Assembly: GCF_007066085.1 (NCBI RefSeq)
Contig: NZ_CP041405.1
Coordinates: forward strand, 1,240,001 to 1,304,000
From: Paenibacillus thiaminolyticus
Lineage (GTDB): Bacteria; Bacillota; Bacilli; Paenibacillales; Paenibacillaceae
Reading direction: 5' to 3'
Length of the DNA stretch: 64,000 bases
Each line of letters opens with the position of its first letter. Positions within the stretch are counted from its first letter, which is position 1. The position numbers were made by a program, and so were the translations under genes. Below are positions 1 to 64,000 of the stretch, one piece after another. Under the pieces are notes generated by a model. That model ran no database searches and was not told the DNA's origin. It was given only the letters and a program-made list of their open reading frames with translations.

Positions 1-51
1 TTCATTCGTTCGGCTGCTCTCGAGGCCTCCTCCAGCTCCTGCCAGCTTGGT

Positions 52-753
52 TCAGCCCAGCTCCAATTCATTGGTGTCAAGCGATTCCCCTGGCGTCAGC
101 TCCATGCCCTGAATGCCGATAAGCTTCAGTTGAGTGACGAAGGCCGCGCCGTCCTGTTCGATCGGCGGGAACGTATTGTAATGAATCGGGATGACGACCT
201 TCGCCTTGGTCCATTGCGCGGCCAGGAGCGCGTCCTCCGGATCCATCGTGAAGAAGCTGCCGATAGGCAAAAAGGCGATGTCCGGCTTATACCGCTCGCC
301 AATCAGCTTCATGTCGCTGTACAAGGCGGTATCTCCCGCGTGGTACACGGTCAATCCATCCATCTTAAGTACGATTCCCGCCGGGTTGCCCAAATATTGA
401 GCCTGCCCGTTCACTGTGACCGAGGAGCTGTGGAGGGCATTGACCCATTTGATCGAACCGAAGTCGAATGTGCCTCCCCCGCCCAGATTCATGCCGATAG
501 CGCGCGTGCCCTGCTGCTCCATGTAATCGGCCAGCTCCACGATGGCCAAGATGGTGGCGTCATTCCGCTTCGCAATGTCCGCCGCGTCTGCGATATGATC
601 GCCATGGCCATGGGTAAGCAGCACATAATCCGCCTGAATCTGATCCGGTGTGGCCTTCGCGGACGGATTGCCCGTCAAAAATGGATCGATGATCAGCCGA
701 TGCTTCCCAGTATCGATTTCGACGCAGGCATGCCCATGAAACTGAATTCGCAT
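52..753 (-). CDS. UPF0173 metal-dependent hydrolase (metallo-beta-lactamase fold)
   Basis: The 233-residue protein is a compact metallo-beta-lactamase fold hydrolase resembling the UPF0173 family (Bacillus YtkL). The metal-binding signature THGHGDH lies at residues 47-53, a further metal ligand motif HAGD at 138-141, and a late histidine in an IPIHYN motif near residue 192. Length matches the family (about 225-235). An AGGAGG-type site precedes the ATG by a normal distance. It starts two bases after the end of scpB and probably belongs to the same transcript. The substrate of this family is not established, so only the fold and metal dependence are claimed. Confidence 0.88.
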   Translation of the reverse strand: MRIQFHGHACVEIDTGKHRLIIDPFLTGNPSAKATPDQIQADYVLLTHGHGDHIADAADIAKRNDATILAIVELADYMEQQGTRAIGMNLGGGGTFDFGSIKWVNALHSSSVTVNGQAQYLGNPAGIVLKMDGLTVYHAGDTALYSDMKLIGERYKPDIAFLPIGSFFTMDPEDALLAAQWTKAKVVIPIHYNTFPPIEQDGAAFVTQLKLIGIQGMELTPGESLDTNELELG

Positions 754-754
754 T

Positions 755-1372
755 TTAACGTTCTCCTCCTTCTTCGTTCACATCTTCAATCGTCAGCTGC
801 CGTCCTTCTAATTTCTGGAACAACAGCTGCGTCTCCTCCTCCAATCCTTCATTTTGTTCGAAGGCCGAAGCTTCCGGCAGTTCGGACAAGCTTGCCAGCC
901 CGAAATAGTCGAGAAAGGCGCGCGTCGTGCCATACAGTATCGGCCTTCCGATCGCTTCGGCCCGGCCCGTTTCTTCGATCAGATCTTTGTTCACGAGCGT
1001 CTGAATGGCCCGATCGGACTTGACGCCGCGAACCTCCTCAATCTCCACGCGAGTGATCGGCTGGCGGTAAGCCACGATCGCCAGCGTCTCGAGCGCCGCC
1101 TGGGACAGAGACGAGCGGGAAGGCGAATAGGCCATTCGTTCGAAATAAGGCGCATGATCCGGCAACGTCGTCAGTTGATACATGCCGGCAATGGCCACGA
1201 TCTGGATCCCGCGCTTCGAACGCTCCATGTCCGCCTGCAAATCATGCAGCGCCTCCATGACGATTTCCTGCCGCTGTTTCGTAATTTCTGCGATTTGCTT
1301 ACTATTTAAACCTTCATCTCCCGCCATAAACAGGAGCCCTTCAATAATCGACTTCAACGTCTGAAAGTCCAT
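755..1372 (-). CDS. scpB: Segregation and condensation protein B
   Basis: This 205-residue protein is ScpB, the winged-helix partner that joins ScpA and SMC in the chromosome-condensing complex. Typical ScpB stretches are visible: an N-terminal ESLLF-like segment (LKSIIEGLLFMAGDEG), the LAIVAYRQPITRVEIEEVRG block near residue 100 and the GRPILYGTT motif near 145. I chose the internal ATG at 1372 rather than the one at 1384, because the AAGGGG site almost touches the outer ATG. The start overlaps the end of scpA by about 30 bases, which suggests translational coupling. The C-terminus is acidic. Confidence 0.93.
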   Translation of the reverse strand: MDFQTLKSIIEGLLFMAGDEGLNSKQIAEITKQRQEIVMEALHDLQADMERSKRGIQIVAIAGMYQLTTLPDHAPYFERMAYSPSRSSLSQAALETLAIVAYRQPITRVEIEEVRGVKSDRAIQTLVNKDLIEETGRAEAIGRPILYGTTRAFLDYFGLASLSELPEASAFEQNEGLEEETQLLFQKLEGRQLTIEDVNEEGGER

Positions 1373-2135
1373 CGTCTTCCACATCCCCTTGCCACTGAAT
1401 CACAATTTCATCGAATACCCGATCTTGAAAACAACGAATCTGCTTCAACTTCATTAATTCCAGCACCGCCAGGAACGTCACGACCACCTCGTGGCGGGAC
1501 AACTGCTCGCTCAGCAGCTTGGAGAACAGCAGCTTGCCTCCCCTTCCCACCGGCCGCAGAACGGTGACGATATCGCGTATCCGATCCTTCACGGAAATCT
1601 CGTCGCGGTGAATCGTGGCGACCATCGTGCGCCGGGATGCTTTGCGCAGCGCCTTCTGGAAGGCCTCAATCAAATCCGACACATGGAGCCCTTCCACCGG
1701 ATTCGACGGCTTCGACGGCATGAACGGAGTCAGATCCTCCGGTTCCTTCGTGAACAGCAGGCTTCGCTCCGATTCCTTTTCCCGCAAATGCTCGGCGATT
1801 CCTTTGTACTTCCGGTATTCCACCAGCTTGCGGATCAGCTCCGCTCGCGGGTCCAGTTCCTCTTCTTCGTAGTCCATCATGTCGTCATCCCATTCCATGA
1901 CGGGCGGCTTTGGTAAGAGCTGTTGGGACTTCATCGCTAAGAGGGTCGCTGCCATAACGAGAAACTCGCTCGTAATATCCAATTCCAATTCCTTCATGCT
2001 ATGTAAATAATTCATATATTGATCGGTAATCTCGCTGATCGAGATATCCTGAATAGCAATCTCCGCCTGATCGATAAGGTGAAGCAGCAGATCAAGCGGC
2101 CCTTCGAACAGCTCCAGCTTGTAAGTGACGGACAC
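1341..2135 (-). CDS. scpA: Segregation and condensation protein A
   Basis: The 264-residue product is ScpA, the kleisin subunit of the SMC complex. It opens with the family hallmark FEGPLDLLLHLI at residues 10-21, which is part of the SMC-binding N-terminal domain. The C-terminal winged helix that contacts the SMC head is also present (VTFLAVLELMKLKQI). The start is GTG, preceded by GGGAGG seven bases upstream. It overlaps scpB downstream, the conserved scpAB arrangement. A terminator belonging to the riboflavin operon lies just upstream, so scpAB should have its own promoter or depend on read-through. Confidence 0.94.
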   Translation of the reverse strand: MSVTYKLELFEGPLDLLLHLIDQAEIAIQDISISEITDQYMNYLHSMKELELDITSEFLVMAATLLAMKSQQLLPKPPVMEWDDDMMDYEEEELDPRAELIRKLVEYRKYKGIAEHLREKESERSLLFTKEPEDLTPFMPSKPSNPVEGLHVSDLIEAFQKALRKASRRTMVATIHRDEISVKDRIRDIVTVLRPVGRGGKLLFSKLLSEQLSRHEVVVTFLAVLELMKLKQIRCFQDRVFDEIVIQWQGDVEDDGLSDVEVDY

Positions 2136-2151
2136 GAACGTTCCTCCCGTA

Positions 2152-2207
2152 AAAACAAATGTAGCGCCCTATTATAAAGGCATGTACCTCTATAAAGGGC
2201 ACTACAT
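2152..2207 (-). terminator. Rho-independent terminator of the riboflavin operon
   Basis: A long imperfect hairpin (arms 2159-2180 and 2187-2207, beginning ATGTAGTGCCCT on the minus strand) is followed on the minus strand by a T-rich run. It sits 11 bases past the ribH stop and just before scpA, so it would end the rib transcript. Confidence 0.8.
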
Positions 2208-2217
2208 TAAATAAGCA

Positions 2218-2685
2218 CTATTTCAACTGATTCGTCAAGTTTGCCATTTCAATTGCCGTTGCGGCCGCTTCCCAGCCCTTGTTGCCGGCCTTCGTGCCTG
2301 CGCGCTCGATCGCCTGCTCGATCGAATCCGTCGTCAGCACGCCGAACACGGTTGGCACGCCTGTTTTCATATTGACTTGGGCGACCCCTTTGGCTGTCTC
2401 GCTGCACACATAGTCAAAATGCGGCGTAGATCCGCGAATGACGGCGCCCAACGTGATCACCGCGTCATATTTGCCGCTTTCCGCCATTTTCTGGGCGATG
2501 AGCGGAATCTCGAACGCGCCGGGAACCCAGGCGACAGAGATCTCCTCATCCTTCACGCCGTGGCGCTTCAGCGCGTCCAGCGCGCCCGACAGCAGCTTGG
2601 AGACGATGAATTCATTGAAGCGTCCGGCGACGATGCCATATTTTAACCCTTCCGATACTAAATGACCTTCAAATACATGTGGCAT
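2218..2685 (-). CDS. ribH: 6,7-dimethyl-8-ribityllumazine synthase
   Basis: This 155-residue protein condenses 5-amino-6-ribitylamino-uracil with 3,4-dihydroxy-2-butanone 4-phosphate to give lumazine, the penultimate riboflavin step. Family motifs are present: GRFNEFI near residue 21, VPGAFEIPL at about 54, [14 protein letters not shown] at about 81 with the catalytic histidine, and the NKGWEAA segment near the C-terminus. Length is typical. It is the last gene of the ribD-ribE-ribBA-ribH operon and has a GGGAGG ribosome binding site. Confidence 0.97.
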
Positions 2686-2733
2686 AGGTAAAACCTCCCG
2701 ATGGAATATAGTTTGCTGTGACTAGCTTGCGAT

Positions 2734-3975
2734 TCAGGATTCGATTTGTTCATTCTGCTCGATATCATCGAATACGAGCATATGTCCGAGCTTCGCTGCC
2801 TTCGTATGCAGATAACGCGTATTGTCTTCGTTTTCCTGCATCTGAATCGGCACCCGCTCGACAATTTCAAGGCCGTAGCCTTCGAGCCCTTTGATTTTGC
2901 GGGGATTGTTCGTCATGAGCCGGATGTGGCGGACACCGAGATCCTTCAAAATCTGCGCGCCGATGCCGTAATCCCGCAGATCCGCCGGGAACCCGAGCTT
3001 CAAGTTCGCGTCGACCGTATCCAGGCCTTGTTCCTGAAGCTTGTACGCTTTCAGCTTATTAATGAGGCCGATCCCCCGGCCTTCCTGCCGCATATAGAGG
3101 AGAACGCCGTTCCCTTCCCGCTCGATCGCGCGCAATGCGGCCGCGAATTGAGGCCCGCAGTCGCAGCGGTGCGAATGGAACACATCCCCGGTCAGACATT
3201 CGGAATGGACGCGGACCAGCACCGGCTTCGTGCCATCGACCTCGCCCTTGACCAAGGCGACATGCTCCTTGTTGTCGACCTCGTTCGTGTAAGCGATCGC
3301 CCGGAACACGCCGAAGTCGGTAGGCATGTTGACTTCGACTTCGCGCCGGACCAGATTCTCTTTCTCATTGCGATAATGAATCAGATCTTTGATGCAAATG
3401 AGCTTCAAGCCGTGCTTCTGCTTGATCTCTATCAGATCTGGCAGCCGCGCCATCGTCCCGTCTTCCTTAATCACCTCGCAGATGACCCCCGCCGGCGGCG
3501 CTCCGCACAGGCGGGCCAGGTCGACGGCCGCTTCGGTATGGCCTGCGCGGCGCAGCACGCCGCCCCGCTTCGCGATAAGCGGGAAGATGTGGCCCGGACG
3601 GCGGAAGTCTGCGGCTTGCGCCTGCGGATCGAGCATCTTCTGAATCGTCAGCGAGCGCTCATAAGCCGAGATGCCTGTCGATGTCTCGACATGGTCGATC
3701 GACACCGTGAACGCCGTCCCGTGATTATCGGTGTTATGCGTAACCATCGGCGGCAGATCCAGCTCTTCTGCCCGCTCGGGCGTTATCGGCACGCAGACGA
3801 GCCCTCGGCCCTCGGTTATCATGAAGTTGATCGCATCCGGCGTCGCCTTGTCGGCCAGCGTCAGGAAGTCGCCTTCGTTCTCACGATCCTCGTCATCGAC
3901 GACGATGATCACTTTGCCTTCCATTAAGTCTCGGATCGCGTCCTCTATCGTATCGAACTGAAATTGTTCACTCAT
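2734..3975 (-). CDS. ribBA: Bifunctional 3,4-dihydroxy-2-butanone 4-phosphate synthase / GTP cyclohydrolase II
   Basis: The 413-residue protein feeds both branches of riboflavin synthesis. The N-terminal RibB domain shows [12 protein letters not shown] near residue 27 and [11 protein letters not shown]. The C-terminal RibA domain shows the zinc-binding [20 protein letters not shown] block and [10 protein letters not shown] chose the ATG at 3975 over an upstream in-frame ATG at 4113 because AAAGGGGG stands at the right distance and the alignment with the family starts there. It follows ribE by 23 bases. Confidence 0.97.
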
Positions 3976-3998
3976 CGCTCTTCCCCCTTTGCATGTTG

Positions 3999-4658
3999 TC
4001 ACATAAAGCCGTGCTCCGCCAAAAAGGCGCTGCTGATGCGGGAGCTTCCGCTCGCGGCGGAGCGGCTGCCGAAGGCCAGCAAATGATCGACATATTTGGC
4101 CAACACGTCGCATTCGATATTGACCGTGTCTCCCGGCTGCTTGCCGTGCAGCGCCGTCTCGGCAAGTGTATGCGGAATGATCGAGACGGCGAACACGCCC
4201 TCCTCCGCCCGGGTAAGGGTGAGGCTAATCCCGTCCACGGTAACCGATCCCCGCGGGATCATATACTTCGCCATGCCCGGAGCCTCGGGGAGGAATTCGA
4301 ACACCACCGCATTCGCCTGCGCCGTCCGGCGCATAATGCGCGCCAGCCCATCGACATGGCCCTGTACGATATGTCCGCCGAAGCGGCCATCCGCCGCCAT
4401 GGCCCGTTCCAGATTGACCGGGGCGCCCGGCTGCAAATCCTTCAAGTTCGTATGCCGGAACGTCTCCGGCATAACATCCGCCATGAATGAGCCGGAGTCA
4501 TAGGAGACCGCAGTCAGGCATACTCCGTTCACGGCGATACTGTCGCCGATCTTCATCCCTTCCAGCACTTTCCCTGCACGGATATGGAGTACCATCGCTT
4601 CCCCGCGCTTCGTAACGGCCTGGAGCCGGCCGACTTCTTCAACGAGTCCCGTGAACAT
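3999..4658 (-). CDS. ribE: Riboflavin synthase, alpha subunit
   Basis: This 219-residue protein carries out the dismutation of two lumazine molecules to riboflavin. It contains the expected duplicated lumazine-binding barrels: the first begins [10 protein letters not shown] and has the VNGVCLT motif, the second has [10 protein letters not shown] and VDGISLT. Length is normal. It overlaps the end of ribD by about 20 bases, which suggests coupled translation. GGGAGG precedes the ATG. Confidence 0.96.
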
Positions 4659-5808
4659 CGTCGCTTCCTCCCTTCACATCCCGCGTTGCAGCAATCCGTT
4701 CAAATACGGTGCCGAACGGATATCCGCTAATACAAACATTATCTCCTAGCGTGTCTACCCGCGTATGCCGGAGCCGGTAAGCGTCGTTCATCCGGCTTAC
4801 GCCATCGAAGGCGAAGTTGGCCGGCGACGCCTGGCCGCCGACAATCGTCGGCGCATAGAACAGCACGACCCGATCTACCCAGCGGCCCTCCAACATCGCG
4901 CCGTTCAGGCGGCCGCCGCCTTCCAGCAGGATGGAGCCGATCTCCTGGCTTCCGCACCATTCCATCATGTGGCGCAGATCGACCTGCGGCCCGTCGCCAG
5001 CGGCGACAACCTGCACGCCGCGCGCCTCCAGCGCTTCCCGCTTCCCGGCGTCAGCCCGGGAAGTCGTGAACACGATCGTCGGCGCGGTGCGGTCGGCGAC
5101 GGCTTTCGCTTCCAGCGGAAGCCGCAGCTGGGAATCGACGATAAGCCGCGTCGGATGAAGACCTGGCACGGCAAGCCGCGTCGTCAGCGACGGATTGTCG
5201 GCTAGCACCGTGCCGATTCCGGCCATAATCGCATGATGGCGGTGGCGCATCGCGTGCACCTGTTCCCGGGCCTGCTCGTTGGAGATCCACCGGCTGTCGC
5301 CCGTATGCGTGGCGATGCGGCCATCCAGCGTGCTCGCCGTCTTGAGCGTGACGTATGGCAGGCCGGTCGTGATGTACTTGGCGAACATCTCGATGAGCGC
5401 CTCGGCCGCGGGCTGGAGCACGCCCGCCACCACTTCGACGCCATGCTCGCGCAGCAGCGTGGCTCCCCGGCCGCTGACCGCCGGGTTCGGATCGAGGCAG
5501 CCGATGACGATGCGCTTGATGCCGGCTTCCAGCAGGCGAAGGCTGCAGGGAGGCGTCTTGCCGTAGTGGCTGCATGGCTCGAGCGTGACATAGGCGGTAG
5601 CATCGCGTGCAGCTTCGCCGGCCATTTGCAGCGCATGCACCTCCGCATGGCCCTCGCCGCGCTGCAGGTGGGCGCCTAGGCCGACGACCCGGCCTTCGCG
5701 GACGATGACGCAGCCGACGGCCGGATTGATGCCGGTCTGTCCTATGGCCCGGTCCGCCATATCCAGCGCTAGCTGCATGTAGAACTCATCATTTATTACC
5801 GGATGCAC
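4639..5808 (-). CDS. ribD: Bifunctional pyrimidine deaminase/reductase RibD
   Basis: The 389-residue protein performs the deamination and side-chain reduction steps after GTP cyclohydrolase II. The N-terminal deaminase domain carries the zinc ligands in GHAEVHAL and EPCSHYGKTPPC. The C-terminal reductase domain contains KTASTLDGRIA and the ILLEGGG motif. The likely start is GTG at 5808, because AAGGAGGG lies nine bases upstream; an in-frame ATG at 5844 has no such site and falls next to the regulatory terminator. It is the first gene of the riboswitch-controlled rib operon. Confidence 0.95.
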   Translation of the reverse strand: MHPVINDEFYMQLALDMADRAIGQTGINPAVGCVIVREGRVVGLGAHLQRGEGHAEVHALQMAGEAARDATAYVTLEPCSHYGKTPPCSLRLLEAGIKRIVIGCLDPNPAVSGRGATLLREHGVEVVAGVLQPAAEALIEMFAKYITTGLPYVTLKTASTLDGRIATHTGDSRWISNEQAREQVHAMRHRHHAIMAGIGTVLADNPSLTTRLAVPGLHPTRLIVDSQLRLPLEAKAVADRTAPTIVFTTSRADAGKREALEARGVQVVAAGDGPQVDLRHMMEWCGSQEIGSILLEGGGRLNGAMLEGRWVDRVVLFYAPTIVGGQASPANFAFDGVSRMNDAYRLRHTRVDTLGDNVCISGYPFGTVFERIAATRDVKGGSDDVHGTR

Positions 5809-5850
5809 CAGAATGTCCCTCCTTGTTTTTACAGCTTGCCCCATAGCAGC

Positions 5851-5878
5851 AAAAAACCCTTCGGAATCCTCCGAAGGG
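5851..5878 (-). terminator. Riboswitch-controlled terminator ahead of ribD
   Basis: A 9-bp perfect stem (CCCTTCGGA/TCCGAAGGG, arms 5857-5865 and 5870-5878) is followed by six T on the minus strand. It lies between the FMN aptamer and the ribD start, so it is the natural off-switch of the expression platform. Confidence 0.88.
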
Positions 5879-6071
5879 CTTGGTTGGTGAGCTTACAGGT
5901 ATGTACTCTTTTTCATCATAGGCACAGTCAAATAAACAGTCCACATCGTTCGCAAATAAAAGAGGCAACCGCCTTCCCGCGTACGACAAACAAACCGGCT
6001 GAATATCGGCAACTGAAAAAACTATGTGAAAAAAAGAACTAAAAAGAGTTAAAAAGAAAACTCTTCTCCTG

Positions 6072-6231
6072 ACGCCCTTCTCCCATCCAGACTATACTGT
6101 CGGCTCTGGAGTTGCACCAGATCCACCGTTCGAACGAAGTTCGTCCGGGTCACGGACTAAGGAAGACGATAGCCGTTAACTGCGCTACCTTTCCATCACC
6201 GCCGGTCGGGAATTGCACCCTGCCCTGAAGG
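6072..6231 (-). promoter_or_regulatory. FMN riboswitch (RFN element)
   Basis: Read on the minus strand, the segment starts with the conserved AGGGCAGGGTGCAATTCCC block, followed by GACCGGCGGT, the TAGTCCGTGACCC region and a closing GGATGGGAGAAGG. This is the RFN element that binds FMN. It sits about 260 bases upstream of ribD with a terminator in between. High FMN is expected to favour termination and shut down the rib operon. Confidence 0.97.
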
Positions 6232-6315
6232 TTCAGCAGATATGATATTGAGTAATCAACAATCGATTACGTAACGGATCTTATCACTTCAAGCGGAAAA
6301 AGGCAAGGCTATCCC

Positions 6316-6813
6316 TCACCTTACCCTTCTCCGCCGGATCGCAACCACGATCAAATAGGCGGCCAACACGAGTACCACTCCGATAGAGTCGACCGCAACA
6401 TCGGCGAGATGTCCGGTCCGCCCAGGCACGAAGGTCTGGTGCCATTCATCGGAGCAGGCGTATAAGACAGCAATGAGCCCGCTCCCCGCCGCGACCAGTC
6501 CCTTCGAACGGACACGGGCCGACAGTGTCAAGATAAGCAGCACCGTCAGCAGGGCGAACTCGGCTACATGCCCGCCTTTACGGATAAAAAATTCGACGAA
6601 ATGGTAAGGCTCCCGCCATGACACAAGACTGCCGCCATAGTAAAATTCCCAACGCGGAATATAGCGAAGCAGCTGCTCTTCGGAAACGACGGAGCCGAGC
6701 GCCGGCTTCACATCCTGAACCGAGTAAGGTTCATCCGATTTCATGAAAATAAATGCCATCCAGGCGATGGTCAAAATAAACCATAGTAGGCCTAACCGGC
6801 TTCTCTTGCGCAT
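6316..6813 (-). CDS. VanZ-like membrane protein
   Basis: The 165-residue product has about four hydrophobic segments and the VanZ-family signature: a GHVAEFALL segment in the middle, then SDEWHQTFVPGRTGHLADVAVDSIG. I chose the ATG at 6813 because AAAGGGG lies about 11 bases upstream; the outer ATG at 6834 lacks a site. The cellular role of stand-alone VanZ-like proteins is unclear. No glycopeptide-resistance genes are nearby, so a resistance role is not suggested. Confidence 0.82.
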   Translation of the reverse strand: MRKRSRLGLLWFILTIAWMAFIFMKSDEPYSVQDVKPALGSVVSEEQLLRYIPRWEFYYGGSLVSWREPYHFVEFFIRKGGHVAEFALLTVLLILTLSARVRSKGLVAAGSGLIAVLYACSDEWHQTFVPGRTGHLADVAVDSIGVVLVLAAYLIVVAIRRRRVR

Positions 6814-6853
6814 AGATTCGCATGCCCCTTTCAAATTAGAGCTTCCAGCCCGT

Positions 6854-7657
6854 TCAATTCGCCTGTCTTGTGCGCTGGATTCTCATCGTCTGAGCCGGCT
6901 TCTGCGGCTTTGGGGAAGCCATATTCGACCCCGACTTCTTTGGGGCCGCCTGCGCAGCCTCGGCCGCCTCACGCTTATACTGGGCTTTCGCTTTCAGCAC
7001 CCGTTTCGTATAGGCGCTATCCAGCGTGCCTTTGTCCTGAATCCAGCGCTTGGATCCGTATCTACCACGATTATAAGCGAGGAGCATCGCTTTTTCCAGG
7101 TTATCGCCCTTATACTTGTCCTGCCAATAAGCGCGGCATTCGAGCAGTTCGGCCAAGCCGAGCAGAATATTGTCTTTCGGCTCGAACTTATCAAGATTCG
7201 GGCGCCCGATCGCTTTGGACAACCGGGATACGTTGACGGAGTTCATTTGCACGAGCCCGTAATCCTCCGTTCCGTTCGGATTACTGTGCACCAGGTCTGT
7301 ATCGAAGTTGCTTTCCACTTTGATCAAAGCCAAAAAAGTCATATAATCAATATTCTTTTTGCGGGTTTCCTTCCAGATCAAATCAAGCACTTCATCCGGC
7401 AGCTTAATCGACGGAATGTGCGGACGAGCGGGCGCCTCGTTCTTCGTTGACGCCGATTGAATGCGAACCTCTTTTTCTTTCCCGCTGCTCTTATGCAAGT
7501 CTACTTGCCGCGCTTGACGTTCCATTTCCAACTCGAATACGAGCGGCACCCGATCCACATACTCCTGGTACGTCGCCGTCTCTTTGTTCAATCCGTCCAG
7601 GCTGCAGGATGTAAGGACAATTGCCGCGCCTACGACGGTTATGACACCTTTCCTCAT
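6854..7657 (-). CDS. Lytic transglycosylase-like lipoprotein (SLT domain)
   Basis: The 267-residue protein begins with a lipoprotein signal peptide whose lipobox reads LTSC near residues 16-19, so it should be anchored outside the membrane. The central part (about residues 100-215) resembles a soluble lytic transglycosylase domain: FLALIKVESNFDTDLV includes the likely catalytic Glu, then DYGLVQMNSVNV and AYNRGRYG. These enzymes cleave peptidoglycan glycan strands. The C-terminal tail is basic and Ala/Pro/Lys-rich. The start is the second ATG, six bases after AGGAG. Confidence 0.85.
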   Translation of the reverse strand: MRKGVITVVGAAIVLTSCSLDGLNKETATYQEYVDRVPLVFELEMERQARQVDLHKSSGKEKEVRIQSASTKNEAPARPHIPSIKLPDEVLDLIWKETRKKNIDYMTFLALIKVESNFDTDLVHSNPNGTEDYGLVQMNSVNVSRLSKAIGRPNLDKFEPKDNILLGLAELLECRAYWQDKYKGDNLEKAMLLAYNRGRYGSKRWIQDKGTLDSAYTKRVLKAKAQYKREAAEAAQAAPKKSGSNMASPKPQKPAQTMRIQRTRQAN

Positions 7658-7869
7658 GTTCATCTCCTCTTAATGACCCTACCCCGACTTCGTCAGCACC
7701 GATAACCGGTTGCGTTTCTCTCTATCTCTGCGTATTCAAACTTGGTCAGCTTGAAACAAATCATGGTATTTCCGATTCTCATCAGGGGAGAGGTGAGATA
7801 TACGGGAAGGCGGAAATGATAGAAGCGATGTAATACGGATGTAATGGAATGGATTGAAAAAGAAGGCGT

Positions 7870-8007
7870 TCATATGGGGGGATTAGCCTGAACATAAGTA
7901 TGGAGCACCGGTTCCGCGTACTGCAGCCGGCTTCCTTGTTCAGGGGGCACAATAATCGTTGCTTGCCCGGCATTGAACTCCGGGAGCAGATTACCTATTC
8001 GCTTCAA
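7870..8007 (-). CDS. Possible small ORF, 45 codons, TTG start (unknown)
   Basis: This frame reads as a plausible small protein (it contains NLLPEFNAGQATIIVPPEQG and ends in QANPPI). A TTG start at 8007 overlaps the stop of the upstream 42-codon ORF as TTGA. It could be a separate coupled gene or the downstream half of one gene split by a frameshift. No family is recognised and the ribosome binding site is weak. Confidence 0.3.
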   Translation of the reverse strand: MKRIGNLLPEFNAGQATIIVPPEQGSRLQYAEPVLHTYVQANPPI

Positions 8008-8132
8008 CCTGATTTGTTCTCAATAGCTTCGGGTCTGTTCTGATTGGCACGAGCCGCCAGATTGCGTTGCCGCTCCCGGCTGGCTTGACTGCCATGATTA
8101 CTAGGGAACGCACGTTCGTTCTTCCCTAGCAT
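8004..8132 (-). CDS. Possible small ORF, 42 codons (unknown)
   Basis: An ATG at 8132 opens a 42-codon frame encoding a polar, Asn/Arg/Gln-rich peptide that begins MLGKNERAFPSNHGSQASRE. It begins about 17 bases after a near-consensus -10 box and its first codons form one arm of a hairpin. Its composition recalls small spore proteins, but I cannot assign it. The lack of a clear ribosome binding site lowers confidence. Confidence 0.35.
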   Translation of the reverse strand: MLGKNERAFPSNHGSQASRERQRNLAARANQNRPEAIENKSG

Positions 8133-8148
8133 TTTATCATCTTCTATG

Positions 8149-8177
8149 ATTATACGCAATATTTTTATCTTGTCTAA
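8149..8177 (-). promoter_or_regulatory. Predicted sigma-A promoter
   Basis: On the minus strand TTAGAC and a perfect TATAAT are separated by exactly 17 bases. It lies just beyond the ppiB terminator and would drive the two small ORFs at 7870-8132 or a small RNA. Confidence 0.55.
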
Positions 8178-8190
8178 TGTTTCTGAATGT

Positions 8191-8225
8191 AAAAAAAAAC
8201 CTGCTCCGCAGTAAACGGGAGCAGG
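8191..8225 (-). terminator. Rho-independent terminator of ppiB
   Basis: The stem CCTGCTCC/GGGAGCAGG (arms at 8200-8207 and 8217-8225) is followed on the minus strand by nine T. It begins ten bases after the ppiB stop. Confidence 0.9.
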
Positions 8226-8235
8226 GTGGCGAGCT

Positions 8236-8673
8236 TTAGCCTTCTACGACGCGAACTTCCTTCATTTTGTCGCCTTGCTTGATTTGGTCAACGACTTCCA
8301 TACCTTCCACAATTTTACCAAAAACAGTATGCACGCCATCCAAATGCGGGAAAGCGTCATATGTGATGTAAAATTGGGAGCCGCCGGTATCTTTGCCGGC
8401 ATGTGCCATCGCGAGCACACCGCGCACATGCTTGTGCGGATTGCCTTGTGTCTCGCACTTTATCGTATACCCCGGTCCGCCCATTCCGGTCCCTTGCGGG
8501 CATCCGCCTTGAGCGACGAATCCCGGAATGACGCGGTGGAAGCTCAATCCGTTGTAGAAGCCCTCATTCGCCAGCTTCTCGAAGTTGGCTACCGTTCCCG
8601 GCGCTTCTTTCTCGTGCAATTCAATTTTGACGGAGCCGCCCTTTTCCATCTCAATTTGTGCAAATTTGCTCAT
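8236..8673 (-). CDS. ppiB: Peptidyl-prolyl cis-trans isomerase, cyclophilin type
   Basis: The 145-residue protein is a minimal cyclophilin that catalyses prolyl isomerisation in the cytoplasm. Active-site and binding motifs are clear: [40 protein letters not shown] and [10 protein letters not shown]. It has no signal peptide. The chosen ATG at 8673 follows GAGAGGAG; the frame extends nine codons further upstream but without a site. It has its own terminator and so is probably monocistronic. Confidence 0.96.
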
Positions 8674-8797
8674 TATGTATGAACTCCTCTCATATCTCAT
8701 TGTGGGATGACTATCGTTAACGATTATACGTTATTTAGGCATAAAAAGAAAACAGCCCCGCTCCGCCAACTTGCAGGCGGCATGCGGGGCGCTGAAT

Positions 8798-10138
8798 TTA
8801 GCGGCCAAGCGGCTGCGATTCACGTTTTTCCAGCCGGGCCGGAATCAGATCGCAGCGGACAATATCATCATGCGTTTCGCGGCGGACGACAAGATCCGCT
8901 TCGCCCTCCCGGACAAAGACGACGGCCGGGCGCGGGATCCGGTTGTAATTGCTCGCCATCGAATAGTTATATGCACCTGTGCAGGAGACGGCAAGAAGAT
9001 CTCCGGCCGACACGGTGGGCAACGCCACATCCCAAATGAGCATATCGCCGCTCTCGCAGCATTTACCCGCAATCGCCACGATTTCATCGGTTGGATCGTT
9101 CGCACGGTTGGCTACGATCGCCTCATATTTTGATTCATACAGCGCTGGACGAGGATTGTCAGTCATGCCCCCATCGACCGCAACATACTTGCGAACCCCA
9201 GGGATATCCTTAATCGAACCGATGGTGTACAGCGTCGTGCCGGCTTCCCCAACGATGCTGCGGCCCGGCTCAACCCAGATCTCCGGCAATTCGCTATAAA
9301 TCGGCCCGAAGTGCGTGCGTACCGCTTCCGCAATCGCCTTCACATAATCCCGGACAGCGAGCGGCGTATCGCCTTCAATATAGCGAATGCCGAAGCCGCC
9401 GCCCAGATTGACGACCTGAAAGACAACATTCATCTGGCTGCGCACGTTGGCCGCGAATTCCGCGACACGCTGCACTGCCATCTGGAATCCTTCCGTCTCA
9501 AAAATTTGCGATCCGATATGGGAGTGAATCCCGAGCAGATGCAAGCCTTCCGCATCGGATGCTTGCGCCACGGCCTGAAGCGCCGTTCCGTTCCCAATGT
9601 CGAAGCCGAACTTGGAATCCGTCTGACCGGTTGAGATATATTCATGCGTGTGGGCTTCAACGCCGGGCGTCACGCGGAGCAGGACCGAAACTTGTTGACG
9701 CCGTATTTTGGCTAATGCATTGAGCAGGTGCAGCTCGGCGAAGCTGTCGACGACGAAGCATCCGATGCCGGCATCGAGCGCCATTTCGATCTCGTCCGGC
9801 GTCTTGTTATTGCCATGAAAATGGATCCGTTCGGCGGGAAAGCCTGCTTGCAGCGCCGTATGCAGTTCCCCTTCAGATACGACATCAAGGGACAAGCCCT
9901 CCTCGTCCGCGATGCGGCACATGGCCATCACGCAGAACGCCTTGCTCGCGTAGGCAACCTGGAAGTTCAGCCCCGACTCCCGAAACGCTTCCATATATTC
10001 GCGGGAGCGGGTACGAATGAGTGTCTCATCCATAATGTACAACGGTGTTCCGAACTGATTTTTCAAGGTGGTCACATCACAGCCGCCGATTTCGAGGTGG
10101 CCGGATTCATTGATTGTACTTGTTCCATGTAAGTGCAT
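8798..10138 (-). CDS. lysA: Diaminopimelate decarboxylase
   Basis: The 446-residue PLP enzyme decarboxylates meso-diaminopimelate to lysine. The PLP lysine is in FQVAYASKAF near residue 66, the phosphate-binding glycine-rich region reads NLGGGFGIRY near 246, and the catalytic cysteine lies in CESGDML near 365. Length is typical. The gene follows spoVAF, exactly as in Bacillus subtilis. A candidate promoter in the intervening 150 bases would allow vegetative expression separate from the sporulation transcript. Confidence 0.97.
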   Translation of the reverse strand: MHLHGTSTINESGHLEIGGCDVTTLKNQFGTPLYIMDETLIRTRSREYMEAFRESGLNFQVAYASKAFCVMAMCRIADEEGLSLDVVSEGELHTALQAGFPAERIHFHGNNKTPDEIEMALDAGIGCFVVDSFAELHLLNALAKIRRQQVSVLLRVTPGVEAHTHEYISTGQTDSKFGFDIGNGTALQAVAQASDAEGLHLLGIHSHIGSQIFETEGFQMAVQRVAEFAANVRSQMNVVFQVVNLGGGFGIRYIEGDTPLAVRDYVKAIAEAVRTHFGPIYSELPEIWVEPGRSIVGEAGTTLYTIGSIKDIPGVRKYVAVDGGMTDNPRPALYESKYEAIVANRANDPTDEIVAIAGKCCESGDMLIWDVALPTVSAGDLLAVSCTGAYNYSMASNYNRIPRPAVVFVREGEADLVVRRETHDDIVRCDLIPARLEKRESQPLGR

Positions 10139-10258
10139 CGTTTTCTTCTCCCCATTTCCTCATCCACACACTGGATCTCCCAGCACCATGAAAAATATTA
10201 CATCGAGTATACCAGTCCATTCTATATGGAAGAATGGACTTTTGTACATAACGTTTGC

Positions 10259-10287
10259 ATTATATCTTTATCGCGTCACCGTGTCAT
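10259..10287 (-). promoter_or_regulatory. Predicted sigma-A promoter of lysA
   Basis: On the minus strand ATGACA and TATAAT are 17 bases apart, directly after the spoVAF stop. A hairpin (AGTCCATTCT/AGAATGGACT, about 10214-10240) follows in the leader. Confidence 0.45.
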
Positions 10288-10290
10288 TCC

Positions 10291-12048
10291 CTATGTCTGT
10301 CGCTCGCCATTATACCGCCCGGAAGGAGAACCCGGCGGCATCTTCGTATTATCGCGCGTCTTGTTGAAGCTCGGCCGTGTCTTCATGTCCAGCACCGGCT
10401 GACGGAACAGAATGTTGAACATCGCCTTGACGTTGAACGGAATAAACGGCCAGAGATAGGACGAATTGTAGGAACGATGCAGCGATAGCCAAAGAATATA
10501 GAGCGTAATGCCGATCACCAATCCGGGAACTTTGAACAACGCTACCAACACGAGCAGAATAAGCCGGACAATGCGGTTGGCCAGCCCCAGCTCATAGCTT
10601 GGAGTGGCGAACATGCCGACGGCCGCCACAGCCATGTACAAAATGACCTCATTGACGAATACGCCCGTCTTAACCGCAATATCCCCGATTAATATCGCTG
10701 CCACGAGTCCAAGCGCTGTAGCCAGCGGGGAAGGCGTGTGGACAGCCGCCATGCGCATCAAATCGATCCCGACTTCAGCCAGCAGGAACTGCATGATAAT
10801 GGGCAGCTTCGCGATTTTATGCGGACCAATAATCTGCAGGGCGGCTGGCTTGATGCCTGGCTCGATCACGAATAGCATCCAAATCGGCAGCAGGAACAAG
10901 GAAGAAAATATGCCGATGAAGCGAATCCATCGCATATAGGTCCCCATGAACGGCGTCTGGCGGTTCTCCTCCGCATGCTGGCATAGATCGAAGAACGTCG
11001 TCGGCAGTATCATGACAGAAGGCGATGTATCGACGAAAATGACGACATTGCCGTCAAGCAAATGCGCCGCCACCACATCCGGCCTTTCGGAATACCGGAC
11101 AAGCGGATACGGGTTCCAGCCTTTGTTGATGATAACCTCCTCCAGTTGCTTATCGGCGAGCGGCAGTCCTTCCAGATTGGCTGCCTTAATCTTTTTGCGC
11201 ACCGCCTCCACCTGCGTCATGTCGACGATATCATCAATATATGCAAGGCATACGTCGGTTCGCGTCCGCCTTCCGACCTGGATGATCTCATATTTCAAGC
11301 CAGGATCGCGAAGCCGCCGCCGCACCAGTGTAACGTTCGTGAGCAGCGTCTCGTTAAATCCGTCGCGGGCCCCGCGCACTACCCGTTCCAGCGAAGGCTC
11401 CTCCGGATTCCGCGAAGGGAACGTCTTCACATCCGTCACGATCGCTTCTGCCTCATGCTCGATGAAGAAGGCGCTGCCGCCTGCAAGCACCTTATTGATC
11501 ACTTCACTGAACTTATTTACCTTTTCCACCTGAATATGCGGGATATAGCAATCAAAAAATGCCTTTAGTGCGTTTGGGCTTATCGATTTTTTGTCCAGGA
11601 ACGTTAGACGTGCTAAAATAATCGTCATGACCTCGTCCTTGGCAAAGCCATTCAAATAAAAGAGGCCGACCCGCCGTCCGCCAAATGTCATCTCGCGGAA
11701 AATCACATCGAACGAATCGGTAAAACCTACAACCTCCTGCAACGTCTTCTTCGTATCCTCCAGACTCTTCGGAATCTCATCATCGCCATTCCAATATGCA
11801 ATCGCTTCTTCGATCGTGTCCGAGACTTCAACCGGTTGCTGCTTGCCATTGTGTGACGCATTTGCTTTCCCGGGCTTATTGCCTTTTCCCTTCTGTCTTG
11901 ATCCACTCTGCCGGCTTACGTTCGCCGTGCCGCCTTGCCCATGATCCTGAGCTTCGGACCCAATCGGACCGGAAGAACCGTCAGCGGAAGGTGGAGGCTG
12001 CAGCTCCCCTTCCGTCTGAGCTGACTCATGCGTCTCTTGCTCCGTCAT
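10291..12048 (-). CDS. spoVAF: Spore germination protein SpoVAF (GerA family)
   Basis: The 585-residue protein belongs to the GerA/SpoVAF family of spore inner-membrane proteins. After a polar low-complexity tail of about 75 residues comes a soluble domain, then four to five hydrophobic segments between about residues 380 and 540 with the family stretch MRMAAVHTPSPLATALGLV. The neighbour lysA downstream and sigF upstream support SpoVAF rather than a GerAA receptor subunit. The N-terminus is longer than the roughly 490-residue Bacillus protein. The ATG at 12048 follows AGGAGG by nine bases. The remaining spoVA genes are absent from this site. Confidence 0.88.
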   Translation of the reverse strand: MTEQETHESAQTEGELQPPPSADGSSGPIGSEAQDHGQGGTANVSRQSGSRQKGKGNKPGKANASHNGKQQPVEVSDTIEEAIAYWNGDDEIPKSLEDTKKTLQEVVGFTDSFDVIFREMTFGGRRVGLFYLNGFAKDEVMTIILARLTFLDKKSISPNALKAFFDCYIPHIQVEKVNKFSEVINKVLAGGSAFFIEHEAEAIVTDVKTFPSRNPEEPSLERVVRGARDGFNETLLTNVTLVRRRLRDPGLKYEIIQVGRRTRTDVCLAYIDDIVDMTQVEAVRKKIKAANLEGLPLADKQLEEVIINKGWNPYPLVRYSERPDVVAAHLLDGNVVIFVDTSPSVMILPTTFFDLCQHAEENRQTPFMGTYMRWIRFIGIFSSLFLLPIWMLFVIEPGIKPAALQIIGPHKIAKLPIIMQFLLAEVGIDLMRMAAVHTPSPLATALGLVAAILIGDIAVKTGVFVNEVILYMAVAAVGMFATPSYELGLANRIVRLILLVLVALFKVPGLVIGITLYILWLSLHRSYNSSYLWPFIPFNVKAMFNILFRQPVLDMKTRPSFNKTRDNTKMPPGSPSGRYNGERQT

Positions 12049-12272
12049 TGCCAAAAACCTCCTGTCGCCATGTTGATCTGTACCCTTTAGTATGGTTGAG
12101 TTTCATTGCATTATGAGGAAAGATACGGGTAGGAAACATTTGCATCAGCTTAGGGACTTGGTCCGCCTTCTCCGACCTCGAAGCAGGCTGATTTCATTAC
12201 TAGCCGCTATCCTCTCCCCCAGCCTTTCCACCACTTTCCCCCGGTCAGGATACATGGCACGTTGAGAGGTAA

Positions 12273-12476
12273 GCAGACTCTTCTAAGCACTATCCCGTTC
12301 AGTCAGGTCGGGTTGGTACGTACGCAGCACCTTATGAGCATTATCCCGTTCAGTCAGGGCAGGTTGGTATGTACGCAGCACCTTATGAGCATTATCCCGT
12401 TCAGTCAGGGCAGGTTGGTATGGCAGAAGCACCTTATGAGCATTATCCCGTTCGGTCAGGCTGGGGTCGGCACGGA
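12273..12476. repeat. Four tandem 51-bp repeats
   Basis: The core TTATCCCGTTCAGTCAGG recurs at exact 51-base steps (12290, 12341, 12392 and 12443). Copies two and three are almost identical and the outer two are diverged. Because 51 is a multiple of three, a plus-strand frame stays open and repeats a 17-residue unit, but there is no convincing ribosome binding site. The stretch 12055-12272 upstream shows nothing recognisable. Confidence 0.9.
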
Positions 12477-12512
12477 GAGGCTCTTTCTATTGCTACCTAC
12501 TCCGTTTTTACA

Positions 12513-13258
12513 GGCGGCAGACTTCGGGCTCTGAGCTATTGGGATAATGGTGTAAAGGGCTTCGTAGTACTTCCCTCCCTATGCGACACAAGTACGAGCA
12601 TCTGGCGTTCTCCTTCCCGTGAAGAGCACACATCATCAGACGCAACCCTGTGCATCAGATGTTACAACCCATCAGTCCCAACAACCTCACAAACTCAAGG
12701 AACGCTCATTAGTCTTAATCGGTTCATCTGTGTATCTAAACGATACATATGCTCTACATGCTGTGCTATCCATTCGGCCGTGACGGACGGCAGACTTCGA
12801 GTTCTTAGCTAAGGGGATAATGGTGTAAAGGGCTTGCGAGCACTTCCCTCCCTATGCGACACAGGTACGAGCACCTGGGGTTCTCCTACCGTGAAGTGCA
12901 CACATCATCAGACGCAACCCTGTGCATCCGATGTTACAACCCATCAGTTCCAACAACCTCACAAACTCCAGGAACGCTCATTACTCTTAGTGGTTCATTT
13001 ATATACCTAAACCGACATAGATGCTCTACATGCTGTGCTATCCATTCGGCCGTAACGGACGGCAGACTTCGGGTACTTAGCTAAGGAGATAATGGTGTAA
13101 AGGGCTTCAGAGCACTTCCCTCCCTATGCGGCACAGGTACGAGCACCTAGGGTTCTCCTACGGGAAGAGCACACACCATCAGACGCAACCCTGTGCATCC
13201 GATGACATAACCAATACGTCCCAATAATCTCACCAGCTCCCAGAACGCATATCACACT
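12513..13258. repeat. Three tandem ~272-bp repeats, non-coding
   Basis: The landmark GATAATGGTGTAAAGGGCTT recurs at 12543, 12816 and 13088, steps of 273 and 272 bases. Units run about 12513-12786, 12787-13058 and 13059-13258; the third is incomplete and most diverged. Shared blocks include ACTTCCCTCCCTATGCG and CAGACGCAACCCTGTGCATC. The period is not a multiple of three, so open frames fall in different phases in each copy and are not conserved. I see no recognised gene or RNA family here. Confidence 0.92.
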
Positions 13259-13333
13259 GTTAACTGTGAAAATCACGAACATAGACAGACCAATAAACAA
13301 CATATATACATACATTTGCTTTAAGCCGCATGG

Positions 13334-13373
13334 ACAAAAATAAAGACACCGCAGGAATAATCCTTGCGGTGTC
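13334..13373 (-). terminator. Rho-independent terminator of the spoIIA operon
   Basis: A strong stem GACACCGCAAGG/CCTGCGGTGTC (13345-13373) is followed on the minus strand by TTTATTTTT. It starts a few bases past the sigF stop. Confidence 0.9.
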
Positions 13374-13377
13374 CGCT

Positions 13378-14133
13378 TTATTGCGCAATTTGCGCCTTAA
13401 TGGACTGCAATATTTTTTTCTCCAGCCGGGATACTTGAACCTGGGAGATGCCGAGCCGTCCGGCTACCTCTGACTGCGTCTGGTCGCGGAAGTAGCGCAA
13501 ATAGACGATGAGCCGTTCCCGTTCGCTCAAGCCTTCAATCGCTTCATTCAGCGCGAGCTTGTCGAACCATCGATCCTGAGAATCATCCGCGATCTGATCC
13601 ATCAATGTAATGGGATCCCCGTCGTTCTCGAAGACGGTCTCGTGAATCGAGCTCGGCGGCTTGTTCGCCTCTTGGGCGAAGACAACATCCTCCGGCGAGA
13701 TTCCCAATTCGTCCGCGACCTCCTTAATGGTAGGCAGGCGATCGAGCCGCTTCGACAGCTCGTCCTTCATTTTGCGGACCTTGTTCGCCATTTCCTTCAA
13801 GGAGCGGCTCACTTTGATCGTCCCGTCATCACGCAGGAAGCGCTGAATTTCTCCGATTATCATCGGCACGGCATAGGTGGAGAATTTGACATCATAGGTC
13901 AAATCGAATTTGTCGACCGATTTGAGCAAGCCGATGCAGCCGATTTGGAACAAATCATCCGGTTCGTACCCGCGGTTGATAAAGCGCTGGACGACCGACC
14001 AGACCAGCCGGATGTTGCAATTGACCAGCGTTTCGCGAGCCACGGCATCACCCGCTTGGCTCAGTGCTATCAGACGTTTCACTTCTGCGTCGTCCAAATA
14101 ACTTTGCGACGATTGCTTCACATCAGCTTTCAT
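13378..14133 (-). CDS. sigF: RNA polymerase sigma-F factor
   Basis: The 251-residue protein is the forespore-specific sigma factor. Region 2 contains GYEPDDLFQIGCIGLLKSVDKF and FSTYAVPMIIGEIQRFLRDDG; region 4 contains LSERERLIVYLRYFRDQTQSEVA and a helix-turn-helix GISQVQVSRLE. Its place after spoIIAA and spoIIAB separates it from sigma-G. SpoIIAB is expected to hold it inactive until SpoIIAA is dephosphorylated. It begins 11 bases after spoIIAB. Confidence 0.97.
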   Translation of the reverse strand: MKADVKQSSQSYLDDAEVKRLIALSQAGDAVARETLVNCNIRLVWSVVQRFINRGYEPDDLFQIGCIGLLKSVDKFDLTYDVKFSTYAVPMIIGEIQRFLRDDGTIKVSRSLKEMANKVRKMKDELSKRLDRLPTIKEVADELGISPEDVVFAQEANKPPSSIHETVFENDGDPITLMDQIADDSQDRWFDKLALNEAIEGLSERERLIVYLRYFRDQTQSEVAGRLGISQVQVSRLEKKILQSIKAQIAQ

Positions 14134-14144
14134 AGCTTCAACCC

Positions 14145-14594
14145 CTAATTGTAGAGCGCTTTTTTGGATTCGATCCGCTTTTTCATGCGGATGGTGGTAC
14201 CGGCGCTCAATTCGGTTGTCACTTCAAATTCATCCATGAAGTTCTCCATAATGGTGAAGCCCATTCCCGAGCGTTCCATGTCCGGCTTGGATGTAAACAG
14301 CGGTTGTCTGGCCAGTTCGACATCTTCGATGCCATGGCCCCGGTCGGAGACCGTCAGCATAATCTGATCGCCCTCAATCTCCGCCGTAATCGACACGATA
14401 CCTTCCGGATTGTTGTCATATCCATGAATGATGCTGTTCGTCACCGCCTCGGAAATTACGGTTTTCAAATCCGTCAGCTCTTCCAAGGTCGGATCCAGCT
14501 GCGCAACGAAGGCCGCCACGGCTACGCGGGCGAAAGCTTCATTTTCCGAACGGCTGGAAAATTCCAATGACATTTTGTTCGAATGTCCACTCAT
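14145..14594 (-). CDS. spoIIAB: Anti-sigma F factor and serine kinase SpoIIAB
   Basis: The 149-residue protein has the GHKL ATPase/kinase fold. The N-box reads TNSIIHGY near residue 52 and the G1 region DRGHGIEDV near 85; the G2-like [11 protein letters not shown] follows at about 112. It binds sigma-F and phosphorylates SpoIIAA. The start overlaps the spoIIAA stop by four bases, consistent with coupled synthesis of the partner proteins. Confidence 0.96.
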
Positions 14595-14944
14595 GATACG
14601 TCCTCCAATCCAAGGAGCGCCTGGCGCTCGTTATCGTAGACATGCATGATTTTGAACAAGCCCGACAGCTCGAATAAGCGCCGTACGGCAGGGTTCAGGT
14701 CGCAGACGGCCAGCTTTCCGCCTCTGCCCTTAATCTGCTTGTATCTGCCGAGAATGACCCCCAGACCGGAACTGTCCATGAAGGTCAATTCGCTCAAGCT
14801 TAACACCACATGGTTCACCTGTCCGCGCTGAATCGCTTCATCCAACTGGATACGTACAATTTCCGATGTATGATGATCCAGCTCTCCCCTCAGACGGGTG
14901 ATCAGTACATTGCGCCGGTGTTCCAATTCCACCTGCAAGTTCAT
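14591..14944 (-). CDS. spoIIAA: Anti-anti-sigma factor SpoIIAA
   Basis: The 117-residue STAS-domain protein relieves SpoIIAB inhibition of sigma-F when unphosphorylated. The phosphorylatable serine lies in the canonical [15 protein letters not shown] motif near residues 55-70. The ATG at 14944 is ten bases after GGAGGAG, whereas a GTG three codons earlier lies too close to it. This is the first gene of the spoIIA operon. Confidence 0.96.
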
Positions 14945-14976
14945 GCGAATCACTCTCCTCCCATGTTGCCGATACC

Positions 14977-15003
14977 ATTCGTCACCGCCAAACCCAATTC
15001 CTG
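14977..15003 (-). promoter_or_regulatory. Predicted sigma-H promoter of the spoIIA operon
   Basis: On the minus strand CAGGAATT is followed 12 bases later by GACGAAT, matching the sigma-H pattern AGGAWWW / RnnGAAT. It is about 30 bases upstream of spoIIAA. In Bacillus this operon is sigma-H and Spo0A dependent, which fits. Confidence 0.7.
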
Positions 15004-15033
15004 CCTGGCGACAAAACTAGAAGAAGCACGCTG

Positions 15034-16263
15034 TTATTTGACAAAAAACAACTTTCCGCACGTCCGTTTGAACAGTGTCCACCAGCCAGCTTTCGCTATA
15101 GACTCTGTTGCTTCGACAGGGTATTCGCGAATGGCCTTATCCCCTTGATACACGATAATTTTGCCAAGCGATTGGCCTTTTTCGATCGGCGCCTTGATGG
15201 ATTCCGGAGACTCCAGCTTGAAATGAACGTTTTCCTTGGATCCGCCTTTTTTGAGCAGCACATGGTAAGGGCGCTGTGCCACCAGATCAAGCGACTCGAC
15301 CATCCCTTTTTCTACCTTAATCCTGCCGATAGAGTCGCCCTTTTTCAGAATAGGGACGTTCATGTACTGGGCGAATGCGAAGTCGAACATCTGCGTCACT
15401 TCGGCATTGCGCGTCTTCGTATTCGGTTCGCCAAGCACGACCGCAATTACGCGCAGATTGTCCCGTTTGGCCGTAGCAGACAAGCAGAACTTCGCTTCCG
15501 AGGTGTATCCTGTTTTCAGCCCGTCCGCCCCCTGGTAGAACCGGACCAGCTTGTTCGTGTTGACAAGCCAGAACTTTTTATCTGTATTCTGACGCAAGTA
15601 ATCTTCGTAAGCCCCCGTATATTTCGTAACGCCCGGATATTGAAGCAAGGCTTGAGACATTAGAGCGATGTCATACGCGGATGTATAATGATTGTCCGCA
15701 GGAAGACCGTTGCTGTTCTCGAAGCGGGTATCCTTCATGCCGAGTTCTTTGGCCTTCTCATTCATCATCTGCACGAATGCTTTTTCCGATCCTGCAACCT
15801 TCTCCGCCATGGCGACTGAAGCATCGTTGCCTGAAGCCATTGCAATTCCCTTCATCATTTCATCAACCGTCATTTCTTCGCCCGGCTCGAGGAAGATTTG
15901 AGAGCCACCCATTGATGCGGCATACTCACTGGTCATCACTTTATCCGTCGGCTTCAGCTTACCCTCATCGATGGCCTCCATCACAAGCAGCATCGTCATT
16001 ATTTTCGTAATGCTGGCCGGCGGCAGCCGATCATGGCTGTTTTTCTGAAAAATGATGGTACCCGTATCCGCATCCATCAGCAGGGCCGAGCGTGCATGTT
16101 CCGCGAGCTGTACTTCTGCTGCGCCCGTTGATGAAGTGGCCTGACTAGGCTCTTCCGTTCCGGTCCATGGCGGCACGTCGGCGAACGCTGCAGCGGCGCC
16201 GGTTGTCATCAGGCTTGCGCTCAGCAATGCGGAACATGCCACTCTATATAGCCTATTCTTCAA
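15034..16263 (-). CDS. dacF: D-alanyl-D-alanine carboxypeptidase DacF
   Basis: The 409-residue penicillin-binding protein has a signal peptide ending around AAAAFA and a full set of serine DD-peptidase motifs: SITK (catalytic Ser), SGN and KTG. A C-terminal beta domain follows. It trims pentapeptide side chains in the cell wall or spore cortex. The likely start is TTG at 16263, seven bases after AGGAGGGG; the frame extends to a GTG at 16293 without a site. It lies upstream of spoIIA as in Bacillus, where it is expressed in the forespore. Confidence 0.93.
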   Translation of the reverse strand: MKNRLYRVACSALLSASLMTTGAAAAFADVPPWTGTEEPSQATSSTGAAEVQLAEHARSALLMDADTGTIIFQKNSHDRLPPASITKIMTMLLVMEAIDEGKLKPTDKVMTSEYAASMGGSQIFLEPGEEMTVDEMMKGIAMASGNDASVAMAEKVAGSEKAFVQMMNEKAKELGMKDTRFENSNGLPADNHYTSAYDIALMSQALLQYPGVTKYTGAYEDYLRQNTDKKFWLVNTNKLVRFYQGADGLKTGYTSEAKFCLSATAKRDNLRVIAVVLGEPNTKTRNAEVTQMFDFAFAQYMNVPILKKGDSIGRIKVEKGMVESLDLVAQRPYHVLLKKGGSKENVHFKLESPESIKAPIEKGQSLGKIIVYQGDKAIREYPVEATESIAKAGWWTLFKRTCGKLFFVK

Positions 16264-16381
16264 AGTAGTTCCCCTCCTACAAGAGTTGTGCACAACAGAA
16301 TGGACGGCTCTATCCTCCGCCAGATGTGCTTAGTTTCAGTCTTGTCTGATCACAAGCAAAATATTCCACTATTTCCGGACA

Positions 16382-16422
16382 TAAAAAAAGTTTCTAGCAA
16401 AACCAAAGGTTTCGCTAGAAAC
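16382..16422 (-). terminator. Rho-independent terminator downstream of pdp
   Basis: A stem GTTTCTAGCGAAACC/GGTTTTGCTAGAAAC (16390-16422) is followed by seven T on the minus strand. It separates the xerD-punA-pdp transcript from dacF. Confidence 0.9.
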
Positions 16423-16487
16423 GGTATCCCTCATTGTCTGCCGTTGAGGGAACGGCTTCTTATGGAACTGTCACAGGAAAAACCCTG

Positions 16488-17816
16488 TCAGACAAATCTC
16501 TCTACGCCATCCTTCGTGACAATGGCATATACCAGCGGCGCCGCCGGTCTCGCTTCGGAAGTAATCCGGTAAGCCTGTATGATCTTCTGTGCCGCTTCCT
16601 CCAGACGCGAAGCATCTTTGACATGAAGCACGGCCAGCACATCGCCTGCGTTCACGGTGTCCCCCACCTTGGCGCGGAGATCAATGCCGACGCTCAAATC
16701 GATAACGGAATCCTTCGTCTCCCTTCCGGCTCCGAGAAGCATGGCAGCAATGCCGATCTCTTCGGCTTGAATGGCCGCTACCGTGCCGCCGGCTTCCGCC
16801 TTCACCTCGAAGCGTTCCCGGGCATGCGGCAGCCGCTCCGGCTGATCCACCACAGACGCGTCTCCACCCTGAGCCGCAATGAGCTCCTTCAGCTTCCCAA
16901 GCGCAGACCCGTCCGCAATCAACTGCTCCAGACGCGATTCCGCTTCGGCCGCATCGCGGGCGACCCCGCCCAGCACGAGCATATGGGCGCCCAGGACGAT
17001 GCAGAGACGATGCAAATCGGGCGGTCCTTCGCCGCGCAGCGTCTGTATCGCTTCCTCAACTTCGAGTGAATTGCCGATGAGATGGCCGAGCGGCTGATCC
17101 ATATCCGAGATGACCGCAATCGTCTGCCGTCCCGTATCCGTACCGATATCGACCATGGCCTGGGCGAGGGCAATCGAGTCATCCAGCGTCTTCATGAATG
17201 CGCCGCTTCCCGTCTTCACATCGAGCACGATGGCGTCGGCTCCGGCCGCAATCTTCTTGCTCATGACAGAGCTGGCAATGAGCGGGATCGATTCGACCGT
17301 GGCCGTCACGTCCCGCAGAGCGTACAGCTTCTTGTCCGCCGGGGTAATATTCCCGGTCTGCCCGATAAGAGACACGCCAATATCGTTCACCTGCTTGAAG
17401 AATTGCTCCCGTTCCAATTCGACTTGGAAGCCTGGAATCGACTCCAGCTTGTCAATCGTTCCGCCTGTATGGCCCAGACCGCGCCCGGACATCTTCGCGA
17501 CTGGCACTCCTGCCGCGGCGACCAGCGGCGCGAGAATTAATGAGGTCTTGTCCCCGACGCCCCCTGTGGAATGCTTGTCCACCTTGATGCCGCTGATAGA
17601 GCTCAGATCGATCTGATCGCCTGAACGCGCCATCTCCAGCGTGAGGCTCGCCGTCTCGCTCGCCGTCATTCCTTGGAAAAAAACAGCCATAGCCCAAGCG
17701 GCGATCTGATAATCCGGTACCTCGCCGCTGCTGTAGCCCTGAATGAGAAAACGAATTTCTTCGGCGGTCAGCTCGTGACCTTCCCGTTTTTTGTGAATGA
17801 TGTCGACTGCCCTCAT
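16488..17816 (-). CDS. pdp: Pyrimidine-nucleoside phosphorylase
   Basis: The 442-residue protein phosphorolyses thymidine and uridine for salvage or carbon use. The family signature [17 protein letters not shown] is present near residue 110, as are [13 protein letters not shown] for phosphate binding and a C-terminal domain. It follows punA with a 34-base gap, giving a purine plus pyrimidine nucleoside phosphorolysis unit. Phosphopentomutase (drm), which in Bacillus sits between xerD and pupG, is missing here. Confidence 0.95.
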
Positions 17817-17850
17817 CTTCGCTCCTCCTAACCGGATGCTGTAATCAAGC

Positions 17851-18672
17851 TTACATTTTCGGAATCAGTGCCAATACCAGCTTCAAGAAGGCGTCCTTCA
17901 CTTTATCCGCTGTCTCCATCACCTCGTCATGGGACAATGGCTGATCGAGAATTCCCGCCGCCATATTGCTGATGCAGGAGATGCCCAGCACCTCAAGACC
18001 CGCATGACTGGCAACAATAACTTCCGAGACGGTGGACATGCCTACCGCGTCCGCACCCATCGTGCGCAGCATACGGATCTCGGCCGGCGTCTCATAGTTC
18101 GGTCCGAGCAGCCCGGCATAAACCCCTTCGCGGAGCGAGAAGCCCTGCTCATCCGACGTAGCCTTCGCGAGCTGGCGCAGGCGCGGGCTGTACGCCTGGG
18201 ACATGTCAGGGAAGCGGACGCCCAGACGGCTGTCGTTCGACCCGATGAGCGGATTGCGTCCCGTCATGTTGAGATGGTCGCTAATGACCATCAGATCGCC
18301 CGGCTCATAGCTCGTATTAATGCCGCCAGCCGCATTCGTGACAAGTAGCTTTTCCGCGCCGATCGCCTTCATGACCCGCACCGGGAACGCCGTCACTTCC
18401 GGACCGTAACCTTCATACATATGGAAGCGCCCTTTCATCATGACGACCGCGCGTCCTTCAATTGTGCCAATCAGCAGATCTCCCGCATGGCCTTCGACAG
18501 TAGAGACCGGAAAATGCGGGATCTCGCGATAAGGTATCGTGACGGGATTCTCAACAAGATCGGCCAACACGCCGAGACCCGAGCCGAGAATCAACCCGAT
18601 CTCCGGACGGACGCTGGTACGGCTCTGAATATAGGATGCCGCTTCCTGGATGTGTTCATAAGCTTGACTCAT
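17851..18672 (-). CDS. punA: Purine-nucleoside phosphorylase
   Basis: The 273-residue protein belongs to the trimeric PNP/MTAP family that splits inosine and guanosine. Motifs include [33 protein letters not shown] with the purine-binding region, GPNYETPAE and [11 protein letters not shown]. The start at 18672 is set by family length and by the one-base overlap with the xerD stop (TAATG); a much longer in-frame extension upstream is only antisense-like read-through of xerD. Confidence 0.95.
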
Positions 18673-19649
18673 TATTTTTCCTCCCCGACTGATGATGATG
18701 TTCTGGCGCGCGGATGCGCGTGCGTGTATACATCCTTCATGCTCGTTCTTGACATCTGCGCGATATACCGCTGCGTCGTCGCTAATTCCGTATGACCGAG
18801 CATCTCCTGCACAGCGCGTACGTCGGCCCCGTTCTGCAGCAGATGGACGGCGAATGAATGGCGCAGCGTATGCGGCGTAAGCGGAAATGGCAGCTCCAGA
18901 TGCTCCGCATATTTCTTCATGGTCTTCCAAAACCCTTGCCGGGACATGCGCTGTCCGCGAACATTGAGAAATAACGCCTCTTCCGGCATCTCCGCTGCAG
19001 CGTCGTTCCATGCAGCCTCGTCTCCGTCAGTTGATTCTTCGCCGAGCAGGCGGGGACGCGACTCTTCCAAGTACCGCTGAATCGCCTCAGCCGCAGCTTG
19101 TCCAAGCGGGATGACCCGCTCCCGGTTCGCCGAAGCGCAGCGCACGAAGCCCAATTTGGGCTGCACGTCCCCGACATTCATCGCCATTAGCTCCGACACG
19201 CGCATGCCCGTCGCATACAGCGTCTCCAGCATGGCGCGATCGCGGATGCCTTGCTCGGTCGCAAGATCCGGCAGACGGAGCAGCCGTTCGGTATCCTCCG
19301 GCGACAAAATCTCAGGAGGCTTCGCTTCCGGCTTCGGCCGCTCCAGCCCGAGCGTCGGATCAAGGTCCAGCCATCCTTCGCGGATGCAAAAATGGCAGAA
19401 GGAGCGAATCGAAGCGACAAGGCGGGAAATGCTTGATGCGGCCCGTCCTTCCCGCTTCAACTGAAATATATATTGATTCACGTGAAAAGGCCGGATTGCC
19501 GCAATCGAATCCAGTCCGCTCATCGTATCCGCACCCAGGAACGCGCGAATATCCCGCAGGTACGCTGCTCGAGTATGCGCGGACATTCGCCGCTCCTGCG
19601 TTACATGCTGTTCATAACGTTCGATGCACTCTTCTATCGGATGCTGCAT
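18672..19649 (-). CDS. xerD: Site-specific tyrosine recombinase XerD
   Basis: The 325-residue recombinase resolves chromosome dimers at dif with XerC. The catalytic set is visible: Arg in ATGMRVSE near residue 150, HTLRH near 260, the second His in LGHTELATTQRY and the nucleophilic Tyr near 295. It is longer than the usual 295-300 residues because of an acidic insert of about 20 residues (roughly 204-224) in the catalytic domain. The ATG at 19649 follows AAGGAG by seven bases. Position next to a yqzK-like gene and near fur matches Bacillus XerD (RipX). Confidence 0.93.
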   Translation of the reverse strand: MQHPIEECIERYEQHVTQERRMSAHTRAAYLRDIRAFLGADTMSGLDSIAAIRPFHVNQYIFQLKREGRAASSISRLVASIRSFCHFCIREGWLDLDPTLGLERPKPEAKPPEILSPEDTERLLRLPDLATEQGIRDRAMLETLYATGMRVSELMAMNVGDVQPKLGFVRCASANRERVIPLGQAAAEAIQRYLEESRPRLLGEESTDGDEAAWNDAAAEMPEEALFLNVRGQRMSRQGFWKTMKKYAEHLELPFPLTPHTLRHSFAVHLLQNGADVRAVQEMLGHTELATTQRYIAQMSRTSMKDVYTHAHPRARTSSSVGEEK

Positions 19650-19778
19650 GTCCAATCTCCTTGCTGCGTCTTTCTCCTACTATAGAGGCGCCAGACATGA
19701 ATAGGTTCTTTTATACTTTCTTCGCGGGGTCCGCACATTCCTGCTTCCGCCCGTGTGTCTGATGAGTGAACGCCGCAG

Positions 19779-20021
19779 TTATTCCCCCAGCCAATAAAAC
19801 AGGCGAAGGCGTTCCTTGAACGTGTGGGGCTCGATGTCCGTCGCCCCCTCAATCTGGAACACCTTCACCGCTTTACCCTGCGGCTCTCTATATCTATCGA
19901 CTGGAGATATCCAGTCGGATACGCTTCCCAACAGGTGGGCCATTGCATACGTCAGGAGCAAAAAAAGCGCCACGAACTTGAGCCGGCTCAGTACTTTGCG
20001 AAGCGATACGATCATCCTCAC
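19779..20021 (-). CDS. YqzK-like small membrane protein (DUF4227)
   Basis: The 80-residue protein has one N-terminal membrane segment (about residues 15-35) and a short polar tail ending FKERLRLFYWLGE, the pattern of the DUF4227/YqzK family. Its location between fur/spoIIM and xerD also matches yqzK of Bacillus. The start could be the GTG at 20021 or the ATG two codons later, since a G-rich site precedes both. The function is unknown. Confidence 0.78.
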   Translation of the reverse strand: MRMIVSLRKVLSRLKFVALFLLLTYAMAHLLGSVSDWISPVDRYREPQGKAVKVFQIEGATDIEPHTFKERLRLFYWLGE

Positions 20022-20102
20022 ACGTCCCCCCTTATCCGAATCGTCCCACTACTCGTAACGTATGAGACAAGCGGACAGGATATGCCAGCGGGATGAACAG
20101 CG

Positions 20103-21221
20103 TTAGACGGACGGGAAGGGCTCGGGACGCGCCTCGTAGCCAAGGGCTTCCGCGACGACCCGGTGAACGATGCCACCTTCGTATGTCGTTAGGCCGCCTC
20201 TCAACTCCGGCGCGCGATGAATCGCTTCCTCCAACCCCAATGAAGCCAGCCTACGCACATACGGGAGCGTAGCATGCGCCAACGCCAGGGTGGACGTGCG
20301 CGGCACGGCGCCCGGCATATTCGCAACCGCATAGTGGATGACGCCATGCTTGACGAAGGTCGGATGCTCGTGCGTCGTCACGCGATCCATCGTCGCGATC
20401 GAGCCGCCTTGATCAATGGCGACATCGACAATAACCGAACCGGGCTTCATCTGCTTGACCATATCTTCCGACACGATGCGAGGCGCCTTCGCGCCCGGCA
20501 CGAGAACCGCCCCGACCAGCAAATCCGCATGGCGGACGGCTTCTTCCACATAGAACGGCTGAGAGACAATGGTCGTCACCCGCCCTTCGAATAAATCGTC
20601 CAGCTCGCGCAGCCGATCAATGTTCAGGTCGAGAATCGTTACCCGTGCCCCCATGCCAAGCGCAATTTTGGCCGCGTTCGTGCCGACGGCCCCGCCGCCG
20701 ATAATAACGACTTCCCCTGGGGGAACACCTGGCACGCCGCCGAGCAGTACGCCTCGTCCGCCTACATACGATTCAAGCAGATGGCTTCCGATTTGCACGG
20801 ACATTTTACCGGCGATTTCACTCATCGGAGTGAGCAGGGGCAGCTTGCCGTTCGGGAGCTGCACGGTCTCATAAGCGAGCGAACACGTCCCGGATTGGAC
20901 AAGCGCCTCAGCCAGGTAAGGAACGGCCGCCAGATGAAGATACGTGAACAACGTTTGATTGGACCGGAAAAAGGCAGTCTCCTCCGGCAGCGGTTCCTTG
21001 ACCTTGACAATCAGATCCGCTTCACCCCATACGGCCGCGGCTTCCGGCGCAATCGCTGCGCCGACCCGGGCATATTCCTCATCCTCAAAACCGCTGCCTA
21101 CACCGGCTCCCCGCTCCAAGATGATCTGATGACCGTCCTGCACAAGCGCGTGGGCACCTGAAGGGGTCAAGGCGACGCGACGCTCATTCGTTTTGATTTC
21201 TTTAGGCACTCCAATCTTCAT
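20103..21221 (-). CDS. ald: Alanine dehydrogenase
   Basis: The 372-residue NAD-dependent enzyme interconverts L-alanine and pyruvate plus ammonia; in Bacillus it supports sporulation and growth on alanine. It opens with the family signature MKIGVPKEIKTNERRVALTP and has the NAD-binding VVIIGGGAVGTNAAKIALGMGA in the middle. The ATG at 21221 has GGGAGG upstream; a longer frame to 21299 is not supported. It is separate from its neighbours and probably monocistronic. Confidence 0.96.
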   Translation of the reverse strand: MKIGVPKEIKTNERRVALTPSGAHALVQDGHQIILERGAGVGSGFEDEEYARVGAAIAPEAAAVWGEADLIVKVKEPLPEETAFFRSNQTLFTYLHLAAVPYLAEALVQSGTCSLAYETVQLPNGKLPLLTPMSEIAGKMSVQIGSHLLESYVGGRGVLLGGVPGVPPGEVVIIGGGAVGTNAAKIALGMGARVTILDLNIDRLRELDDLFEGRVTTIVSQPFYVEEAVRHADLLVGAVLVPGAKAPRIVSEDMVKQMKPGSVIVDVAIDQGGSIATMDRVTTHEHPTFVKHGVIHYAVANMPGAVPRTSTLALAHATLPYVRRLASLGLEEAIHRAPELRGGLTTYEGGIVHRVVAEALGYEARPEPFPSV

Positions 21222-21404
21222 ACTGAATATCCTCCCTAATGAACAATATTGGTCTTGTCCAGGCAAGCGCGCCATTCTCCATCCATGCGACAAATGCATC
21301 GCTGAGGCATCACCGTCTTCCCTTCATTCCCATACTCTAATCGTGTGCCCCTCTAGGAAGGCACAACGGAACCTATCCTGAATGGAACGGGAGGACGGTA
21401 CGGC

Positions 21405-22820
21405 ATGCGCAACTTAACCCGCATGTTACAAGCCGTCGTGCACGGGAAGCCTGCCCGGCACACGGTACGGAAAATCATCGTGCTAAAGGATCGAAAAAGC
21501 TTCAATGTGTGCGTTCGCGAGTTGAAAAAGCAGGGCATCGTTCCCTTAAAGCAGGTAAAATCAGCCTTCATGCTATGCTGTCATGTTCATCCTCATGCCA
21601 AGCTGGCCGAATTAATGAAGCATCCCAGCATCCGCAGAATCGAGAATGATGCCCGTGTGCGGGCTCATGCGGTTGGTCGGGGTCGGTGTTCTTCTTCTAC
21701 TACTAGACAGCGTTCCTCGAAGCGGAACCATTCCACAGCCAAAGGTCAAACAGCTTCTATGCAGCAAATTCCATGGGGTGTCAAGCGGATTCAGGCGCCC
21801 AAAGCCTGGCCGGAAACCCGGGGCAAGGGGATTCGGATTGCGATTGTCGATACAGGTATCTCGCCCCATCCGGATCTTCGCATCTCCGGGGGGATCAACA
21901 CGATTCGCCCAGGGGCATCCTATGACGACGACAACGGCCACGGCACTCATGTGGCAGGTACGGCTGCCGCGCTCGGCAGAGGACATCTCCTGTACGGCAC
22001 AGCTCCCGAAGCGGAGCTGTATGCAGTCAAAGCACTAGATGAAAAAGGCGAAGGGTATGTATCCGATATCGTAGAAGGTGTGGAATGGTGTATTCGGAAC
22101 CGCATGGATGTCATCAATCTGAGCCTGGGTCTGAACGGCCCCAGCAAGATGCTGCGCAACACGATCCGCCGCGCCCACCGCCAAGGCATCGTTATCGTCG
22201 CTTCCGCCGGCAATAACGGTAAGGATGCCGAAGCCATCGATGAGCCGGCAATCTATCCGGAAGTGATCGCGGTTGCGGCGACCGACAGGCTCGACTGCAT
22301 TGCCAGCTTCAGCAGCCGCGGCCTAGGAATCGATGTCGCAGCCCCCGGCGCAGACATCTGTTCAACGAGCTATAAAGGCGGCTTCGCCGAAGATTCCGGG
22401 ACCTCGATGGCGGCGCCGCATGTCTCGGGCACAGCCGGATTAATGCTGGCCGCTTGTCCCGGCATGCTGCCGGAGCAGCTTCGCTGCGCGCTGGTTCATA
22501 CTTCCCAGCGATTGAGCGGGGAACCAGTTACGGCCCAAGGCGCGGGACTCATCAATACGCAGAAGGCAGTCGCGTATACGGCAAAGGCCAAGCACCACGC
22601 AGATGAGTCAGCCAATCTCGTCCTGCCGGTAGCGTTTACAGCAGGCCGCCCCGTGAAGAAAAAGCTGACTCCTTCGCGGCAGCCCGCTCCGTCCGCAGCC
22701 GCAGCTGGCCTGCCGGGCGCATGCCGGAAGGCGGCAACAGCCGTCCCAAGCAAGCAACGTTCGGCAAATTTGTCAAGAAACTCCATCCAACACAGATTAA
22801 ATAAGCCTCGACGTCGTTGA
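21405..22820 (+). CDS. Subtilisin-like serine peptidase (S8 family)
   Basis: The 471-residue protein has all three subtilase catalytic motifs: Asp in IAIVDTGI near residue 148, His in NGHGTHVAG near 180 and Ser in SGTSMAAPH near 330, with the oxyanion Asn in ASAGNNG. About 120 residues precede the domain and look like an inhibitor propeptide plus a basic Ser/Arg-rich linker. There is no hydrophobic signal peptide, so the route of export, if any, is unclear. The tail is basic and Ala/Pro-rich. It is the only plus-strand gene in this neighbourhood, between ald and fur. Confidence 0.9.
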   Translation: MRNLTRMLQAVVHGKPARHTVRKIIVLKDRKSFNVCVRELKKQGIVPLKQVKSAFMLCCHVHPHAKLAELMKHPSIRRIENDARVRAHAVGRGRCSSSTTRQRSSKRNHSTAKGQTASMQQIPWGVKRIQAPKAWPETRGKGIRIAIVDTGISPHPDLRISGGINTIRPGASYDDDNGHGTHVAGTAAALGRGHLLYGTAPEAELYAVKALDEKGEGYVSDIVEGVEWCIRNRMDVINLSLGLNGPSKMLRNTIRRAHRQGIVIVASAGNNGKDAEAIDEPAIYPEVIAVAATDRLDCIASFSSRGLGIDVAAPGADICSTSYKGGFAEDSGTSMAAPHVSGTAGLMLAACPGMLPEQLRCALVHTSQRLSGEPVTAQGAGLINTQKAVAYTAKAKHHADESANLVLPVAFTAGRPVKKKLTPSRQPAPSAAAAGLPGACRKAATAVPSKQRSANLSRNSIQHRLNKPRRR

Positions 22821-22829
22821 CATCGAGGC
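22803..22829. terminator. Hairpin between the converging S8 peptidase and fur genes
   Basis: An 8-bp stem AGCCTCGA/TCGAGGCT lies over the end of the plus-strand peptidase gene and just past the fur stop. The minus-strand side is followed by TTATTTAA, so it may terminate fur; T-runs are weak on both strands. Confidence 0.5.
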
Positions 22830-22835
22830 TGTATG

Positions 22836-23315
22836 TTATGATTCACCGTTCGATGAAGATTCCTTGCGAAGGCGCTCCTTCTCCTGGCACTCCCGGCATA
22901 TGCCCTGAAAGTCAAGCCGATGGTCGACGACGTGGAATTGGAACTCCCTCTCCAGTCGCTCTTCCAGCGGGCCTAGCCAGTCTTCCTGTATCTCTTGCAT
23001 CGAACCGCATTGGACGCAGATCAAATGATGATGGTGATGCTTGTTGTTGTCGCCGCGCAAATCATAACGGGCTACACCATCCCCGAAGTTCAATTTTTCC
23101 ACCACATGCAACTCATTCAGCAGCTCCAATGTCCGGTACACGGTGGCAAGACCGATTTCAGGGGCCTTTTCCTTCACTAGCATGAATACATCTTCCGCGC
23201 TGAGGTGATCCTCTTCGTTCTCGAGAAGAACGCGAACGGTTGCTTCACGCTGGGGTGTCAGCTTGTACCCTTGGGATTGCAGTTGTTGTTTGATCTTCTC
23301 AATACGCGCTTCCAT
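22836..23315 (-). CDS. fur: Ferric uptake regulator family repressor
   Basis: The 159-residue protein has an N-terminal winged helix (LTPQREATVRVLLEN, ATVYRTLELLNE) and the metal-binding HHHHH stretch followed by CVQCG and a C-terminal CRECQ pair, typical of Fur proteins. Placement beside spoIIM and upstream of xerD is the same as for Bacillus Fur, so an iron-sensing role is more likely than PerR or Zur. The ATG at 23315 follows GGGGGGAG. Confidence 0.92.
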   Translation of the reverse strand: MEARIEKIKQQLQSQGYKLTPQREATVRVLLENEEDHLSAEDVFMLVKEKAPEIGLATVYRTLELLNELHVVEKLNFGDGVARYDLRGDNNKHHHHHLICVQCGSMQEIQEDWLGPLEERLEREFQFHVVDHRLDFQGICRECQEKERLRKESSSNGES

Positions 23316-23417
23316 GATCTCCCCCCTTGCCCGCCAATCCGCAATTCTATTCGCTTCTATCATTATAGGGGGAGAATGCAATGAGTGTCAAATCATTTAA
23401 GCAAATGAAAAAGGGTC

Positions 23418-24062
23418 TCATCCTCCGGATACCGTTCCGGCAAGCAGCGGCGCGGCCAGCTTCATCAAAGAGGGGGATACCCAGGTCATGACGGCGGCGA
23501 CGACGGCCATCCCGGCTGCCGCCGATGTCTGCACGAGAACGAAGCGGCCTAGCGGCTCGCGCAGCGACTGAACCTTGGGCATGAAGACCCGGTTCTTCAA
23601 TATATATGTCGCGAACGTAATCGAAGCGACGCTGGCAATCAGAATGAGCGGTATCGCCAGCAGATTATGCGGGGCGACCGAAGCGAAGGCGAACAGCATC
23701 CCCTTCCATCCATATTGGCCGATAAGCGTACCCACCGTGAAGCCGATGAAGATTCCTTTGGCAAAGACAAGGATGAGGACAAGCGGGAAGCCGACGATCG
23801 AAAAGCCCAGCAGCGCGATCAACCCAATCCATTTGCTGTAGAGCATAGCGGATTCGGTGAACATCCCGGCCCGATCCGGCGCGGGACTGTCGCCGTCCAG
23901 CATCACGAAGAAGTGGACGAGATGACTGCCCAGATCCTGCTGCTGCTCCAGCGTCAACGCATTAACCAGCAGCGCCCCGAACACGACGCCGACCAAAAAC
24001 AAAATCGAGACAAAGAGATACAAATGAAGTTGGGCGCGAAACGAATATGATGCCGGCTTCAT
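23418..24062 (-). CDS. spoIIM: Stage II sporulation protein M
   Basis: The 214-residue membrane protein has five or so hydrophobic segments and the SpoIIM pattern GFTVGTLIGQYGWKGMLFAFASVAPHN. SpoIIM forms the DMP complex with SpoIID and SpoIIP that drives engulfment by peptidoglycan remodelling. The neighbour fur downstream and the YqxK-like gene upstream match the Bacillus order. The ATG at 24062 follows AAGGAG at about 11 bases. Confidence 0.93.
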   Translation of the reverse strand: MKPASYSFRAQLHLYLFVSILFLVGVVFGALLVNALTLEQQQDLGSHLVHFFVMLDGDSPAPDRAGMFTESAMLYSKWIGLIALLGFSIVGFPLVLILVFAKGIFIGFTVGTLIGQYGWKGMLFAFASVAPHNLLAIPLILIASVASITFATYILKNRVFMPKVQSLREPLGRFVLVQTSAAAGMAVVAAVMTWVSPSLMKLAAPLLAGTVSGG

Positions 24063-24180
24063 GAGGGGAACGGCTCCTTTCCCATACGATGGACTCACAG
24101 CTCTGTGTCACTCCATTGTATGCGGCCGCTCGTCCGAATATGAACGAGAAGCCGTTCGTTCTCTGTCGCAGACTTCGGCG

Positions 24181-25392
24181 TTATGTGACGACTTTACCGT
24201 AGGTCCCGCCGCCGCCGCTCGACAAGACCAGGTCTCCGCATCGCGCCCTGACGATATATTCCGCCGTCTTCTCCCCGACCGTCTCCGCCAGCTGCTCCGG
24301 GGTCGCCTGATGCAGCACCGCCATCTCGGTGCCGAACCGATCCAGCAGCTTGTTCAGCGTGCGGGGGCCGACGCCCGGAATGAATTCAAGCGGAACCTGC
24401 ATTATATACGGCGGCCGATGAGCGGGTACCTGGCTATGATCCCGATCCGAGATAGCGTGAATGCGGTCGAGCACGCCCTGCACCATTTTGCCGTGGCCGC
24501 AGGCGGGACATGCCGCGGGAAGCTGAGCCGCCTCGGGTACGGATCCGCACTCCATGCAGCGCGAGCGGTGATACTTGCCCAGGCTCGGGTTCAGCCCGTA
24601 ATTGGCATTGACGCACCGGCCGTCCCGGTTCTGAAGCGCCAATGCCCACTCCTTGAAGCTGGGCTCGGCGACGGTCAATTGGTTGTACTCCCGGGCAATC
24701 TTGCGCAGCGAATGGGCATCTGAATTCGTCAGCAGCGTATAGCGATCCAATTCGGAGATCAGACCGGCCATCTCGGTGTCGGCGCTCAGGCCCAGCTCCA
24801 CCGCATCGATAAGCTCCATGTCCAATACATCCGCCATGCGATCGGAGCAGTTGCCGTAGATGCTCTTGAACGGCGTGAATACATGCGCAGGGATGAATAT
24901 GCCGCCGTGCGCGGCCGTTTGCTCCTGCAGTGCCTGTCCCGATACGTATACCCGTTGAGAAGACAGATTCATATTGGTTACGTAAGGCGACAGCCACGCT
25001 GAGAAATGACGCATCGCATCGAAGCTGGGAAGATAGCACAGCACATGTGCCATCCCGAGTCCTTCCGCCCGGATTTCAAGCTCGGTGCCCAGGAGCAGCG
25101 TTGTGTTCCGGTAGCGGATGCCGCCGTCGGCCAGCTCCTCCATCTCTCCCCGCTCAAGCAAGGCAGCGATATCCTCCTGTACGCCTGGCGCGTGCGCATC
25201 GATAATCCCTATCAAGTGCAGCCCTTTGCGCTCCGACGCTTCCTTCGCAATCGCCTCGAACGTCAGATCCCGGCTTGCGCTCATCTTGCAGGGTGCGCCG
25301 CGGGACGTGCTCCCGATATGGATATGGAAATCTCCGAATACGCGCATGCCGATGAACCGGGAGCCTTCCGCGGACGTAATTATACCGGCCAT
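24181..25392 (-). CDS. Endonuclease Q family protein (PHP fold, YqxK-like)
   Basis: The protein of about 403 residues starts its conserved part with FGDFHIHIGSTSRGAPCKM, the PHP-type metal site of endonuclease Q relatives. A Cys4 zinc-binding stretch (CMECG ... CPACG) and a C-terminal helix-hairpin-helix region (FIPGVGPRTLNKLLDRFG) follow. In archaea EndoQ nicks DNA 5' to deaminated bases; the bacterial relatives are inferred to act similarly. The ATG at 25392 overlaps the nudF stop; family similarity begins only at the ATG at 25347, so that start is also possible. Confidence 0.82.
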   Translation of the reverse strand: MAGIITSAEGSRFIGMRVFGDFHIHIGSTSRGAPCKMSASRDLTFEAIAKEASERKGLHLIGIIDAHAPGVQEDIAALLERGEMEELADGGIRYRNTTLLLGTELEIRAEGLGMAHVLCYLPSFDAMRHFSAWLSPYVTNMNLSSQRVYVSGQALQEQTAAHGGIFIPAHVFTPFKSIYGNCSDRMADVLDMELIDAVELGLSADTEMAGLISELDRYTLLTNSDAHSLRKIAREYNQLTVAEPSFKEWALALQNRDGRCVNANYGLNPSLGKYHRSRCMECGSVPEAAQLPAACPACGHGKMVQGVLDRIHAISDRDHSQVPAHRPPYIMQVPLEFIPGVGPRTLNKLLDRFGTEMAVLHQATPEQLAETVGEKTAEYIVRARCGDLVLSSGGGGTYGKVVT

Positions 25393-25967
25393 GAGCCCGT
25401 CATCTCGTATATTTTCCATGCATAGAGCGCTTGTATCGTCTTCGCGTCGCCGATTCGGCCCTGGCGAATCGCCTCGAATGCTTCGTCCATCGTCAACGCG
25501 CTCACCTCGAGGAACTCATCTTCGTCCGGCTTCATCGTGCCTTCTTCCAATTCATCCGCCGCGTACAGATAGATAATCTCATCCGCGAAGCCGGGAGAGG
25601 TCGAGAACGCCCCGAGCGGAATCAGGGAAGCTGCCCGGTAGCCCGTCTCCTCCTCCAGCTCCCGCTTGGCCGCATCCTCCGGCCGCTCGCCCGCATCCAG
25701 CTTGCCTGCCGGAATCTCGACCTGCGTCCGTTCAAGCGGCTTGCGGTACTGCTCGACGACGAGCATACGCCCGTCCTTGATCGCCAGCACCGCGACCGCG
25801 CCCGGATGGCGGACAATTTCCCGAGTTGCTGTGGTCCCATCGGGCAATGTAACCGTATCGACCTGTAGACCGATAATTTTCCCTTCGAAAATGGTCGTTG
25901 TATCAACCGTCACTTCTTCGAGCGACGGGCGTTTCTTTGCTTGATTGACATCATCTTGCACGCTCAT
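25380..25967 (-). CDS. nudF: ADP-ribose pyrophosphatase (Nudix hydrolase)
   Basis: The 195-residue protein has a complete Nudix box, GKLDAGERPEDAAKRELEEE plus TGY, near residues 103-125, with the preceding EQYRKPLERTQVEIPAG segment typical of ADP-ribose pyrophosphatases. These enzymes hydrolyse ADP-ribose to AMP and ribose 5-phosphate. It overlaps the downstream endonuclease Q-like gene, and in Bacillus nudF has the same neighbours (yqxK, spoIIM, mciZ). Confidence 0.93.
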   Translation of the reverse strand: MSVQDDVNQAKKRPSLEEVTVDTTTIFEGKIIGLQVDTVTLPDGTTATREIVRHPGAVAVLAIKDGRMLVVEQYRKPLERTQVEIPAGKLDAGERPEDAAKRELEEETGYRAASLIPLGAFSTSPGFADEIIYLYAADELEEGTMKPDEDEFLEVSALTMDEAFEAIRQGRIGDAKTIQALYAWKIYEMTGSWPV

Positions 25968-26120
25968 CTCGTTGCCACTCCCTTATAACAAATGGTTGGC
26001 TCATCCTTCCGGAGCTGTTCCCCTTCGGATTGAGCCATCGTTATGCATACATAATTCCGTTCGATGCAACATAATCATTATACCAAAACGGCTTGTCCGA
26101 ACGAAATGAGGGGAAATGAA

Positions 26121-26270
26121 GTGAAACAATATTATTCGAAGCAGGATATGCTGCTCGTCGGGAAAAGCTATGAAATTCGCGCCGAGCTGAGAAGACTCAT
26201 GATTCGAGAAGGCCGTAACGCCACATTGTCCGTGATTCTCCAAAAGCAACAGAGCCGGGCCAAAATATAG
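26121..26270 (+). CDS. mciZ: Z-ring formation inhibitor MciZ
   Basis: This 49-codon gene encodes a peptide containing LLVGKSYEIRAELRRLM, which lines up with VGKAWEIRAKLKEY of Bacillus MciZ, the mother-cell inhibitor that caps FtsZ filaments during sporulation. It lies divergent from nudF, the same neighbourhood as in Bacillus. I chose the GTG at 26121, seven bases after GAGGGG; an ATG at 26064 gives a longer, less likely product. The C-terminus differs from the Bacillus peptide. Confidence 0.85.
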   Translation: MKQYYSKQDMLLVGKSYEIRAELRRLMIREGRNATLSVILQKQQSRAKI

Positions 26271-26311
26271 AGAAGCATTGCTTTGCGGCCTATCCGGGCT
26301 TGCCGCAAAGA

Positions 26312-26360
26312 CAAAAAGGGTACGGACCAAGGCGTTCATCGCCCTCATCCGTACCCTTGT
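26312..26360 (-). terminator. Rho-independent terminator of the hexuronate operon
   Basis: A long stem AAGGGTACGGA/TCCGTACCCTT (arms near 26317-26328 and 26350-26360) is followed on the minus strand by TTTTTGTCTTT. It lies 14 bases past the uxuA stop. A weaker stem at 26281-26309 adjoins it and may end mciZ. Confidence 0.85.
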
Positions 26361-26374
26361 CTTCGTTGGCGGGA

Positions 26375-27436
26375 TTATGACTCCTCCGACGCAGCGGAAC
26401 ATTTCGTCACGGCTTCCCAAATGCCGTTCAAGTAGACGGCGCCGAGCGCCCGATCATACAGCCCGTAGCCGGGACGTCCCTGCTCGCCCCAGATCATGCG
26501 GCCGTGATCCGAGCGCAGCGGGCCAGTGTAGCCGATATCCGCAAGCGCGCGCATCACCGTCGTCATGTCGACGGATCCGGCGGACGACAGATGCGCCGTC
26601 TCCTGGAACGAGCGGTGTCCGGTAACCAGCACGTTGCGCGCATGAACGAAATGAATGCGGTCCGCATGGCCGAATTGCCGGATCATATGCGGCAGATCAT
26701 TGGCCGGATCAGAGCCGAGCGAGCCGGTGCAGAAGCACATGCCGTGAGCGGGATGATCGAACAGGGACAAATAGCGGGCGAACTGCTCCTCGCGGCCCAG
26801 AATTCGCGGCAAGCCGAATATCGGCCATGGAGGATCATCCGGATGAACCGCCATCCTCATCCCCAATTCCGCCGCCTCCGGCATAACCCTCTGGATGAAA
26901 TAAGCGATGTTCTCCCAATACTGCTCCTCGCCGATGGAACGGTAGCGTTCGAACAGGCGGCCGACTTCCCCGTCAAGATAGCTGGTGTCCCAGCCGGGAA
27001 GGCGCAGCGTTCCGTCCGCCGGATCCATCTGTTGGATAACGTCATCCTCATAAATAAGCGTCGTGGAGCCGTCCGGCAGGACATGATCGAGCCTGGAGCG
27101 GGTCCAATCGAACACCGGCATGACGTTGTAGCAGACCGTTCGGATCCCTTCCGCTGCCAGATTGCGAAGCGTCGCAATGTAATTGTCGATATACCGATCC
27201 CGTCCGGCCAGCCCCAGCTTGATATGTTCATGCACCGGAACGCTCTCGATGACGGCGAGCCGCAAGCCGTGCGCCTCCACCGTCTCCTTCAGGCCGCGAA
27301 TCCGTTCCCGGTCCCACACTTCACCAACCGGAACGTCATAGACGGCCGACACGATGCCTTGCATCCCCGGAATCTGACGAATATATTCAAGCCGGACCGG
27401 GTCATCCGCGCCGTACCAGCGGAACGTTAATTCCAA
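26375..27436 (-). CDS. uxuA: Mannonate dehydratase
   Basis: The 353-residue TIM-barrel enzyme dehydrates D-mannonate to 2-keto-3-deoxygluconate. It begins LTFRWYGADDPVRLEYIRQIPGM in the UxuA manner and has the metal-site segments GMRMAVHPDDPPWPIFGLPRI and SAGSVDMTTVMRALADIGYTG. The start is a TTG at 27436, eight bases after AAAGGAGG; the open frame continues upstream without a site. It is the last gene of the hexuronate operon and overlaps the end of the preceding oxidoreductase gene. Confidence 0.93.
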   Translation of the reverse strand: MELTFRWYGADDPVRLEYIRQIPGMQGIVSAVYDVPVGEVWDRERIRGLKETVEAHGLRLAVIESVPVHEHIKLGLAGRDRYIDNYIATLRNLAAEGIRTVCYNVMPVFDWTRSRLDHVLPDGSTTLIYEDDVIQQMDPADGTLRLPGWDTSYLDGEVGRLFERYRSIGEEQYWENIAYFIQRVMPEAAELGMRMAVHPDDPPWPIFGLPRILGREEQFARYLSLFDHPAHGMCFCTGSLGSDPANDLPHMIRQFGHADRIHFVHARNVLVTGHRSFQETAHLSSAGSVDMTTVMRALADIGYTGPLRSDHGRMIWGEQGRPGYGLYDRALGAVYLNGIWEAVTKCSAASEES

Positions 27437-28535
27437 GCTCTTCGCCTCCTTTTCCCGATGGATTCGGAATGACGATCGCATTCGCCTGTGCCGCCAGCGC
27501 CAGCTCGGCCGCCTTGAACGCATGCTGCTGCGTCATCGCCCGCTCCGTCCGATGAAGGCAATCGAGAATCAGCTCCCCGAAGAAAGGGAATCCGACCTTG
27601 CCGGACACCGGAATATGCCGTTCTCCCTCATGATTGACGAGATAGACATGATCCGGCGTATTGGAGCGGGCGACATCGATATATTTGCGCAGCTCGATAT
27701 AGCCGTCCGTGCCGAGGATGACGGTGCGGCCGTCTCCCCATGTGCCGAGGCCGTCCGGCGTGAACCAGTCGACCCGGAAATAATTAGTGGCTCCGTTATC
27801 CCCGAGCAGCATGGCGTCTCCGAAGTCCTCGAGCTCCGGATATTCAGGATGCGCGTAATTCGCCACCTTGCTGTGCAGCACCTGCGCATCGCCGCAGCCC
27901 GCGTAATACAGAAATTGCTCGGCCTGATGACTGCCGATATCGCATAATATCCCGCCGTAACGCTCCTTCTCGAAAAACCAGGCCGGACGCTGCTGCGCCT
28001 GCAGCCGATGCGGTCCCGTTCCCATCACCTGCAGCACTCTGCCGATGGCTCCCTCGTGAATCAGCTGTCCGGCATAGACCGCGCTCTCCGAATGCAGCCG
28101 TTCGCTGTAGTAGACCATATATTTCTGCTTCGTATCGGCGACGGCGCGGCGCGCCGCTTCCAGCTGCTCGAACGACGTGAACGGCGTCTTGTCCGTAAAG
28201 TAATCCTTGCCGTGCTCCATCGCCCGAAGCCCGAGAGCACACCGGTCCGCCGGAACGGCAGCCGCCGCGATGAGCCGTACCTCGGGATCCTCCAAAATCT
28301 CCGCCTCCGAGCGGGCGGCCCGCACGCTGGGGTAACGGGCCTGAAAAGCTTCTGCCTTGGCGGGATCGGGATCATAGACCCATTTCAAGGTGGCTCCCGC
28401 TTCCACCAAGCCGTTGCACATGCCGTAAATATGCCCATGCTCCAGCGCCATGGCCGCGAACACGAATTCACCCGGCCCGCATACCGGGTTCGGCTTGCCT
28501 TCCGGAGCGTAGCGCATGCCGTCAGTACGGTTCAT
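27402..28535 (-). CDS. Gfo/Idh/MocA family oxidoreductase
   Basis: The 377-residue protein resembles NAD(P)-dependent sugar oxidoreductases: an N-terminal nucleotide-binding half with AAAAVPADRCALGLRAMEHGKDYFTDKTPF near residue 100 (here the usual EKP triad reads DKT), then the substrate domain with GGILCDIGSHQAEQFLYYAG. The substrate is unknown; operon context suggests a uronic-acid-derived sugar. The ATG at 28535 overlaps the upstream isomerase stop as ATGA. It is distinct from the second family member at 31730. Confidence 0.85.
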   Translation of the reverse strand: MNRTDGMRYAPEGKPNPVCGPGEFVFAAMALEHGHIYGMCNGLVEAGATLKWVYDPDPAKAEAFQARYPSVRAARSEAEILEDPEVRLIAAAAVPADRCALGLRAMEHGKDYFTDKTPFTSFEQLEAARRAVADTKQKYMVYYSERLHSESAVYAGQLIHEGAIGRVLQVMGTGPHRLQAQQRPAWFFEKERYGGILCDIGSHQAEQFLYYAGCGDAQVLHSKVANYAHPEYPELEDFGDAMLLGDNGATNYFRVDWFTPDGLGTWGDGRTVILGTDGYIELRKYIDVARSNTPDHVYLVNHEGERHIPVSGKVGFPFFGELILDCLHRTERAMTQQHAFKAAELALAAQANAIVIPNPSGKGGEELGINVPLVRRG

Positions 28536-29419
28536 CGCGAATTCCCCCCGGCACTTCCGGCTTCCTGACGGGCAGCGGCTCCATGCGCAAGCTCCTTCAT
28601 CAGGGAGACGAAGCTGCGCAGCATGTCGCCTGATGAATGGACGCCGCTGAAATCCTCCACCCCGCAATAGCCGTCGTAACCGACAGCGGTCAAGTCCCCC
28701 ATCACCTGCTGCCAGCGGACGAAGCCCCGCTCCAGCGGCGACCATTCCAGCTTCGGGCCGTTATTTTCCCGCGCTGCGGCGACATCCGCATTTTTGACAT
28801 GGACATGCGCCAGATACGGACCCAGCATTTCCAGACCCATGCGGTGGTTCTCATACCCCTCGAACACCATATTGCCGGGGTCGAATAGCACACCGATATG
28901 TTCCGGATCGAAGGAAGACGCGATCCGGTATGCCGCGCTTGCGCTTGGCGCGATTGTCATATGATGCGTCTCGATCAGTCCCCGGATGCCATATTGCTTC
29001 AGCAGCGGCACGAGCTTCGCCACGTATTCCATCTGCTCGTCATACAGCTCGCTGTAAGGCCGGCTCCGGTTATAGCCATGGACGCCGATGCGCATCATCG
29101 GCGCGCCCAGCGCCTGGGCAATGCGCATCACTTTCTCCGCCGCCTCCATATCTCCGACCTTCAAGTAGGGCATGACGGCGGCACTGTCGAGGCCATGCTC
29201 ACGCATCTGCCCCCGCAGGCCCTCAAGCACTTCTGGAGCGGTTCCGGGCTCGATGGTGCACAGATTGTTCCCCCAGAAGGATGGCGGCTGGTTCTTCGCT
29301 TCCGCCGGCCTTGGGGCGCAGCGCCATTCGATTCCGTGCAGTCCGGCCTCGGCTGCTGCCGGAATGACTTGTTCCACCGATAGATCGGGAACGGCTACGG
29401 TAAAGACAGACCATTTCAT
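28532..29419 (-). CDS. Sugar phosphate isomerase/epimerase (xylose isomerase-like TIM barrel)
   Basis: The 295-residue protein fits the AP endonuclease 2/xylose isomerase-like TIM barrel family. Metal-binding stretches are visible as GLIETHHM near residue 140, VLFDPGNMVFEG near 185, HVHVKNADV near 213 and GVEDFSG near 260. Such proteins isomerise or epimerise sugars or inositols; the substrate cannot be read from sequence. The ATG at 29419 follows GAAGGAGG. It is in the middle of the hexuronate operon. Confidence 0.82.
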   Translation of the reverse strand: MKWSVFTVAVPDLSVEQVIPAAAEAGLHGIEWRCAPRPAEAKNQPPSFWGNNLCTIEPGTAPEVLEGLRGQMREHGLDSAAVMPYLKVGDMEAAEKVMRIAQALGAPMMRIGVHGYNRSRPYSELYDEQMEYVAKLVPLLKQYGIRGLIETHHMTIAPSASAAYRIASSFDPEHIGVLFDPGNMVFEGYENHRMGLEMLGPYLAHVHVKNADVAAARENNGPKLEWSPLERGFVRWQQVMGDLTAVGYDGYCGVEDFSGVHSSGDMLRSFVSLMKELAHGAAARQEAGSAGGNSR

Positions 29420-29518
29420 AGATGCGTCCTCCTTCATATAGAGCCAGTGATTTGAAATTGTTTGCTGTGTCCATTGGTGTATTGCAGCATAAGGTTCCTT
29501 CCGGTCCTCGCAGATCTG

Positions 29519-29578
29519 GTTCAGTACGATTCTCCCATGTTCAGTACGATTCACTCATGTTCAGCTCGATTCTCGGAT
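29519..29578. repeat. Three tandem 20-bp repeats
   Basis: GTTCAGTACGATTCTCCCAT is followed by two close copies at exact 20-base steps (29539 and 29559). It lies inside the hexuronate operon, between the SDR stop and the isomerase start. It could be a protein-binding array or a simple slippage product. Confidence 0.85.
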
Positions 29579-29593
29579 GCGCCGGACAAGCCT

Positions 29594-30364
29594 TTAGATC
29601 GTCATCGCGCCGAAGCCGCCATCGACCCGGATCAAAGCGCCGGTCACAAAGCCCGAAGCCCGCTCCGACGCCAGCCAGACGGCAGTCCCTTGCAGCTCTT
29701 CGGGGGTGCCGAACCGTCCCATTGGCGTATGCCTCATAATCGCTTCCACCCGATCCGGGGACAGGATCGCCCGGTTCTGCTCCGCCGGGAAGAAGCCGGG
29801 GATGATGGCATTGACCCTGACGCCGTGAGGAGCGAATTCACGGGCCAAATATTTGGTCATGCTGTTCAAGGCCGCCTTCGACATGGAATAGGTAAACACG
29901 CGGGATAAAGGCGGATCCGAGGAAACGGAGGAGATAAGAATAATAGAGCCTCCCCTGCCGGCCCCGATCATCGATTGCCCGAACTGCTGGCACATCCGGA
30001 TGGCGCCCTTGACATTAACGTCCATAATATGGTCCCATTCTTCCATCTCCAGCTCGAAGAACGGGGTCGCGCTGTTCACTCCGGGACAGTACAGCAGCAC
30101 ATCGACCTTCCCGTAGCACCGCATCACTTCGGCGTGGACGCGCTCGATGTCGCGCTCGTCCGTCATATCGCCCAAGAACGCCTGGGCTTCACCTCCCGCC
30201 TCGGCCAGCTGCGCCACCACTTCAGCGGCTGCATCCGCCTTCCGCCCGATGATGGCGACTTGGGCCCCATGCGCGGCCAAGGCCTCGGCCATCGAGCGGC
30301 CCAGCGTGCTCGTTCCTCCGGCAATGACCGCGGTCTTGCCGCTCAGATCAAACCACTGCGACAT
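29594..30364 (-). CDS. uxuB: SDR oxidoreductase, probable D-mannonate oxidoreductase
   Basis: The 256-residue short-chain dehydrogenase has the NAD(P) motif AGGTSTLGRSMAEAL near residue 16, SSV with catalytic Ser near 140, and YSMSK for the Tyr/Lys pair near 155. In Bacillus the D-fructuronate/D-mannonate interconversion is done by an SDR protein encoded beside uxuA, so that role is inferred from context. The ATG at 30364 lies six bases after AAGGAGG. It follows the uronate isomerase gene directly. Confidence 0.8.
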   Translation of the reverse strand: MSQWFDLSGKTAVIAGGTSTLGRSMAEALAAHGAQVAIIGRKADAAAEVVAQLAEAGGEAQAFLGDMTDERDIERVHAEVMRCYGKVDVLLYCPGVNSATPFFELEMEEWDHIMDVNVKGAIRMCQQFGQSMIGAGRGGSIILISSVSSDPPLSRVFTYSMSKAALNSMTKYLAREFAPHGVRVNAIIPGFFPAEQNRAILSPDRVEAIMRHTPMGRFGTPEELQGTAVWLASERASGFVTGALIRVDGGFGAMTI

Positions 30365-30366
30365 GT

Positions 30367-31650
30367 TCATCCTCCTTGCCCTTCCTCACGATCCGGCGCG
30401 ATGCCGGCGAACGTCCGGAATTGACGGTTGAACCATTCATCCGCATCCCGTTCCATCTCTTCCCGCGACACCGTCCATCCGGCCCGCGCGAGACGGATAT
30501 ATTGATGAGCCAGCACTTCGGCGATGGTATGGCGCGAATAATCCCACTTCGTAATCAGTTGCTCCAGCACCCGGCAATCCGAATGCTGCGGAATATAGGA
30601 GGTGCCGAGCAGCTCGGTGCGCATCCGGGTCATCTCCGCAATCATCGATTCGGTATGCAGGAACCACCAGCAGCCGAAAGGCAGCAGATTGCGGAACTTG
30701 CGCGCCAGCACAGCTAGCTCATGCTGATTCTCGCGGGCGAGCAGGGTGACCATGAACCGCTGGGACGGATGGCGGACAAGCAGCCGCTCCAGGATGCCGA
30801 TGTCGGTCCGCTCTCCGCGGTCTCCCGCCAGCCGCAAGGCCGGATTGACCTGCCGCTTGACGCCGATCATGAGCGCCAGCGGCAGATTCAACTCCCGGCA
30901 GACCGGAATGACCGCCTCGTCGAGCATGCGGCTGCTCCACCCGTCGTCCGGATACCGGAACGTTCCAGGCAAGGAGGCGGCTATATAGACCGCCTTCATC
31001 CGCACCGCCCATTCCTTCAGGAACCGGCGCGCCTCGCGGATATTGTGTTCTCCGTCCGGACCGCCCCATTCCGCCGTCACCGCCAAGCCTTCCGCCTGCA
31101 GCTTCGGACAGGCCGATTCCCAGTCCAGCAGCAAGGAATCGATCCGAAGGGCCGCCAGGAACCGGGAATCCCGGACTCCGCCGCCCTCCCAGACCGGCCG
31201 CTCCAACGGGTCGAACGGATCGTTGGTCATCACGACCTGCTTGATATTGGCCAAGCTGAAAATATGATCGATATGCTCGGATAGGCTTACCTTCGACCAC
31301 GCCTCCCGGAGCGCCTCGATGCTGCGGCTTCCGATAGGCATGCCAAGCCGCTGACATATGCCAACGACCGCAATCGCCGCCTCGCTGACGGGAGAGCAAT
31401 CGACGAACAAGGTCTGGAACACGTGTTTCGCCTGCTGCTCCTTGCTCCAGCCCCAGAATGTCTCCTCCGGAACGGCGGAATGCCGGAACATTTCGGCAAC
31501 CAGATAATGGTACGTCAACAGCTCATCGATCCCCCAGAGCAGCAGGGAACCGAAGTTCTCCGCGTACAGATGGGTATGCATGTCGGTGACGGCGCATTGC
31601 TTCACGACCTCATGCGCCATCTGCCGAATCGCTTGTTCTTCCCGGTTCAT
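30367..31650 (-). CDS. uxaC: Uronate (glucuronate) isomerase family protein
   Basis: The 427-residue amidohydrolase-fold protein begins its conserved part with VTDMHTHLYAENFG near residue 21 (metal-binding HxH) and carries VVMTNDPFDP and LPFGCWWFLHTESMI, features of glucuronate isomerase relatives. It is somewhat shorter and more diverged than classical UxaC (about 470 residues). The reaction would be glucuronate to fructuronate or galacturonate to tagaturonate, feeding the SDR and UxuA. It ends two bases before the SDR start codon. Confidence 0.75.
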   Translation of the reverse strand: MNREEQAIRQMAHEVVKQCAVTDMHTHLYAENFGSLLLWGIDELLTYHYLVAEMFRHSAVPEETFWGWSKEQQAKHVFQTLFVDCSPVSEAAIAVVGICQRLGMPIGSRSIEALREAWSKVSLSEHIDHIFSLANIKQVVMTNDPFDPLERPVWEGGGVRDSRFLAALRIDSLLLDWESACPKLQAEGLAVTAEWGGPDGEHNIREARRFLKEWAVRMKAVYIAASLPGTFRYPDDGWSSRMLDEAVIPVCRELNLPLALMIGVKRQVNPALRLAGDRGERTDIGILERLLVRHPSQRFMVTLLARENQHELAVLARKFRNLLPFGCWWFLHTESMIAEMTRMRTELLGTSYIPQHSDCRVLEQLITKWDYSRHTIAEVLAHQYIRLARAGWTVSREEMERDADEWFNRQFRTFAGIAPDREEGQGG

Positions 31651-31729
31651 CCACAGTCAACCTCCTTCTTCCCATTTTCCAGCCGCCGTATTCGGACGCG
31701 TCTGCCCCAGCCTCTCGGCTGACAGCCGC

Positions 31730-32905
31730 CTACGAACCAAATGAACGGCTCATATCCGCAGGAGCCCGCACCTCTTCCGGCGCATCGGCCGCATAGCGGG
31801 ACTGGTCAATCCGCTTCTGCAGCTCCGCATGGAACAGATCCTCGTCCAGCGGGAACGTGACCCAATTGTCCGTCCAGGTCGACAGCAGCATCGCATTCGA
31901 CAGCGTCAGGCCGTGGATGCCTTCCTCGCCCGGCGCAAGGAGCGGCGAACCTGTCCGGATCGCGTCGGTCCAGTTCTGAATAATGTAGCGGTGCTCGCCG
32001 CCCTGTCCATGAACGGGAATATCGCATTTCCAGCATTCGGGCTGTCCGAACATGCCTTCATACTGCCGGTTGAATTCCGGCTCAGAGACCCGCAGCCGCC
32101 AAAACGTCAGCTTCCCGTTCTCAATGACGACCTTGCCCCGATCCCCGGTAATCTCGAAGCGATTCGTGCCCGGCGCCTCGCCGGTCGTCGTCACGAATAC
32201 GCCGCTCGCTCCGTTCTCGTATTCCACATAGGCAGTCACATCGTCCTCGACCTCGATGTTCCGGTAATGCCCGAAGCGGCAAAACGCCCGCATCCGCTTC
32301 GGCACAAGGCCAGTCGTCCATTGCCACAGATCAAGCTGGTGCGGATCCTGATTAATGAGGACGCCGCCGCCTTCGCCCGCCCAGGTCGCGCGCCAGCCGC
32401 CCGAATTATAATAGCTCTGGGGCCGGTACCAGTTCGTAATAATCCAGTTCGTCCGCCGGATCTCGCCCAGCTCTCCCGATTGAATCAGATCGCGGAGCTT
32501 CTGATAGATCGGCTGGCTGCGCTGATTGTACATGATGCCGAACACTTTGCCGCTTCGCGCCGCCCGCTCGTTCATCTCCCGCACCTGCTTCGTATAGACC
32601 CCCGCCGGCTTCTCAATCAGGACGTGCAGCCCCTGCTCGAAGGCGTTGATGGCCGATTGCGGGTGATGGTAATGAGGCGTCGCGATCAGCACGGCATCGA
32701 TCTTTCCGGAGGCCAGCATCTCGTCCTCTGTCGAATAAAACGGGATATGCTCCCCCAATTCGGACTTCGCCCACTCCTGACGGCCGGGAATGGTGTCGCA
32801 GACAGCACCCAATACCGCCCCCGTTATCTCGCCGCGCGCGATGCACTTCGCATGCGCGCTCCCCATATTTCCTAATCCAATGACGCCAATTCGTACGGTA
32901 TCCAC
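31730..32905 (-). CDS. Gfo/Idh/MocA family oxidoreductase
   Basis: The 391-residue protein has the N-terminal dinucleotide fold (VRIGVIGLGNMGSAHAKCI), the VLIEKPAGVYTKQ triad region near residue 98 and GGVLINQDPHQLDLWQWTTG at about 180, all typical of the family. Being first in the hexuronate operon, it may oxidise a sugar or sugar acid released from an imported uronide. The substrate is unknown. It is unlike the shorter, more diverged family member at 27402. Confidence 0.87.
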   Translation of the reverse strand: MDTVRIGVIGLGNMGSAHAKCIARGEITGAVLGAVCDTIPGRQEWAKSELGEHIPFYSTEDEMLASGKIDAVLIATPHYHHPQSAINAFEQGLHVLIEKPAGVYTKQVREMNERAARSGKVFGIMYNQRSQPIYQKLRDLIQSGELGEIRRTNWIITNWYRPQSYYNSGGWRATWAGEGGGVLINQDPHQLDLWQWTTGLVPKRMRAFCRFGHYRNIEVEDDVTAYVEYENGASGVFVTTTGEAPGTNRFEITGDRGKVVIENGKLTFWRLRVSEPEFNRQYEGMFGQPECWKCDIPVHGQGGEHRYIIQNWTDAIRTGSPLLAPGEEGIHGLTLSNAMLLSTWTDNWVTFPLDEDLFHAELQKRIDQSRYAADAPEEVRAPADMSRSFGS

Positions 32906-32990
32906 TCGCGTTTCCTCCTTAACTGACGAATATATAGCTGGAACGCAGCCGGTACGGTTGCATTTGTACGTAGCGTATCACAAGACGAGT

Positions 32991-33004
32991 TGAGCGCGCT
33001 TTCA
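32991..33004. promoter_or_regulatory. Predicted catabolite-responsive element (cre)
   Basis: TGAGCGCGCTTTCA matches 12 of 14 positions of the palindromic cre TGAAAGCGCTTTCA. It lies about 86 bases upstream of the first gene of the hexuronate operon, a sensible place for CcpA control of a sugar-acid pathway. Confidence 0.45.
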
Positions 33005-33115
33005 TCGGATTGATCGTTTCCGGTGTTCATTTAACTGTGGTTGGCATTCAGAAGAACGATCCGCCTCGTCCGCTGGAAAAAAACCTCTCTTATTCCATCC
33101 GTGCAATCAAAGAAA

Positions 33116-33160
33116 GGGGGTGTCCCCAAAGTAGTTTTTCACTACAGTGAGACGGCCCCC
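33116..33160. repeat. Inverted repeat, possible terminator or IS end
   Basis: GGGGGTGTC...GTAGT ttttc ACTAC...GACGGCCCCC forms a compact hairpin. On the minus strand it is followed by TTTCTTT, so it could end transcripts coming from the araC side. The remaining 33005-33311 shows no gene. Confidence 0.5.
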
Positions 33161-33311
33161 TAAATCTCAAAACTCGACACGCCAAAAAAACTGAAAATTA
33201 TACCTTTCCTTATATAATATGTACTCCGTTCTAGGAAAATCCTGAAAAACGGCATTAATTTCCGGCTATTCAATCTATAAAAGTGAAAAAGCGATGAACA
33301 TCATGTACTTT

Positions 33312-33801
33312 TCAGGCTGTTGGAAAACCCCTGTTTTTTCGAAGGGGTCATTACCTAATCGAAACTTGGCATTCAGAGCGTCAGCGCCTTCTGGAGACAT
33401 CATAATCTCCTGGGGTTTTAACGTTGGAGGGAATTGCTGCTATTTTACAGGAATTTCGGCTCAATGAGTCCACATTTCGAGGTATTGCTGCACAGCTACA
33501 TCATTTTAGGCCCTTTTGAGCTAAGTCGAAGAGAAACGGGTGAAATTGCTGCAGTTTTACAGGATTCCCGTTCTGGTGAAGTCGTCCCTATCGAATTGCT
33601 GTATTTTTGCAGGATTTTGCCTACTGAATCAACGTGTCTTGAGAAACCGTGCAGTTTTGAGGACTTCGCCTATCGGATAGACATTTCATTGTGCAGTTTT
33701 CAGGCACTTCGATCAGAGCGTTTGAAATCAAAATTTTTCTACTGAGAGATAAGTCCTAATGAAGTGCCCAAAAAATCCTTTTGGCCTTTCTCAACAGCCT
33801 G
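33312..33801. mobile_element. MITE-like element, interrupted copy
   Basis: The segment starts CAGGCTGTTGGAAAA and ends with its imperfect reverse complement TTTCTCAACAGCCTG (13 of 15 positions match). Its two ends are homologous to the 170-bp element at 33858-34027, including TTTTTCTACTGAGAGA near the right end. A 340-bp block is inserted and flanked by the 9-bp direct repeat TCAGAGCGT at 33373 and 33713. It contains no transposase gene. Likely a non-autonomous element. Confidence 0.6.
33382..33721. repeat. Block of degenerate ~50-60-bp repeats inside the MITE-like element
   Basis: The motif ATTGCTGCAGTTTTACAGGATT recurs in variant form near 33433, 33483, 33544, 33595, 33646 and 33689. Isolated relatives lie outside the block near 33800 and 33843. 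The plus-strand frames across it are not phase-conserved, so I treat it as non-coding. Confidence 0.65.
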
Positions 33802-33857
33802 TGTTTTGCAGGAATTTCATCAAATAGCGGCTTAAAAAGCAAAAATTGCTGCATCCA

Positions 33858-34027
33858 CCAGGCCGTTGGAAAACCCCAGTTTTTTAGGAAGGGGTGGAGA
33901 TTGTCCATTTTCCTGCTCAAAACTTGGCACCCACAGCGTTTTAGATCGATTTTTTCTACTGAGAGACGAGATCCACCACACAAAAAATAAAGTTCTACAA
34001 AATCCCTTGGACTTTCTCAACAGCCTG
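33858..34027. mobile_element. MITE-like element, 170 bp
   Basis: Terminal inverted repeats CAGGCCGTTGGAAAA and TTTCTCAACAGCCTG bound a 170-bp, gene-free segment. The sequence ATCCAC lies near the left end (one extra C intervenes) and directly after the right end, which may be a target duplication. Removing the element restores a typical TTGCTGCA...GCAGGATTT repeat unit. It lacks a transposase and would need one in trans. Confidence 0.6.
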
Positions 34028-34157
34028 ATCCACGCAGGATTTCACTGCTTTATCCATCTTCCGTCGTTTTGCGCGCCGCCGTTTTTCCGCTCCGTACAGT
34101 CTCCATGCGAGCGCATTTCCGTTTTCCCGCACTCGCATTCTCGTTTGAATCGTCAGC

Positions 34158-35024
34158 TCAATCATTTTGCAGTGCCAATGCCCCCCCTTGCAGCTGCTTG
34201 CGGTATTGATCTGGCGAACACCCAACCATTTGCTTGAACAGACGGGAGAAATGCGATAAATGCTTGAATCCCGCCCGCATCGCCACCTCGGTAACCGACC
34301 AATCCGGTTCGGTCAAAAACCAGATCTTCGCCTGGTTGATGCGGCGGTGGTACAGATACGTGAATACCGTCGTGCCGGTCACTTCTTTGAATACTTTGCT
34401 GAGATAATGCTTGTTCATATGCAGGCGGCTGGCGATGTCCTCCAACGTAATCTCCTCTTGATAGCAGCCTTCGATGACCTGTATCGCCTCCTGCACGCGG
34501 ATCTCGGGCTCCCCTTCGGCCGATCGTTCCGCCAGCGGCTCCTGGCAGCAATCATAGATACAGTACAGCAACTCGAGAAAAGCAAGCCGCTGCCGCTGAA
34601 CGCCAACGAAGTCCCCGCGCCCTTCCATCAGGCTCATGCGATCAAGCAGCTGCATCGCCTCCTCCAGTTGCCCTTCGGACAGCCGCAAGCGGGCGTACTT
34701 CAAGTCCCGGAACGGGCGCAGCAGCTCCTGAGCGGCATCACCTGCCGCATGAATCGCCTCCACAAATCGCGGATCGAAGTGGATGATGGAGCGGATATAC
34801 GGATAACGGGTGTCGATGTTCGGCCGATGCAGCGTCAAGCCATGCATCAGAATCAGATCTCCCGGCTGAAGGAGATAGATCTGATCGCCGATCAAATAGT
34901 GAACATGGCCGGAATGAAACAGATAAATCTCATAATTGGCATGAGAATGGAAATACGGCGTCTCGTAAGGCGCCGTATTGCGATATTGAAAATCGAACAT
35001 TGAGGAATGATGAATGAAGGACAA
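34158..35024 (-). CDS. AraC family transcriptional regulator
   Basis: The 288-residue protein has an N-terminal cupin-like sensing domain (FHSHANYEIYLFHSGHVHYL, residues about 25-45) and a C-terminal AraC-type double helix-turn-helix with ITLEDIASRLHMNKHYLSKVF and a GFKHLSHFSRLFKQMVGCSPDQYR signature. The likely start is TTG at 35024, eight bases after AAGGAGG. It is on the same strand as the hexuronate operon, about 1.25 kb upstream, so it may activate that operon; this is inferred from position only. Confidence 0.9.
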   Translation of the reverse strand: MSFIHHSSMFDFQYRNTAPYETPYFHSHANYEIYLFHSGHVHYLIGDQIYLLQPGDLILMHGLTLHRPNIDTRYPYIRSIIHFDPRFVEAIHAAGDAAQELLRPFRDLKYARLRLSEGQLEEAMQLLDRMSLMEGRGDFVGVQRQRLAFLELLYCIYDCCQEPLAERSAEGEPEIRVQEAIQVIEGCYQEEITLEDIASRLHMNKHYLSKVFKEVTGTTVFTYLYHRRINQAKIWFLTEPDWSVTEVAMRAGFKHLSHFSRLFKQMVGCSPDQYRKQLQGGALALQND

Positions 35025-35177
35025 TCGTCTCTCCTCCTTCAGGTGGCCGGGAAGCGGCCTTGAAGCCTGCACAATCGGTGCTGCGCGGACCGCACCCCTG
35101 CACGGAGCGGTTCCCGGAACGGACCGATTCCCCGCGCGGTCCGCACACGGAGGCTTCCATCCGAATCGCTCGGCCGC

Positions 35178-36308
35178 TTACGCCTTCGCCGCCTCTTCGA
35201 TCAAGGCAACGACCAGTTCGCTCGTCCGTACCAGATCGGATACGTGAATGCGTTCGCTCGTCGTATGGATATCTTCGTAGCCTACGGCCAGATTGACCGT
35301 CGGCACGCCCATGCCGTTAAAGATATTGGCGTCGCTGCCGCCGCCGGAATGGAACAGGCGGGACACGGAGCCGATTCGCTCGATGGCGCGCTGCGCCAGC
35401 TTGACGACTTCATCCTTTTCCGTAAAATTAAACGCCGGATAGACGATATCGCTCTTGAATTCCGCACGTGCGCCGTATTCGGCCGCCGCGCTCTCCAGCG
35501 CTTCCTTCATCTTCTGAACCTGGGCTTCAACCTTGCTCTGCACGATGCTGCGCGCTTCGGCGTCCAGCTTCACATAATCGCAGACGATATTCGTGGCCCC
35601 GCCGCCCTCGAAGCGGCCGATGTTCGCCGTCGTCTCATGATCGATGCGCCCCAGCGGCATGCGTGCAATCGCCTTGCTAGCGACCTGAATCGCACTGATG
35701 CCGTCCTCCGGATTCACGCCGGCATGCGCGGACTTCCCGTAAATCTCCATCGAAATCTTTGCCTGGGTAGGCGCCGCAACCGCAATAGCGCCGACCTCTC
35801 CATTCGAATCGAGCGCGAAGCCGAGATCGGCTTGAAGATGCTCGGCCGACATGGCCCGCGCCCCGACGAGACCGGATTCTTCGCCCACCGTAATCACGAA
35901 TTGAACCTGTCCGTGCGGACGATTCGTCTCCGTAATGACACGAATGGCTTCGAACATGGCCGCCAGGCCTGCTTTATCGTCCGAGCCAAGAATCGTGGTG
36001 CCGTCGCTGCGTATGTAGCCATCCTCTCCGAGCTGCGGGCGAATGCCGTTGCCCGGCTTGACCGTATCCATATGGGAGGTGAAGAACAAGCGGGTGCTGC
36101 CTTCCTGTCCCGGCGTCGCCGGCCAGTTGACGATCAGGTTGCCTGCGCCATGCCCTGTCACCGGAGCCGTATCGTCCTCGGTCACCTGCAGACCGATCGC
36201 TTCGAACTGCTGCTTGAGCACGTCGCAGATTGCGCGCTCGTTTTTCGTCTCGCTATCCACCTGCACCAATTCCATAAAGTGCTTCACTACTCTATCCTGC
36301 TGAACCAT
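35178..36308 (-). CDS. M20 family peptidase T-like metallopeptidase
   Basis: The 376-residue protein resembles PepT/YqjE-type aminopeptidases of family M20. Zinc-site features are present: FFTSHMDTVKPG near residue 75, LGSDDKAGLAA near 107, VGEESGLVGA near 143 with the catalytic Glu pair, and a C-terminal HTTSERI histidine. The dimerisation domain lies between about 180 and 290. It probably removes N-terminal residues from tripeptides in the cytoplasm. It is divergent from the small gene at 36397. Confidence 0.9.
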   Translation of the reverse strand: MVQQDRVVKHFMELVQVDSETKNERAICDVLKQQFEAIGLQVTEDDTAPVTGHGAGNLIVNWPATPGQEGSTRLFFTSHMDTVKPGNGIRPQLGEDGYIRSDGTTILGSDDKAGLAAMFEAIRVITETNRPHGQVQFVITVGEESGLVGARAMSAEHLQADLGFALDSNGEVGAIAVAAPTQAKISMEIYGKSAHAGVNPEDGISAIQVASKAIARMPLGRIDHETTANIGRFEGGGATNIVCDYVKLDAEARSIVQSKVEAQVQKMKEALESAAAEYGARAEFKSDIVYPAFNFTEKDEVVKLAQRAIERIGSVSRLFHSGGGSDANIFNGMGVPTVNLAVGYEDIHTTSERIHVSDLVRTSELVVALIEEAAKA

Positions 36309-36396
36309 ATTCGCTTTCCTCCTGACGAATTGTTCGTTACAATAAGGGTATGATCTGAAATTCAGCTATTGCTGAAGAAAGGAGCTTACCTGTTAC

Positions 36397-36498
36397 ATGC
36401 AATCCAAAAAGTGGTTCAAAATTATCGTCTATCTGATGCTGGCGGCCATGCTTGTGTCCACTGCGCTCGTGCTGATCGAGCCGTTGTTATACGGCTGA
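36397..36498 (+). CDS. prli42: Stressosome-associated membrane peptide Prli42
   Basis: A 33-codon ORF encodes a one-pass membrane peptide with a basic N-terminus (MQSKKWFKIIVYLMLAAMLV), matching the Prli42 pattern of a KxxK start and a YLMLxAMLxST helix. In Listeria, Prli42 anchors the stressosome to the membrane. AAAGGAG lies 12 bases before the ATG. It is divergent from the PepT-like gene; no rsbR-type genes are in the window. About 165 gene-free bases follow, with a GC-rich hairpin near 36517-36560. Confidence 0.85.
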   Translation: MQSKKWFKIIVYLMLAAMLVSTALVLIEPLLYG

Positions 36499-36662
36499 CA
36501 TCGGCAGCATCCGGAATGGGAGGGACAGGCTGTTCCCGACAGGACCCCTGTCCTCCCGCTATTCCCGTGCACTCGGCGTTCCACCGCTCCGTTCATGACC
36601 ATTCCGCCCATGCTGAGGCGGGAACTCACTCCGCCTGCACTCGCTTCTACCTGCATTCGCTT

Positions 36663-37439
36663 TTACCTGCTCCGCGCCTCCAATGGCTCGTCGATCGCTT
36701 CGTCGTACTCCAGCACCTCGGCCAAGTAAGGCAGCAGCAGCCGGCCGACGTCCTCTACCGTAAATTCCATGCCTGTGCAGTCCTCCAGGGAAGTGACTCC
36801 ATACTCGCTGATTCCGCACGGCACGATGCCGCTGAAGCCGCCTGCCTGGATGCCGCTCTTGACGTTCAGGGCGAATCCGTGGCTCGTGATGAAGCCCCGG
36901 TGCCGGCTGCATTTATTGAACTTGACGCCGATAGCGGCCAACTTCACGTCGCCGACCCAGACGCCCGTATATTCCGGCTTGCGGCTTCCCTCGATCCCGA
37001 ACGAAGCGAGCAGCCGAATGATCGCTTCCTCCAGGGAGCGCAAGTAGCCGTGAAGGTCGATCCGCTTCCCTTCGAGCAGCAGAAGCGGATAGCCGACAAG
37101 CTGCCCCGGACCGTGATAGGTGATATCCCCGCCGCGGTCAATCTGATAGACGGCGATGCCTTGCGCCTTCAATTGCTCGGGAGACAGCAGCAAATGCTCC
37201 GGATGCCGCTGCGATCCAATCGTATAGGTCGGCGGATGCTCCAACAGCAGGAGCGTATCGTCCCGCTCGCCGCTATCGACCTGCTTCACGATGCTTTTTT
37301 GCAGCTCCCACGCTTCGCCATAGTCGGTGAAGCCCAGATGGTGAACACGAAGACTTCTCCCGTCTTGTCCCGATTCTGCCGTTCCATTCATCCTGATATC
37401 GCCTTCTTCTGTTAAAAAGTCTTCTCTCTTGCCGTTCAT
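36663..37439 (-). CDS. lipB: Octanoyl-[acyl-carrier-protein]:protein N-octanoyltransferase LipB
   Basis: The 258-residue protein transfers octanoate from ACP to lipoyl domains. Hallmarks are EHPPTYTIGSQRHPEHLL near residue 65, RGGDITYHGPGQLVGYPLL near 98, and the catalytic region KLAAIGVKF and GFALNV; the catalytic Cys lies in IVPCGI near 205. The gene follows the E2 gene, whose lipoyl domain it may serve. The ATG at 37439 follows GAAGGA; a second good start lies at 37391. Confidence 0.93.
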   Translation of the reverse strand: MNGKREDFLTEEGDIRMNGTAESGQDGRSLRVHHLGFTDYGEAWELQKSIVKQVDSGERDDTLLLLEHPPTYTIGSQRHPEHLLLSPEQLKAQGIAVYQIDRGGDITYHGPGQLVGYPLLLLEGKRIDLHGYLRSLEEAIIRLLASFGIEGSRKPEYTGVWVGDVKLAAIGVKFNKCSRHRGFITSHGFALNVKSGIQAGGFSGIVPCGISEYGVTSLEDCTGMEFTVEDVGRLLLPYLAEVLEYDEAIDEPLEARSR

Positions 37440-37453
37440 GCTGGATCCTTCGC

Positions 37454-38851
37454 TCAGTACACTTTCGTATCGAGCGTATAGCCTTCCAGATTCTCCTTCA
37501 CCCGCTGCAGGAAGCGGCCGCAGATGACGCCGTCCAAAATGCGGTGATCGAGCGATAAGCACATGTTCGCCATCGAGCGGACCGCGATCATGTCATTGAT
37601 AACGACCGGCTTCTTCACGATCGACTCGAACGTCAGAATCGCCGCCTGCGGGTAATTGATAATCGGGTAGGACAGAATCGAGCCGAACGAGCCAGTATTG
37701 TTCACGGTGAAGGTTCCGCCCTGCATATCATCGGGTCTGAGCCGTCCTTCGCGCGTTTTGCGCGCCAGCTCGTCGATTTCCCGGGCGAGGCCCGCAATGT
37801 TCTTCTGATCCGCATGCTTGATGACCGGCGTCAGTACCGAGTCTTCCGTGCCGACCGCCAGCGACAGGTTGATGTCTCGCTTGACGATAATCTTGTCGAC
37901 AGCCCAGACCGAGTTCATGATCGGATAATCCTTGATCGCGTTGACGACCGCCTTCAGCACGAAGGCGAGATAGGTCAGATTGAAGCCTTCCTTCCGCATG
38001 AATTCGTCCTTGACCTTGTTGCGCAGCAGCACGAGATTCGTCACGTCGACTTCAATCATCGTCCACGCATGCGGAATCTCGGAGACGCTTTGCCGCATCC
38101 GGCTCGCGATCGTGTGACGGATAGGCGTCACATCAATGAACGTCTCGCCGCGGCCGGCTTCCTCTACGTCGATGGTCGGTATGCGCGGCGAATCCGCCAG
38201 ATGGAGCCCCGAATGGCGCACCGGCACCTGAGCCGCATCCTGCAGCGGATTCGAAGCCGCGGCGGGCGATGCCGCGGCAGGCTGAGCCCCCGGCGATGAG
38301 GCTGCTTGGCGCTGCGTCTGTACGCCTGCTTGGCGCTGCGTCTGTCCGCCCGCACCTGCTCCACCGGCCGCGGCGGGCGTGCCTGACTCGACGGCCGCAA
38401 GCACGTCCTTCCGCGTAATCCGGCCGCCTAAGCCCGAGCCCTTCAAGCGGGTCAGATCGATGCCATGCTCGAAGGCCAGGCGTTGGACCGCAGGCGAGTA
38501 GCGCCCGCTCATATCTTGCCCGGCGGAACCTTGCGCCGGGGCATTGCCCTGCGCGGCGGCAGGTTGGTCCGCCTGCTCTGCGCCTGCCGGAACCCCTGCC
38601 GCATCCGTACGGACGCGGCAGATAACGGCGCCGACGTCGACCGTCTCGCCCTCTTGGGCGATAATCTGTTCCATGACGCCCGCTTCGGTAGCCGGCAGCT
38701 CGGCGACGACTTTATCGGTAATGACTTCACAGATCGGCTCATACGCCTCGAACGATTCTCCAGGCTGCTTCAGCCATTTGCCGATCGTAGCCTGCACGAG
38801 CGATTCGGCTAACTGCGGCATCGTGATTTCTTTCCCATTAACATCAGACAT
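37454..38851 (-). CDS. bfmBB: Branched-chain 2-oxoacid dehydrogenase E2, dihydrolipoamide acyltransferase
   Basis: The 465-residue protein starts with a lipoyl domain (residues about 8-85, lipoylated Lys in EVITDKVVAELP), then an Ala/Pro/Gln-rich linker, a peripheral subunit-binding domain (YSPAVQRLAFEHGIDL, residues about 122-160), a second Ala/Gln-rich linker and the catalytic domain with the active-site DHRILDGVICGRF near the C-terminus. It forms the core of the complex that makes branched-chain acyl-CoA primers. Its linkers contain two near-identical TQRQAGVQ-like units. Confidence 0.94.
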   Translation of the reverse strand: MSDVNGKEITMPQLAESLVQATIGKWLKQPGESFEAYEPICEVITDKVVAELPATEAGVMEQIIAQEGETVDVGAVICRVRTDAAGVPAGAEQADQPAAAQGNAPAQGSAGQDMSGRYSPAVQRLAFEHGIDLTRLKGSGLGGRITRKDVLAAVESGTPAAAGGAGAGGQTQRQAGVQTQRQAASSPGAQPAAASPAAASNPLQDAAQVPVRHSGLHLADSPRIPTIDVEEAGRGETFIDVTPIRHTIASRMRQSVSEIPHAWTMIEVDVTNLVLLRNKVKDEFMRKEGFNLTYLAFVLKAVVNAIKDYPIMNSVWAVDKIIVKRDINLSLAVGTEDSVLTPVIKHADQKNIAGLAREIDELARKTREGRLRPDDMQGGTFTVNNTGSFGSILSYPIINYPQAAILTFESIVKKPVVINDMIAVRSMANMCLSLDHRILDGVICGRFLQRVKENLEGYTLDTKVY

Positions 38852-38950
38852 TGATTTTCACTCCCGTTCTTGACAACCGGCCGGACCCGCGAATCTGCGG
38901 CATGCTAGAGCACAGTGCCGGCGTTCCGCCTGTCCGGCCGCTTCCCGTCC

Positions 38951-39934
38951 TTAGAACAACGCCAGCTCGCGCATGGCATCCTTGACCTTATCCTTGTTCA
39001 ACATAAAGAATTTCTCGAGCGGAGGGCTGTACGGACCTGCCGGAATATCCGGGCCGCACAGTCTCTTGATCGGCGCGTCCAGATCGAATAGAAGCTCTTC
39101 CGCAATAATAGCGGATACCTCCGCGCCGACGCCTCCCGACTTGTTGTCTTCATGAATGATCAATACTTTGCCCGTCTTCGCCGCCGCTTCGAGAATCGCT
39201 TCCCGATCCAGCGGCTGAATTGTGCGCAGATCAAGTATATGCGGGCTGATTCCTTCCTTGGCCAGCTCATCCGCAGCCTGCATCGCCATATGGACGGGGA
39301 GGCTGTACGCGATGACGGTAATATCCGTTCCTTCGCGCACGACATTCGCTTCTCCGATCGGAACGATATAATCGCCTTCCGGTACTTCCCCGCTAATCAT
39401 GCGATAACATTTTTTATTCTCGAAGTATAGTACCGGGTCCGGATCGCGGATGGCCGCAATGAGCAAGCCCTTCGCGTCATACGGCGTAGCCGGAGCGACG
39501 ATCTTCAATCCAGGCGTGCCGAAAAATACCGATTCGGGACATTGCGAATGGTACAGTCCGCCAGCCACCCCGCCGCCAATCGGGGCGCGAATGACGACCG
39601 GACAGGTCCAGTCGCTGTTGGAACGGTAGCGTATTTTTGCCGCTTCGCTAATGATCTGGTTCGTCGCCGGGAACATGAAGTCCGAATACTGCATCTCCGC
39701 GATCGGCTTCATTCCGACCATCGCGGCGCCGATCGCGACGCCCGCGATCGCGGATTCAGCCAGCGGCGTATCAAGCGAGCGCGCTTCGCCGAATTGCTCA
39801 TACAGCCCCTTCGTCGTCGTGAACACGCCGCCCTTGACGCCGACATCCTCGCCGAGCACGAATACGTCGGCATCCCGTTCCATCTCTTCCTTCATCGCCG
39901 TTCGTATTGCATCAATATAATCGATTACCGCCAT
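38951..39934 (-). CDS. bfmBAB: Branched-chain 2-oxoacid dehydrogenase E1 beta subunit
   Basis: The 327-residue transketolase-like subunit has GEDVGVKGGVFTTTKGL near residue 28, GMKPIAEMQYSDFMFPA and the His-containing region GGGVAGGLYHSQCPES, as in E1 beta of the branched-chain complex. It pairs with the E1 alpha protein to decarboxylate 2-oxoacids with thiamine diphosphate. The ATG at 39934 overlaps the upstream gene by ten bases and has GGAGGAGG before it. Confidence 0.94.
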   Translation of the reverse strand: MAVIDYIDAIRTAMKEEMERDADVFVLGEDVGVKGGVFTTTKGLYEQFGEARSLDTPLAESAIAGVAIGAAMVGMKPIAEMQYSDFMFPATNQIISEAAKIRYRSNSDWTCPVVIRAPIGGGVAGGLYHSQCPESVFFGTPGLKIVAPATPYDAKGLLIAAIRDPDPVLYFENKKCYRMISGEVPEGDYIVPIGEANVVREGTDITVIAYSLPVHMAMQAADELAKEGISPHILDLRTIQPLDREAILEAAAKTGKVLIIHEDNKSGGVGAEVSAIIAEELLFDLDAPIKRLCGPDIPAGPYSPPLEKFFMLNKDKVKDAMRELALF

Positions 39935-40956
39935 GTGCCTGCTTCCTCCTCCGCATAGACGTGCCGCAGCGCCTCTTCGCCAGCCGGGAAGGAAGCCTGC
40001 TCGGCGTAGGCAATCTCGCGATCCATCATCGATTTGATGTCCGCGATCAGCTGCGCGTCCTCTTCCTCCGACCAGAGGCCGCATTCCATCAAATACGCCT
40101 TATAGCGAGGCAGCGCGTCGTTCTTCCAGTTCATGTCCACTTCTTCCTTCGTCCGGTATACCATATCATTGTCCGAAGTCGAATGCGGAGTCAGCCGGTA
40201 CATGACCGCCTCGATAAGGGTTGGCCCTTCGCCCCGAAGCGCCCGCTCGCGCGCTTCCTTGACTGCGCGGTACATTTCCAGCACATCGCAGCCGTCAACG
40301 CGCACGCCCGGGAAGCCATAGCCGAGCGCCCGGTCGCTGATGCGTCCCGCCACCTGCTTGTCCAGAGGGACGGAGATGGCATACTGGTTATTCTCCACCA
40401 TCACGATCATCGGCAGCTTATGCACGCCTGCGAAGTTGCAGCCCTCGTGGAAGTCGCCCTGGTTGCTCGAGCCGTCTCCCAGTGTGACGAAGGAGACCGC
40501 TTCTTCCCGGCGCATCTTCGCCGCAAGCGCAATGCCAACGGCATGCGGCACCTGCGTCGCCACCGGACTGGATCCGGTGACAATGCGAAGACGCTTGCAG
40601 CCGAAATGGCCCGGCAGCTGCCGACCGCCGCTGTTCGGATCCTCCGCCTTGGCAAAAATGGCCAGCATCAATTCTCTTATAGTCATACCGACGGACAAGA
40701 CGAATCCGTAATCGCGGTAATAGGGTAAAAAATAGTCTTTCTCCTTATCCAATGCAAATGCCGCACCGATCTGGGCAGCTTCCTGACCGATACCGGATAC
40801 GTGAAAATTTATTTTTCCCGCCCGCTGCAGCAGCAGCGCCCGTTCATCGTACATGCGGGCAAGCCGCATCTTCCGGTACATGTCAACCGCCTGTTCATCC
40901 GAGAGTCCGAGGGACTCATGCCTCGTCTTCTGACGAGTATTCACTTCCGGCGCCAT
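39925..40956 (-). CDS. bfmBAA: Branched-chain 2-oxoacid dehydrogenase E1 alpha subunit
   Basis: The 343-residue protein has the thiamine diphosphate motif GDGSSNQGDFHEGCNFAGV followed by ENNQYAIS, and the phosphorylation-loop-like region RLTPHSTSDNDMVYR. The segment GKINFHVSGIGQEAAQIG is characteristic of the branched-chain rather than the pyruvate enzyme. The start at 40956 is eight bases after AAGGAGG; an in-frame ATG at 40986 lacks a site. Confidence 0.94.
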   Translation of the reverse strand: MAPEVNTRQKTRHESLGLSDEQAVDMYRKMRLARMYDERALLLQRAGKINFHVSGIGQEAAQIGAAFALDKEKDYFLPYYRDYGFVLSVGMTIRELMLAIFAKAEDPNSGGRQLPGHFGCKRLRIVTGSSPVATQVPHAVGIALAAKMRREEAVSFVTLGDGSSNQGDFHEGCNFAGVHKLPMIVMVENNQYAISVPLDKQVAGRISDRALGYGFPGVRVDGCDVLEMYRAVKEARERALRGEGPTLIEAVMYRLTPHSTSDNDMVYRTKEEVDMNWKNDALPRYKAYLMECGLWSEEEDAQLIADIKSMMDREIAYAEQASFPAGEEALRHVYAEEEAGTWR

Positions 40957-41092
40957 GAAGCAGACCTCCTTATTCATCAAGTCCATCGAGAGTATAATAC
41001 CAGGTACTAAGACTTGACTCTAAACATATTATACTCTCATCATTCTGAAAAAGAAAACATCAGCTATGGTCAAGCTTCCGCTTCCGGATGCG

Positions 41093-42520
41093 TCAGATGT
41101 GAATCGCTTTGCCTTCAACGCCCAGCATCGCTTCGGTCAATATCTCGGAGAGCGACGGATGCGGCCGGATGACCTGTCCCATCTCCCATGCGGTCGCATC
41201 CAGCAGCATGGCTACCGAAGCTTCCCCAATCAACTCGGTCGCATGGGGCCCGACGATATGGACGCCGACCAGATCGCTGGAGCGGGCATCCGCAATCACC
41301 TTTGCGAACCCTTCCGGTTCGCCGTGCACCAATGACTTGCCGACCGCATGCAGCGGCACGCGGCTGACCTTCACGTCATAGCCTGCGTCTCTTGCTTCCC
41401 GCTCCGTCCGGCCGATCGAGGCTGCTTCCGGACGGGAGTAGATCGCGCGTGGAATGTTCCACGAGTCATAACCAACCGACGTATCGCCGCACAGATGGCG
41501 CACGGCGGTCAGACCTTCGGCTGCTGCGGCATGAGCCAGCTGCAGGCCGCCGATAACGTCGCCAATCGCATAAATATGGGACTCGTTCGTCTGCATCCAC
41601 TCATTGACGCGGATGAATCCTTTTTCCGTCTCCAAGCCGACATTTTCCAAGCCGATATTCTCGATATTGGCCTGTCTTCCTATAGATACGAGCAGTTTGT
41701 CCGCTTTTATGCTTACGCTCTCCCCGTTTGCTTCAATGATGAGATGAACTTCTCCGTTCTCTTCATCCTTATGTACCGCATCCGGCTGAAGCACCGCCTT
41801 CGTATGGAAGCGGACGCCCCGCTTCGCCAATTGCCGCTGGAGCTCACGCGCCGTCTCCTCCTCTTCCATCGGGACAATCCGCTCCCCCGCTTCGATGACA
41901 TCGACCTCCACGCCGAAGTCGGCTAACATCGATGCCCATTCGACGCCAATGACGCCGCCGCCCAGAATGGCGACGCGTTCGGGAAGCTTCTCCCATTCCA
42001 ACGCCTGATCCGTCGTAACGATGAGGTCTCCATCGGCCTCCAGTCCCGGCAGCAACCGCGGACGAGATCCGGTCGCGATAATGAGATGCTTCGGCACAAT
42101 CGTGTCGGCCTCCTTGTCCGGGTACTCGACCGCCACCGAACCGCTCTTCGGGGAAAAAATCGACGGCCCCATGACCCGCCCGGTGCCATGAATCACTTCA
42201 ATCGCATGCTTCCGCATCAGCATCGAGACCCCTTGATGCAGCTTCTCGACAACGTCCCGCTTGCGCGCCTGGACACGGTCGAAGCACAGCTTCACGCCCT
42301 CGACCTCGATGCCGTAGGCAGAGCCGTTCACCGCTTGCTGATACACTTCCGCGCTGCGCAGCAGCGCCTTGCTCGGAATGCACCCGCGGTGCAGGCAAGT
42401 TCCTCCCAGCTTCTCCCGTTCGATGACGACAACCGATTTACCGGCTTGCGCCGCCGCGATGGCCGCGACATATCCGCCCGTTCCTCCGCCCAAAATGGCT
42501 ACATCAACTTGCTTTGTCAT
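41093..42520 (-). CDS. lpdV: Dihydrolipoamide dehydrogenase (E3)
   Basis: The 475-residue flavoprotein has the FAD motif ILGGGTGGYVAAIAAAQAG, the redox disulfide GGTCLHRGCIPSKALL, the NAD motif AILGGGVIGVEWASML and a C-terminal catalytic HPSLSE. It reoxidises the lipoyl arm of the E2 subunit. It is first in the lpdV-bfmBAA-bfmBAB-bfmBB set. Upstream there is no ptb, bcd or buk, which precede these genes in Bacillus. The ATG at 42520 follows AAGGAG. Confidence 0.94.
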   Translation of the reverse strand: MTKQVDVAILGGGTGGYVAAIAAAQAGKSVVVIEREKLGGTCLHRGCIPSKALLRSAEVYQQAVNGSAYGIEVEGVKLCFDRVQARKRDVVEKLHQGVSMLMRKHAIEVIHGTGRVMGPSIFSPKSGSVAVEYPDKEADTIVPKHLIIATGSRPRLLPGLEADGDLIVTTDQALEWEKLPERVAILGGGVIGVEWASMLADFGVEVDVIEAGERIVPMEEEETARELQRQLAKRGVRFHTKAVLQPDAVHKDEENGEVHLIIEANGESVSIKADKLLVSIGRQANIENIGLENVGLETEKGFIRVNEWMQTNESHIYAIGDVIGGLQLAHAAAAEGLTAVRHLCGDTSVGYDSWNIPRAIYSRPEAASIGRTEREARDAGYDVKVSRVPLHAVGKSLVHGEPEGFAKVIADARSSDLVGVHIVGPHATELIGEASVAMLLDATAWEMGQVIRPHPSLSEILTEAMLGVEGKAIHI

Positions 42521-42712
42521 ACCAAGCACTCCTTTTTATCGTCCGAATCCATTGGTTCTATTGTACTCCCTTTTTCCGGCACCGCCAAACCTGAATCTGT
42601 CAGCGGCTAGCGTCGGGACAGCGCTATCTGATTAGACAATCCCCCGATTTCAAGGTAAGATATAACATAGTTAATGATGAATGATGAACATATTCCGACA
42701 GGTGATCTATTC

Positions 42713-43081
42713 ATGAGACAGGATACGCATGTGATAACCCGCTTTATCGCCATCTTGCTGCTCGTCATTCCGGGCCTTCTCGCGACCTTCGGCTTTCTGA
42801 CGATGAAGAACGTCATCTTTGATTACATCGCCGATCATGGGAATGACAGTCTCGCCGCCCCATCCTTCGGCTGGCTTCCTTTCCTTGGCGGCTTCATCAT
42901 GTTCGCCATCGGAGTCGCCTTTATCGGCGGATGGGTGTTCTACCGCGACCGCAAGCGGAACTACGTCGCCCCCCGCTTCCGCAAGAAGAAGGGGCCGCGG
43001 CCAGCCTCGTTCAAGCCCATGATCGATCAGCAGGCCAATGCCCGCGAGGTTTCTTCGTCCGAACCTCCCGCCTCGCCATAA
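42713..43081 (+). CDS. DUF2627 family membrane protein (YqzF-like)
   Basis: The 122-residue protein has two hydrophobic helices (about residues 8-30 and 50-75) and a basic, proline-containing tail. The start RFIAILLLVIPGLLATFGFLTMK and the GGWVFYRDRKR boundary match YqzF/DUF2627, encoded beside the branched-chain dehydrogenase genes in Bacillus too. The ATG at 42713 follows AGGTGAT. The function is unknown. It is divergent from lpdV. Confidence 0.82.
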   Translation: MRQDTHVITRFIAILLLVIPGLLATFGFLTMKNVIFDYIADHGNDSLAAPSFGWLPFLGGFIMFAIGVAFIGGWVFYRDRKRNYVAPRFRKKKGPRPASFKPMIDQQANAREVSSSEPPASP

Positions 43082-43084
43082 CAC

Positions 43085-43130
43085 AAAACGGTCTCCCCGC
43101 CCTTCCGGACGGTTGGAGACCGTTTTTGCA
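43085..43130. terminator. Bidirectional terminator
   Basis: AACGGTCTCC and GGAGACCGTTTTT form a 10-bp stem (43087-43128) with T-runs on both strands. It separates the converging DUF2627 and VanZ-RDD genes. Confidence 0.88.
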
Positions 43131-43137
43131 TTTCCTT

Positions 43138-44640
43138 TTATTTACCGGAGCGGTCTTGATCGAGCTTGGCGCGCAGCCGCGCCAGTTCCTTTTCAACCTG
43201 CTCTTCCCGGCTCCATTGCTTCGCTTCGTCTTCGGGGGCCGTCTCTTCCTGCTCCGCCACAGCTTCAGGCCCTCCCGGGGCAGCATCCTGAGACTCCTGT
43301 ATCTCGACGGAGGCAGGCAATTCCTCCTGCCGCTCCGCCACGGCATCCGCCCGAATAATAAGCTGCGATCCATCCTGGAAATCCATCGTGCGGCGGACAG
43401 GCGGATTCTCTTCCGCTTCCTCCCTCGTCTCCTTCGGATCAGCCGTTCCCGCGTAAGGCAGCATCCGGTCCGGGATCGTGATGGCGTTGCGGGTTCCGCT
43501 CATTTTTTCATAGAAGAGACGCTTATCCCGCCGGAAAATATGCAGCAGGACATGCAGACCCACGAACGCATTGAAGACGAGCCATAGAATGATGACGATC
43601 CACGCGAATCGTCCCAGTTCCAGGATAGATCCGGAATTCATCACATAGAAAAATACATAATTGATCCCGCCGATGCCGAAATACAGCAAGCCGTACCGAA
43701 TGAGCAGACCTTTGAAAGAAAGCTTGTTCGTCCGCTCCGGATCCGCCGCCAAGCGGTCATCGATCAGATGAATGCGCGTCACCCATTTGCCGAACGTCTT
43801 CCCTTCGGTCCACAGGGGCATCAGCATGAAATAGACGAAAATCGTGATTGCCAGCACCCACCCATTGGACTCCAAGTAATTCAAGAAGTGATCAACATCA
43901 TTCCCGTTGGCCGCCACCATGAAAATGGCGATAATCCAGTAAATAAATCCGATGCACAAATAGTCGAGCCAGAGCGCAATCGCCCGGCGAATGAAGCCGA
44001 CCGGCCTGCGCGTCAGATCCACGTCCGCATCCAATTGGCTGCTGCGCGGCAGGAAATACGTAATCAAGGGAGCCAATAAAAATCCAAGCATCCCCCCGAC
44101 CGTATTGAGAAGCAAATCATCGACATCGAACAGCCGGTACGGGCACGCATAGATCCCGTACAAGCCCGTGCGCTGCGTCGTCTCGAAAAAGAGAGACACG
44201 ACAAAGGCGATGATCGTCGTCGACAAGAACGATTTGCGGAAATAATAACGAAGATAGACCCCAAGCGGCAAGGTTAAGACGACGTTGAAGGCCGCCTGCC
44301 AGAAAGCCCGCTCCCCTAATATCGTCACATAGGTCGAAGGCTGGGACCAGACGACATTCGTCTCCTTCATGATGTCGCGTATGAATGTGAATGGAACCCA
44401 TTGAGAAAAGACCCCGCTCCCGCCGGGCACGCAGTTGTCGCGATTGGCTGGCAGAGGCAGAATGACGAGATAGTACGCTGAAATAAAATAAAGCAGCATC
44501 GAGTACAGCACAAATGACCGTACTTTGTTCACATAGCCGTATTTGCGGTACTGCACGATTAAAAACGGCAGCGTTAGAAAAAAGGCCACGATCGGAAACG
44601 TAATCAATGCGATTTTGATCGGAAATAAATAAGCATTCAT
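43138..44640 (-). CDS. VanZ-RDD membrane protein
   Basis: The 500-residue membrane protein joins an N-terminal VanZ-like domain (about residues 45-205; FFETTQRTGLYGIYACPYRLFDVDDLLLN) to an RDD domain (about 210-350; GFIRRAIALWLDYLCIGFIYW, then EGKTFGKWVTRIHLI). Eight or so hydrophobic helices are visible. The last 110 residues are hydrophilic and acidic and probably cytoplasmic. The combination is known in Firmicutes but has no settled function. Confidence 0.85.
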   Translation of the reverse strand: MNAYLFPIKIALITFPIVAFFLTLPFLIVQYRKYGYVNKVRSFVLYSMLLYFISAYYLVILPLPANRDNCVPGGSGVFSQWVPFTFIRDIMKETNVVWSQPSTYVTILGERAFWQAAFNVVLTLPLGVYLRYYFRKSFLSTTIIAFVVSLFFETTQRTGLYGIYACPYRLFDVDDLLLNTVGGMLGFLLAPLITYFLPRSSQLDADVDLTRRPVGFIRRAIALWLDYLCIGFIYWIIAIFMVAANGNDVDHFLNYLESNGWVLAITIFVYFMLMPLWTEGKTFGKWVTRIHLIDDRLAADPERTNKLSFKGLLIRYGLLYFGIGGINYVFFYVMNSGSILELGRFAWIVIILWLVFNAFVGLHVLLHIFRRDKRLFYEKMSGTRNAITIPDRMLPYAGTADPKETREEAEENPPVRRTMDFQDGSQLIIRADAVAERQEELPASVEIQESQDAAPGGPEAVAEQEETAPEDEAKQWSREEQVEKELARLRAKLDQDRSGK

Positions 44641-44671
44641 CGTTGCTGGCTTACCCCTTTATTGCACAGTC

Positions 44672-45409
44672 ATGTTTGATATCTTTATGGCGTCAGGCTG
44701 CCGCACACCGAAGTCTTATTTTGGACGCGATCGTATACGGCGATTCCTTCAACGTTCGTATATTTTACCGTATTTCGCCGAATTCTCCAATATAAAATCT
44801 GGCAACGCGCCCGCTCGACAAACCGAGTTCGTTTTTCGAATCCGACAATTCGATTTCGCAGGGCCATTCGAAGTGTTCGCTGTAACGGAGCAGACGCTGC
44901 ACTCCGCAGTCAGTCCTTTTCTCGTTCACACCGTGTCAGAAGACGGCAAGCTGGTAACCGCACGGAATGATTTGAAAGTACAGCCTGATTACAGCTATGA
45001 CAATGCGCCTCGCTTCGATATTCTCCTCGTGCCCGGCGGACTGGGAAGCCGGACGGAAATGTATAACAAGACGACGATTCAATGGATAAAGAGTCGCATG
45101 GATGAGGTAAATATTATGGCCTCCGTCTGCACCGGGGCCTTAATCTTGGCAGAAGCCGGATTGCTTGACGGCAAGACAGTCATAACCCATTGGAACTCCT
45201 ACGACCGCATGGAAAAGGACTACCCTAACCTGACAGTGAAGCGGAATGTAAAATATGTCGATGATGGCAAAATCGTCACATCCGGCGGCATCTCGGCGGG
45301 CATCAATATGTCCTTCCATCTCGTCAGCCGGCTGATGGGCAAGGACGTTGCCGAACGTACGGCCAAAAGTATGGAATATGATATTGATTTATCGAATGAG
45401 CCTAGATAA
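44672..45409 (+). CDS. DJ-1/PfpI family protein with abnormal N-terminus
   Basis: From about residue 50 the 245-residue frame reads as a DJ-1/PfpI protein: RQFDFAGPFEVFAVTEQ, then ILLVPGGLG and the nucleophile Cys in MASVCTGALILAEAGLL with the partner THWNSY. The family normally starts only a few residues before DFAGPFEVF. Here no ATG, GTG or TTG is at that place; the only upstream ATGs add about 50 unrelated residues and have no clear ribosome binding site. It may be a gene with a lost start codon. Its chemistry (glutamine-amidotransferase-like or glyoxalase-type) is not predictable. Confidence 0.6.
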   Translation: MFDIFMASGCRTPKSYFGRDRIRRFLQRSYILPYFAEFSNIKSGNAPARQTEFVFRIRQFDFAGPFEVFAVTEQTLHSAVSPFLVHTVSEDGKLVTARNDLKVQPDYSYDNAPRFDILLVPGGLGSRTEMYNKTTIQWIKSRMDEVNIMASVCTGALILAEAGLLDGKTVITHWNSYDRMEKDYPNLTVKRNVKYVDDGKIVTSGGISAGINMSFHLVSRLMGKDVAERTAKSMEYDIDLSNEPR

Positions 45410-45714
45410 TTTATCGGAAAGCAGTTATCGATTGATGAGGAGAAATACCGCTCTACAACTCTGCTAAACATGTCAAGAAGCAAAAAAAGCAGTATGAAGC
45501 CGAATAAATGAATTCGATAGATTTGATGTTCTTTGCATGAGTGGTGAGATTTTTCTTTTCATATCCAGGTGATATTTCAATAGACAGATCTGCACCGATT
45601 AGAGAGATCCATTCGATTTGTAAACTTCCGTTTTCGTAGGAAATCAGGTCTTCCCATCATTTTCTTTCCCCACGGTTCATTGATAGACTGGGACAAAAGG
45701 AGGCTATGGGATCC

Positions 45715-46029
45715 ATGCTAAAACTACCATCCAACGAAGTGACGGCGGGTATGCTCGTAATGATGCTCTATTTTTTGAAAAACGGCTTACCAAGTAAAGA
45801 TGCCTATCAGAAATTAGCTGATAGGCTAGGATTATCAGCGGCGCAGCGTAATGCCAGAATGCACCGCGATCAACGTTTGCATTGGGAGAACCGAGTTCAA
45901 CAAGCCGTTCGGCTATTAAGAGACCTTGGTTACCTGCAACCTTATGTTCCAGGGAAGAACAGAGGGTACTGGGAGCTTTCCGATGAAGCAAGAGCATTAT
46001 TTGACCGTATAGCAAGTGTAACAGCATAG
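45715..46029 (+). CDS. Stand-alone Mrr N-terminal (winged-helix) domain protein
   Basis: The 104-residue protein matches the pattern of the Mrr_N domain that precedes the nuclease of Mrr restriction enzymes: LADRLGLSAAQRNARMHRDQ, then ENRVQQAVRLLRDLGYL and RGYWELSDEARALFD. There is no catalytic domain, so it probably binds DNA or is a leftover. AAAGGAGG lies 11 bases before the ATG at 45715 and only two before the ATG at 45706. The 296 bases before it hold no gene I can support. Confidence 0.65.
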   Translation: MLKLPSNEVTAGMLVMMLYFLKNGLPSKDAYQKLADRLGLSAAQRNARMHRDQRLHWENRVQQAVRLLRDLGYLQPYVPGKNRGYWELSDEARALFDRIASVTA

Positions 46030-46059
46030 TCGCAGTCCTCGTATCGAAATAATGGTCAT

Positions 46060-46101
46060 GAAGAAGCCCCCGGCGGGATGTACCCGCTTGCGGGGCTTCG
46101 C
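46060..46101 (+). terminator. GC-rich hairpin after the Mrr_N-like gene
   Basis: GAAGCCCC...CGGGGCTTC with an inner GGCGGG/CCCGC stem forms a strong hairpin 32 bases after the stop. There is no T-run, so termination is only probable. Confidence 0.5.
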
Positions 46102-46212
46102 CTTCACAACTTGCGTATTTCTTCTTCTGGGAGACCGATAACTGCTCACGCCTTATAAACGTTATCCCCATGCTTCAGGAGCGGAAATATGCGGTTCTAT
46201 AGTTATTTCTGA

Positions 46213-46329
46213 CTATCCGGTCATAGAAAGGAATGCCCCATAAAGCAAGGCAGGGAACCAGAGCAGCATCATGAGCCCCGATACGACATTAAGTAATATA
46301 CAAAATACAAAACAAGTCTCATTTTTCAT
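46213..46329 (-). CDS. Possible small membrane protein, 38 codons
   Basis: An ATG nine bases after AAAGGGG opens a 38-codon frame. Residues 7-34 are almost wholly hydrophobic (it starts MKNETCFVFCILLNVVSGLM), as for a one-pass membrane peptide. No homologue is recognised. The ribosome binding site and single clean helix make it credible. Confidence 0.45.
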   Translation of the reverse strand: MKNETCFVFCILLNVVSGLMMLLWFPALLYGAFLSMTG

Positions 46330-46539
46330 GGGTAAGATCCCCTTTATGTGTGGGCCTCCAAAGAAAGATCGCTACCACTGGGCAGGTTGAAAAATTTATG
46401 TATTTCTTTTAGCTTACCACATATTGGGTTTTGAATAAATAAAAAAATGACGCCTGAATGGGACTGATTGAAGGTTGAACGGGTAAATATGACGGAAATT
46501 CGTGTGTGACACGTTGAGTATTAGTAAAGCCCCGTTTAT

Positions 46540-46853
46540 TCAACAGGGCCATTTCGGAATGGTTAACGTTTTCTTCACAGCCTTCTCCGTCATATAGTCA
46601 CGGAATGGCGGCATCCATACGTCGATGAGAACAGCCGACTCATTAGCTTCGAGTCTAAGGTCAAGCGCACGGGTTGGTTCCGGAATCTCTTCTCCGTCTT
46701 GTTCCATACCGTACAGATGTAAGGCAAGACATTCTTTTCATACGGAACGCCTCTTCGTCGGTCTCTCCGCAAGAAAATGCTCTAGGTAAACTTGACGGAA
46801 ATACCATCATCTCCATAATCGAAGATCGCAGGAAAGATATATCGGTCGTTCAT
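46540..46853 (-). pseudogene. hicB-like antitoxin pseudogene
   Basis: Reading through two frame changes restores a HicB-type antitoxin: MNDRYIFPAIFDYGDDGIS, then LPRAFSCGETDEEAFRM, then ECLALHLYGMEQDGEE followed by a long stretch ending MTEKAVKKTLTIPKW. The first break lies near 46795 (a few bases lost) and the second near 46740 (one base gained or two lost). The C-terminal DNA-binding part is missing; the frame stops right after IPKW. No intact hicA toxin is adjacent. The antitoxin part of a former toxin-antitoxin module has decayed here. Confidence 0.8.
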
Positions 46854-46937
46854 ATTTTCAACCCCTCAGCTATAGCAGGTACAATAGCGTTTTTGTGTGG
46901 AGTTCTGTAGATGTGTATAAACCTCGGGGAAATAGAG

Positions 46938-47960
46938 TTAATCCAGTACAGCCGGGATAATGCCTTCCTTAATCAGTATCCATCGATCACGGGGATTCAT
47001 GCTGAACTCGGAGGCAATAGCTACGACCAGGTCTTTTTCAGGAATGCAACAAATGACATTACCGCCATCGCCTAGTGCCGAATAGGCAAAAACTCCGTCC
47101 TCTTGGCGCAACCACCATAGATAACCGTAATGATTAGGGTTCATCGCCTTTGATTCGTCAATCCATGTCTCCGCAATAATCTGGTGATTGTCCCACATGC
47201 CACGGTTCAAATAAAGGGCACCAAATCGTGCCATATCCCGGGGAGTTAATGTAAGTCCCCACCCTCCCGTGGAGTGGCCGTGCGGGTCCGTAACCCATCC
47301 TTTTACGTTTTTCCCGAATAAATCGTCAAAGCCGAAAGATTTCATTTCAATATGCGGAATTTCTCTCATGCCGCTTGGTTTAAATAAATGGTCGTTCGCA
47401 AACTCACGGGCACTTTTTCCTGTGCTGCGAGTGAGGATGGCTGAAAGCAGGTGCGCCCCTGCGGTGGAATATTTGAAAGCTCCGATACTTCCTTTTTGAC
47501 CCATCATATCCAGCGTATACGTTACCCAATCGGGTTGCTTGCATAACTTGTCCAGCGGTTCATGCCAGTCCTCAAATGGATAGGGAGCCGTCATCGTGAG
47601 AAGATGGCGTATCGTGATTTCCCGCTTCTGCCTGTCAGCCACCGCGGGCACATATTCGGGAAAAAACTCGAGTACCTTTTGGTCAACATTTTGAATATAT
47701 CCCGCATCGATGGCAATGCCAATGAGGGCAGATAGGATGCTTTTCGTTACAGATGCCACATGGTGCGCAGCATCCGGGCCATACCCATTATAATAACTTT
47801 CAAAAGCAATGTATCCTTTTCTTGCAACGACAATACCGTTAATATTGCTATACTCGGATGTTATCACAGGTTCAAGCTCTGACAGCTTGGCAGCGTCCAT
47901 TTCCAAGGTTGCCGGGTCTGCGGCTTGCCATTGTGTAGTTGGCCAGTAGCTTCTTTGCAT
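46938..47960 (-). CDS. Serine hydrolase (beta-lactamase class C-like)
   Basis: The 340-residue protein is a PBP/class C beta-lactamase-like serine hydrolase. The SxxK motif reads SVTK near residue 71, the second motif YSTAG is near 165, and the third HxG-like region near the C-terminus reads ALGDGGN. There is no signal peptide, so it probably acts in the cytoplasm, for example as an esterase or peptidase. It sits 23 bases downstream of the MerR regulator gene and is likely cotranscribed with it. Confidence 0.85.
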   Translation of the reverse strand: MQRSYWPTTQWQAADPATLEMDAAKLSELEPVITSEYSNINGIVVARKGYIAFESYYNGYGPDAAHHVASVTKSILSALIGIAIDAGYIQNVDQKVLEFFPEYVPAVADRQKREITIRHLLTMTAPYPFEDWHEPLDKLCKQPDWVTYTLDMMGQKGSIGAFKYSTAGAHLLSAILTRSTGKSAREFANDHLFKPSGMREIPHIEMKSFGFDDLFGKNVKGWVTDPHGHSTGGWGLTLTPRDMARFGALYLNRGMWDNHQIIAETWIDESKAMNPNHYGYLWWLRQEDGVFAYSALGDGGNVICCIPEKDLVVAIASEFSMNPRDRWILIKEGIIPAVLD

Positions 47961-47983
47961 GATAGATACCTCTCTGCAAGACG

Positions 47984-48805
47984 TTATTTTTTCTTTACGG
48001 GAAAATACACTTCAGTTACCATATCTTCCGGCACTACTTGATTAGGGTCGGTTATATACACTTCATATGGTGATTTCACCAGTTCGTAGCCTTCATTTTC
48101 TACCCATTCCCTCAGCCTGGCATATACCGATGTCAGTTCTGAGTATGAACCCTTTAACAGAGATTTCGCACAAAGGCCACCGGGGAAATCTCTCGTCCCC
48201 TTTATAGACTCCACTATCGGGATAGCAAACTCGGTGTCATTGCCGGCAGGATTGTATTCCGGGCTGTGATAAATCGTCATCGGTGCGCCAAGCAGGGTAA
48301 GTTTTTCAGTCGCAATCTTTTCATAGAGGCTGCTAAAATACATTCCATATCCGGCCGCATAGTCATCACTGCTCAGCATCTGCCGCATATACAGGATATT
48401 TATTGACTCGGTTTCAACAAGTTGTACCTCAATAGTGTCAAGGTGTGACATCATTGGAATGCCCTTCTCTACACTTGAAATATCACGGTTCATTTGATTG
48501 AGGGCATATGCGAAAGCATTTATCTTTTCCTGTACTTCTTTTCGCTTGCGATTCAGGGCAGAACGAAGCTTCTCCGCTGATTGATCCTCTTCCCATTCCA
48601 GAATGTCTTTAATTTCTTCAAGAGAAAAATAATAAGATTTCAACCGGTTGATTAAAAGCATCTTTTTGAGTTGCTTGATGGAATAATATCGGTAACCATT
48701 TTCGGGATTAATCTCATCCGGATGGATTAGCCCGATTTCAGCATAATATCGAAGCGTTTTGGTAGATACTCCGCATATCTTCGAGAATTCTCCAATCGAC
48801 AGCAA
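47984..48805 (-). CDS. MerR family transcriptional regulator with effector-binding domain
   Basis: The 273-residue protein has an N-terminal MerR helix-turn-helix (SIGEFSKICGVSTKTLRYYAEIG) with the HPD..NGYRYYS wing, a coiled-coil linker (residues about 80-120) and a GyrI-like effector-binding C-terminus, as in multidrug-sensing regulators. I chose TTG at 48805, seven bases after GGAGGTGAC; an ATG at 48868 adds 21 residues with a weaker site. It probably controls the adjacent serine hydrolase. Confidence 0.85.
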   Translation of the reverse strand: MLSIGEFSKICGVSTKTLRYYAEIGLIHPDEINPENGYRYYSIKQLKKMLLINRLKSYYFSLEEIKDILEWEEDQSAEKLRSALNRKRKEVQEKINAFAYALNQMNRDISSVEKGIPMMSHLDTIEVQLVETESINILYMRQMLSSDDYAAGYGMYFSSLYEKIATEKLTLLGAPMTIYHSPEYNPAGNDTEFAIPIVESIKGTRDFPGGLCAKSLLKGSYSELTSVYARLREWVENEGYELVKSPYEVYITDPNQVVPEDMVTEVYFPVKKK

Positions 48806-48963
48806 GAGGTCACCTCCATTCTTCATTTTTACGGGCGTTAAGGCTTTATTTTTCAATAGTTTGCTCAAGTCAACCGTACACCTTACCCTACGGGCAAAGT
48901 CAACGGCAAAATAAAAAGAAACCCAACGTGCTAAGTCAAGGCCCTATTCAGTGATATTGAAAA

Positions 48964-49018
48964 TGCACCCCTTAGAATTCATCGGGCTAGGGGCCCAATG
49001 ACTATTCTAAGAAGTGCA
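48964..49018. repeat. Inverted repeat, possible insertion-element remnant
   Basis: TGCACCCCTTAGAAT (48964-48978) pairs with ATTCTAAGAAGTGCA (49004-49018) at 13 of 15 positions around a 25-base loop. Outer sequences AAAGAAACCC and CTTAGGGTTCTTT are also loosely complementary, which suggests a short mobile element. Confidence 0.5.
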
Positions 49019-49060
49019 CTACATCAACTTAGGGTTCTTTGATACGCAATTATTATTTTG

Positions 49061-49200
49061 TCATCCATTGAATATACCTAGAATCGCAGCGCCATATTTC
49101 TCTATTTTCGCTCTTCCAAAGCCTTTAACAGCGAGCAATTCCTCCATTGTTCTTGGATATTTAGACGAGTGAAGAAAAGGAAGGACTTCAACATGAACAA
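49061..49200 (-). pseudogene. HRDC-domain protein fragment
   Basis: A short minus-strand frame ending at 49061 reads SSKYPRTMEELLAVKGFG followed by AKIEKYGAAILGIFNG, which is the end of an HRDC domain as found in RecQ-type helicases. The frame is closed by a stop just upstream of about 49215 and no larger gene is attached, so it is a truncated remnant. The rest of 48869-49447 holds hairpins and no intact gene. Confidence 0.65.
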
Positions 49201-49306
49201 GCTATAGTGGAGAGATTCGTGCTTTTGATACATCTTATTTTGAGGTTATGGGCTAGAATCGAACATAAAAGAAAAATTAAAGCTGGCTTTCTTGCCACGC
49301 GCTAAC

Positions 49307-49334
49307 AGAGCCGCAGGAGTCATCCCGCGGCTCT
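49307..49334 (-). terminator. Probable spo0A terminator hairpin
   Basis: AGAGCCGC/GCGGCTCT forms an 8-bp stem about 115 bases after the spo0A stop. The following T-run is poor, so the call is tentative. Confidence 0.45.
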
Positions 49335-49447
49335 TGCGTGCAAAAATGGACCCTAGATTTCCCCGAAGACATAAAGAGAGTCTCTAAAGAGGTTGGCCTT
49401 TAGGCCAATACGTCTAGCCCGGTTCCTCGTGTGACCCCCTACTCCCT

Positions 49448-50266
49448 TCAGCTCACCTTATGCTCAATCCGCAGCTTGTCAGCGACCATCGCGATGAACT
49501 CAGAATTTGTGGGCTTCGACTTGCTGATGTTGATCGTGTAGCCGAACAGGCGGCTGATGCTGTCGATGTTGCCGCGGGTCCAGGCGACCTCGATGGCATG
49601 GCGAATCGCGCGCTCGACGCGGGAAGGCGTCGTTTTGTATTTCTCGGCAATGGCCGGATAGAGCGTTTTCGTGATCGAGCCGAGAATTTCGATGTTGTTG
49701 TACACCATCGTAATCGCTTCGCGCAAGTACTGATATCCTTTAATATGCGCCGGAACGCCGATTTCATGTATGATGGACGTAATATTTGCATCCAAATTCT
49801 TGGTCTTGCCCAATTGGACGACATTCGACTTCGAGGAGGTCATGTAGCTGCCGGCATTGGAGCTGCCTACGGACGGATTCGATGCGACCCCCGCCAGCTG
49901 CCGAATGCGGTTCGCCAGGATATCCATGTCGAACGGCTTCAGGATATAATAGGACGCGCCCAGCTGCACGGCACGCTGTGTGATGCTCTCCTGCCCGAAT
50001 GCGGTCAGCATGATGATCTTCGGTTGCGGAGACAGATTCATACTGCGTAAACGTTCTAACACGCCCAGACCGTCCAGGTGAGGCATAATAATATCGAGAA
50101 TGAGCACATCTGGCACCGCTCTCGTCTGTTCCAGGAATTGAAGCACCTCCTCGCCATTATAGGCGACACCGGTGACAACCATGTCTTCCTGTTCTGATAA
50201 AAAATCAGCTAATAAGTTCGTGAATTCTCGGTTGTCGTCCGCTAACAGTATTTCGATCTTTTGCAA
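49448..50266 (-). CDS. spo0A: Sporulation master regulator Spo0A
   Basis: The 272-residue response regulator controls entry into sporulation. The receiver domain (1-125) has the acidic pocket ADDNREF, phospho-Asp in [13 protein letters not shown] near residue 56 and the Lys in ILKPFDMD near 107. The C-terminal DNA-binding domain contains [20 protein letters not shown] and [10 protein letters not shown], invariant in Spo0A. The likely start is TTG at 50266, eight bases after AAGGGAGG. spoIVB lies immediately upstream, the conserved order. Confidence 0.97.
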
Positions 50267-50342
50267 CTTCTGATCCTCCCTTGTCAAAGTTTAGCATTCC
50301 CGTGCATTGATGTCGTTGGCTTTCCTCTACAAGAATAACTTA

Positions 50343-50459
50343 TTCGACACCAAGAATGAAATTCCTTCTGTCGAAAACTTTTTTTCTTTATTTTTTTAGG
50401 AACATGATTTATAATGTATAGTTATTCATTTTTTCTACATCATTCGCATTCCTTCGACA
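50343..50459. promoter_or_regulatory. Cluster of three predicted 0A boxes
   Basis: The Spo0A target TGTCGAA occurs at 50369-50375 on the plus strand and as TTCGACA at 50343-50349 and 50453-50459. All lie in the 230-base spo0A upstream region, consistent with autoregulation. Confidence 0.65.
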
Positions 50460-50480
50460 AGCAAAAGGCGAATTATCGCA

Positions 50481-50514
50481 TAAAAAGAAGGCTCACGCAG
50501 CATGTGAGCCTTCT
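50481..50514 (-). terminator. Rho-independent terminator overlapping the spoIVB stop
   Basis: AGAAGGCTCAC/GTGAGCCTTCT (50486-50496 and 50504-50514) is an 11-bp stem followed by TTTTTA on the minus strand. The spoIVB stop codon lies inside the downstream arm. Confidence 0.88.
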
Positions 50515-51830
50515 CTGCTGGAGGTCGGGGGTGGCGAGAGCACCACGCCCGCATCCTGCAGCATCCATTCAATAAAGCATCCATATCCGGAGCTCGGATC
50601 ATTGACGAATACGTGAGTAACAGCGCCAATGAGCTTGCCATTCTGAATAATGGGACTTCCGCTCATCCCTTGGACAATGCCCCCGGTCTTTTGCAGCAAT
50701 CTAGGGTCTGTAATGCGGATGACCATCCCTTTGGTTGCCGGTGACGTCTGCTTCGTCACATGAACCACTTCCAGCTTGAATCGTTCCACCTGCTGGCCGT
50801 TGACGACCGTAAGCATTTCGGCGGGGCCTTCCTGCACTTCCTCGCTAAAAGCGACAGGAATGGGCTCCTTGTACAAACTGTGCTCCGGTTGATTCGTCAT
50901 TTTGCCAAAAATGCCAAACGGTGTATTGCGTTCAATATTGCCCAATACCCGGCTTTCCTTCAAGAAATGAGCCCGCTTCTCGCCAGGCTCGCCATTTTGA
51001 CTTTTGGAAATGGAGGTTACGTTGGACTGAACAATCTCGCCCTGGCCTACCGTGATGGGCGTCTGGGTATCCATGTCGGTAATGACATGGCCAAGCGCGC
51101 CGTACACTCCTTGATCAGGAGCATAAAAAGTAAGCGTGCCTACCCCCGCCGCTGAATCCCGGATATATAACCCAAGCCGCCAGGTCTTGTCCTCCACATC
51201 ATAAGCCGGCTTCAGCTTCGTCTTGATCTCGGTGTCGCCTCGTTGAATGACCAGTTCAATCGCCTGCTTCTTCTCGCCGGCTTGGCGAACGATATCCGCC
51301 ACCTTGGTCACATCGTTAAGACGGGTTCCGTTCATGCTCATAATCATGTCACCTAACCGGACGCCTGCTTCTTCACCCGGCGATATTTTGCGCTCAGGTC
51401 CGACATGAACAAGATGGTGTCCGACGACGAGAATCCCCGACGATTTGACCTTGACGCCGATCGTCTGCCCCCCGGGAACGACCCGCAGGTTAGGAACGAC
51501 ATTGACCTTCAACGTCTTCAACGGAATGCCGCCGAACAGCTTCAGCTTCAATTCAGCCTGCCCGGTCTGGGAAGATTGCAGCGAGATCGGCTTCTGCAGC
51601 GATAAGCGGAAGGAGGTCTCGCTCTGCCCGTTGACCTTCAGAATATCAGGCCGGTCCACGGTAGCCTGCGCATGGACAGGCATAACCAGATTCAATTGCT
51701 TGTGTTCTCCTTCAAAAAGGCGCAGATGATCAGGCAAAGCCGCGTAGGTGCGGAAAGGGGCTGTGGTGCAGCATAAACAAACAATAATGGCTAGCATAAG
51801 ACCGAGCAGCCGTTTTGCGTTGGGGTTCAA
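50493..51830 (-). CDS. spoIVB: SpoIVB serine peptidase
   Basis: The 445-residue protein has an N-terminal membrane anchor (residues about 8-30), a PDZ domain (about 125-205; GEEAGVRLGDMIMSMNG) and the S55 catalytic region with Ser in QGMSGSPIIQNGKLIGAVTHV near residue 395. SpoIVB is secreted from the forespore and triggers pro-sigma-K processing. The likely start is TTG at 51830, nine bases after AAAGGAG. Gene order recN-spoIVB-spo0A is conserved. Confidence 0.95.
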   Translation of the reverse strand: MNPNAKRLLGLMLAIIVCLCCTTAPFRTYAALPDHLRLFEGEHKQLNLVMPVHAQATVDRPDILKVNGQSETSFRLSLQKPISLQSSQTGQAELKLKLFGGIPLKTLKVNVVPNLRVVPGGQTIGVKVKSSGILVVGHHLVHVGPERKISPGEEAGVRLGDMIMSMNGTRLNDVTKVADIVRQAGEKKQAIELVIQRGDTEIKTKLKPAYDVEDKTWRLGLYIRDSAAGVGTLTFYAPDQGVYGALGHVITDMDTQTPITVGQGEIVQSNVTSISKSQNGEPGEKRAHFLKESRVLGNIERNTPFGIFGKMTNQPEHSLYKEPIPVAFSEEVQEGPAEMLTVVNGQQVERFKLEVVHVTKQTSPATKGMVIRITDPRLLQKTGGIVQGMSGSPIIQNGKLIGAVTHVFVNDPSSGYGCFIEWMLQDAGVVLSPPPTSSREGSHAA

Positions 51831-51950
51831 AGGTGTCACACTCCTTTGTTGACGGAAGCTTTGACGAAAAAGGGCGTGCCCGTTTCGTAACATTAAGGTA
51901 ACCTTGACCCCAGCGTTTTATGAGTGAAAATCATTCCTCAAGCCCTTGAA

Positions 51951-53672
51951 TTACGCACCTTTTTGACGTTCAGCCAACTTCAGCATTTCTTGAGCATGAT
52001 GCAGGGTTCTTTCCGTTACTTCCACGCCGCCAAGCATGCGAGCCAGTTCGGCCACACGTCCTTGTTCCTGCAATTCCGTTACCTGGGTCGATGTGCGCTC
52101 GTCCCGCACGAGCTTCTCTATGTAGTAATGATGATCCGCCATGCACGCCACTTGCGGGAGATGGGTAATCGCGAACACTTGGCCGCTGCGGGACACTTCG
52201 GCCAGCTTCTCCGCGATCGCCTGGGCTGCCCGGCCGCTTACTCCGGTATCCACCTCATCGAAGACCAGCACCGGAATGCGATCCATCTCGGCAAATATCG
52301 TCTTCAACGCCAACATAATCCGCGACAGCTCCCCGCCGGATGCGATCTTATGCAGGGGCCGCAGCGGTTCCCCCGGATTCGGTGAAATCAGGAATTCCGC
52401 ATCGTCCCATCCGTTCTTCGTGAACCGGACGTTCACCCCGTTCACATCGAAGCCTTGTCCATCCTGAAGCCGTTCCAGCCGGACATCGAGACGGGTTCGT
52501 TCCATATGAAGATGCTGCAGCTGCTTCTCGATTCGCTTCGTCAGCTTACCGGACAATTCCCGCCGGGAATCGCTCAGTGCCTGAGCCCGCTTGGCCAGCT
52601 TCGCCAGCCTCTCCTCGCTTTCCTTCTCCAGCGCGGCAATCCGTTCATCCTTATGCTCGATTTTATCCGCCTCGGCCTGTATCCGTTCGCCATAGGCGAT
52701 CATTTCTTCCACCGTCGCTCCATATTTCCGCTTCAATCCATTCAGCTGCTCCAGCCGATCCTCGATTTGCTCCAGCCGTTCCGGATTGAATTCGATGTTC
52801 TCCCGGTAGTCGCGCAGCTGATATGCCGCATCCTCCAATTGATAATAAGCGGTCTGCAGCTGTTCGACCATGGGCTGGAACCGCGCCGCATCATACGGCA
52901 TAACGTCTTCGAGCTTCGCAATGGCGACGCTGACCGCATCCATTGCACCTTGGCCATACAATCGCTCATATGCATGATTGACATGATCCATCAGCTTCTC
53001 GGCATTTGCTAGTTTGCGCTTTTCTTCCGCCAATAATTCATCTTCGCCTACCTGGAGGTTTGCATTGTGGAGCTCCTCAATCTGAAAACGGTACAGATCA
53101 AGCATCTGATAAGCTTGCTGGCTCGTCTGCTTCAATTGGTTCAGCTCATGCTGCAGCGCCATGAAGCAGCCGAATTCTTCCCGGTAGCGCTTCTTGAGCC
53201 CAGCCAGATCTTCGCCGCCGTATGCATCAAGCCAGTCCAAATGACGCTCTACCTTGAGCAGAGATTGATGCTCGTGCTGGCCGTGGATATTGATGAGCAG
53301 CTCGCCGACTTCCCGCAGCATCGTCAGATTGACCATCTGGCCATTGATGCGGCACATGCTCTTGCCGTTAGCCGTCAATTCCCGGCGAATGATGAGCAAT
53401 TCTTCCGCATCGGCCTGAATGCCCAGCTTCGCGACAGCTTCCCATGCCGGATGGTCTGCGGGCAGATCGAAGGATGCCTCCACTTCCGCCCGATCGCAGC
53501 CATAACGCACGAATTCCGAGGAACCGCGGGCTCCCCCGATCAATCCCAGCGCATCGATAATGATCGATTTGCCGGCGCCTGTCTCCCCGGTCAGCACGTG
53601 AAAGCCTTGATGGAACTGAAGCTGAACGGATTCAATGACCGCCAGATTCGTAATGGATAATGCGATTAACAT
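51951..53672 (-). CDS. recN: DNA repair protein RecN
   Basis: The 573-residue SMC-like ATPase helps in double-strand break repair. The Walker A motif GETGAGKSIIIDAL is at residues 30-43, two long coiled-coil arms span about 150-380, and the signature SGGELSRIMLALK and Walker B VLVFDEVDTGVSG lie in the C-terminal third. Length is typical. It follows argR by 23 bases. Confidence 0.97.
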   Translation of the reverse strand: MLIALSITNLAVIESVQLQFHQGFHVLTGETGAGKSIIIDALGLIGGARGSSEFVRYGCDRAEVEASFDLPADHPAWEAVAKLGIQADAEELLIIRRELTANGKSMCRINGQMVNLTMLREVGELLINIHGQHEHQSLLKVERHLDWLDAYGGEDLAGLKKRYREEFGCFMALQHELNQLKQTSQQAYQMLDLYRFQIEELHNANLQVGEDELLAEEKRKLANAEKLMDHVNHAYERLYGQGAMDAVSVAIAKLEDVMPYDAARFQPMVEQLQTAYYQLEDAAYQLRDYRENIEFNPERLEQIEDRLEQLNGLKRKYGATVEEMIAYGERIQAEADKIEHKDERIAALEKESEERLAKLAKRAQALSDSRRELSGKLTKRIEKQLQHLHMERTRLDVRLERLQDGQGFDVNGVNVRFTKNGWDDAEFLISPNPGEPLRPLHKIASGGELSRIMLALKTIFAEMDRIPVLVFDEVDTGVSGRAAQAIAEKLAEVSRSGQVFAITHLPQVACMADHHYYIEKLVRDERTSTQVTELQEQGRVAELARMLGGVEVTERTLHHAQEMLKLAERQKGA

Positions 53673-53695
53673 GGACTTCCCTCCCAGGATGCCGT

Positions 53696-54145
53696 TTACG
53701 AAATATACTCTTCAATTTGCGCTACGACTTGGTCGCTTTGTTGCTTGGTCCGGCAAATGATAAGTATCGTGTCGTCTCCGCAGACGGTGCCCATTATCTC
53801 TGGCCACTCGATGCTATCCATCAATACGGCAATGGCGTTTGCCGTGCCAGGCAGACATTTAATCACGACCAGATTTTCCGTGCTATCGATGCTGATGAAG
53901 TTATCCAGCAGCGCCCGCTTCAGCTTTTGGGCCGGGTTGAAGCGCTGGTCAACCGGCAGCGAATATTTGTACCGCCCGTCTTTCATCGGAACTTTGATCA
54001 AATGCAGCTCCTTCATGTCCCTGGACACGGTTGCCTGCGTCACGTGGTAGCCTGCGCTCCGTAAGGCATCGACTAATTCATCCTGGGTTTCGATCTCGTT
54101 GTTCATAATGATTTCCCTAATTTTGATATGTCGTTGACCTTTCAT
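53696..54145 (-). CDS. argR: Arginine repressor ArgR/AhrC
   Basis: The 149-residue hexameric regulator has the N-terminal winged helix ([21 protein letters not shown], then [14 protein letters not shown]) and the C-terminal arginine-binding domain with [12 protein letters not shown] and [13 protein letters not shown]. It represses arginine synthesis and activates catabolism. Location between recN and tlyA matches ahrC of Bacillus. Confidence 0.96.
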
Positions 54146-54227
54146 GTGAGCCCTCCGTTTTTGTTCCTTCTACTCTTGGCCTTGGCCGCAGCCAGCAAGA
54201 CGGTTGTTAATTATACTTAGTATAGCC

Positions 54228-54743
54228 TTATTCGCCGTGGACATAGGCTTCCCCCCAGTCCATGCGAATCAGGCGCACCCTGCGTTCCAACATATCTACC
54301 ACGAGCAGGCCGGCGCTCTCGGGATAGGCGGCGAAGTAAGGCATCCATTGCCGCTTCATGCCGCTTCCGTCCCAATCGAGCTTCATCCGTTCGCGTGCGA
54401 TACGAACAATATACCATTGATTGTCGCGTTTGACGATCATGTCGATCCAGATGCGGGCCTCGATCTCCTCATCTTCTAACGTGAAGTGCAAGGGCATGCA
54501 GAACTTGCCGCCGATGAGCTCATAGCCAGCATCCTCGACCAGCTCCAGAGCCTCCTCATCCTCAGGAAACCGATCGCTCAAGCAGATATCCTCCATCGGC
54601 TCGGGAGAATGCGCGTACGTCCGCAAGCCGAAGCAGATCCAAATCAATACCCCGATGAAAATCAATCCCATTACCCATATATCGCTCAATGGAATCACCA
54701 CCCCGCTATGATGGACAGACACCGCCGATGCCTGCCAATTCAT
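54228..54743 (-). CDS. Conserved-looking hypothetical protein with one membrane helix
   Basis: The 171-residue frame has a hydrophobic segment at about 22-40 (IWVMGLIFIGVLIWICFGL) followed by a charged soluble part rich in Glu, Asp and Trp. I do not recognise a family. The true start may be a GTG or TTG near residue 15, after GGGGTGGTG. It sits between argR and tlyA. Codon use matches its neighbours, so it is probably real. Confidence 0.65.
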   Translation of the reverse strand: MNWQASAVSVHHSGVVIPLSDIWVMGLIFIGVLIWICFGLRTYAHSPEPMEDICLSDRFPEDEEALELVEDAGYELIGGKFCMPLHFTLEDEEIEARIWIDMIVKRDNQWYIVRIARERMKLDWDGSGMKRQWMPYFAAYPESAGLLVVDMLERRVRLIRMDWGEAYVHGE

Positions 54744-54784
54744 AAAGAAAGCTCATCCGTCGGATGTCTGTCCCGGATGAGCTT
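54736..54784 (-). terminator. Rho-independent terminator of tlyA
   Basis: AAGCTCATCC/GGATGAGCTT (54749-54758 and 54775-54784) is followed by TTTCTTT on the minus strand, 25 bases past the tlyA stop. It overlaps the possible upstream start of the hypothetical gene. Confidence 0.8.
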
Positions 54785-54808
54785 CTGCGGATGGAATCGT
54801 ACGAAGGA

Positions 54809-55639
54809 TTAAGAGGTTGAGCGGAACACCGAATTGGCCTCCTGGACGACCGCGTGAATCTGCTCGCGGGAGGCCGCAGGTTCCGGCGACCCGCCGTCCG
54901 GCACGCACCAATAGGCCAAAAACTCGATATTGCCTTCTCCTCCCGTAATGGGAGAATACGTCAATCCTTCTAGGCGGAAGCCCAACGATGCGGCAAAGTC
55001 CAATATCTCCCTCAGCACCTGCTCATGCGTCCCCGGATCGCGGACGACGCCAGATTTGCCGACCTTGTCTCTTCCCGCCTCGAATTGAGGCTTGATTAGC
55101 GCGATGACGCGCCCCGGCTTGCCGATAAGCGCCTGAAGCGGCGGCAGAATCAGCTTGAGCGAGATGAAGGATACATCGATGGTCGCCGTATCCGGGGCCG
55201 GGCCTTGCAGATGCTCTGGCTCCGTATACCGGAAGTTGGTCCGCTCCATGACATGAACCCGCTCGTCGTTGCGAAGCGACCAATCAAGCTGGTTATAGCC
55301 GACATCGATGGCGTACACATAAAGAGCCCCGTGCTGAAGGGCGCAATCGGTGAATCCGCCTGTCGAAGCGCCGATATCCAGCATGACGGCATCCGTCATG
55401 GAGAAGCCGAAGTGGTGAATCGCCTTCTCCAGCTTCAAGCCGCCCCGGCTTACATAAGGATGAACCGCGCCCTTCACCGTAATCGTTCCGTCCCGCGGGA
55501 CTTTCGTCCCCGCCTTCTCAATCCGTTCCTCGTTCACATATACCAAGCCGGCCATAATGGCGGCTTTCGCTTTTTCACGACTGTCGTAATAGGCCTGCTC
55601 TACGAGCAGAACATCAATCCGTTCCTTCGGTATGGACAT
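54809..55639 (-). CDS. tlyA: TlyA family rRNA 2'-O-methyltransferase
   Basis: The 276-residue protein has an N-terminal S4 RNA-binding domain (RIDVLLVEQAYYDSREKAKAAI) and an FtsJ-like methyltransferase domain with the SAM motif MLDIGASTGGFTDCALQHGA near residue 88 and the catalytic K-D-K-E type residues (DVSFISL, LIKPQFEAG). TlyA proteins methylate 16S and 23S rRNA. It follows dxs, as yqxC does in Bacillus. Confidence 0.93.
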   Translation of the reverse strand: MSIPKERIDVLLVEQAYYDSREKAKAAIMAGLVYVNEERIEKAGTKVPRDGTITVKGAVHPYVSRGGLKLEKAIHHFGFSMTDAVMLDIGASTGGFTDCALQHGALYVYAIDVGYNQLDWSLRNDERVHVMERTNFRYTEPEHLQGPAPDTATIDVSFISLKLILPPLQALIGKPGRVIALIKPQFEAGRDKVGKSGVVRDPGTHEQVLREILDFAASLGFRLEGLTYSPITGGEGNIEFLAYWCVPDGGSPEPAASREQIHAVVQEANSVFRSTS

Positions 55640-55671
55640 GCTGTACTCCTGTCTGTCATTGCTTACTCGGG

Positions 55672-57570
55672 CTAGGCCCGGCTCATCCGGTTATCGCCAT
55701 GAGCGAAGAGCATCGTATGGACTTCCTTCACCAGCTGTTCCACCGTTAGGCCTGTCTCCTGGCGCTGCTCCTTGATGCTGCCGTGCTCTACGAAGCAATC
55801 GGGAACCCCAATCGGCTTCACCTTGACGCCGAATACATGATGCTGCGCATAATATTCCATGATGGCGCTGCCCAGGCCGCCTGCCACGGAGCCCTCCTCC
55901 AGCACGATCATCGGCAGCTGCTCTCTGGCGAGCAGAGTCAGCATCGCCTCGTCGAGCGGCTTCATGAAGCGCGCATTGATGACGCGCAGCTGAATGCCTT
56001 CGCGCCGCAGTTGCTCCGCCGCTTCCTCGGCGACCTGAACCATCGGGCCGATCGCGACGACAGCGGCATGATCGCCGGGGCGAACCATTTCCCATGTCCC
56101 GATCGGAATCGGAATCAGATCGGCATCCAGTTCGACGCCGACCCCGTTCACGCGGGGGTACCGCACCGCAATCGGACCTTCATCGTATTCGAGCGCAGTC
56201 TTCAGCATATGGCGCAGCTCATTTTCGTCCTTCGGCATCATCAGCACGATATTCGGAATATGGCGCATAAAAGCGATATCGTACACGCCTTGATGCGTCT
56301 CCCCGTCCGGTCCGACGAACCCGGCGCGATCGATTGCGAAGATTACGTTCGCGCTCTGGCGGCAGATGTCATGGACCACCTGATCGTATGCACGCTGCAG
56401 GAAAGTGGAGTATACCGCGAATACCGGCTTCATCCCTTCCATAGCCAACGCGGCACACATCGTGGCGGCATGCTGTTCGGCGATGCCGACATCGATCATG
56501 CGGCTCGGGAAGCGCTCAGCGAATCCAAGCAGTCCGGAGCCCCCCGGCATGGCAGGCGTAACGGCCACCACGCGATCATCCTGCTCCGCCAGCTCGACGA
56601 GCGTCTTGCCGAACACCTCGGTATACATCGGATTGCCTAACGCCTTCAGCACTTGCCCGGATTCAATCTTGTACGGCGAGATGCCGTGCCATTTATGCGA
56701 ATCGGCTTCCGCCGGCGTGTATCCTTTGCCTTTGCGGGTCACGACATGAATAAGCACCGGGCCGTTCACGCGGCTCGCTTGCTGAAAAATATCGATCAGC
56801 TTGTCAATGTCATGCCCGTCGACGGGGCCGAAATATTTCAGTCCGAACTCTTCGAACAGCATGCCGGACACGACCAAATATTTAAAGCCGTCTTTCACCC
56901 GTTCCGCCGTCTTGGCCAGCTTGCCGCCAATCGCCGGAATCTTTTTGAGCAGCTGCTCGACTTCTTCCTTCGCCTTTAAATAGTTCCGGTCGGAGCGAAT
57001 CTTGCACAAATAGTTATGTAGCGCTCCGACATTCGGGGCAATCGACATCTCATTGTCGTTCAACACGACCATCAGATTCTTCTTCTCATGCCCGATGTGA
57101 TTGAGCGCCTCAAGCGCCATGCCGCCAGTGAGCGCACCGTCGCCGATGACCGCGATCACCTTGTTGCTCTCGCCCTTGAAATCCCGGGAAAGCGCCATTC
57201 CCATCGCCGCCGACAGCGAGGTGCTGCTATGGCCGGCTTCCCATACGTCATGCTCGCTCTCCGCGCGCTTGACGAAGCCGCACAGCCCTTTATACTGGCG
57301 CAGCGAATCGAACCGGTCCTTGCGGCCGGTCAATATTTTATGGACGTATGCCTGATGACCGACGTCGAATATCATTTTGTCCCGGGGACTGTCATATAAA
57401 TAATGCAAGACAAGCGTAAGCTCGACGACGCCCAGGTTCGATGCCAGATGTCCTCCGGTCACCGCCAGCTTTTCAATGAGAAATTGTCGAATTTCTTCCG
57501 CCAGGACAGGCAGTTCTTCCTTCGTCAACCGCTTCAGATCGCTAGGTTGGTTAATCTGTTCGAGCAGCAC
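55672..57570 (-). CDS. dxs: 1-deoxy-D-xylulose-5-phosphate synthase
   Basis: The 632-residue thiamine diphosphate enzyme starts the MEP isoprenoid pathway from pyruvate and glyceraldehyde 3-phosphate. Motifs include DVGHQAYVHKILTGR near 70, GDGALTGGMALEALNHIG with the ThDP-binding GDG, and the C-terminal transketolase part with DRAGFVGPDGETHQGVYD. The start is a GTG at 57570, seven bases after GAGGG. It overlaps the end of the upstream membrane protein gene, tying its translation to that gene. Confidence 0.96.
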   Translation of the reverse strand: MLLEQINQPSDLKRLTKEELPVLAEEIRQFLIEKLAVTGGHLASNLGVVELTLVLHYLYDSPRDKMIFDVGHQAYVHKILTGRKDRFDSLRQYKGLCGFVKRAESEHDVWEAGHSSTSLSAAMGMALSRDFKGESNKVIAVIGDGALTGGMALEALNHIGHEKKNLMVVLNDNEMSIAPNVGALHNYLCKIRSDRNYLKAKEEVEQLLKKIPAIGGKLAKTAERVKDGFKYLVVSGMLFEEFGLKYFGPVDGHDIDKLIDIFQQASRVNGPVLIHVVTRKGKGYTPAEADSHKWHGISPYKIESGQVLKALGNPMYTEVFGKTLVELAEQDDRVVAVTPAMPGGSGLLGFAERFPSRMIDVGIAEQHAATMCAALAMEGMKPVFAVYSTFLQRAYDQVVHDICRQSANVIFAIDRAGFVGPDGETHQGVYDIAFMRHIPNIVLMMPKDENELRHMLKTALEYDEGPIAVRYPRVNGVGVELDADLIPIPIGTWEMVRPGDHAAVVAIGPMVQVAEEAAEQLRREGIQLRVINARFMKPLDEAMLTLLAREQLPMIVLEEGSVAGGLGSAIMEYYAQHHVFGVKVKPIGVPDCFVEHGSIKEQRQETGLTVEQLVKEVHTMLFAHGDNRMSRA

Positions 57571-58189
57571 GGGAATTCCCTCGCTTTCGTTGTTTCGATT
57601 TGCCGCGTTTCTTGGCGAGCAAGCGAATATGGAGCTTGGTCTCCAAAAAATAGAAGCATTTGCCGATCAGCAATACAATCGAAGTGGAGTAATGAATCGC
57701 AAATGACTTCCCCAACGCTTTGCCTCCGACGGTTAATGCGGATACGAGGCCAGTAAATGCAACGCTTACCGCTGTCGTCATCCATACGCTCTCCGCATTC
57801 ATGGACCATAGCAAATTCGTCACTACGATCGCCGTGGCCGAGCCGCTGATAACCCCTGTCATGTCACCAATCACGTCATTGCAGAAGTTCGAGAAACGAT
57901 CCGCGTTGCGCACGATATAGATTGCTTGCTTGGCTCCGCGCACCTTCTCCGCCGCCATCGCATGGAACGGAGTCTCCTTCGCGGCAGCCGCAGCTAAGCC
58001 CATAATATCAAAAAACACTCCAATAAGCACGAGCATCAACACAATCACCATACCGACGCCCCAGCCTGCTTTCCCCAGCATTGACGTGGAGGCAACAGAC
58101 AATATGACGGCCAGCGCAAAGGTGACGAAAAAAATGAATATGCTCCACTTGACGGAATGTTTGAATGAAAACTTCATTATCGCTGTCAA
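57551..58189 (-). CDS. oapA: OLE-associated membrane protein OapA (CNNM/DUF21-like)
   Basis: The 212-residue protein has four hydrophobic helices (about 14-36, 42-65, 118-140 and 170-190) and a strongly basic tail (KKRGKSKQRKRGNSRAARTD). Between the second and third helices is a charged stretch with GAKQAIYIVRNADRFSNFCNDV. It lies directly downstream of the OLE RNA stretch and upstream of dxs, the position of OapA in Bacillus halodurans. The fold resembles the membrane domain of CorB-like transporters. The start is TTG at 58189 or the ATG four codons later. Function is inferred from position and topology. Confidence 0.75.
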   Translation of the reverse strand: MTAIMKFSFKHSVKWSIFIFFVTFALAVILSVASTSMLGKAGWGVGMVIVLMLVLIGVFFDIMGLAAAAAKETPFHAMAAEKVRGAKQAIYIVRNADRFSNFCNDVIGDMTGVISGSATAIVVTNLLWSMNAESVWMTTAVSVAFTGLVSALTVGGKALGKSFAIHYSTSIVLLIGKCFYFLETKLHIRLLAKKRGKSKQRKRGNSRAARTD

Positions 58190-58244
58190 CTCATCCTTTT
58201 ATGAGATCCACGAACGATCCCATGTGTATGTGTCTTGATAACCA

Positions 58245-58897
58245 ATGATGGTTGGAGTGGTAGCTTTCTGGATAAACGCTGTGGCTTAGGTCCAGTAGGT
58301 TTTCCCAGACGCCCGCCTCCCCGTCGCCGGGCAGGCCGTTTCCAATTAAGAGCGTCTTGACGCCGTCGCCGGACGTCAGACTGGATTACCACTTAGACCA
58401 CACTATAATCCCCACAAAGCCTCACAATGTGAACAGTCTAGGAGTTTTCCTCGAGCAGCCCTGAACCGACCCTTAGCCTCTTTTGCAAATCAGATTTCAT
58501 GCGGCATCCGATAGGCCGGTCATTGGCCTAAGACCGGCGTCTCTACACATCCGCAATCCCTGCAGACTCACTCAAGGCAGGCTACGCTACATACAAGCCA
58601 CCTTCACGGAACGATCCGGCAAGCCGGAGAGCGTTCCGCGTGACTCGCGGTATAGGTTCATACCCCAAGCCGTAATGCGGCGCGCGAGGGCGCCGTACCA
58701 CGCACTTGGGCCTCCGCGGAAGCGGGGTCAACGCCCACATGCCATTGTGGATCGCCCCACAACCTTAACTCCCAGCATCAGCCCACGACTGGGCGTCGCA
58801 AGCCAACACCAGGAACTTCATCGATGTGCCCTTTGGCGAATTTTTAGGCCCGCCTTCGGTGTCGGGAGGCCGACTAGAATACTGCACCACTCTATGT
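58245..58897 (-). ncRNA. ole: OLE (ornate large extremophilic) RNA
   Basis: About 650 bases on the minus strand between ispA and oapA lack a gene but form many hairpins: TTGTGGGG/CCACAA, CGGAACG...CGTTCCG enclosing TCCGG/CCGGA (near 58605-58640), GACGCCGGTC...GACCGGC and GACGCCC...GGGCGTC. A promoter with a perfect TATAAT starts it. Length (about 610-640 nt), isoprenoid-gene position and the membrane protein downstream match OLE RNA, which binds OapA at the membrane and affects cold, ethanol and magnesium tolerance in B. halodurans. The 3' end is approximate. Confidence 0.82.
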
Positions 58898-58904
58898 ACG
58901 CTCT

Positions 58905-58933
58905 ATTATATCACAAAACGGGAAAGCGAATCA
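58905..58933 (-). promoter_or_regulatory. Predicted promoter of OLE RNA
   Basis: On the minus strand TATAAT (58910-58905) is preceded by a weak -35 (TGATTC) at 17 bases. Start would be near 58897. Confidence 0.6.
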
Positions 58934-58996
58934 CGCGATATCATTTCCATGGAAGCGCTGCCCTGGAATTCCACCGGTCATCAGACCGGCGGGCAT

Positions 58997-59920
58997 TCAG
59001 AATCGGCGCGCCATCAAATAATCCGCCAGCTCGTACAGGCGCGCCGGATAAGGAAATCCGGCCTGCCGCACGGCTTGCTTCGCTTCCTCCGTCAGCCGGG
59101 CGACCTCCTGCTTCGATGCCTCTAGACCGATAAAATACGGGTAGGTCACCTTCCCGCTCTTCTCATCGCTTCCCTTCGGCTTGCCGAGCAGCGCTTCCTC
59201 GCCGGTGATATCCAGAATATCGTCCTGAATCTGGAAGGCGAGGCCGAGCTTCGTCCCGAATTCGGTCATCGCGTTCAGTTGAGCTTCATTGGCCCCCGCC
59301 AGATGGGCGCCTGCGCGGAGCGCGAACACGATCAGATCGCTCGTCTTGTGAAGATGAATATACTCAACCTGGTCCAGCGTCGTCATTCCCTGTTCGCCCA
59401 GCATATCGGCGGTCTGGCCGCCCACCATTCCTCGCATGCCGGCATAGAAGGACAGCTCCTCGGTGATGGTCAGGGCGATCTCGGCCGGAATGCCATGACG
59501 GCGCGCGCATTGCGCAACCGTATAGAAGGCATGGGTCAGGAGCGCATCGCCCGCCAATATGGCCAGAGCTTCCCCGAACACCTTATGGTTGGTCGGCTTG
59601 CCTCGGCGGTAATCATCGTTATCCATCGCCGGCAGATCATCATGCACGAGGGAGTAGGTATGTATCATCTCGATGGCGCAGGCAACCGGATCGGCGGCTT
59701 CCAGCGGGCCATCCAGGCTCTCGCATGCGATGACAACACAGAGCGGCCGCAGGCGCTTGCCCCCGGCCATCAGTGAATACAACATCGATTCCTTCAATTC
59801 GGCAGGCACCTGCCAGCCGGCAGGGAATTGAGCGGGCAGCAGCCGCTCAATCCGCGCGACGTGACGCTCCAGATAAGAAGCGAACCGTTCTTCTGCTTCA
59901 GTGCTACTCAATCCGATCAC
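58997..59920 (-). CDS. ispA: Farnesyl diphosphate synthase family polyprenyl synthetase
   Basis: The 307-residue protein elongates isoprenoid chains from IPP and DMAPP. The first aspartate-rich motif is HDDLPAMDNDDYRRGKPTNH near residue 93 and the second FQIQDDILDITG near 234. Chain-length determinants suggest a farnesyl product. The GTG at 59920 overlaps the xseB stop; a TTG three codons later is an alternative. It precedes the OLE RNA locus. Confidence 0.94.
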   Translation of the reverse strand: MIGLSSTEAEERFASYLERHVARIERLLPAQFPAGWQVPAELKESMLYSLMAGGKRLRPLCVVIACESLDGPLEAADPVACAIEMIHTYSLVHDDLPAMDNDDYRRGKPTNHKVFGEALAILAGDALLTHAFYTVAQCARRHGIPAEIALTITEELSFYAGMRGMVGGQTADMLGEQGMTTLDQVEYIHLHKTSDLIVFALRAGAHLAGANEAQLNAMTEFGTKLGLAFQIQDDILDITGEEALLGKPKGSDEKSGKVTYPYFIGLEASKQEVARLTEEAKQAVRQAGFPYPARLYELADYLMARRF

Positions 59921-60170
59921 CCGCTTCTTCCACTGGGAACGGCTGCCGCTTCAATTCGCCATTCTGCTCCGACAAGACCTCGATTTTGCGTTCCACCTGC
60001 TCCAGCTTGCGGGCGCATAGACCGGACAGGCCCATCCCTTCCTGGAAAAGCTCGATCGCCCGCTCCAGCGGCACATCTCCGCTCTCCAACTGCTCGACGA
60101 TATGCTCCAGCTTCTCCATTGCCGTCTCGAAGCTCATTTCCTGAGTGGTAGCTTTTTCTTGATTATCCAT
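59904..60170 (-). CDS. xseB: Exodeoxyribonuclease VII small subunit
   Basis: The 88-residue protein has the XseB core: FETAMEKLEHIVEQLESGD, then PLERAIELFQEGMGLS. It pairs with XseA to degrade single-stranded DNA. It starts three bases after the xseA stop and overlaps ispA. Confidence 0.95.
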   Translation of the reverse strand: MDNQEKATTQEMSFETAMEKLEHIVEQLESGDVPLERAIELFQEGMGLSGLCARKLEQVERKIEVLSEQNGELKRQPFPVEEAGDRIE

Positions 60171-60173
60171 CGA

Positions 60174-61529
60174 TCAATCGCTGTCTCCTTTCATCGACCA
60201 GACGTGGCAATCGAGCTGCCCGTCGTTCAGCTTCACGCGGACGACGTCTCCCAGCTGCACATCCTTAATCGTGCGGATAATGTTCTCTTCCCGCTCGTCA
60301 TAGACGAGGCTGTAGCCGCGCGCCATAATCTTCAACGGACTCAGCGCGTCCAGATGCTTCAGATGCGCGCCGAGCTTCAAGCGGCGCTCATTCATCTGCA
60401 TCGCCATCGCCCGGTGAAGCTGCCGTTCGATGCCGTTCAGCCGCTCCCGGGCGGAACGCACCTGATGCACCGGCGTCTGCTCCCGCAGCCGTCCTCGCAG
60501 CTCCCTCCACCGCTCGTCCGCCTGCTTGAAGCGGCTGCGCGACCGGTATGCGAGCCGCTCAAGCAGGCGTTCATACCGCTCCTGATGCTTCGCCGCCAGC
60601 AGCTCGGGCTTCCTGAGCACAGGCGAGCGCTGGGCGCGCAGCAGCCGTTCCTGGCCCTGCTGTACCGTCCGCCGCATGCCGTGCCGCATCCGCTCCGCCA
60701 GATGCTGAAGATGCTGCCGCAGCTCCTCCTGATGCGTCACCGCCAGCTCGGCAGCCGCTGTCGGCGTCGGCGCGCGCAGGTCAGCGGCGAAATCCGCAAT
60801 CGTGAAGTCCGTCTCATGCCCAACGGCCGAAATGACCGGGATGGCCGATTGGGCGATGGCGCGGGCCACGATTTCCTCGTTGAAGGCCCACAATTCCTCC
60901 AGCGATCCGCCGCCGCGCCCCACGATCAGCACATCGGCTTCCTGGTGGCGGTTCATCGCCTCGATGGCCGCCGCGATCGAGGCGGCCGCCTGGTTGCCCT
61001 GAACCAGCACCGGATAGAGGACCACATGAACCCCCGGCTGGCGCCGCCCCAGCGTAATGATAATATCGCGCACCGCGGCGCCCGTCTGCGAAGTAATGAC
61101 CCCAATCTTCTTCGGATAGCGGGGAAGCGGCCGCTTGCGCTCGGCGGCGAACAGCCCTTCGGCTCCCAAGCGCTCCTTCAGCTGCTCGAACGCCGCATAC
61201 AGGCTGCCGATGCCGTCCGGCTGCATATGCTGCGCATAGAATTGATACTGGCCGTCGCGCTCATACACCGTCACGTTGCCGCGGGCGATGACGCGCGCCC
61301 CTTCCTTCGGCCGGAAGGGGAGCCGTTGATTGTAGGATGCGAACATAATCGTCCGCAGGCGGCTGTCCGCATCCTTAAGCGTGAAATACATATGACCGCT
61401 GGAATGGTGAGTGAAGTTCGAGATTTCGCCCCGCACCCAGACATCCTGCAGCCGCGCATCCCCATCCAGCTTCATTCGTATATAACGGTTCAGATCCTTA
61501 ACAGAAAGAACCCGTGCCTGATTCGCCAT
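60174..61529 (-). CDS. xseA: Exodeoxyribonuclease VII large subunit
   Basis: The 451-residue catalytic subunit has an N-terminal OB fold (LQDVWVRGEISNFTHHSSGH), the central catalytic part with TSQTGAAVRDIIITLGRR and VGRGGGSLEELWAFN, and a coiled-coil C-terminal region. It is part of the folD-xseA-xseB-ispA cluster conserved in Firmicutes. GGAGGAGG precedes the ATG. Confidence 0.96.
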   Translation of the reverse strand: MANQARVLSVKDLNRYIRMKLDGDARLQDVWVRGEISNFTHHSSGHMYFTLKDADSRLRTIMFASYNQRLPFRPKEGARVIARGNVTVYERDGQYQFYAQHMQPDGIGSLYAAFEQLKERLGAEGLFAAERKRPLPRYPKKIGVITSQTGAAVRDIIITLGRRQPGVHVVLYPVLVQGNQAAASIAAAIEAMNRHQEADVLIVGRGGGSLEELWAFNEEIVARAIAQSAIPVISAVGHETDFTIADFAADLRAPTPTAAAELAVTHQEELRQHLQHLAERMRHGMRRTVQQGQERLLRAQRSPVLRKPELLAAKHQERYERLLERLAYRSRSRFKQADERWRELRGRLREQTPVHQVRSARERLNGIERQLHRAMAMQMNERRLKLGAHLKHLDALSPLKIMARGYSLVYDEREENIIRTIKDVQLGDVVRVKLNDGQLDCHVWSMKGDSD

Positions 61530-61662
61530 TCCGGCAGCCTCCTCCCCCGAGACATCCTGCCAATCGAACGTTAGCGGCCGCGGCCCATGCTGCTGATCGC
61601 GCTTCGAAGCGTCTTCGAATTCATGCCCCGATGCGCCGCACAGGTATCCGCCTTGCCGCCAG

Positions 61663-62538
61663 CTACACCTGGACCGAAGCCTGGCCCAAGCGGTGGAACC
61701 TTTCCGCCGACTTGAGCGTATTGGACATCAGCATCGTTATCGTCATCGGCCCGACGCCGCGCGGCACCGGCGTAATCCAGGAGCACAGCTCCTTCACGTC
61801 ATCTGTGTCGACATCGCCAACGAGCTTCCCGTTCTCCAGCCGGTTCATCCCGACATCGATGACGACGGCTCCAGGCTTAATGAAGGAGCGGTTCACGAAA
61901 TGCGCCTTGCCGATGGCGACGACAAGAATATCGGCCATGCGGGACAGCTCTTCGATATGCTGCGTGCGCGAATGGCACATCGTCACCGTCGCATGCTCCC
62001 GCTGCAGAAGCAGCGAGATCGGCTTGCCGACGATATTGCTGCGGCCGATAACGACGGCATGCTTGCCGGCAATCGGAATGTCGTTGCGCTTCATCATTTC
62101 CATAATGCCCGCCGGCGTGCAAGGAAGAAGAGACTCGTCGCCAAGCACCATGTTCCCGACGCTGACCGGGTGGAAGCCGTCGACATCCTTCTCCACCGCA
62201 ATCGCGTCAATGACAGCCTTCTCATCGATATGAGACGGCAGCGGGAGCTGGACGAGGATGCCGTGAATCGTCGCTTGCCCGTTCAGACGGCTGACCAGAT
62301 CCAGAAGCTCTTCCTGAGAGGTCTGTTCCGTCAGACGGTGCACTTCCGAATAGAACCCCAATTCGAGACAGGCTTTGTGCTTGCTGTTCACGTATACGTG
62401 GGAAGCCGGGTCGTCGCCCACGATGATGACCGCCAATCCGGGGCGGGTTCCTTGCTCGATCAGCCGTGCCGCCTGCTGCTTGATTTCTTCGCGGATCGTC
62501 TGTGATAATGCTTGGCCATTCAAAAGTTGCGCTGTCAT
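61663..62538 (-). CDS. folD: Bifunctional methylene-THF dehydrogenase/cyclohydrolase FolD
   Basis: The 291-residue enzyme interconverts 5,10-methylene-, methenyl- and 10-formyl-tetrahydrofolate with NADP. It has the Tyr/Lys catalytic pair in SHVYVNSKHKAC near residue 50, the VQLPLPSHID block near 97 and AVVIGRSNIVGKPISLLL near 160. About 130 gene-free bases separate it from xseA. Confidence 0.96.
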   Translation of the reverse strand: MTAQLLNGQALSQTIREEIKQQAARLIEQGTRPGLAVIIVGDDPASHVYVNSKHKACLELGFYSEVHRLTEQTSQEELLDLVSRLNGQATIHGILVQLPLPSHIDEKAVIDAIAVEKDVDGFHPVSVGNMVLGDESLLPCTPAGIMEMMKRNDIPIAGKHAVVIGRSNIVGKPISLLLQREHATVTMCHSRTQHIEELSRMADILVVAIGKAHFVNRSFIKPGAVVIDVGMNRLENGKLVGDVDTDDVKELCSWITPVPRGVGPMTITMLMSNTLKSAERFHRLGQASVQV

Positions 62539-62603
62539 GGTCTCTCCTCCATTCGTTCATGTAAGCTAGTCCAAGGTCGCAGATTATCCCCGCAATTCGC
62601 TGT

Positions 62604-63146
62604 CTAACGCGGATCCATCCGCTGGCTCATCGCATCGGAATGAGCACTTCCGCTTGCGTCTGCGCTTGCATCTGCGCTTGCATCTGCGCTCGCGTCAGCT
62701 CCGTCCTGCTTGCCGCTGCGATCGCGCAGCATCTGGCCGAGCACGCCGTTCACGAATTTGCCCGATTCCTCTGTGCCGAAATGCTTGGCCAAAATGATTG
62801 CCTCGTTGATGGCCACCTTCGGCGGCACATCGGTCCGGAACGCCATCTCATAACAGGCAAGGCGCAGCACCTGACGATCGACCCGCGACAGCCGGTCGAC
62901 CTGCCAGCCCTTCAAATAACGGGCCAGAAGAGCATCGATCTCGTCCCGCTTCTTCCAAGTATCGCGAACCCATTCCAGCACATGGTCATGCATCGCCCGC
63001 GCGTGCTCCGGCTTCAACCCGATTTCATTCTCTTCTTGATTCGATTCCGAAACGATCATGTCCACCGCTTGTTCAGGGGTCACGTCCGTCATTTCCAGCT
63101 GATACAAGCTTTGAACTGCCATCTCTCTGGCAATGCGTCTCTTCAT
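62604..63146 (-). CDS. nusB: Transcription antitermination factor NusB
   Basis: The 180-residue protein starts with the family motif RRIAREMAVQSLYQLEMTD, continues with SRVDRQVLRLACYEM and ends its conserved part at KVAINEAIILAKHFGTEESGKFVNGVLG. It supports antitermination on rRNA operons. A C-terminal tail of about 30 residues contains four ADAS units encoded by 12-bp repeats at 62652-62699. The ATG at 63146 follows AGGAGGAG. Confidence 0.94.
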   Translation of the reverse strand: MKRRIAREMAVQSLYQLEMTDVTPEQAVDMIVSESNQEENEIGLKPEHARAMHDHVLEWVRDTWKKRDEIDALLARYLKGWQVDRLSRVDRQVLRLACYEMAFRTDVPPKVAINEAIILAKHFGTEESGKFVNGVLGQMLRDRSGKQDGADASADASADASADASGSAHSDAMSQRMDPR

Positions 63147-63261
63147 GAAAAAAACTCCTCCTGCATCTATATAGCATCCGAATCGCCACTTACATCCAAC
63201 CGCCGGAAGGCGGCTCCTTCTCTCTAGGCTGCCATGGGCCATCCGGAATCATGCCCAGTCC

Positions 63262-63342
63262 AAAAAATCCTATGACCGCCCCGATTGTTGTTCCGTCGGT
63301 ATGAGACCGGCGGTCAAGCAGTCGTTCGGAGCGTCCATAGGA
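63262..63342 (-). terminator. Terminator after the DUF2273 gene
   Basis: TCCTATG/CATAGGA (63268-63274 and 63336-63342) encloses a second stem GACCGCC/GGCGGTC and is followed by six T on the minus strand. It abuts the stop codon. Confidence 0.7.
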
Positions 63343-63573
63343 CTACTTAAACCTATCAAACCGTTCTGACAGCCATAATCCGATACGCCGCCACGGGAAC
63401 ATGGGGCCCAGCTTCAAATCTTGTTGCCTGCCTACATTGTATCCGATGAAGACGAGCAGCGCAAAAAATAGCATATCCCAAAATCCGGCGATCAAATAAA
63501 TGACGCCGAAAAAAATTCCAGCCGCGATGCCGATGATGCGATTCCTGTGACTCTCCCACCATTCATTCCACAT
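63343..63573 (-). CDS. DUF2273 small membrane protein
   Basis: The 76-residue protein has two hydrophobic helices (about 12-30 and 33-48) and the GxxxGVIYLIAGFWDMLFFALLVFIGYNVGR pattern of DUF2273, which normally neighbours Asp23 and AmaP. Function is unknown; a role in envelope-stress anchoring is likely from the neighbours. Confidence 0.85.
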   Translation of the reverse strand: MWNEWWESHRNRIIGIAAGIFFGVIYLIAGFWDMLFFALLVFIGYNVGRQQDLKLGPMFPWRRIGLWLSERFDRFK

Positions 63574-63589
63574 CCGGAAAGCTCACCAC

Positions 63590-64000
63590 CTATTCCACTC
63601 GCGCTTTGAAGGTCTGCGTCTGGACCACATTCGCCACATACACTGATACGTATGAGACCGGAATCCCCGTAATTTGCTGGACATAGTCGCGAACTTGGCG
63701 CTGGACCTCCTCCGTCAGCTCAGGAATGGATGTCTCGCCGTCTACGACCGTCCGGATAACAATGTCCAGACCGGCCTCATTCGTGCGGATGCGGGCCTTC
63801 AAGTCCTTGACTCCCCGTACCCGTCCGGCCGCCTTGAGCGCCAGGTTCTCTATCGTCTCAATCGAGATTTTGATATCGCCAATCTCTGTCCGCTGATCGA
63901 TCGAAGGCAGCGCCGCACGCTCTCTGCGAATCGACACATAGAAAAAACGGATGCTCAACAAAAACAAGACGGCGGCGGTCGCGATGACCGTCGACTGCAG
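63590..64000 (-). CDS. amaP: Alkaline shock response membrane anchor protein AmaP (5' end outside the window)
   Basis: The visible 136 residues contain the end of a membrane helix (VLFLLSIRFFYVS) and an Asp23-like domain with ISIETIENLALKAAGRVRGVKD and VVDGETSIPELTEEVQ. AmaP tethers Asp23 to the membrane. The frame is open to the window edge, and the family is usually about 180 residues, so roughly 45 N-terminal residues are missing here. Confidence 0.85.
   Translation of the reverse strand: MQSTVIATAAVLFLLSIRFFYVSIRRERAALPSIDQRTEIGDIKISIETIENLALKAAGRVRGVKDLKARIRTNEAGLDIVIRTVVDGETSIPELTEEVQRQVRDYVQQITGIPVSYVSVYVANVVQTQTFKARVE

Follow-up and report, generated by a model that had tools for sequence, protein, structure and literature searches.

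An OLE ribonucleoprotein locus between ispA and dxs of Paenibacillus thiaminolyticus and its deleted counterparts in relatives

The stretch of DNA analysed here (the window, 64,000 nt at positions 1240001-1304000) very probably carries a complete, standard OLE ribonucleoprotein (RNP) locus, judged by its identity and make-up. OLE RNA is a very large and well known, yet poorly understood bacterial non-coding RNA. In the window, the OLE gene is intact, has an extended -10 promoter and reads towards oapA-dxs. OapA is intact, and the genes for OapB and OapC lie elsewhere in the genome.

An intact OLE RNP locus is thus confirmed for a Paenibacillus near P. dendritiformis; the papers on OLE RNA listed by a search of one library make no mention of Paenibacillus. 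An initial annotation had set a high value on each further locus. However, 2,822 OLE hits have already been mapped in Bacillota according to the available text of PMC11332333, so one more intact locus carries little weight alone. The main interest of this otherwise ordinary locus is that its relatives form a natural deletion series at the same ispA-dxs site, comprising full OLE, OLE with domain 1 deleted, a 5′ stump and none.

Sequence elements and fold of the OLE RNA

The minus-strand order is nusB, folD, xseA, xseB, ispA, OLE, oapA, dxs, S4-FtsJ methyltransferase, argR and recN, and all elements of the known ispA-OLE-oapA-dxs arrangement named in the initial annotation are in place. Stem names below are our own assignment from the descriptions in the papers, as Rfam names none.

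58997..59920, minus strand: ispA, farnesyl diphosphate synthase (NF045485, 378 bits)
58905..58913, minus strand: extended -10 promoter of OLE, TGATATAAT (read from the sequence)
58241..58906, minus strand: OLE RNA (RF01071 covariance-model match)
58885..58892, minus strand: 5′ strand of the terminal helix, GAGTGGTG (pairs with 58262-58255)
58874..58884, minus strand: 5′ strand of P3, CAGTATTCTAG (name by our assignment)
58841..58845, minus strand: A-run of L4, CUAAAAAU (covariance-model alignment), taken as A-A bridge B1 of the OLE dimer
58820..58825, minus strand: AUCGAU palindrome by P4a (from the sequence), putative OapA contact
58586..58653, minus strand: long hairpin of 68 nt after AACCU, P8 region by our assignment (length comparison)
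58525..58528, minus strand: GGCC palindrome in the apical loop UUAGGCCAAU, taken as the L9.3 kissing loop (B3)
58434..58441, minus strand: 3′ strand of P3, CUAGACUG (name by our assignment)
58315..58375 (limits by eye), minus strand: P12.2/P13 region with two GGCGAC loops (covariance-model alignment)
58255..58262, minus strand: 3′ strand of the terminal helix, UACCACUC (helix comparison over 116 OLE RNAs)
57551..58177, minus strand: oapA, four-helix membrane protein of 208 aa with a DVIGD motif and a basic tail (domains, alignment, predicted structure)
55672..57570, minus strand: dxs (TIGR00204, 898 bits), overlapping oapA by 20 bases
53696..54145, minus strand: argR, downstream in the same gene cluster (PF01316 and PF02863)

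OLE is one of two matches in the Rfam scan of the whole window. Running the Rfam OLE model, the check proposed in the initial annotation, gives a full-length match at 58906-58241 of the minus strand, covering model positions 1-616 with 500 bits (E 1.1e-143, gathering score 50). This match lies in the stretch that had been noted as gene-free between ispA (59920-58997) and the membrane protein gene, oapA. Among the most conserved consensus letters, 236 of the 249 upper-case positions are identical in the window OLE. Five close relatives have full matches of likewise 666 nt (496-507 bits), and the genome of the window has one copy of OLE. Its 666 nt fold to -284.8 kcal/mol against a shuffle mean of -258.2 (z of -4.0), none of 20 dinucleotide shuffles being as good. 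A nucleotide search of a phage collection gave no OLE match.

For comparison, we used 120 OLE RNAs, of which 35 came from a search of relatives (window locus included) and 85 more from a class sample. From the promoter and the terminal helix, the mature RNA would extend from about 58898 to about 58250. The terminal helix, formed by GAGTGGTG and TACCACTC, is present in the window OLE, although the Rfam model leaves these letters unpaired. Its mean best length is 9.37 bp versus 7.94 bp with partners swapped between genomes, as compared in 116 of the 120 RNAs (omitting G055, G094 and two RNAs without an anchor; G numbers denote genomes). Both strands of P3, the proposed membrane-spanning helix (PMC12265935, available text), were found in 114 of 118 OLE RNAs.

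The bridges described for the OLE dimer include the A-A bridge B1 and the L9.3 kissing loop B3 (PMC12286853, available text), and the sequence elements of both putative contacts, the A-run of L4 and the loop GGCC, are present in the window OLE. When a folding script looked for an L9.3-type palindrome over the 120 RNAs, it returned GGCC in 86, GATC in 1, TTAA in 1, no palindrome in 13 and no anchor in 19. Palindromic OapA sites are described in or near P2 and P4a in the available text of PMC12265935, and AUCGAU by P4a is possibly one of them. The same text reports P12.2/P13 as the OapB site. The kink-turn consensus letters GGGCGA and UUGACCC are also found in the covariance-model alignment of the window OLE. 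Of the 33 order-level OLE RNAs having both anchors, 29 have a hairpin of 58-76 nt after AACCU, while its commonest length in the class sample is 26 nt (27 of 85). The window OLE is an ordinary representative of a known RNA family.

Promoter, transcription unit and OapA

The initial annotation had given OLE a TATAAT promoter of its own. TATAAT is indeed found at 58910-58905 of the minus strand, preceded by TG at the extended -10 spacing, and OLE begins there. The window promoter has no good -35 box and is absent from the list of a generic promoter scan. In the comparison of 118 loci (the other 2 of the 120 lack an anchor), exact TGnTATAAT lies directly upstream of OLE in 99, versus 0.0017 in shuffled upstreams. 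The best -10 hexamer has TGn in front of it in 111 of the 118, including all 35 from the relatives search, and the commonest -35 hexamer, TTGAGC, occurs in 17 loci. The available text of PMC10898510 does not describe an extended -10 box.

Gene order around OLE is well kept. An IspA match lies upstream in all 120 loci, OapA directly follows OLE in 112 (counting G055, whose shrunken OLE match overlaps the oapA start), and dxs is downstream in 108 within the fetched flank. The contig of G094 ends within OLE, and its oapA is on another contig. In seven class genomes (G136, G247, G128, G149, G258, G278 and G288), the OLE site has no oapA, but a profile search located the gene elsewhere in each of them (E 2e-40 to 2e-50). 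Each of the 120 OLE-bearing genomes therefore has an OapA match, though in G074 it falls into two pieces, their frames separated by a stop, and in G079 it is divided among contigs. ArgR is named as an unpublished OLE partner in the available text of PMC12265935.

The open reading frame listed for the membrane protein (58189-57551) is 51 nt from the OLE model end. The start is more likely ATG 58177 than 58189, because alignments to more remote relatives begin only near that residue; OapA would then have 208 aa, and its gene would overlap dxs by 20 bases. The structure prediction shows four long helices and a shorter one near the C-terminus, and gives residues 188-208 as a basic tail with low confidence. 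This is in line with the basic-tailed four-helix membrane protein overlapping dxs that had been read from the DNA.

The initial identification of this neighbour as OapA stands because of its motif, its weak CNNM similarity and its co-occurrence with OLE. The DxxxD motif is DVIGD, both D and the G of which are invariant among 31 aligned OapA proteins. The CNNM domain scores 22.2 bits, short of the 28.4 that Pfam requires, and Pfam gives no CBS or CorC match. Among the 118 genomes of the order covered by the relatives search, the 35 with OLE are exactly those with a strong OapA match (E at most 1e-55). A weak OapA match (E about 1e-4) was obtained in four others, in frames of 463-527 aa that are presumably MpfA. 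No OapA was found on searching G219, the sole OLE-less class genome searched for it. The window OapA is 96% identical to a P. dendritiformis protein; a sequence search gave no solved structure at E 0.1, and PHROGs gave no match.

OapB and OapC are encoded outside the window, as had been expected, at 3072837-3073145 and 3091947-3092201 of contig C1 of the same genome (G000). As markers of OLE, both were rejected as uninformative, being near-universal.

The promoter site is also informative in genomes without OLE. TGnTATAAT is retained between ispA and dxs in each of the nine OLE-less members of the genus that were examined (versus 0.02 in shuffled sequence), so this promoter probably serves dxs; these genomes are related, with a number of losses that the Dxs tree does not resolve, and are not independent events. 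The nine also keep GAAAGCGAGGGAA-CCCGTGCTGCTCGA there, which in OLE-bearing close relatives corresponds to the oapA end and the dxs start region. On the simplest reading of these sequences, OLE and oapA would once have stood there and then been lost, with the promoter before them and the ribosome-binding site behind them left in place because dxs still needs both. The 10 OLE-bearing genus members cluster together in the Dxs tree, and the losses in the nine may have been one or few events.

A rival reading, favoured by the promoter kept in OLE-less genus mates, is that the stretch is mainly a long cis-acting leader controlling oapA and dxs rather than a trans-acting RNA. OLE does lie between the promoter and oapA-dxs, the window scan shows no terminator before oapA, and about 108 nt of OLE lead straight into oapA in G055. 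We nevertheless consider such a leader improbable, because seven of the 85 further OLE-bearing class genomes have oapA elsewhere and their OLE is still full length (490-538 bits), and because a trans-acting RNP is described in the available texts of PMC9723947 and PMC12054373. A T-run hairpin after OLE in all seven of those genomes argues weakly in the same direction, but a loose scan also places one in 55 of 111 other loci. An own OLE terminator where oapA is absent was thus rejected as a clean mark of a separate transcript.

It is very unlikely that the stretch encodes a protein or peptide, and comparison of frames among OLE RNAs and relatives gave no convincing coding signal in any reading frame. 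The best candidate was in P4a, where a conserved, Shine-Dalgarno-like AAAGGG precedes an AUG and an 18-codon frame ending in a conserved UAA. This micro-ORF was rejected, since among the 109 of the 120 OLE RNAs with the motif (11 lack it), the frame is intact in 83, broken in 24 and runs on in 2, and the 83 with an intact frame show the least heterozygosity at third codon positions (0.095 versus 0.144 and 0.179). Of 10 relatives, 7 keep a 68-aa sense frame open for at least 56 aa, with differing end positions, whereas the remaining 3 have it shortened to 22, 3 and 35 aa; we attribute its partial openness to the conserved RNA beneath. A 216-aa antisense frame is kept in none of 10 relatives and is shorter in all 10. 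Neither of these two frames has a Pfam or NCBIfam match. The earlier reading of the stretch as non-coding is therefore retained.

Damaged OLE loci in relatives

Large deletions of OLE were found in 2 of the 13 OLE-bearing family members, G016 and G055. The OLE of G016 has 371 nt (237.7 bits); almost all of the sequence from behind the L4 hairpin to where the P9 arm ends is missing, and with it most of domain 1. Its promoter, P3, L4 and 3′ domain are retained, while the deletion removes the dimer contacts, the kink turn and one OapA site. The OapA of G016 keeps its membrane body, but has a frameshift in the basic tail and DVNGD instead of DVIGD. In G055, the promoter is kept, the OLE match is reduced to 108 nt, and the ATG of oapA comes 5 nt further on; the OapA body is intact. 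G219, from another family, has a 74-nt OLE ghost (22.9 bits, under the cut-off). Such deletions are rare in the class sample, where OLE is above the cut-off in 86 of 398 genomes, all with at least 451 bits. Assembly error may lie behind the deletion in G016 (about 40 contigs) and, less so, that in G055 (2 contigs).

We looked for relaxed selection on oapA after OLE loss and rejected it, as dN/dS of the OapA body is 0.052 for G016-G017 and 0.057 for G055-G025, not clearly relaxed relative to ispA and dxs (0.023-0.049), with pairs too old for a good test.

OLE might be modular, the basic tail of OapA being the part that reads domain 1, because G016 lost both domain 1 and the OapA tail while the OapA body is intact in G055 with about 108 nt of OLE. 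We offer this as a tentative reading with a rather small chance of being right. If it holds, the membrane part of OapA has an RNA-independent function, and the tail is kept only while domain 1 exists. The deletion series could help to trace tolerance of Mg, cold or alcohol to particular parts of OLE and OapA.

The deletions in 2 of 13 family members might suggest that the window locus is likewise a decaying copy, but its full-length match with the 236 conserved letters, intact promoter, OapA with motif and basic tail, and same-length matches in the five close relatives make this hardly credible.

Proposed function and comparison with known systems

Our best model is that OLE would form a membrane stress RNP tuning OapA, a putative CNNM-like transporter. 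Judging by published work on Halalkalibacterium halodurans and on the dimer seen by cryo-EM, OLE would be co-transcribed with oapA-dxs, fold, and dimerise via L4, L5-L7 and the L9.3 loop. It would be anchored at the membrane by the membrane protein OapA, which would be dimeric and CNNM-like in fold; OapC would bind the kink turn, and OapB would bind P12.2/P13. OLE could then be the regulatory part missing from OapA, replacing the CBS and CorC domains of MpfA and tuning how divalent cations pass through OapA when Mg, cold, alcohol or carbon stress sets in; we give this step about an even chance. The idea that OLE stands in for CBS/CorC regulatory domains is that of PMC11332333 (available text).

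The available text of PMC11332333 calls ‘no more than one’ MpfA typical alongside OLE. The window genome has three complete MpfA proteins beside OLE, each with CNNM, CBS and CorC_HlyC domains, and this coexistence shows the extent to which the published OLE/MpfA exchange holds. Long CNNM proteins per genome, with kinship ignored, average 2.14 in OLE-bearing (n = 35) versus 3.48 in OLE-less genomes (n = 83) of the relatives search, 2.46 (13) versus 3.59 (58) in the family and 2.3 (10) versus 3.2 (9) in the genus, where all matches at E 0.001 were counted for OLE-less genomes and only matches above 170 bits, excluding OapA itself, for OLE-bearing ones. The trend to fewer MpfA with OLE is as published (PMC11332333, available text), yet most OLE-bearing genomes (23 of 35) have two or more long CNNM proteins.

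Subtypes of MpfA were taken from trees (the final one without G007b, a misread frame) of chosen matches, that is, the best matches listed and part of the OLE-bearing ones; 182 frames were entered and 120 were kept by BLAST. No subtype confined to OLE-less genomes could be defined within this set. Subtype ‘x’ occurs within the genus in all 4 OLE-less genomes with all matches listed and in none of 10 OLE-bearing ones. Outside the genus, it is found in seven OLE-bearing genomes (G073, G074, G081, G083, G088, G091 and G099), and its replacement of OLE was thus rejected as a general rule.

Compared with the OLE system of H. halodurans (RF01071), the window locus has the same full structure, conserved letters and ispA-OLE-oapA-dxs order, and the partners OapA, OapB and OapC are likewise encoded. 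It differs from known OLE in the 68-nt hairpin after AACCU, longer than the commonest class-sample length, and in its coexistence with three MpfA. Its OapA has the same four helices, DxxxD motif, basic tail and place beside OLE as known OapA, with no notable difference. OapA shares the CNNM membrane fold with the MpfA/CorB/CorC magnesium transporters, but is below the CNNM cut-off and lacks CBS and CorC domains.

Among the damaged relatives, the G016 copy resembles OLE variants 1 and 2 of PMC11332333 (available text) in being without domain 1 stems, P7-P9 being shortened in variant 1 and P7 and P8 absent from variant 2. It differs in having lost nearly the whole region that begins with the stem following L4 and reaches to the P9 arm, and in keeping the 3′ domain with OapB-type hairpins, which variant 1 often loses.

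The hairpin after AACCU and other elements

The OLE RNA of the window carries a long hairpin after the anchor sequence AACCU:

58653-58586, minus strand: OLE hairpin after AACCU, 68 nt

At the order level, 29 of the 33 OLE RNAs have a hairpin of similar size here (58-76 nt), whereas its commonest length in the class sample is 26 nt. Two further elements were recorded elsewhere in the window:

6236-6071, minus strand: FMN riboswitch, 99.4 bits
63967-63590, minus strand: Asp23-family gene (PF03780), upstream of nusB

Among the genes frequently near OLE, PMC12265935 names yqhY.

Reduced OLE copies and oapA away from OLE

At locus L052 (4519-4889; genome G016, probably Paenibacillus sp. NAIST15-1), most of domain 1 is deleted from OLE, and a frameshift affects the basic tail of the OapA encoded next to it. 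In G055, only the promoter and 108 nt are left of OLE (L053 4909-5086), and this remnant runs into an oapA whose body is intact. An OLE ghost of 22.9 bits lies 3′ of ispA in G219 (L181 4599-4672), with P3-like strands still discernible by eye; no OapA match was found in that genome.

At seven class-sample loci (L106, L131, L164, L166, L168, L172 and L174), full-length OLE is followed by a hairpin with a T run and then by dxs; oapA is located elsewhere in these genomes.

OLE on a plasmid replicon

OLE was also found on Pusillibacter faecalis plasmid pMM59_01 (NZ_AP023421.1):

L331 5983-6647: OLE RNA, 399.8 bits

This 504-kb plasmid, conjugative by typing, is probably a chromid. There, OLE is accompanied by dxs-tlyA-argR-recN, and a CNNM-type gene occupies the place of oapA.
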